From positions 1-21,574 of the IMG/VR virus record IMGVR_UViG_3300044756_000013: 21,574 nucleotides of DNA. One strand, given 5' to 3'. Origin of the DNA: a virus. A program made the position numbers and the translations under genes. Of the stretch, positions 1 to 21,574 are shown piece after piece. The notes beneath the pieces were generated by a model that was not told the DNA's origin, searched no databases, and saw only the letters and a list, made by a program, of their open reading frames with translations. How positions within the stretch are numbered: position 1 is the stretch's first letter; every line of letters begins with the position of its first letter.

Positions 1-209
1 TCATCGCCGATCCGCACTTCAACGCGCTCATCAATCGTCTCGCTGATGAGGCCACCAAAAACGCGATATTCCTCGATGAGGCCCCCGCCCGCGAGGCTTG
101 CCGTCAGTTGGTCCTGGCACTCAGCCGGATCTGGCAGGAACTGGAAGCTGACGCCGAGGCTCCCGAGGCGGACGCCGCCGCCAGCGCCCACGCCCAGAGC
201 ATGGAGTAA
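1..209 (+). CDS. Unidentified phage protein, C-terminal part only
   Basis: An open frame enters from the left edge (first full codon at base 3) and stops at TAA 207-209, giving 68 visible residues. The visible part is probably helical: an amphipathic stretch with LINRLADEA and LVLALSRIWQELEAD is followed by an Ala/Glu-rich tail. Its stop codon directly follows the ribosome binding site (GGAG, 203-206) of the next gene, so the two are coupled. In related phages a small protein or the portal protein often sits just before the scaffold gene. The visible part has no portal signature that I recognise, so the function is left open. The start lies outside the window. Confidence 0.6.
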   Translation, partial: IADPHFNALINRLADEATKNAIFLDEAPAREACRQLVLALSRIWQELEADAEAPEADAAASAHAQSME

Positions 210-214
210 CCTCA

Positions 215-1340
215 ATGTCAGAATCCACATCCGCGCCACCTTCTTCCACCTCGTCCCCGGCCGCGACCCCCGCGCCCGCCTCCGCACCGGCCCCAACAGC
301 CCCTTCTTCAGATCCCGGTGTATCGCCGCCGGCGAATGATCGCCCGCCGATCTCCGTCTCCGAGGCGGCGCGCCTGCTGTCGCGCCAGCGACGCGAGGGC
401 GCGCCGCCCCCCCCCCCCCCCCCAAACCCCCGAAAGACGCCCACCGGCGGCGGAACTGGCGAAAACACCACCTTCGACTGCTCCAACCACGCCAACACCG
501 GCCCCTTCGCCGCTCAGCGCGATGGAAAAGGCCCTTGGCGTGCCTCCAACGGCCCCTCCATCCCAGGAATCCACCCCTCAAACCCCTCAGACGCCCCAAA
601 ACGCCCTTTCCGCCCTCGAAATCGACGGAAAACACTATTCCCAGACTGAACTACGCGAGGCGGTGCTGAAATCGGCCGATTACACCCGGAAAACCCAGGA
701 ACTGGCGCAACAACGCCAACAACTGGAGGCGCAGCAGCGGGCGCTGGCCGAGGTTCTCCCTCATATCCAGCCGGAGCTGCTGCGGCTGCAGGAAATGGTG
801 CAGAATCCGCCTCAACCGCCTGATCCCTCCCTGATCGAGACCAATCAGCAGCAGTATCTGCGCGAGCGCGCCCAGTATGAGCACGCCCTGGCCGAGCAGC
901 AGCGCCTGTTCAGTCTCAATAACCTCCAGAGCGCCGCCCAGCAGCGGGCACTGGAGCAGCAGGTCGCCGTCGCCAATGAGCAACTGGCGAAGGAGTTGCC
1001 GTTTTGGGCCGATCCTCAACAGCGGCTGGAGGTGCAGCAGCAGATCGTCGAATGGGCGACATCCAAGGGTGGTTTCTCGCGTGACGAACTACGCGGTCTC
1101 GCGTCCCCGCATCATCTCAAGACCATGATGAAGGCGGCGATGTTCGATCGCTGGGTGGAGGGCGCGAAGACCTCCGCGCCACCGTCATCCTCTGTCCCCG
1201 CGCGCGGCGTCGCGCCGCCGCCGGCGCCCTCGGAGCGTATCGCCGCCGCCACCGAGGCGTTCCAGGCCCGCCCCGATGCCCGTAGCGGCGCGGCCCTGAT
1301 CGCGGCGCGCCGGGCGGCGATGAACGGCGGCGCGCGTTAA
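215..1340 (+). CDS. Capsid scaffold/assembly protein, split by an apparent frameshift at a poly-C run
   Basis: This is the probable scaffold used during procapsid assembly. Translation starts at ATG 215, with GGAG at 203-206 and an 8-base spacer. The first frame gives a Pro/Ser/Thr-rich leader and then ISVSEAARLLSRQRREG, and runs into the 17-C tract at 407-423. Beyond the tract that frame becomes atypical sequence ending at 649. The frame one base further on continues to 1340 with typical scaffold features: a short beta-like segment LEIDGKHYSQTELREAVLKS, then ADYTRKTQELAQQRQQLEAQ and a long Gln/Glu-rich coiled coil, then an Ala/Arg-rich C-terminus. Dropping one C (or adding two) restores a single protein of about 375 residues. 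The position just before the major capsid gene fits a scaffold. The break could be a sequencing error, a slippage-controlled gene or true damage. An internal ATG at 522 is possible but has no ribosome binding site. Confidence 0.72.
407..423. repeat. Homopolymer of 17 C inside the scaffold gene
   Basis: Seventeen consecutive C residues encode a polyproline stretch. The scaffold reading frame changes exactly here: frame from ATG 215 upstream, one base further on downstream. Tracts this long are prone to sequencing miscalls, to polymerase slippage and to length variation between genomes. Confidence 0.9.
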
Positions 1341-1536
1341 CCCTGGACAACCCTCCAAAACCGTCTCAATAATCCGCTGTCGCCCCATGGAGTGCCTTTA
1401 AGCACCAACCGGCGGGCGTGACGTGCCGTCGCCAATGACTGATCACGCGGCCCCTGGGAGTGCTCCGCACCAACCCAAACCCGGCCGGATCACTCCAACG
1501 CGAAACCAACTTCTCATCATCGGTTTCACCGCGCGA

Positions 1537-1558
1537 GCGGCTCCACGTGGAGCGCCGC
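1537..1558 (+). promoter_or_regulatory. Palindrome/hairpin just upstream of the major capsid gene
   Basis: GCTCCACGTGGAGC at 1540-1553 is a perfect 14-base palindrome. With a two-base bulge the stem can be extended by GCGG 1537-1540 pairing with CCGC 1555-1558. It lies about 10 bases before the capsid ribosome binding site. No T-run follows, so it is not a typical intrinsic terminator. It could be an mRNA processing or stabilising hairpin or a protein-binding site. Confidence 0.4.
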
Positions 1559-1567
1559 GCCAGCGTT

Positions 1568-1572
1568 GGAGA
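1568..1572 (+). promoter_or_regulatory. Ribosome binding site that sets the capsid start
   Basis: GGAGA lies 8 bases before ATG 1581. The alternative in-frame TTG at 1566 lies upstream of this site and is therefore unlikely to be used. Confidence 0.7.
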
Positions 1573-1580
1573 CATGCGAC

Positions 1581-2564
1581 ATGGCCCTTGGATCAATGGG
1601 CGCGGCGCCCGCCAATACTTACCTGGAGCCGGCGGCGATTGGTGTGAAGGAAGATCTTCGCGACGTGATCTTCCAGATCGATCCCGACGAGACACCTCTT
1701 GTTTCCGCCATTCCCAGTGTGGAAGCGAAACAAATCCTCACCGAGTGGGTCGTCCAGGAGCTTGGGGTCGTGGCCGATAATGCCCAGCCCGAGGGCTTCA
1801 CCGCTTCCATGCAGGCGGTCACCAAGCCGGTCCGCATGAACAACATCGCCCAGATCCTCGTCCGCACGGTCGGCGTGTCCAACACGCTGCGGTCGGTCGA
1901 TATGGTCGGCGGCGAGGACGAATACGATCGCCAGTTGATCCTGCGCGGAATGGAAGTGAAGCGCGACCTCGAGTTCGCCGTCACGTCTCCGCTGGTCCGC
2001 ACCATCACCGATCCGCGTCACATGAGCGGTCTCCCCTGTTACTGCGCCAATGGCTCCAGAGGCCCCGGCGCGGGTGTGATGCCGGTCGGCGATGGGTCCA
2101 ACGCGGGCACGCCCGGCACCAAGCGCGACCTCACGCTGGCGATGCTCGACGCCGCCGTGCAGCAGGCGTGGCAGGCCGGCGGCAAGCCAACGCTCGGCAT
2201 CATGTCGGGCAACGTGAAGGCGTATTTCGCTACCCTCAGCCAGGGCGGCACCGGCAACGCGGTGGTGGCTCAGAACATCCAGAACGTCACGTCATCGCAA
2301 GAAGTAACCATCATGGGCGCGGTCGATGTCTACCGGACGAACTTCGGAACGATCCAACTGGCGCCTGATCGTTTCTGCCCCGCCAACCAGATCCTGCTGG
2401 TCTCCACCGACTATGTCGAACTGGCGCCGCTGCCGGGTCGTGACGTAATCGAACTGGACTTCGCCAAGACGGGCGATAACACACAGGGCGCGGTATTGTT
2501 CGAGGGATCTCTCCGTCCGACCGCGCCAAAAGCGCATGCCTGGATCGCGGACCTCAACCAGTAA
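1581..2564 (+). CDS. Major capsid protein, DUF5309/SU10 type
   Basis: This shell-forming protein has 327 residues from ATG 1581. The N-terminal part matches the family pattern: a short arm, then KEDLRDVIFQIDPDETPLVSAI, a conserved entry into the HK97-like fold, and a following segment with VSNTLRSVDMVGGEDEYDRQL and MEVKRDLEFAV that corresponds to the spine helix region. Later segments include KPTLGIMSGNVKAYFATLS and VYRTNFGTIQLAPDRF, typical of the axial domain, and a C-terminal strand that ends near KAHAWIADLNQ. The length is normal for the family. It follows the scaffold gene, and its TAA overlaps the next start (TAATG at 2562-2566). Family assignment is from recognition of the sequence pattern. 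No search was run. Confidence 0.88.
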   Translation: MALGSMGAAPANTYLEPAAIGVKEDLRDVIFQIDPDETPLVSAIPSVEAKQILTEWVVQELGVVADNAQPEGFTASMQAVTKPVRMNNIAQILVRTVGVSNTLRSVDMVGGEDEYDRQLILRGMEVKRDLEFAVTSPLVRTITDPRHMSGLPCYCANGSRGPGAGVMPVGDGSNAGTPGTKRDLTLAMLDAAVQQAWQAGGKPTLGIMSGNVKAYFATLSQGGTGNAVVAQNIQNVTSSQEVTIMGAVDVYRTNFGTIQLAPDRFCPANQILLVSTDYVELAPLPGRDVIELDFAKTGDNTQGAVLFEGSLRPTAPKAHAWIADLNQ

Positions 2565-2872
2565 TGAGCGCCCTTCTCTACGAGAGCTTTGATCCTGTCA
2601 CGCTCCGCCACACCGAGGTGGAGCGGGAGGACGGCGGGCTGTTGTTCGTCCACTCCCAGGATACCAAAGCGATCACCGAGAGCGCCAAAACGATCGCCGC
2701 GAACTTCGACCCCCACGTCAGACGCGATACCGTCCACGTCGCCCGCATCCCGCTGGTGGTTTGGAACCGCCTGAAGAAACTGGGGATTACCAACGACGAG
2801 AAGGCCCTGAACAACTGGCTCAATGATCCAGACAACAGCGTCTTCCGAACCGATGATCGGAGCACCCTCTGA
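2564..2872 (+). CDS. Small conserved protein following the capsid gene
   Basis: This 102-residue protein starts at ATG 2564, overlapping the capsid stop by one base. It resembles the roughly 100-residue proteins found right after DUF5309-type capsid genes: an N-terminal YESFDPVT segment, a central QDTKAITESAKTIAANFDP segment, then VARIPLVVWNRLKKLGI and a C-terminal LNDPDNSVFRTDD segment. No enzyme motif or membrane segment is visible. Its position suggests a head-associated or head-completion role. The function is not known to me and I claim only the positional resemblance. Confidence 0.75.
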   Translation: MSALLYESFDPVTLRHTEVEREDGGLLFVHSQDTKAITESAKTIAANFDPHVRRDTVHVARIPLVVWNRLKKLGITNDEKALNNWLNDPDNSVFRTDDRSTL

Positions 2873-2873
2873 A

Positions 2874-3467
2874 ATGGCCAGCGGAACCTCGACCACCACA
2901 CCACCCCCGGCGCCGATGCGGCGCACACCGGGGATCGGCCCCGACGCTGTTCCCAACATGAACCGCGGCAGCATCATGCCGCCCGGCAGCACGGCGGGCG
3001 TCGGCACGGTGCCGCTCGCCGGCATCGGGATGCTGCCCGGCACCGAGGACGGCATGACCGAGATCAAACCCCTCGGCCCGTTGAAACCCGTCCTGGTGGA
3101 CGGTTTCGACCGCTCCCTCCTGGGCAAGCTCTATCCCGACGCCGACGACCCGGTCGCCGCCGCCATGGAAGCCGCCGAGGAGCGGATCAGGGTGGGGACG
3201 ATCGCCGAGGAGTCTCTCCACCAGCCCTTCCACACCGCCGATGGCGTCCAGGCCCCTGGCAACCCCGTCTTCGATCCGACCCCACCAGCGGACGCGACCG
3301 CGCGCGGCACGGGCGCGCATCGTCCGGCCCCCGGCGAGAACGACCCGCCGGTCGCCACCGGCCCGCATCCCGCCCCGCAACAGTCCACCTCGACCACGCC
3401 GCCGCGTGGTCGGCACGACGACGATGACGATGACAAGAAGGCCGACAAGAAGAACGACAAGAAGTAG
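2874..3467 (+). CDS. Proline-rich protein with a poly-Asp/Lys tail, unknown function
   Basis: ATG 2874 follows the upstream TGA (2870-2872) by one base, with GGAG at 2859-2862. The resulting protein has 197 residues. Two in-frame ATGs at 2823 and 2853 would overlap the previous gene and are less likely. The N-terminal part is Pro/Gly/Met-rich and looks disordered. A central segment, LVDGFDRSLLGKLYPDADDP followed by VAAAMEAAEERI, is probably the only folded or helical part. The C-terminus is low complexity and ends in six Asp followed by Lys pairs. The gene lies between two head-related genes, so a minor head or packaging-related role is possible. I do not recognise the family. Confidence 0.65.
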   Translation: MASGTSTTTPPPAPMRRTPGIGPDAVPNMNRGSIMPPGSTAGVGTVPLAGIGMLPGTEDGMTEIKPLGPLKPVLVDGFDRSLLGKLYPDADDPVAAAMEAAEERIRVGTIAEESLHQPFHTADGVQAPGNPVFDPTPPADATARGTGAHRPAPGENDPPVATGPHPAPQQSTSTTPPRGRHDDDDDDKKADKKNDKK

Positions 3468-4136
3468 GTGGCTTCTTATCAACAACTCATCGACGACGTT
3501 CAGAACTGGCTGAATCGAAGAGATTTGGCCAGCCTGATCCCCGGCTGGGTGCTGATGGTCGAGACCGAGATCGCCGAGACCCTGCGCGCCAGGTGCATGG
3601 TCACCTTCGGCGAGCAGGACATCGACGCCGCCGAGATCACGCTTCCCGATGACTTCGCCCAGATGGAATCGATCAGGGACGCCACATCAGGCGAGCTGCT
3701 GAAGCTGAAAGACGAGTGGAGCGGTCACTGGGTGGGGCGTCAGTCCAGTGCGTGGCAAGAGGGCGCGGTGGTCGGCGCGGTCGGTCAGGTCTGCACGTCC
3801 TACAGGCTGAAGGCGAACTGTATCGAGTTCCTGCCTCATCCGATCATGCCAGATCCCCCGGACCCGGCGCATCTTTGGCAACGGGTCATCATGGGCTGGT
3901 ATGCGAAGCCAAAGCACCTGGATCTGCCGTCCGACACCAACACGGTTCTCGAGAATCTTTACGCGGTGTATCTCAGTGGAGTTTGTAAACTAGGGGCGAT
4001 GTTTGAACTGGATGATGATCGCGCCGCCCAGATGGATGCGCTGTTTCAACAGACCGTGACCAGGGCAAACACCTGGAAGCAGCAGAGCGACTATGGTGGC
4101 GCACCGTTACGATCTGAACTGGTATCGTTCGGATGA
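3468..4136 (+). CDS. Head-tail adaptor protein, SU10-adaptor-like
   Basis: This 222-residue protein starts at GTG 3468, directly after the TAG of the previous gene. The start is recognisable from the family pattern: YQQLIDDVQNWLNRRDLASL, then IPGWVLMVETEIAETLRARCM. This helical opening is shared by phage adaptor proteins that sit on the portal ring. A beta-rich middle (ITLPDDFAQMESI, LKLKDEW, YRLKANCIEFLP) is followed by a segment with WYAKPKHL and a C-terminal helix that includes LYAVYLSGVCKLGAMFELDD. The length and position after the capsid genes fit. The last four bases overlap the next start (ATGA, 4133-4136). Confidence 0.75.
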   Translation: MASYQQLIDDVQNWLNRRDLASLIPGWVLMVETEIAETLRARCMVTFGEQDIDAAEITLPDDFAQMESIRDATSGELLKLKDEWSGHWVGRQSSAWQEGAVVGAVGQVCTSYRLKANCIEFLPHPIMPDPPDPAHLWQRVIMGWYAKPKHLDLPSDTNTVLENLYAVYLSGVCKLGAMFELDDDRAAQMDALFQQTVTRANTWKQQSDYGGAPLRSELVSFG

Positions 4137-5515
4137 GCTTCGTCGTCCATCGCGTCAGCAAAAGCGCCGCGCGCTACACCGACGCGGGGGGTAGGGAGAA
4201 ATGCGGATACTGCCGCTTCTTCGTCGCCCCTCGCGCCTGCGGCAAGGTCATCGGCCCGGTCAGTCCCCAGGGCTGGTGTAAATACTTCTCCCGTCAGGTG
4301 TCTCAACAGGGCAGTACGCCGATCAGTGGACCGTCCGGTCCTCCCGGCATGACGCTCGATCTCAACTTCATGACGCCCGGCGGCCTGCCCGCCGGTGTCA
4401 CGTTCGCCCGCGCGAGCACCGCGACGTACACCGACGCATCCGGGGTGATCCAGACGGCGGCGGCCAACGCGCCACGCTGGGATTACGCGGGCGGCGTTCT
4501 GAAGGGGCTGCTGATCGAGGAGGCGAGAACCAACCTCTGCTTACAGAGTGCCGACTTTTCCGCGTGGTCGCCGGTTGGGGCCATCGCGGCCGCTCCTGTT
4601 GTAACGCTCAATCAGGTCACCGCGCCCGACGGGACGCTGACGGCTGACAGGATCGTGCTTCCGGCGGTGTCGGGCGCGGGCGCGCGCAGTATCCTGTATC
4701 AGCAGATCACCACCAGCGGCGTGAATACCTTCAGCGTGTGGTTGCGCGGTGCTGTTGGCGGCGAACAAACCTTCGTTAGTTTCGCCGGCGGTCCCGCCGG
4801 TCAGGTTCGTGTCACGCTGACAACGGCGTGGCAACGGTTCACGCTGACGACGCCGTCGTTGTCTTCGTCCGGTTGGTATTTCGTGCTTGGGACCGACATG
4901 TTCGACCCCGGTCAGAGCGCCACCCCGGCGGGCACCATTTATGCCTGGGGCGCGCAGGTCGAGCCGGGTGCGTTCGCGACCTCCTATATTCCCACGACAT
5001 CGGCGAGCGCGACACGGGCGCTCGATCTCGCGACGACACCAACCACCGGCTGGTTGAACGCGACAACCGGATCGATGTTCGTGTCCTTCGACATCGCCGC
5101 GTGGCCGCCGAGTGGCGCCAACTCGAACAGTTGCCTGTTCACATTGGACAACGGGGCGGGGAACCGCTCCAACACCATCGACCTGTTCATGTTCCTTAAT
5201 GGTGGGAACTATATGTTGCCGGCTTACACGGCGTTCGTATCGAGCGCGAATGTCGGCGGGTTCAACGGTAACAACAACCCGAGCGGGCCGGGGACCATCG
5301 ACAAAATCGTGGTTTCCTGGGCGGTTGGATCACTCAGGATGAGCGAGAACGGACAGGCCGTGCAAACCGGAACCGTGTCCAGTTTGCCGACGCTGAGCCG
5401 TCTGGTGCTGGGTCATGGATATAACGGTCCCGACACGTTGTATGGCCATCTCAAACAGGTGGGATACTGGCCTCGTGTTCTCTCCGACGCCGAGATGCAG
5501 CAGGTGACGACATAA
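4133..5515 (+). CDS. Fibre or spike protein with an N-terminal four-cysteine motif and lectin-like domains
   Basis: This 460-residue protein starts at ATG 4133, in an ATGA overlap with the adaptor gene. Residues 24-49 carry C-x2-C-x8-C-x12-C, with C24, C27, C36 and C49 and a closing GWCKYF. The pattern resembles high-potential iron-sulfur proteins (HiPIP), with a shorter middle spacer. From about residue 73 there is a segment with FARASTATYTDASGVIQ and GLLIEEARTNL, a frequent module in phage fibre and head-spike proteins. A beta-sandwich, carbohydrate-binding-like region then runs to about residue 280. The C-terminal part ends with LKQVGYWPRVLSDAEMQ, typical of LamG/concanavalin-like domains. 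It probably binds host surface glycans. Whether the Cys motif binds a metal or an iron-sulfur cluster is inference. Confidence 0.72.
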   Translation: MSFVVHRVSKSAARYTDAGGREKCGYCRFFVAPRACGKVIGPVSPQGWCKYFSRQVSQQGSTPISGPSGPPGMTLDLNFMTPGGLPAGVTFARASTATYTDASGVIQTAAANAPRWDYAGGVLKGLLIEEARTNLCLQSADFSAWSPVGAIAAAPVVTLNQVTAPDGTLTADRIVLPAVSGAGARSILYQQITTSGVNTFSVWLRGAVGGEQTFVSFAGGPAGQVRVTLTTAWQRFTLTTPSLSSSGWYFVLGTDMFDPGQSATPAGTIYAWGAQVEPGAFATSYIPTTSASATRALDLATTPTTGWLNATTGSMFVSFDIAAWPPSGANSNSCLFTLDNGAGNRSNTIDLFMFLNGGNYMLPAYTAFVSSANVGGFNGNNNPSGPGTIDKIVVSWAVGSLRMSENGQAVQTGTVSSLPTLSRLVLGHGYNGPDTLYGHLKQVGYWPRVLSDAEMQQVTT

Positions 5516-7209
5516 TGGGATTCCCCTGGCAAAACGGTGACCCGCTGCTCGCCGCCGATCTCAACGAGGCCATCGCCAACGCGGGCGGCGGCGGCGGGGG
5601 CGGTGAGAGTGCTTCGACGCCCGCCACCATCAACGTCCTGACTTTCGGTGCGAAGGGCGACGGCACGACGGACGATACCGACGCCATCAACGCGGCGTTC
5701 GACCGGGTGCGCGAGTTACAGACCGTGACCGATCATGCCATGTGGCATGTGACGTTCCCGGCGGGCCGTTATGTCGTCACCGGGCCGATCAACATGACCG
5801 GCCTCATCGGCCAGGGCAGCGGCGTCATTGACGGGTGCGGCTCCGAGATATGGCTCAAAGGCGCGACCGCCGTCCTCGATCTGTTAACCAGCCGCTGGCT
5901 GATCATCAAGGATTTACAGGTCTACGGCGATCCGGTGCTGACGCCGAAGATCGGCATACAGATCGGACGCATCCATTCGCAGTCGGCTGACTTCATCACG
6001 ATGTCGCACGTCAATATGTGGGGCAGCTACACGCTCACGGCGTTCTATAATTTCGCATCAGAGACGTTCACCGCTTACGCCTGCACGTTCGACAACATGG
6101 CGGCGGCGGCGACCTCGTGGTGTGCGATCATGGACGGCATCAACCACTTCAATGCGTCATCCACGTTCGTCTCGGTCATAGCGCCGGTCGATAGCACGCA
6201 AAGCAACAACTCGTCGGTGTTCGATTGTTGCACGTTCCAGGTCGCGGGCGGCGGCGGCAATGTGTGGATGTCGTTTTGCAGTGGCCATTCGTATCGGCAT
6301 TGTTACGCGTCCAACTTCACCGGTTCGCCGTTCGTGATTTATCAACCCCCCGGCATCGGCGGGCCAGCGGTTGGGATGCTGGAGATCGATTGCCATTGCG
6401 AGACATCTGGCCTGACGCACATGGTGATGTTCAGTGGCCCGCCCGGTGTCACGTTCGCGTATGCGATTGGGCTGGCACTGACCGATTACGATATGCAGGC
6501 CCAGGTGTCCGTGTTGCACATCGACCCGGCGTCCGCTGTTACCGGTGTTGAACTAAGAGAGGCGAGGTTCCGGCTGGGTGGTCCGTGTCCCGCTCTGGTG
6601 GACAACCCGGCGAAGTGGGCCATCCAGTGCATCGGCGCCGCCTTGCCGCAGGGGATGTGGAACAACCCATCGGGCTGGTCTGGCCCGGTCTATGTCCTGG
6701 GCGATGCGCGCCTGTCGTTCACCGTCGCTCAGGGCTGGCCGTCATCGGCACGACCAACCGCGCGACCTGGCGCGTTTGGTTACGCGACTGACACCAACAC
6801 ATTTGAATGGCTCGATGCCACGGGGTGGCATTCGTGGGTCTCGACACTCGGCGGCTCGATCAGCGGCGGTCTGGCGGTCGGCAACACCGCCTCGCTCAAT
6901 GGTGGCGTGGTGATCCGAAACGGCAACAACGTGGATGGATCAATGCTGGTTGATGGCAACTGGGGCATTCTGATGCGTGGATACCCTGGAAGCAGTTCCG
7001 ACATTGGGTTGCAGGCCAGCGACGGCTCCATTCTCGTGCGTGTCAGGAGCGGTGGCCGGGTAGAGTTATCAGGCAACATTGGATTTAACGGCGCCAACGC
7101 GATAGCGAAGCCGGCCGTCACCGGCTCGCGCGCGGGCAACGCGGCACTGGCATCGCTGCTCACCGCGCTGGCGAGCTACGGCCTGATCACCGACAGCAGC
7201 ACGGCATGA
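5515..7209 (+). CDS. Beta-helix tailspike, pectate-lyase-like
   Basis: This 564-residue protein starts at ATG 5515, overlapping the previous stop by one base. Residues 1-22 (WQNGDPLLAADLNEAI) form a short anchor segment, followed by a run of seven Gly. Then comes NVLTFGAKGDGTTDDTDAIN, the hallmark start of the pectate-lyase/rhamnogalacturonase-like right-handed beta-helix family (PF12708). Irregular beta-helix-like repeats continue to about residue 350. The later part includes a segment with AFGYATDTNTFEWLDATGWHSW and a C-terminal Gly/Ser-rich repeat region that may act in trimerisation. Such spikes usually bind and often cut host capsule or exopolysaccharide. Catalytic residues cannot be assigned from sequence alone. 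Confidence 0.85.
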   Translation: MGFPWQNGDPLLAADLNEAIANAGGGGGGGESASTPATINVLTFGAKGDGTTDDTDAINAAFDRVRELQTVTDHAMWHVTFPAGRYVVTGPINMTGLIGQGSGVIDGCGSEIWLKGATAVLDLLTSRWLIIKDLQVYGDPVLTPKIGIQIGRIHSQSADFITMSHVNMWGSYTLTAFYNFASETFTAYACTFDNMAAAATSWCAIMDGINHFNASSTFVSVIAPVDSTQSNNSSVFDCCTFQVAGGGGNVWMSFCSGHSYRHCYASNFTGSPFVIYQPPGIGGPAVGMLEIDCHCETSGLTHMVMFSGPPGVTFAYAIGLALTDYDMQAQVSVLHIDPASAVTGVELREARFRLGGPCPALVDNPAKWAIQCIGAALPQGMWNNPSGWSGPVYVLGDARLSFTVAQGWPSSARPTARPGAFGYATDTNTFEWLDATGWHSWVSTLGGSISGGLAVGNTASLNGGVVIRNGNNVDGSMLVDGNWGILMRGYPGSSSDIGLQASDGSILVRVRSGGRVELSGNIGFNGANAIAKPAVTGSRAGNAALASLLTALASYGLITDSSTA

Positions 7210-7298
7210 CCATGAGCGCGACCGACAGCGGCATCGTCATCCCTCCGGATCAGCTGAAATATGGTCCGCGCGCGTGGCGATGGAGGACGGCGCGATGA
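7206..7298 (+). CDS. 30-residue miniprotein between the spike genes
   Basis: ATG 7206 overlaps the spike stop as ATGA (7206-7209), and its own TGA (7296-7298) overlaps the next start as ATGA (7295-7298). This double overlap is the style of the neighbouring genes and is the main support. A second ATG at 7212 would shorten the product by two residues. The peptide begins MTMSATDSGIVIPPDQ and ends in a basic Arg/Trp-rich tail. It may be translated only to couple its neighbours. No function is recognised. Confidence 0.45.
   Translation: MTMSATDSGIVIPPDQLKYGPRAWRWRTAR
7282..7286 (+). promoter_or_regulatory. Ribosome binding site that sets the start at 7295
   Basis: GGAGG lies 8 bases before ATG 7295. 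This argues against the in-frame upstream GTG 7274 and ATG 7280. Confidence 0.7.
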
Positions 7299-7639
7299 CC
7301 GCCTCCATCACGCCGGGACACTTCGGCCTCCTTGGCCTTGGTTCGATCGACGGGCGGCCGGGGAGGTTCACCGCCAGGGGCTACGACATCCCCGGCGTCA
7401 CCGGTCTGGCCATGGGCCGGTTCGGTCCCAACGGTTATGGCGCCGACACATCGATGTGGCAGTCGCCGGGAGACTGTGAGACGGGCATTTGGACAACCCC
7501 CGTCATGCCGCCGCCGGCTTATCGTAAATCCCGCCCCTATGGCGTCGGCGCCTACGGCGTCGGCCCCTACGAGCGTTACGCCGGCGCCTGGGCGAAGCCC
7601 ACGACATGCTCTGTCGGAACCTGGGCGAGGGCGGCATGA
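7295..7639 (+). CDS. Gly/Tyr-rich small tail-region protein
   Basis: This 114-residue protein starts at ATG 7295 behind an ideal GGAGG site. The sequence is rich in Gly, Pro and Tyr and has the repeated element YGVGAYGVGPYERY near residue 90. A similar Gly/Tyr element (YGRGDYGEETYG) occurs in the nozzle protein encoded at 10457-12004. Three Cys residues are present (one in GDCETG, one in TTCSVG at the C-terminus and none in a clear metal-site pattern, so at least two are certain). There is no signal peptide or membrane segment. Its TGA overlaps the next start (ATGA, 7636-7639). It is probably a small structural or fibre-attachment protein. The family is not recognised. Confidence 0.65.
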   Translation: MTASITPGHFGLLGLGSIDGRPGRFTARGYDIPGVTGLAMGRFGPNGYGADTSMWQSPGDCETGIWTTPVMPPPAYRKSRPYGVGAYGVGPYERYAGAWAKPTTCSVGTWARAA

Positions 7640-9054
7640 GTTACTCGATCACACCCAACCTCGGATTGAAGCGTCCGACCCCAGGCGCCGACGACGACCA
7701 GTGGGGAACGCACTGGAATGAGAACGCGACGATCCTGGACACGGCTTTTGGATCGGCATCGGTCGTCAACGTCCTTGATCATGGGGCCAAGGGTGACGGC
7801 GTGACCGACGACACGGCGGCGATCCAGGCGGCTCTCGGCCAGCATCTTCGTGCGATGATCTACATTCCGGTGTCACCATCGGGACAGCCGTATCTCATTG
7901 GCGCGCCGGGCCTGAATATCTACGGGCAGACCACCGTCGTAATCGATGGAAACCTGAAACTCGCCAATGGCGCGAACGGCGGCGTGCTCCACATTCCGGC
8001 CGGGTCCAGTCAGATATCGATCGGAGGACAGGGCACGATCGACGCCAACGGCGCGAACCAGACAACTGTTCCGGGGTTCGCGTTGTATGCCGATCAGTCC
8101 AGCCACATCAGAATATCGGGGATCACCTTACAGAACGCGCTCAACTGGAATTTGAATATCGTTCAATGTTCCAACGTCCGCGTCGATGGCGTCAAAATGC
8201 TGAACTGCGGCAACTCAAACGAGTTCGCGCAAGGGTCGGATGATTGCTGGCTGACGAACTGCCTGATTGATGGCGTGAACGACCTGGGATTCGCGTTCTA
8301 TGGCGCCGTCACGAACAGTGGCGCCATCGGCAACACCATACGCAACATCGGTTTCGCCGTCGGGTTCGCCACGCCGACAACCGCGCTGAATGCCATCGGC
8401 GCGTTCTCCGACGCGGACCAGCCGGGCGGCTGCAAGAATATCGTCATTTCCGACAACATCATTTCCAATTGTTCGGGCGGCGCGGTTTACAGTGACGTTT
8501 TCTCCGGCCCCAATAACGAAAGTATCCTGGTCTCCGGCAACATCAGCCGGGGCAACGGGAAGTGGAGCGGAATACAAACACTATCGGACTTTGGTTGCGA
8601 TCATTGTGTAGACGTGACGTTTATCGGTAATCTGTCGTATAACTTTGGTTCGGCGACGATTACGGCGCGAGGGCTCTACGCGAGCAGCAACGCCAGGGGT
8701 GTCAACTTCACGGGCAATCAGGTGGTCAACGTCGGGCAGGGGACGACGACCGGGGTTGGGTTGTATGTGAACTCGACCAACCTTTTATTCGCCGGGTCGA
8801 ACTATTTCTATGACGAGCCGGACGACCCAACGCCGAACTCCATGGCGTTTTGTATCAGCGGCAGCGCCGGACTTCGTAATGCCTATGTTGGCAATTTCTG
8901 CGATACCGCGCCGGTCAACATCACATTCCAGCCAGACACCGCGTTCAGCAACGCCATCAAGGGGGTGCTGTCCATGCGGAACCTGCCCACGGCATCGACC
9001 GGCCTGACGGCGGGCGACGTGTGGCGTAATGGCACCGTGTTGAACAGCGTTTAG
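7636..9054 (+). CDS. Second beta-helix tailspike, pectate-lyase-like
   Basis: This 472-residue protein starts at ATG 7636, with GAGGG at 7627-7631 and an ATGA overlap. An in-frame ATG at 7606 lies inside the previous gene and adds non-conserved residues. The N-terminal 35 residues (ITPNLGLKRPTPGADDDQWG then NENATILD) are an anchor module also seen in the collar fibre at 9380. The spike domain begins with VNVLDHGAKGDGVTDDTAAI, the PF12708-type signature, and is followed by many short beta-helix turns with Asn/Gly-rich loops such as ISDNIISNCSGG and VSGNISRGNGKWSG. The C-terminus is short (TGLTAGDVWRNGTVLNSV). It likely recognises or degrades a host polysaccharide. It differs from the spike at 5515 beyond the shared entry motif, suggesting different glycan targets. 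Confidence 0.86.
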   Translation: MSYSITPNLGLKRPTPGADDDQWGTHWNENATILDTAFGSASVVNVLDHGAKGDGVTDDTAAIQAALGQHLRAMIYIPVSPSGQPYLIGAPGLNIYGQTTVVIDGNLKLANGANGGVLHIPAGSSQISIGGQGTIDANGANQTTVPGFALYADQSSHIRISGITLQNALNWNLNIVQCSNVRVDGVKMLNCGNSNEFAQGSDDCWLTNCLIDGVNDLGFAFYGAVTNSGAIGNTIRNIGFAVGFATPTTALNAIGAFSDADQPGGCKNIVISDNIISNCSGGAVYSDVFSGPNNESILVSGNISRGNGKWSGIQTLSDFGCDHCVDVTFIGNLSYNFGSATITARGLYASSNARGVNFTGNQVVNVGQGTTTGVGLYVNSTNLLFAGSNYFYDEPDDPTPNSMAFCISGSAGLRNAYVGNFCDTAPVNITFQPDTAFSNAIKGVLSMRNLPTASTGLTAGDVWRNGTVLNSV

Positions 9055-9065
9055 GAGACAGAGCC

Positions 9066-9380
9066 ATGCCATCGACAGCGGGACAGATGACCCAGACGCC
9101 GACCGGCAACCCGCAATGGCGCGCCGCCAATGGCGTCAACGTGCAGGGCTTCCAGGCCCCGATCGCGCCGCAGACCAACCGGCCCCATACCGGCTATTCC
9201 TACGGCACTTACAGGGACTGGGTGCTCAGGATGGGCTACAACCGCACCAAGGGCATCGCCGGCTGGCGGGTCATGCTGCCGACCGGCGCGGGCTGGTATG
9301 TGGCGGTGACCGACGACAGCAGCGATGCGCCGACCGGGGTGACCAACACCGCGAACAACCCCCCGTCGGGAGTTAAATAA
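9066..9380 (+). CDS. Small protein between spike and collar fibre, unknown function
   Basis: This 104-residue protein starts at ATG 9066 behind a strong AGGAGA site (9053-9058, 7-base spacer) that overlaps the stop of the upstream spike. The N-terminal half is Gln/Asn/Pro-rich. The C-terminal half has a compact Trp/Gly-rich section (YRDWVLRMGYNRTKGIAGW, then VMLPTGAGWYVAVTDDSSDA) that looks folded. There is no signal peptide or membrane segment. Its TAA overlaps the fibre start by one base (9380). Its place between fibre genes suggests a connector or chaperone for the fibre, which is inference from context only. Confidence 0.65.
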   Translation: MPSTAGQMTQTPTGNPQWRAANGVNVQGFQAPIAPQTNRPHTGYSYGTYRDWVLRMGYNRTKGIAGWRVMLPTGAGWYVAVTDDSSDAPTGVTNTANNPPSGVK

Positions 9381-10456
9381 TGGCCGACGCCTACACCCCA
9401 AAACTCGCGCTCGTAAAGCCCGAGGTCGGCGCCAGTCGTGACACATGGGGAACGAAGACCAACGGGAACTGGGACGTTCTCGATCAGTTCGTCAGCCAGT
9501 TTTGCCAGATCGGTATTATCGCCGACTTCGCCGGCCCCACGCCACCTTCCGGATGGCTGGCCTGCGACGGTCGGATTGTTTCGAGGGTGACATACAGTAA
9601 GCTGTTCGCGGTCATCGGAACCTACTGGGGCAGCGGCGACGGTTCCACGACATTCAGGCTACCGCCCACCGCCGGCCGTTCACTGCTCGGTCCCGGCACG
9701 GTGACGGACCAGGGCGGCCTCGCCTACGGGTTCGGCTTCACCCAGATGCAGGGCTTCGTTTACAGCCCGATCACGCAGACGAACCTGCCCGCCTACAATC
9801 TCGTGACGGACGCGCAGGGCTACCACTCGCACGGCGGCTCCACCCAGGCGAGTGGCGCGCACGCGCACACCACCGACGCGCAGGGCACGCACAGCCACGG
9901 CGGCAGCACGAGCAACAACAACCTCGACCACACACACACGGGCGTCACGGACGCGCAGGGAGATCATTTACATTCGATCACGGCGCCGGCCGGTTCTGGC
10001 GTGGCCGCCGGAGGCGTCAGCGCTATCGCCGGCGGTTCAGTGGGTGGATACACGACGAGCGTGAACGGCATCCACCAGCACAACGTATCAGTCGGTGGGG
10101 CCAGCACGGCGCATTCGCACACGATCTCCGGCGATGGCAACCACGCGCATAACGTCTACGCGGTCGGCGATCACGCTCACGGTATCTGGGGCGACGGCAG
10201 TCATCAGCACAACGTCAACCTCGGCGGCGGCGGCGTTCCGCTGAACGTCCTCAATCCGTTCCTGGTCGTCACCAAGATCATCTACGCCGGTTCCGAAGCG
10301 GCCATCGTGACGGCGGCCGATGTAGCGCCCGCGGCGGCATCGACCGACACGCACCAGGAGATCGAGAACCTGCGGGAAGAGATCGCGGCGCTGCGGGCGC
10401 TGTTCGAAACACCGCGCGCCAGGATGCTCTCGGCGCCGTCACGCGGCCCGCACTAA
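9380..10456 (+). CDS. Tail-collar fibre with a His-x-His array
   Basis: This 358-residue protein starts at ATG 9380. Residues 5-35 (YTPKLALVKPEVGASRDTWG then NGNWDVLD) match the anchor module of the spike at 7636. Residues 48-100 are a phage tail collar domain (PF07484): ADFAGPTPPSGWLACDGR and GDGSTTFRLPP. Between residues 149 and 277 there are ten HxH motifs, three of them in TDAQG-HxH repeats. In the T4 long tail fibre tip (gp37), HxH motifs coordinate iron ions along a trimeric needle, and the same architecture is likely here. The fibre part closes with NPFLVVTKIIYAG, a usual ending of collar-type fibres, and a predicted coiled coil (EIENLREEIAALRALF) follows. The position of that coiled coil after the tip is less usual. 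It probably acts as receptor-binding fibre. Confidence 0.85.
   Translation: MADAYTPKLALVKPEVGASRDTWGTKTNGNWDVLDQFVSQFCQIGIIADFAGPTPPSGWLACDGRIVSRVTYSKLFAVIGTYWGSGDGSTTFRLPPTAGRSLLGPGTVTDQGGLAYGFGFTQMQGFVYSPITQTNLPAYNLVTDAQGYHSHGGSTQASGAHAHTTDAQGTHSHGGSTSNNNLDHTHTGVTDAQGDHLHSITAPAGSGVAAGGVSAIAGGSVGGYTTSVNGIHQHNVSVGGASTAHSHTISGDGNHAHNVYAVGDHAHGIWGDGSHQHNVNLGGGGVPLNVLNPFLVVTKIIYAGSEAAIVTAADVAPAAASTDTHQEIENLREEIAALRALFETPRARMLSAPSRGPH
9824..10210 (+). repeat. Array of ten HxH codon motifs, partly in TDAQG repeats
   Basis: HxH occurs at residues 149-151, 161-163, 171-173, 184-186, 196-198, 232-234, 245-247, 255-257, 265-267 and 275-277 of the collar fibre. The first five lie 10-13 residues apart, three of them in copies of TDAQG followed by the histidines. 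The last five are also spaced 10-13 residues apart. A Gly/Ala-rich stretch separates the two groups. Confidence 0.85.
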
Positions 10457-12004
10457 ATGCCCCGCGTCGCCCAGGCCCCTCCCCCAGGCGTGTTCAGGAA
10501 CGCGACGCCGGAAGCGACGCCGGGAAAATGGTACGACACCAACATGGTCCGCTTTCGCGGCGGGCAGCTGCAGCCAATCGGCGGCAACGTCGCGCTCACC
10601 AACGCCGTCTTCCCCGACCTCCCGCGCGACATGTTGACGTGGCACGACAACGCGGGCGTTCGTTGGGCCGCTATCGGCACCGACGGCAAACTGTTCGCCT
10701 ATCGTTTCGATACCCAGGCGCTGCACGACATCACGCCAACAGGCGTTGGCCCGCTCGATCCGCCCGGCACATCCACCACTGGCTACGGCCGCGGGGACTA
10801 CGGCGAGGAGACTTACGGCACGGCGCGAACCTCGGGCGATGTCGGGGTCTCCGATATCGCCGCGACGATGGGCGATCGTTGGTCGATGGATACGTTTGGC
10901 GAGGATCTGCTCGTCGTGCCGACCCAGGACGGCCAGTTGTATCGCTGGACGCCAGTGACGCCAACGGTGCTGCCCGTCATCGTGGCGGGCGCGCCCGATC
11001 AGAACAGGGGTGTGATCGTTACCGACCAACGCCATGTCGTGCTGCTCGCCGCTGGTGGCGATCCACGCCGGATAGCGTGGTCCGATCAGGAAGATCCGAA
11101 TACCTGGGCGCCTGATGTCACCAACCTCGCCGGCGACAAGATGCTGGTCACCCAGAGCTACGCGATGACGGCGGTGAAGGTCTCGGACGGCATCCTGATC
11201 TTCACCGCCAACGACTGTCACAAGATGACCTACGTCGGCGCGCCTTACGCCTATGGAATAACGCAGATCGCCACCGGCTGCGGGCCGATCTCGCTTCGCG
11301 CCGTCGTCGGCATCGGCTCGTTCTACGCCTGGCCCGGCACGCAGACCTTCTGGTCTTATCAGGGCAACGTGCAGCCGCTGCCGTGCCCGGTGCAGGACTG
11401 GTTCTACAGTCTCGTCAATCGAGACATGGCCGGTCGTGTTTTCGGTAGTCCCAATCCCGCCTTCACCGAACTCTGGTGGGACTGGCCGGACGAGGGGTCG
11501 CTCGACACCAACCGTTATATCGCGCTCAATTTCGCTGACCCGGCGCATCCATGGACCATCGGCGTGCGCGAGCGCACGGCGGCTGACCCCTCGGGGACGA
11601 TGGACTATCCGGTGCTCGGCGGCCCTCTGGGCGCGGGGGGCGGTCTTTACCTTCATGAATATGGTTGGACCGAGAACGGCATCCCGCGCGCGCCCCTTGG
11701 CCTGATTTACGCCGAGAGCGGCGACATCGTCGCCGGTGAGGGGGACAAGAGATTCCACGTTAAGCAGCTCGTCTTCGACGCCGACGGCCCGCCGGATGTC
11801 CTGGGCTATCGTTTCTTCCCGCGCGAGCAGCCGCATGATGTCGAGAGCGAGTATGACACCGGCCTCTACACCGTCATCCACGGCGGGCTCATGGACATGC
11901 GTTTCTCAGGCCGCTCCGTCCGCATGAGAATGGAGGCAACCGCCGATGGCCCCTGGGCCGTGGGCCGCCCGAGGCTGGAGATGAAAGGCGGCGGCCGTCG
12001 GTGA
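10457..12004 (+). CDS. Tail nozzle/DNA stabilisation protein, P22 gp10-like class
   Basis: This 515-residue protein starts at ATG 10457, directly after the fibre stop. The opening pattern (KWYDTNMVRFRGGQLQPIGG, residues 24-43) is typical of phage packaged-DNA stabilisation or nozzle proteins that close the short tail, in the functional class of P22 gp10 and T7 gp12. Several blade-like repeats follow, with WHDNAGVRWAAIGTDGKLFAY, GRDPRRIAWSDQEDP-type and KVSDGILIFTANDCHKMTYV elements, consistent with a beta-propeller-like core. Residues 100-125 contain the Gly/Tyr insertion YGRGDYGEETYG. The length of about 500 residues is normal for the class. The presence of this gene supports a short-tailed (podovirus) particle. 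I cannot decide between subfamilies. Confidence 0.7.
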   Translation: MPRVAQAPPPGVFRNATPEATPGKWYDTNMVRFRGGQLQPIGGNVALTNAVFPDLPRDMLTWHDNAGVRWAAIGTDGKLFAYRFDTQALHDITPTGVGPLDPPGTSTTGYGRGDYGEETYGTARTSGDVGVSDIAATMGDRWSMDTFGEDLLVVPTQDGQLYRWTPVTPTVLPVIVAGAPDQNRGVIVTDQRHVVLLAAGGDPRRIAWSDQEDPNTWAPDVTNLAGDKMLVTQSYAMTAVKVSDGILIFTANDCHKMTYVGAPYAYGITQIATGCGPISLRAVVGIGSFYAWPGTQTFWSYQGNVQPLPCPVQDWFYSLVNRDMAGRVFGSPNPAFTELWWDWPDEGSLDTNRYIALNFADPAHPWTIGVRERTAADPSGTMDYPVLGGPLGAGGGLYLHEYGWTENGIPRAPLGLIYAESGDIVAGEGDKRFHVKQLVFDADGPPDVLGYRFFPREQPHDVESEYDTGLYTVIHGGLMDMRFSGRSVRMRMEATADGPWAVGRPRLEMKGGGRR

Positions 12005-12020
12005 ACGACCGGAGGGTAAC

Positions 12021-12224
12021 ATGAGCGACGCGACGAATGAGCCAATCTTTCAGTTCTTCGCCTACGAACACCTACCGCCGCACCTACGTGAGATCAGTTC
12101 ACTGTTCTACGTGCTGGCGCACCGACTGGTGAGCGAACTACCACGCAATCCAGAACGCACGGTGGCATTGCGTAAGCTGCTCGAGGCCAAGGACGCGGCG
12201 GTTCGCGCCCGGTTGTTCATATGA
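12021..12224 (+). CDS. Acb2-like small helical protein, candidate anti-CBASS cyclic-nucleotide sponge
   Basis: This 67-residue protein starts at ATG 12021 behind GGAGGG (12011-12016). The sequence has the pattern I associate with the Acb2/Tad1 hairpin family: an aromatic N-terminal FQFFAYEHLPPHLREIS, a middle helix with FYVLAHRLVSELP, then NPERTVALRKLLEAKD and AAVRARLF. Acb2 proteins form small helical hexamers that bind the cyclic oligonucleotide messengers of CBASS and block effector activation. Key candidate residues are Y15, E16, H17, the NPERT turn (43-47) and the KLLEAKDAA helix. Small homologues of this kind are widespread in phages and often listed as hypothetical. The assignment is by pattern only. 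A structural role is the main alternative because the gene lies inside the virion operon. Its TGA overlaps the next start (ATGA, 12221-12224). Confidence 0.65.
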   Translation: MSDATNEPIFQFFAYEHLPPHLREISSLFYVLAHRLVSELPRNPERTVALRKLLEAKDAAVRARLFI

Positions 12225-12451
12225 GTGTCCGCCCCGTCTCCCGCCCGCCCGCGCCGTTCACCGTCCCAGAAGGTGGCGATCTCGACCAACGGCTGGCGGC
12301 GATCGCCACCGAACTGAACCGCAAGGCCAATGCCGGTCTGGCGGGGCCGGCCTACCAGTTCATCGGGCTGATTTCACCGGACGGATCAACGTGGCGTATA
12401 TCGGTCAGTGATACCGGAACGATCCTCACCCAGCAGGTTCCAAGAACATGA
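12221..12451 (+). CDS. Small protein with DGS-WR motif, first of a tandem pair
   Basis: This 76-residue protein starts at ATG 12221 in an ATGA overlap with the Acb2-like gene. An N-terminal Pro-rich segment and a short helix (LDQRLAAIATELNRKANA) precede a small beta unit, SPDGSTWRISVSDTGTIL. The same beta unit closes the next protein, so the two genes are probably paralogues. The length is too small for an enzyme. A tail-tip, fibre-decoration or ejection-accessory role is possible from context. It ends in an ATGA overlap with the next gene (12448-12451). Confidence 0.6.
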   Translation: MSVRPVSRPPAPFTVPEGGDLDQRLAAIATELNRKANAGLAGPAYQFIGLISPDGSTWRISVSDTGTILTQQVPRT

Positions 12452-12636
12452 CCCTACCAAAACGATCCACCCCGGAGCCGTTCGCCCTCGCGCATCCTCC
12501 GGCGGTGATCCCCACCCCGCCGCCGGATCCCATTCCGACCTTCGACGCGGTCAACATCCGCGCCAGCGATGGCAGCGTGTGGCGCCTCCGGGTCACGCCG
12601 ATGGGATCAATGCTGCTGGATCGTATCGTTACCTGA
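12448..12636 (+). CDS. Small protein with DGS-WR motif, second of a tandem pair
   Basis: This 62-residue protein starts at ATG 12448. The first half is Pro-rich (PPAVIPTPPPDPIPTF) and the second half is a small beta unit with ASDGSVWRLRVTPMGSMLL. This aligns with SPDGSTWRISVSDTGTIL of the upstream neighbour: S, DGS, WR, V, G and L positions agree. The helix found in the first protein is absent here. The next gene starts at the base after its TGA. No family is recognised. Confidence 0.6.
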   Translation: MTLPKRSTPEPFALAHPPAVIPTPPPDPIPTFDAVNIRASDGSVWRLRVTPMGSMLLDRIVT

Positions 12637-13017
12637 ATGTTATCGAGCGAAGAGAAACGCGCGCGACTACAGAAGGCCCTCGACTACGGGGGTAATACCC
12701 ACGACCTCGCCGACGTGATCGACCTCGTGCGTAAAGGTGAAGCCCAGTTCTGGGAAAGCGGTGATGGGACGATCGTCACCGAAATCCATTCATACCCCCG
12801 GCTGAAAGCGATCTCCTTCTGGTTGATGAGCGGAACGATCCCCGACTGCATGGCGCTGGAAGATGACATCCTCACCTGGGCCAAAGCCGAAGGCTGTACC
12901 ATGGCGATATCCACCGGGCGCAAGGGGTGGCTGTATCACGCCCGCAAGACCGGCTGGCGCGCGCGTCCGCATATGTTTCCGGTCTACAAACCGCTGACGG
13001 AGGAAACCGTGCCGTGA
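12637..13017 (+). CDS. Conserved phage protein, possibly GNAT-fold, T7 gp13-like position
   Basis: This 126-residue protein starts at ATG 12637, directly after the previous stop. The sequence shows an N-terminal helix (RLQKALDYGGNTHDLADVID), a beta strand pair (IVTEIHSYPRLKAISFWLM), a helix ending in LTWAKAEGC and the C-terminal GRKGWLYHARKTGWRAR. The last two elements resemble the C-terminal half of small GNAT-like phage proteins. The acetyl-CoA binding loop is not clear, so it may be a catalytically inactive relative. The gene precedes the ejection-protein cluster, as gp13 does in T7, but this is a positional comparison only. The end overlaps the next start as GTGA (13014-13017). Confidence 0.6.
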   Translation: MLSSEEKRARLQKALDYGGNTHDLADVIDLVRKGEAQFWESGDGTIVTEIHSYPRLKAISFWLMSGTIPDCMALEDDILTWAKAEGCTMAISTGRKGWLYHARKTGWRARPHMFPVYKPLTEETVP

Positions 13018-14177
13018 GCAAATCCAAGCCACAGACCACCTCGGCGACAACCGATACCTCGACCCAGATCCCCGACTGGTTGAGCAACGCCGGCAAGGAA
13101 GCCGTCGATCGGTCGGTGGCGCTCAGTAATCGTCCCTACACCCCTTACACGGGCGAGATGGTCGCGCCGCAATCGGCGGACACGCTCCAGTCGTATCAGC
13201 AGGTGCGCGACCTCCAGGGCCAGGGCGACGCGGCCTATCAGCAATCCATCGGCGCTTACTCAAACATTCTCGGCAGCGGCGCCGCCAACCCGATCCGCGC
13301 CAGCGGCGTCAATCAGAACACCAACGAGCTTTACGGCAACTTCAACCAAAACGTGATGAACCCCGCCCAGGGCCTGCTGGGCGGCTACCTGAACGGCGGT
13401 CCCGCCACCGCCCAACAGGTCGGTCAGAACGCCCAGACCCTGATGTCGCCCTACGCCCAGAACGTCATCGACCCGACGCTGGCCGCCGGCGAGCAGGCGC
13501 GCGAGATCGCGCGCCAGAAGGTCGCGGGCAACGCCGCCAACGTCGGCGCCTTCGGCGGCTCCCGCCAGGGCGTGGCCGAGGGCGTCTCCGACGCCCAGAC
13601 GCTACTCGGAACGCAACAGCAGATCGGTCAGATGCTGAACACCGGCTGGGGCCAGGCGCTGAACTCCGGCACCCAGTTGGGCCTCCAGGCGGGCCAGCAG
13701 GGCTACGGCGCGGCCACCGGGCTGGCCAACCTTGGCGCCACCGGATACGCCAACGCCGCCCAGGCGGGGCAGGGCATCGCCAACACCAACCTGAACGCGG
13801 GCCTCCAGGCCGCCGCCGGTTTGCCCAACGTCGCCACCGCGCAACAAAGCTACGGACAGAAAGATGCCTCGCTGCTGCAAACCATCGGCGCGGCGGAACA
13901 GAACTACGGGCAGCAGGTCGATAACTCGAAATACGGCCAGTTCATGGATCAGCAGAACTACCCGGTGCAGAACCTCGACCTGCTGCTCGGCGCGGTGGGC
14001 GGCGTGCCGTATTCGACGAGTGGAACAGGCGCGTCCACGAACACACAAATGCTCAACAAGAACGTGGGCGCGGGTATCGCCGGAGGCGCGCTCTCCGGCG
14101 CCGCGACGGGCGCCGCTTTTGGCCCGTGGGGCGCGGCGATCGGCGCCGTGGGCGGCGGCATTCTGGGAGCCCTCTGA
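13014..14177 (+). CDS. Probable internal virion/ejection protein with C-terminal glycine zipper
   Basis: The start is GTG 13014 (GTGA overlap, with GGAGG at 12999-13003), giving 387 residues. An in-frame start at 12927 would lie deep inside the previous gene. After a Ser/Thr-rich lead comes PDWLSNAGKEAVDRSVALSN and YTPYTGEMVAPQSADTLQSY, an opening common to large internal virion proteins. The body is Gln/Ala/Gly-rich with a helical QAREIARQKVAGNAANVGAF segment. The last 39 residues form a glycine zipper (GAGIAGGALSGAATGAAF and AAIGAVGGGILGAL), a membrane-inserting type of sequence. Such proteins are ejected with the DNA and help form a channel across the host envelope. Function is inferred from composition and position. 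Confidence 0.65.
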   Translation: MSKSKPQTTSATTDTSTQIPDWLSNAGKEAVDRSVALSNRPYTPYTGEMVAPQSADTLQSYQQVRDLQGQGDAAYQQSIGAYSNILGSGAANPIRASGVNQNTNELYGNFNQNVMNPAQGLLGGYLNGGPATAQQVGQNAQTLMSPYAQNVIDPTLAAGEQAREIARQKVAGNAANVGAFGGSRQGVAEGVSDAQTLLGTQQQIGQMLNTGWGQALNSGTQLGLQAGQQGYGAATGLANLGATGYANAAQAGQGIANTNLNAGLQAAAGLPNVATAQQSYGQKDASLLQTIGAAEQNYGQQVDNSKYGQFMDQQNYPVQNLDLLLGAVGGVPYSTSGTGASTNTQMLNKNVGAGIAGGALSGAATGAAFGPWGAAIGAVGGGILGAL

Positions 14178-14602
14178 TGGCCAATATGTGGGAAGCGGAC
14201 CCTTACACCCCAACCAACACGGGTAATGCTTTCGTTGATACGGGCCGATGGGGTGAGGCGCCGACATTCACTGAGAATACCTGGTGGAATCGTAACTTTG
14301 GTGAACTTAGTGATTTCAGGAACGACGGGTCGAGCGGCCCCTCCAACGCGGATCTGACCAAAACGCTCCAGGGCATCGGTAAAGCTTTTGGAGACAGTCA
14401 AAAGAAGGACGAAGGCAAACCTCTTCCCGCCGCTCCCATCCAGTCGACGCCCATAGGCCGCCCGATGCGGGCGATGGCGATCGACCAGTTGGCGCAGATC
14501 CTGAACAAGCGCCGCGACGATGTTTACGCTTCGGCGATGACACCAGGCGGGCAGGCGCAGCCATATGTCACGCCGCACACCATTGGCCTTTTGGGGTTCT
14601 GA
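14177..14602 (+). CDS. Small protein of the ejection cluster, unknown function
   Basis: This 141-residue protein starts at ATG 14177, which overlaps the previous TGA by one base, with GGGAG at 14165-14169. The in-frame ATG 14126 lies inside the preceding gene and is rejected. The N-terminal half is Trp/Asn/Thr-rich (TFTENTWWNRNFGELSDF). A Lys-rich linker leads to a helical segment, RAMAIDQLAQILNKRRDDVY. The C-terminus is PHTIGLLGF. There is no signal peptide or membrane helix. It is probably a virion component or chaperone for its large neighbours, judged from context only. Confidence 0.6.
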   Translation: MANMWEADPYTPTNTGNAFVDTGRWGEAPTFTENTWWNRNFGELSDFRNDGSSGPSNADLTKTLQGIGKAFGDSQKKDEGKPLPAAPIQSTPIGRPMRAMAIDQLAQILNKRRDDVYASAMTPGGQAQPYVTPHTIGLLGF

Positions 14603-14605
14603 TCG

Positions 14606-16807
14606 ATGGCGGAAGAAACCACATCCACCGCGTCCGACCAGCAACTATCCCAGATCATCGCTCAACTGCTGGCGGGCAAGACGACGCAGCCCGCCGCCGA
14701 CCCCAATATCGGTCCCTCCACGATAGAAGGGCGCGGCCTGTTGTCGCGTGTCGGAGAGGCCCTTGGCGGCGGCGCTCAGTACGGCTCAACGCAAGAGCGT
14801 GAACAGGGCGGCCTGGCCGCCCTCGGCGCGATGGGCGCGCGGATGCTGCAAGGCTCCGACTGGTCCGTCATGCCACACTCTTTCGGATCGATCCTCGGCC
14901 AGGGTCTGGATGCCGCGCGCGGCAATCTCGGCCACACCCAGGCGGTCTCGGCGGCGCAACATTACGCGACGCAACAACTGGCGCATCAGCAGCAGGAAGA
15001 TCAGATCGCGCGACTGAAAGAGGCGCTGCCGTATCTGAAGCTGCAAGAAGACCGGGCCGCCGTGGCGCGGATGCGAGCGGCGGAGGGGACCAACACCAGC
15101 ATCGGCGCGGCGGGCGGGCCGCCAGACCCCAGTTCTCCCGCCGGGCAGGTCGCGACGCGCACCGCCGCGTTTTGGTCGAGCCAGGGCTACACACCGGAAC
15201 AGGTCGCCGGGATCATGGCCGGTGGCCCAGGCGCCGAGAGCAGTTTCGATCCCGGCGCCAAAGGCGACGGCGGCGACTCGCACGGACTCTACCAGCACCA
15301 GGGGCCACGCTGGGCGGAAATGGTCAAACGCTACGGTCCCAATCCGACCGAGGCGCAGCAGCATGAGTTCGCCGCCTGGGAGATATCTCCACAAGGCACG
15401 CACGCCGCCGTTGGCTCCGCGTTGAAACAGGCGAAGACGCCGCAAGAGGCGGCGGCGATATGGACCAAGGGGTTCGAGAGACCGAAGAACGCCGATGCCG
15501 CCGCCGCGGTGCGCGCGGGTGTCGCGGGCCGGTATCTGGGGTATGGCGCGGCGCCTCCAGGAAAGCGCGCCGACGCCACGCCAGAAGCCGGCACCGTCCA
15601 GGCAGCGGGTGATGCCGCGCCCACATCCGGTGTCACCCCGACTTTATCACCACAAGCGGCTGCCGCTTCCGCCGCTGATGTCGCCCAGATCGAGGCGGGT
15701 CGGGCCGAGGCCAGGACCAGCATGGCCGGAGGCCCAGGACAAGGGACCATGGTGGCGGGGCCGCCGGGAACAGTCCCGCCCGCGATGCCGCCCGCGCCAG
15801 AGTTCAAGATGCGGCCGCTGACGCCGACAGAGCAGGCGCAGACCAGCTACGCGCTCTCTCCCGATGTCGAGCGGACACTAAAAGTCATGTCGGCGGGGGC
15901 GCGTACGCCGGAGGACATGGTCAAGGTCCAGGACGCCCGGCGCGCCGCGCTGATGACACAGCGCGAGAAAGCCGACGCCGCGCGTCTGGCCATTGAAAAA
16001 GAAGCGCGTCAGGACTGGTTGAAGCAGAACAGCCCCGCGACGGATGCCCATCTCGCCGCCGCTGGCATGATGCGCGAACCCGGCGTGCAATACCTCGTGG
16101 ACAACGCCGGGAACATCACGACCAAGGCGATCCCGGTCGATCCACGCGCGCAGCAGGCGTCGACGGACGAGAACAAACGCTATCAGGAGAACTACGCCGG
16201 GCCTTACGACAAGATCCGCCCCGTGCATCAGCTGCTCGACCAGATGGAGGCTTTGGATAAGAAGATCAAATCCGACTCCTTTGGCGGCCGGGGGACTGTC
16301 GGATCGAACTTCGCCCAGAGCGTGCAGAAAACCCTGTCTGGCCTTGGTCTCGCCTCGGACGGCATCACCGATGCCACCGCCAACCAGGAGGCCTATAACG
16401 CTTTACACAACCAACTCGTTCTTAAACTGAAAGGACTGAGCGGCACCAGCCTCGGCAACATGTCGAATACCGATCTGGCGTTCCTGGATAATTCCGCTCC
16501 CGCCATGAACACGACACCGGAAGGGAGGATGCGAACCACCACCGCGATCCGCCAGATCCTGTCTTATCAAAGCAAACTCTATGACGCGGCGACGGATGTC
16601 ATTCACGATCCTTCCGGTGGATACACACTAAGAGACCTGAATAAACGCATCGCCGAGGTTCCTCCCGCCATTCCGACATTCCCCGGCAGGAATGCCTCGG
16701 CGGCGGATGCCAAAGCCTGGATGGAACACAACAAGCCCCGGCGCGGGACCGCCTACTACAATTCCAAGGGCGATCTGGCGATCTGGGGCGTGGACCCACT
16801 CGAATGA
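14606..16807 (+). CDS. Large virion protein with a phage lysozyme domain
   Basis: This 733-residue protein starts at ATG 14606. The N-terminal 160 residues are Ala/Gln-rich and helical. Residues 181-313 form a phage tail-type lysozyme domain (Phage_lysozyme2, PF18013): AFWSSQGYTPEQVAGIMAG, then AESSFDPGAKGDGGDSHGLY, EFAAWEI and WTKGFERP. E211 in AESSFDP is the candidate catalytic glutamate, and SHGLYQ is the usual following element. A Pro/Ala-rich linker (about 315-410) leads to helical regions, including DKIRPVHQLLDQMEALDKKI and TAIRQILSYQSKLYDAATDV, near the C-terminus. This combination is typical of ejected virion transglycosylases that open the peptidoglycan locally at infection. Its end overlaps the next start as ATGA (16804-16807). 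Confidence 0.8.
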   Translation: MAEETTSTASDQQLSQIIAQLLAGKTTQPAADPNIGPSTIEGRGLLSRVGEALGGGAQYGSTQEREQGGLAALGAMGARMLQGSDWSVMPHSFGSILGQGLDAARGNLGHTQAVSAAQHYATQQLAHQQQEDQIARLKEALPYLKLQEDRAAVARMRAAEGTNTSIGAAGGPPDPSSPAGQVATRTAAFWSSQGYTPEQVAGIMAGGPGAESSFDPGAKGDGGDSHGLYQHQGPRWAEMVKRYGPNPTEAQQHEFAAWEISPQGTHAAVGSALKQAKTPQEAAAIWTKGFERPKNADAAAAVRAGVAGRYLGYGAAPPGKRADATPEAGTVQAAGDAAPTSGVTPTLSPQAAAASAADVAQIEAGRAEARTSMAGGPGQGTMVAGPPGTVPPAMPPAPEFKMRPLTPTEQAQTSYALSPDVERTLKVMSAGARTPEDMVKVQDARRAALMTQREKADAARLAIEKEARQDWLKQNSPATDAHLAAAGMMREPGVQYLVDNAGNITTKAIPVDPRAQQASTDENKRYQENYAGPYDKIRPVHQLLDQMEALDKKIKSDSFGGRGTVGSNFAQSVQKTLSGLGLASDGITDATANQEAYNALHNQLVLKLKGLSGTSLGNMSNTDLAFLDNSAPAMNTTPEGRMRTTTAIRQILSYQSKLYDAATDVIHDPSGGYTLRDLNKRIAEVPPAIPTFPGRNASAADAKAWMEHNKPRRGTAYYNSKGDLAIWGVDPLE

Positions 16808-18546
16808 ACAGTGAAGAGTTCCGCGCCATCTACGGCCAGGACCCGGCGCCTGGCACGGTCTTCCCGGAAGACCAGCCGCGTCCCGCCCCCGCGCCGGGAT
16901 CGGGCGGCGGTGGCTCCGGCATGACGCCGGAAGAAGCCCGTGCGATCTACGGTGATCATCCCGCGCCCTCGTACGCCAGCCCATTGAAGGAGCCTTACCA
17001 GGGTGGCGGGCCGGTCGTACCGAACGCGCCAAAGTGGCGTGACCAAAGTGCTCTGGCGTTGGCGGAGAACGCCGCGATCCCGTTGAAGCTGCCCGATCTG
17101 CCAGGGCCGCTCGCGCGGATCAAGGACGCGGCGGTCGAAGGTTGGAACAGCTACAACCCGGAATCCCCGGCGGATGCCGAGATCAATCAGCGAACCGCGT
17201 ATGGGAAGTATCTGGTGCATCCGCTGGTTCAGGCCGCCAGCGTTCCCATTCGCGCGCTGGGTGCGCTGGGGCAAGGCCAGGGTCAGGCCGCGTATGAAGG
17301 TGGCAACGCCGTCGGCGGCCCGCGCCTGGGCCGTGACGCCTACATGCTCAATCAGGCGGTCACCGCGCTCCTGCCGCAGGGGCTGGCCGCCCGCGTCGGG
17401 ATGAAGCCAGACTTCACCCCCTCGACCCGTCCGTCCACCGTCATGGAGCGCATGGCGCCGCGACCGATCGAGGGGCAGACCAACCTTGGCCGGGCAATCG
17501 ACCTGCTGCGCCACGACACGGGGTGGGAGAAACCGGAGACGCCCGGCTATCTGCCGCCGGGGGTCAACCCCAACCAGCCAGGGTTCGTGCCGCCGGGGGC
17601 GGCGCTGCCGGTCACCGGGCCGCACCCGGCGGGCGTGCCCGACACGTTGCTTGGTAAAGCCCTGGAGCAACAGCGTCCGGCGCCAACCCCAACACCAGGA
17701 CCACCAGTGGCGCCGCCGGAGGCACTCGGGCCGGTGGAATACGCGAAGCAGATATCTTCCGGTTACTTCGATATCGCGCACAGAAACAACGCGACCTATT
17801 CACCTGAATACATGAACAAGGCATTCGATGTCGCCAAGGTCGTTCCAGGGCAGACTGAGCATGGAATAGTAACGGGCGGCCCGACCGCTGTGACGTCCCT
17901 GCTTGAGCGGTGGCAGGGCCTGCGGGACAAGCCCGCGACCCTACAGGGCGCGACGGAGATGGATCGCAGCCTCGCCGATCTGATCACTCAGGAATACGGC
18001 CCGAGGGGGATTTCCGGCGTTGGAAAACAACTCCAGGATATCCAACGTAATCTGCGCGACCATTTCGAGAACCCAGGCGCGGGGGACGTAACCGGCGGCA
18101 CCGCCGGTATCGAGGCGATGGCGCCCGCCCGCCGGGCGTGGTCCCAGGCGCTCAAGATGGACGATATCGTCCGGATGCAGGAGCGCGCCGACAGGACGCA
18201 GAACCCGACACAGTCCATCAAGACTCAGGCGAACACGCTGCTTTCCAGCCGCACCAAATCACGCGGCTGGTCTCCCGAGGAAAAAGCCGCGCTGGAACAT
18301 ATGGCCGAGCGAGGCACGACGGGAGATGCTCTGTACGGACTCGGTAGCCGCCTCCTGGGCAAGGCGGGCGCCGTCGTCGGTGCGTCGATAGGAGGCATCC
18401 CTGGGATGCTCGCCGGCTACACCATAGGGGAAGGTGGGTCAGCCCTTTCCAGAGCGGGAGCCAACCGCGCGGGAGCCAGACGGATTCAACAAATGTTGGA
18501 CACGCTGAAGCAGGGTCTTCCCCCGCCACCGCCAGGAACTCCCTAA
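16804..18546 (+). CDS. Large virion/ejection protein with glycine-rich membrane-like segment
   Basis: This 580-residue protein starts at ATG 16804 in an ATGA overlap. The N-terminus holds a duplicated element: EEFRAIYGQDPAPG (residues 4-17) and EEARAIYGDHPAPS (43-56), separated by a Pro/Gly linker. Residues 70-200 contain KDAAVEGWNSYNPESPADAE and a hydrophobic, Ala/Gly-rich stretch. The second half is mainly helical. Residues 517-546 form a glycine-rich hydrophobic segment (AGAVVGASIGGIPGMLAGYT) that could insert into a membrane, and the C-terminus is polyproline. It is the last plus-strand gene, and its TAA overlaps the stop of a minus-strand gene at 18543-18546. Position and composition suggest an internal or ejection protein. 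No catalytic motif is seen. Confidence 0.65.
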   Translation: MNSEEFRAIYGQDPAPGTVFPEDQPRPAPAPGSGGGGSGMTPEEARAIYGDHPAPSYASPLKEPYQGGGPVVPNAPKWRDQSALALAENAAIPLKLPDLPGPLARIKDAAVEGWNSYNPESPADAEINQRTAYGKYLVHPLVQAASVPIRALGALGQGQGQAAYEGGNAVGGPRLGRDAYMLNQAVTALLPQGLAARVGMKPDFTPSTRPSTVMERMAPRPIEGQTNLGRAIDLLRHDTGWEKPETPGYLPPGVNPNQPGFVPPGAALPVTGPHPAGVPDTLLGKALEQQRPAPTPTPGPPVAPPEALGPVEYAKQISSGYFDIAHRNNATYSPEYMNKAFDVAKVVPGQTEHGIVTGGPTAVTSLLERWQGLRDKPATLQGATEMDRSLADLITQEYGPRGISGVGKQLQDIQRNLRDHFENPGAGDVTGGTAGIEAMAPARRAWSQALKMDDIVRMQERADRTQNPTQSIKTQANTLLSSRTKSRGWSPEEKAALEHMAERGTTGDALYGLGSRLLGKAGAVVGASIGGIPGMLAGYTIGEGGSALSRAGANRAGARRIQQMLDTLKQGLPPPPPGTP

Positions 18547-18719
18547 CCGATCAACATCACCAGATATAGCAAGACGAATACCGCCGTGATCGGCAGCGCC
18601 ACCAGGAGCGCGAAGAAAGTCCGAACGGGATGCCCGCCTTCGGTCGCGGCGCCATGAATAATGCCGGCGCAGGCGAAGACGGCGAGCGTCATGAATCCAC
18701 CCACGATGCCGCCGATCAT
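18543..18719 (-). CDS. 58-residue membrane miniprotein, two predicted helices
   Basis: The start is ATG 18719, which overlaps the upstream TGA as ATGA (18719-18716). An upstream in-frame start at 18737 is possible but would overlap the previous gene. Residues about 4-24 (GIVGGFMTLAVFACAGIIHG) and 34-56 (TFFALLVALPITAVFVLLYL) form two hydrophobic helices with a short polar loop (ATEGGHPVR). The size and two-helix topology would fit a small holin or another inner-membrane protein. No endolysin gene is beside it, so the lysis role is only a possibility. Its TAG overlaps the stop of the convergent virion gene. Confidence 0.6.
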   Translation of the reverse strand: MIGGIVGGFMTLAVFACAGIIHGAATEGGHPVRTFFALLVALPITAVFVLLYLVMLIG

Positions 18720-18856
18720 AACGTCGCCACCAACCACAGAAACACACCGACCACGGCAGCGACAGCGGTGGCGTCGGTGGCCCAGCCCCAGGCGTCGCTC
18801 CAGAGCCGGGAGCGGCCGCGTCTGAAATGCCAGTGCCAGGCGAGGGAGTGGTTCAC
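18716..18856 (-). CDS. 46-residue Trp-rich membrane miniprotein
   Basis: GTG 18856 overlaps the preceding TGA as GTGA (18856-18853), and the TGA at 18718-18716 overlaps the next ATG. These two overlaps are the main support for this short gene. The product has a Trp/Arg/His-rich N-terminal half (HSLAWHWHFRRGRSRLW) and one predicted membrane helix at about residues 30-46 (TAVAAVVGVFLWLVATL). The charged N-terminus is probably cytoplasmic. With its two-helix neighbour it may form a small membrane-active pair. No family is recognised. Confidence 0.55.
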   Translation of the reverse strand: MNHSLAWHWHFRRGRSRLWSDAWGWATDATAVAAVVGVFLWLVATL

Positions 18857-19035
18857 GATCCCATCTCCGCGTTGAGCGTCTTCACAATCGCCGTTCCCGC
18901 CTTGAACTCCACTCCGTGCGCCAGGATCTCATCTGTGCATCCAGGTTCATGGCGGAGAATATCGTAAAGGCCGTCTTCGCTTTTGCCCGCTGTCCTGATG
19001 AGGCTGTAGCGGATCGTGGTTTCTGTCGTCTGCAT
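18853..19035 (-). CDS. 60-residue soluble protein, first gene of the minus-strand micro-operon
   Basis: The start is ATG 19035, chosen because it lies just after the terminator at 19056-19098 and has AAAAGG about 8 bases upstream. Longer in-frame starts up to 19221 would run back through the terminator and the PEP-CTERM gene. The product (TIRYSLIRTAGKSEDGLYDI, then ILRHEPGCTDEILAHG and FKAGTAIVKTLNAEMGS) looks like a small mixed alpha/beta protein with one Cys. It overlaps the next gene as GTGA. The family and function are unknown. The short spacing suggests that it is co-expressed with the two membrane miniproteins. Confidence 0.55.
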   Translation of the reverse strand: MQTTETTIRYSLIRTAGKSEDGLYDILRHEPGCTDEILAHGVEFKAGTAIVKTLNAEMGS

Positions 19036-19055
19036 CTGTTTGACCTTTTCACTGT

Positions 19056-19098
19056 TAAAAAGCCCCCCGGCCTCCCGTGCGATGGAAGAGGCCGAGGG
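19056..19098 (-). terminator. Intrinsic terminator after the PEP-CTERM genes
   Basis: Read on the minus strand, a GC-rich stem pairs GGCCTC (19093-19088) with GAGGCC (19074-19069). It can be extended by one more pair and, after a mismatch, by three G-C pairs. The stem is followed by a C and five T (19062-19057). It begins 9 bases beyond the stop of the PEP-CTERM gene and lies before the 60-residue gene. Confidence 0.75.
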
Positions 19099-19106
19099 TA
19101 GTATCG

Positions 19107-19757
19107 TCAGGCCCGGCGACGCCGCGCCGCCGCCAGACCAATCATTCCCATACCCAGCACCGCCAGTGAGGCGGGCTCCGGCACGTCCACATCGACCGGG
19201 TTGACCCCGCAACCGGGGCAATCACTGAACAACGTGCGCGCGATGGTGTAGTGCGACACCGCGTGCGTCGTTGATCCTCCAGGCAGGTCGAACGGCGGGT
19301 CCGTGAACGGGCTGGACCAAACGCCGTTGCTGAACAATTCATTGAACACGAACGCCGTCAGGTTGGTTTCATTGCCGTCCTTGAAGACAATCGCGTAGGC
19401 ATAGAGCGCGAAGTTCGCGTTGGCGATGGACCAGTTCCCGCTCAGCCGATCCCCGCCGGGAACAATCTGCGTCTGTCCGTTATCCAACCAGTTAACGCCA
19501 CCAAAGAAGCCAGCCGCGTTGATGTTGTTGATGCTGGCGACGTTGCTGTTGTTCTCTGGCGTGATGTACTGACATTTGCCCGAGACCGTGGCCGAGATCA
19601 GCCCCGTGCTGTCCTCGACCTTGGCGTTGGGCTCGGTGGTGAACCCTGGCTCGGGACACGTCACCAGGGCGGCGTGGACCGGAGCCGAGGGCAGGGTCGC
19701 CGAGACGAAAGCGCCCAGACCCCCGGCGAGCGCCGCGCGAAGGAGGAAACCGTTCAT
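19107..19757 (-). CDS. Secreted PEP-CTERM protein 1
   Basis: This 216-residue protein starts at ATG 19757, in an ATGA overlap with PEP-CTERM gene 2 and with GAGGGG 8 bases upstream. The in-frame GTG 19766 has no proper ribosome binding site. Residues 1-29 (MNGFLLRAALAGGLGAFVSA, ending in PVHA) are a signal peptide with likely cleavage after the HA. The mature part has Cys34, Cys62 and a C-x2-C pair at 180 and 183, and beta-rich Asn/Gly sequence. The C-terminus is a PEP-CTERM sorting tag: VPEPAS at 192-197, a hydrophobic helix and a final run of four Arg and Ala. In hosts with exosortase the tag directs cleavage and surface or matrix anchoring. The tag is unusual in phage. The function of the mature domain is unknown. 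Confidence 0.85.
   Translation of the reverse strand: MNGFLLRAALAGGLGAFVSATLPSAPVHAALVTCPEPGFTTEPNAKVEDSTGLISATVSGKCQYITPENNSNVASINNINAAGFFGGVNWLDNGQTQIVPGGDRLSGNWSIANANFALYAYAIVFKDGNETNLTAFVFNELFSNGVWSSPFTDPPFDLPGGSTTHAVSHYTIARTLFSDCPGCGVNPVDVDVPEPASLAVLGMGMIGLAAARRRRA
19153..19188. repeat. 36-base repeat encoding the PEP-CTERM tag, copy 1
   Basis: This segment codes for the VPEPASLAVLG core of PEP-CTERM protein 1. It matches the segment at 19824-19859 in 34 of 36 positions, both direct in orientation, while the rest of the two genes shows no clear similarity. Confidence 0.8.
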
Positions 19758-20482
19758 GCGGCGCACCCCTCGACCGTAGCGCGGCGGCGCCGGCGCGTCA
19801 GCCCCAGGCCCACCAGACCAGCGCCCAGCACCGCCAGCGAGGCGGGCTCGGGCACGTCCTCACGGGTCACGATCGCCTGGCTACGACCGACCAGTGAGCC
19901 GCCCGCCGTCAAAAACCCGGTGGTCCCCAGGCTCATGGAGTAAGCGCCGCCGCCGACGAACGGACCATTGAAGTCCTCATTGAAGCTGTCGGTATCGCCC
20001 GCCGCGGTCACCGCCAATGTGGCAAGCAGCGCACCGGGAAGGTCCGTTGGCGTGTCCGCGCCCTGATCGTTCAGCACGTCGCCCCAAAATGTCAGCGTCG
20101 CGGACGACCCGTTGGCGGTCTGGAACGTCCCCGATCCCGACGCCGAGAACGCCAGCACCGGACCCAAAAAATCGGTGCCGCCGATCGCCACCGTGATCGG
20201 CACCGTGCCGCCAGTCAAATTGTTGATCTGGAAGGTGGAGGTGTTGAGGCTGTTGACCGCGCCGATGACCTGGGTCTGGGCGCTGCCCAGGAACTGCACG
20301 CCACCGATGGTCTGATCGGCGATGGCGAGGATGCCAGGCGTGAGGTTGGTGTCGCATGCCGCCTGATCCTGACAGGCGAACAGCGTGCCGTTGATGTCGG
20401 CGCTGATCTGCAACACCGCCGATGCCGGCGAGGCGAGGCCGATGGCGCAAAGCGCCGTGGCCGCGTAAAGTAACTTTCTCAT
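19754..20482 (-). CDS. Secreted PEP-CTERM protein 2
   Basis: This 242-residue protein starts at ATG 20482 behind an excellent AAGGAGA site (20496-20490, 7-base spacer). Residues 1-22 (MRKLLYAATALCAIGLASPA then SA) form a clean signal peptide with cleavage after ASA. The mature part is beta-rich and low in charge, with Cys37 and Cys43 close together, and GTVPITVAIGGTDFLGPVL and SATLTFWGDVLNDQG segments as seen in many uncharacterised PEP-CTERM proteins. VPEPAS lies at 210-215, followed by a hydrophobic helix (216-229) and five Arg (230-234). Unusually, seven or eight further residues (ATVEGCAA) follow the Arg run, perhaps because the gene reads through to the ATGA overlap with the next one. 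It is likely exported and processed by a host exosortase. Confidence 0.87.
   Translation of the reverse strand: MRKLLYAATALCAIGLASPASAVLQISADINGTLFACQDQAACDTNLTPGILAIADQTIGGVQFLGSAQTQVIGAVNSLNTSTFQINNLTGGTVPITVAIGGTDFLGPVLAFSASGSGTFQTANGSSATLTFWGDVLNDQGADTPTDLPGALLATLAVTAAGDTDSFNEDFNGPFVGGGAYSMSLGTTGFLTAGGSLVGRSQAIVTREDVPEPASLAVLGAGLVGLGLTRRRRRATVEGCAA
19824..19859. repeat. 36-base repeat encoding the PEP-CTERM tag, copy 2
   Basis: This is the second copy of the tag-coding segment, in PEP-CTERM protein 2, with two mismatches to copy 1 at 19153-19188. Both substitutions are silent for the VPEPASLAVLG core. Confidence 0.8.
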
Positions 20483-20586
20483 GTTTAAGTCTCCTTGGTG
20501 TTCGATAAAGTTAAACAGTGTTTTCCGTCTCGTCCCGGCGAAACGTCACGAACACATTCTTGGGACGCAACATAAAACTCAATGAC
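20483..20586 (-). other. Gap upstream of the PEP-CTERM genes
   Basis: This 104-base non-coding gap is more AT-rich than its surroundings near the PEP-CTERM start (TGTTTAACTTTATCG on the minus strand). It contains the AAGGAGA site and a 6-base inverted repeat, CGTCCC 20531-20536 and GGGACG 20562-20567. A dedicated promoter for the PEP-CTERM genes would fit here, but no convincing -35/-10 pair is seen and no terminator follows the preceding gene. Confidence 0.4.
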
Positions 20587-20763
20587 TTATCGGTCGAAAG
20601 TCCAGCGTGGGGTTCGACCTGTAAAATCCGCCGACACCTTGTCGGGAGACAGCAACGCCGCCACGGCTTCGCGGAGTTGTTCGTTCTGGCGCGTCAGGTC
20701 GGCGACCGTTCGTTCCAGCTCCTCGATCTGGCGGCGCAGCGCGTTGATCAGATCCGGGACCAT
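20587..20763 (-). CDS. 58-residue coiled-coil protein after the DNA polymerase
   Basis: The start is ATG 20763, which overlaps the polymerase stop as TGATG. The in-frame start at 20826 would run inside the polymerase gene and is rejected. Residues 4-38 form a strong heptad pattern (LINALRRQIEELERTVADLT, continuing RQNEQLREAVAALL), so a dimeric or trimeric coiled coil is likely. The C-terminal 20 residues (SADFTGRTPRWTFDR) are polar. It may bind the polymerase or another replication protein, or be a small regulator. Only the coupling to the polymerase supports this. Confidence 0.6.
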   Translation of the reverse strand: MVPDLINALRRQIEELERTVADLTRQNEQLREAVAALLSPDKVSADFTGRTPRWTFDR

Positions 20764-21574
20764 CACGATTTCATATACCTCGGCCCGCGCGACCCCTCTG
20801 CTCGCAGCGGAAAACCCTCGGCCCAATCAGGCAACTCCGACATGATCGCGCACATGCGATCCACACTCCCAAACCCCACGGGAGGCTCACAAACGACCTC
20901 GTCATGTATGAGCGTGAGCGGGCGGTATCCCTCCTGTTCGAGGCGCAACGCGGCATGGACAAGGAGATCCCGGCACAGGCCCTGCACGGCGTTTTCCGTC
21001 AGCCGGCCCCCATACGTTTGTTGCCTCTCCCACCGTTTTGTTAGCGAATTGACCGCCATATACGAGACACAATCGTTGCCAAAACGACCCTGCTCGATCA
21101 ACGGCTGGCTGTACCAAAGGTAACGCCCGCTGGGTAACCGCATCCTCAACCACTTTCGGTCCTGCCTGAACCTGATGCGCCCGCCCGCCACCGCCGTCGC
21201 CTGACCGGGATGACGCACGGCGTCGATCGCCGCCTGGTTCATGTCGCGCCATAGCAGGGGGATCTGGGCATACGTCTCGCGGTACACGCCCACGGCGCGT
21301 TCCGCCTCTTCCGGCGCGAGGATGGTACCGACCTGGGCGATGCAGGTCTCGCGGAACTTGTACCACCCCATCTGATAGCCGCACCCGAGAATCAGGGTTT
21401 TCCCGACGTGCCTGGCGGTGCTGTCCTTCCTGATCGTGGCGGGATCGATCCCGTAAACGCGGCCGCCCATTTCCTCATAGATCTTCCGCTTCGCGCGGAA
21501 CGCCTCGACCAGATCATCCTGCCCCGCCAGCCACGCCACGCCCACCGCCTCGACCGAGGCGAAATCACCCGCCG
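20763..21574 (-). CDS. Family A DNA polymerase, C-terminal part
   Basis: The gene runs off the right edge, and 269 C-terminal residues are visible. Motif A is at the edge: GDFASVEAVGVAWLAGQ, where the Asp binds catalytic metal. Motif B follows as RHVGKTLILGCGYQMG (visible residues 54-69), with the Arg and Lys of the fingers helix. The motif ENAVQGLCRDLL leads to motif C, TLIHDEVV (HDE at about 223-225). These three motifs define the polymerase domain of family A (PF00476), the class that includes T7 gp5. The gene copies the phage genome. The exonuclease domain, if any, lies outside the window. All visible catalytic residues are intact. The orientation is opposite to that of the virion genes. 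Confidence 0.92.
   Translation of the reverse strand, partial: AGDFASVEAVGVAWLAGQDDLVEAFRAKRKIYEEMGGRVYGIDPATIRKDSTARHVGKTLILGCGYQMGWYKFRETCIAQVGTILAPEEAERAVGVYRETYAQIPLLWRDMNQAAIDAVRHPGQATAVAGGRIRFRQDRKWLRMRLPSGRYLWYSQPLIEQGRFGNDCVSYMAVNSLTKRWERQQTYGGRLTENAVQGLCRDLLVHAALRLEQEGYRPLTLIHDEVVCEPPVGFGSVDRMCAIMSELPDWAEGFPLRAEGSRGPRYMKS

Follow-up and report, generated by a model that had tools for sequence, protein, structure and literature searches.

Exosortase sorting of PEP-CTERM proteins (EpsH; PF07589, TIGR02595) is associated with exopolysaccharide (EPS) loci, and its bacterial substrates are mostly encoded in single-gene operons (Haft 2006, PMC1569441); in the available parts of two further reports PEP-CTERM proteins are linked with floc formation (PMC9850573, PMC9012009). 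The two phage genes considered here, A and B, resemble this system in their putative signal peptide, PEP motif, hydrophobic helix and Arg cluster, in mature domains that are otherwise unrelated, and in an expected dependence on exosortase, but they differ from the bacterial members in that the phage set comes from records in which no exosortase was found and consists of tandem, overlapping genes in a slot. Superinfection-exclusion and surface-conversion proteins of phages (e.g. the lipoprotein Llp of T5, Cor, and SieA of P22, the last in PMC10883804) make use of a lipobox, secretion or membrane helices, and we know of none with an exosortase tag. A and B are like Llp, Cor and SieA in being phage-made, dispensable and variable, and are predicted to be placed in the envelope as well. 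Phage 'morons' are accessory genes in variable slots, and the A/B locus is likewise a slot that may be filled or empty among the core genes and that closes with a terminator-like element of its own, but here the mature domain is exchanged inside a constant frame of signal peptide and tag. In the literature searched, phage-encoded PEP-CTERM proteins are not described, and papers that pair PEP-CTERM with phage are, as far as their available text goes, bacterial genomics or Microcystis expression studies. The A/B set is new as phage-borne, exchangeable cargo (PEP-CTERM sorting itself being known), and the phenomenon may have escaped notice because it resides in uncultured phages.

The DNA examined (the window) is a viral stretch of 21,574 nt, positions 1-21,574 of IMG/VR record IMGVR_UViG_3300044756_000013. 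It is a 21.6 kb fragment, with the DNA polymerase A gene incomplete at one end of the contig. The features around the gene pair are the following.

18853..19035 (-): small conserved gene MQTTETTIRY... (the TETTIRY gene), right border of the slot, from comparison with relatives
19057..19098 (-): terminator-like hairpin and T-run 3' of gene B (fold -26.1 kcal/mol, z -3.3; not reported by a terminator scan that covered loops of 3-8 only)
19107..19757 (-): gene B, family IV secreted protein, 216 aa from ATG, with PF07589/TIGR02595 matches and a 73% identical homologue in L006
19116..19187 (-): PEP-CTERM tag of B (VPEPASLAVLGMGMIGLAAARRRR), PF07589
19671..19757 (-): signal peptide of B, about 29 aa, whose remnant is the scar in single-gene phages, read from the sequence and DNA comparison
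19754..20482 (-): gene A, family I secreted protein, 242 aa (signal peptide, beta-sandwich mature domain and PEP-CTERM), with PF07589/TIGR02595 matches and an AF2 model
19787..19858 (-): PEP-CTERM tag of A (VPEPASLAVLGAGLVGLGLTRRRRR), PF07589
20417..20482 (-): signal peptide of A, about 22 aa, with an AxA site, a conserved module, read from the sequence and DNA conservation
20491..20496 (-): AAGGAG ribosome-binding site of A, 8 nt before the ATG, read from the sequence
20587..20763 (-): small coiled-coil gene forming the left border of the slot, on its polymerase side, from the ORF list and comparison with relatives
20763..21574 (-): DNA polymerase family A, incomplete at the contig end (PHROG E 3e-52)

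The sequence-only reading had seen two secreted proteins with complete PEP-CTERM tags, coupled by an ATGA overlap and lying on the strand of the DNA polymerase within a phage segment, and the tags, the overlap and the phage setting were borne out. PF07589 gave exactly two matches over the whole window, one at each tag (E 9e-10 for B and 7e-9 for A), both above the cut-off, and no match in 14 control genomes; whole-protein scores of the two tagged proteins were 30.1 and 27.1 bits for Pfam (cut-off 20.7), and 21.9 and 24.5 bits for TIGR02595 (cut-off 16). Against the named NCBIfam PEP-CTERM families (PepA, THxN, EDSAP-1 and others) A reached at best 34 and B 32 bits, compared to cut-offs of 50-125 for the matched whole-protein models, and the NCBIfam matches of both lay mostly over the tag. 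By their sequence, A and B are PEP-CTERM proteins. Their N-termini (with the break between MRKLLYAATALCAIGLASPASA and VLQ in A, and between ...PSAPVHA and ALV in B) have, by eye, the n/h/c pattern with AxA of Sec signal peptides. The TGA of A and the ATG of B, both on the minus strand, overlap as ATGA (an upstream GTG at 19766 would give B 219 aa), and no consensus sigma-70 promoter was found upstream of A. Both genes are under constraint, i.e. purifying selection, with dN/dS values of 0.20-0.35 for A against its relatives, 0.23 for B, and 0.08-0.35 across every pair tested.

The remainder of the contig carries phage head and tail genes (according to PHROGs a major head protein with E 3e-67, virion proteins and a tape-measure match), and the nearest annotated phages are distant, with at most 55% identity for the polymerase and at most 39% for the head protein among the matches listed. 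The large virion protein at 14606-16807 (+) has a best PHROG (tape measure) that spans a stretch resembling a lytic transglycosylase domain. At 5515-7209 and 7606-9054 (+) lie two different spike-like proteins of the pectate-lyase/rhamnogalacturonase fold (PF12708), a pair that fits an exopolysaccharide-coated host. The phage is apparently a virulent tailed phage. Temperate lysogenic conversion is disfavoured by a search of 37 phage records, fragments among them, that was aimed at tyrosine integrases and found none.

Fifteen relatives of the polymerase were fetched from IMG/VR, and in nine of these the coiled-coil gene and the TETTIRY gene have a tagged gene between them. L017 and L019 have the gene order of the window (polymerase, coiled-coil gene, tagged gene, TETTIRY gene, and then the 16804, tape-measure, 12927, 12637 and 10457 homologues), and the DNA of L018, starting at about -290, aligns with the window to either side of gene A. 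In L015, L016 and L029, whose polymerases (91-92% identical) are among the most similar, the border genes adjoin and the slot is without a tagged gene. The slot, which lies between the DNA-replication and the structural genes, is a presence/absence accessory slot between conserved neighbours in close relatives and, since it is empty in some of them, the function of the tagged genes must be dispensable. Extra sequence was found inside the slot of L020, L022 and L026; that of L020 includes another gene, upstream of the tagged one (L020:3901-5061 (+), a 386-aa protein that looks repetitive and beta-helix-like by eye). After the single tagged gene of L017, L018 and L020 there is a degenerate copy of the signal-peptide region of window B, and from this scar it follows that a second gene was lost there. 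Outside the slot, the DNA polymerase gene of L028 contains, in another frame, an ORF resembling an HNH endonuclease (L028:1953-2609 (+)) at the point where the polymerase match stops, possibly an intron or intein.

The mature domain is also exchanged within the genes. Between L021 and L017, L023 or L024 the DNA is 87-92% identical through the signal peptide, the mature part is without a match, and the match resumes from the tag (88.6% over -16 to 62, resuming from nt 564, against L017; 92.3% over -119 to 62 against L024). L021 and L056 have a mature family in common at 71% but not the signal peptide, and A of L056 and window A have only signal peptide and tag in common. Judged by these alignments, the DNA of signal peptide and tag is conserved around a mature domain that is replaced as a whole. 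Two-gene phages combine the families in several ways, namely I+IV (window), I+III (L003), I+V (L004/L005), II+IV (L006) and II+III (L056), and tandem tagged genes also occur in L097, L100, L105-L107, L119-L121, L131, L145, L199 and L242 (leaving out regular-expression false positives, e.g. L139, L154 and L187). Three tagged secreted-protein genes stand in a row at L058:2880-5041 (-), near a DNA methyltransferase gene. The initial view of the feature as tagged cargo stands, and the roles that it offered (a block to superinfection, an altered biofilm or an effect on progeny release) are candidates; but it took the genes as two isolated ones and missed both the exchangeable slot and the mostly phage-borne families.

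Family I was found in 85 stretches of viral contigs, family II in 163 and family III in 256, counted as stretches and not de-duplicated by virus, the viral status being that of the IMG/VR labels with a PHROGs check on some contigs. That check placed a portal (L078, L138), terminase (L054, L131), virion protein (L119), tape measure (L086, L129) or tail fibre (L170) near tagged genes. The viral scan for family IV matched only the L006 contig, and an annotated phage collection (50,697 records) held no match to gene A or to five representatives of families I to III; a tblastn of the tag against phage records also gave no match, which is uninformative because the tag is of low complexity and was filtered. 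The bacterial searches covered families I and II. Using narrow patterns, a scan of 84,980 bacterial and archaeal genomes returned four family II loci, all in Acetobacteraceae (Roseococcus, Rhodopila) and next to genes that look, by eye, like an ordinary chromosomal setting, and no match to a narrow, window-like family I alignment. Among a capped number of scored candidates, the family I profile matched 0 of 200 Acetobacteraceae, 0 of 385 class and 0 of 398 phylum genomes, while matching all 21 viral records known to contain family I (the positive control); with the family II profile, matches came from 3 of the 200 Acetobacteraceae genomes. These searches make a strong, though not absolute, case that families I and II are near absent from the sampled bacteria. 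The Roseococcus family II relatives at L091:5854-6690 and L092:5239-6678 carry a tag of the VPAPAGLAFLG type instead of PEP, and the protein neighbouring the latter ends in the same type.

Every distinct complete protein of family I (n=62) and family II (n=70) keeps a PEP-type tag, in some cases as an xEP variant (e.g. AEPAT, TEPAA) and in nine of family I in the PEPxxWA form. In family III (n=66) PEP tags number 18 and VPLPA-like ones 13 (by an ad hoc regular expression), and further ones include VPIPAALPMF and VPGPIVGAGLPG. Tags of the VPLPA-CTERM (TIGR03370) and PEPxxWA-CTERM (NF035944) types are carried by some phage proteins of families III and I, class names that are provisional since all matches to these models in the scanned proteins were below the curated cut-offs. 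Some family III tags match no NCBIfam model, as is the case in L301 and L303, and VPGPIVGAGLPG...RRRR-type tails (L301:2968-3720, L303:1604-2449, L313:2842-3669, L299:2878-3612) are possibly an undescribed sorting signal. If cargo is matched to different hosts, a single mature domain would be expected to turn up with several sorting tags, as is the case here.

As for the sorting enzyme, a search of 36 phage records turned up no exosortase, while one is present in all three searched Acetobacteraceae genomes with a family II relative and in 75 of 200 genomes of that family. The family II relatives in Roseococcus and Rhodopila hint at Acetobacteraceae as the likely host family. The proposed reliance on the sorting enzyme of the host is in line with these results. 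Hosts lacking any exosortase had been named as an observation that would speak against it; here the candidate host family often has the enzyme, and the host itself is only hinted at.

The AF2 model of A (mean pLDDT 87.8) has an all-beta mature domain and a C-terminal helix. Among solved structures it is closest to Bdellovibrio Bd1399 (Z 9.4), followed by a Bacteroides glycan-binding protein (8.2), CBM61 (8.1) and phage tailspike domains (7.8, as with CBM16 at 7.0 a range below 8 that may reflect a common arrangement). With fold matches that are middling at best, and beta-sandwiches being common, the glycan-binding case is weak, and such a role of A is a lead only. The model of B, built from two sequences, was unusable (mean pLDDT 31.5).

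Given the tags, the gene overlap, the slot, the swapping, the purifying selection, the scarcity of families I and II in sampled bacteria, and phage records in which neither exosortase nor tyrosine integrase was found, it is very likely that A and B are phage-encoded exosortase cargo. That the host exosortase handles them as exchangeable cargo, and that they come to be displayed on cells infected by an apparently virulent phage, is less certain and on balance probable; hundreds of related phage genes with the middle swapped between a constant signal and tag make it likely that viruses display exchangeable proteins via the sorting machine of the host. Export, processing by exosortase, surface display and purpose are what we infer from this. 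A and B would be exported via the Sec-type signal peptide, after which the host exosortase would cleave off the tag, and the protein would be set free or anchored at the outer surface or in the matrix of the infected cell. The slot diversifies by recombination, with new mature domains entering between an unchanged signal peptide and tag, and it can lose one of its genes or both. The tag would be matched to the sorting enzyme of each host, the same mature families occurring elsewhere with other tags. The purpose that we predict, tentatively and knowing that it may well be another, is superinfection exclusion, which is favoured on three grounds: it is the exposed part that is exchanged, the phages can do without the genes, and their lifestyle appears to be virulent. 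The displayed proteins would shield or occupy surface glycans or receptors against competing phages, for which an exchangeable specificity would pay.

The main rival, although we consider it rather unlikely, is that the proteins join the exopolysaccharide matrix and alter the floc or biofilm of the infected cell, such that progeny stay near hosts or escape. The association of PEP-CTERM proteins with EPS loci (PMC1569441) and, in the available parts of the reports, with floc formation (PMC9850573, PMC9012009) would agree with this, as would the two spike-like proteins of the window phage, which fit an EPS-coated host, and the CBM-like fold of A, but wholesale swapping of mature domains is less expected for a generic matrix role. 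It is improbable that the cargo acts as a sponge, i.e. that abundant phage substrate saturates the host exosortase and strips host PEP-CTERM proteins from the surface with the mature domain being secondary: a tag in every complete family I and II protein, the strong ribosome-binding site and the paired cargo would suit such a role, for which the tag alone would suffice, whereas the mature domains are under purifying selection and belong to specific, recurring families. More improbable still is an accessory role in lysis, as envelope proteins of a late lysis block beside the adjoining small two-helix membrane protein (18543-18737), given that the slot is empty in close relatives, no lysis family was matched and the tags are sorting signals. 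Misbinned or chimeric bacterial DNA, and hence no phage feature at all, is hardly credible, even with PEP-CTERM being bacterial only in the literature searched and the window being a fragment, since a chimeric join near 19100-20590, which the sequence-only reading had named as its refutation, is excluded by independent contigs that share the slot, the gene order on both sides (L017/L019), the flanking DNA (L018) and structural genes, which refutes contamination for the window group, and portal, terminase, virion, tape-measure or tail proteins lie near tagged genes elsewhere.

Superinfection exclusion by exchangeable display would also have a wider form, which is possible and somewhat more speculative than the exclusion itself: tailed phages of several lineages would practise modular surface display, shuffling virus-borne domains between a constant export signal and a host-matched sorting tag, and the resulting exchangeable coat would set which phages are excluded. 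The function of PEP-CTERM proteins is largely open, and the phage-borne families may provide small substrates for its study. If the reading is true, these are phage families kept under selection and swapped like specificity modules, through which viruses exploit the exosortase route.
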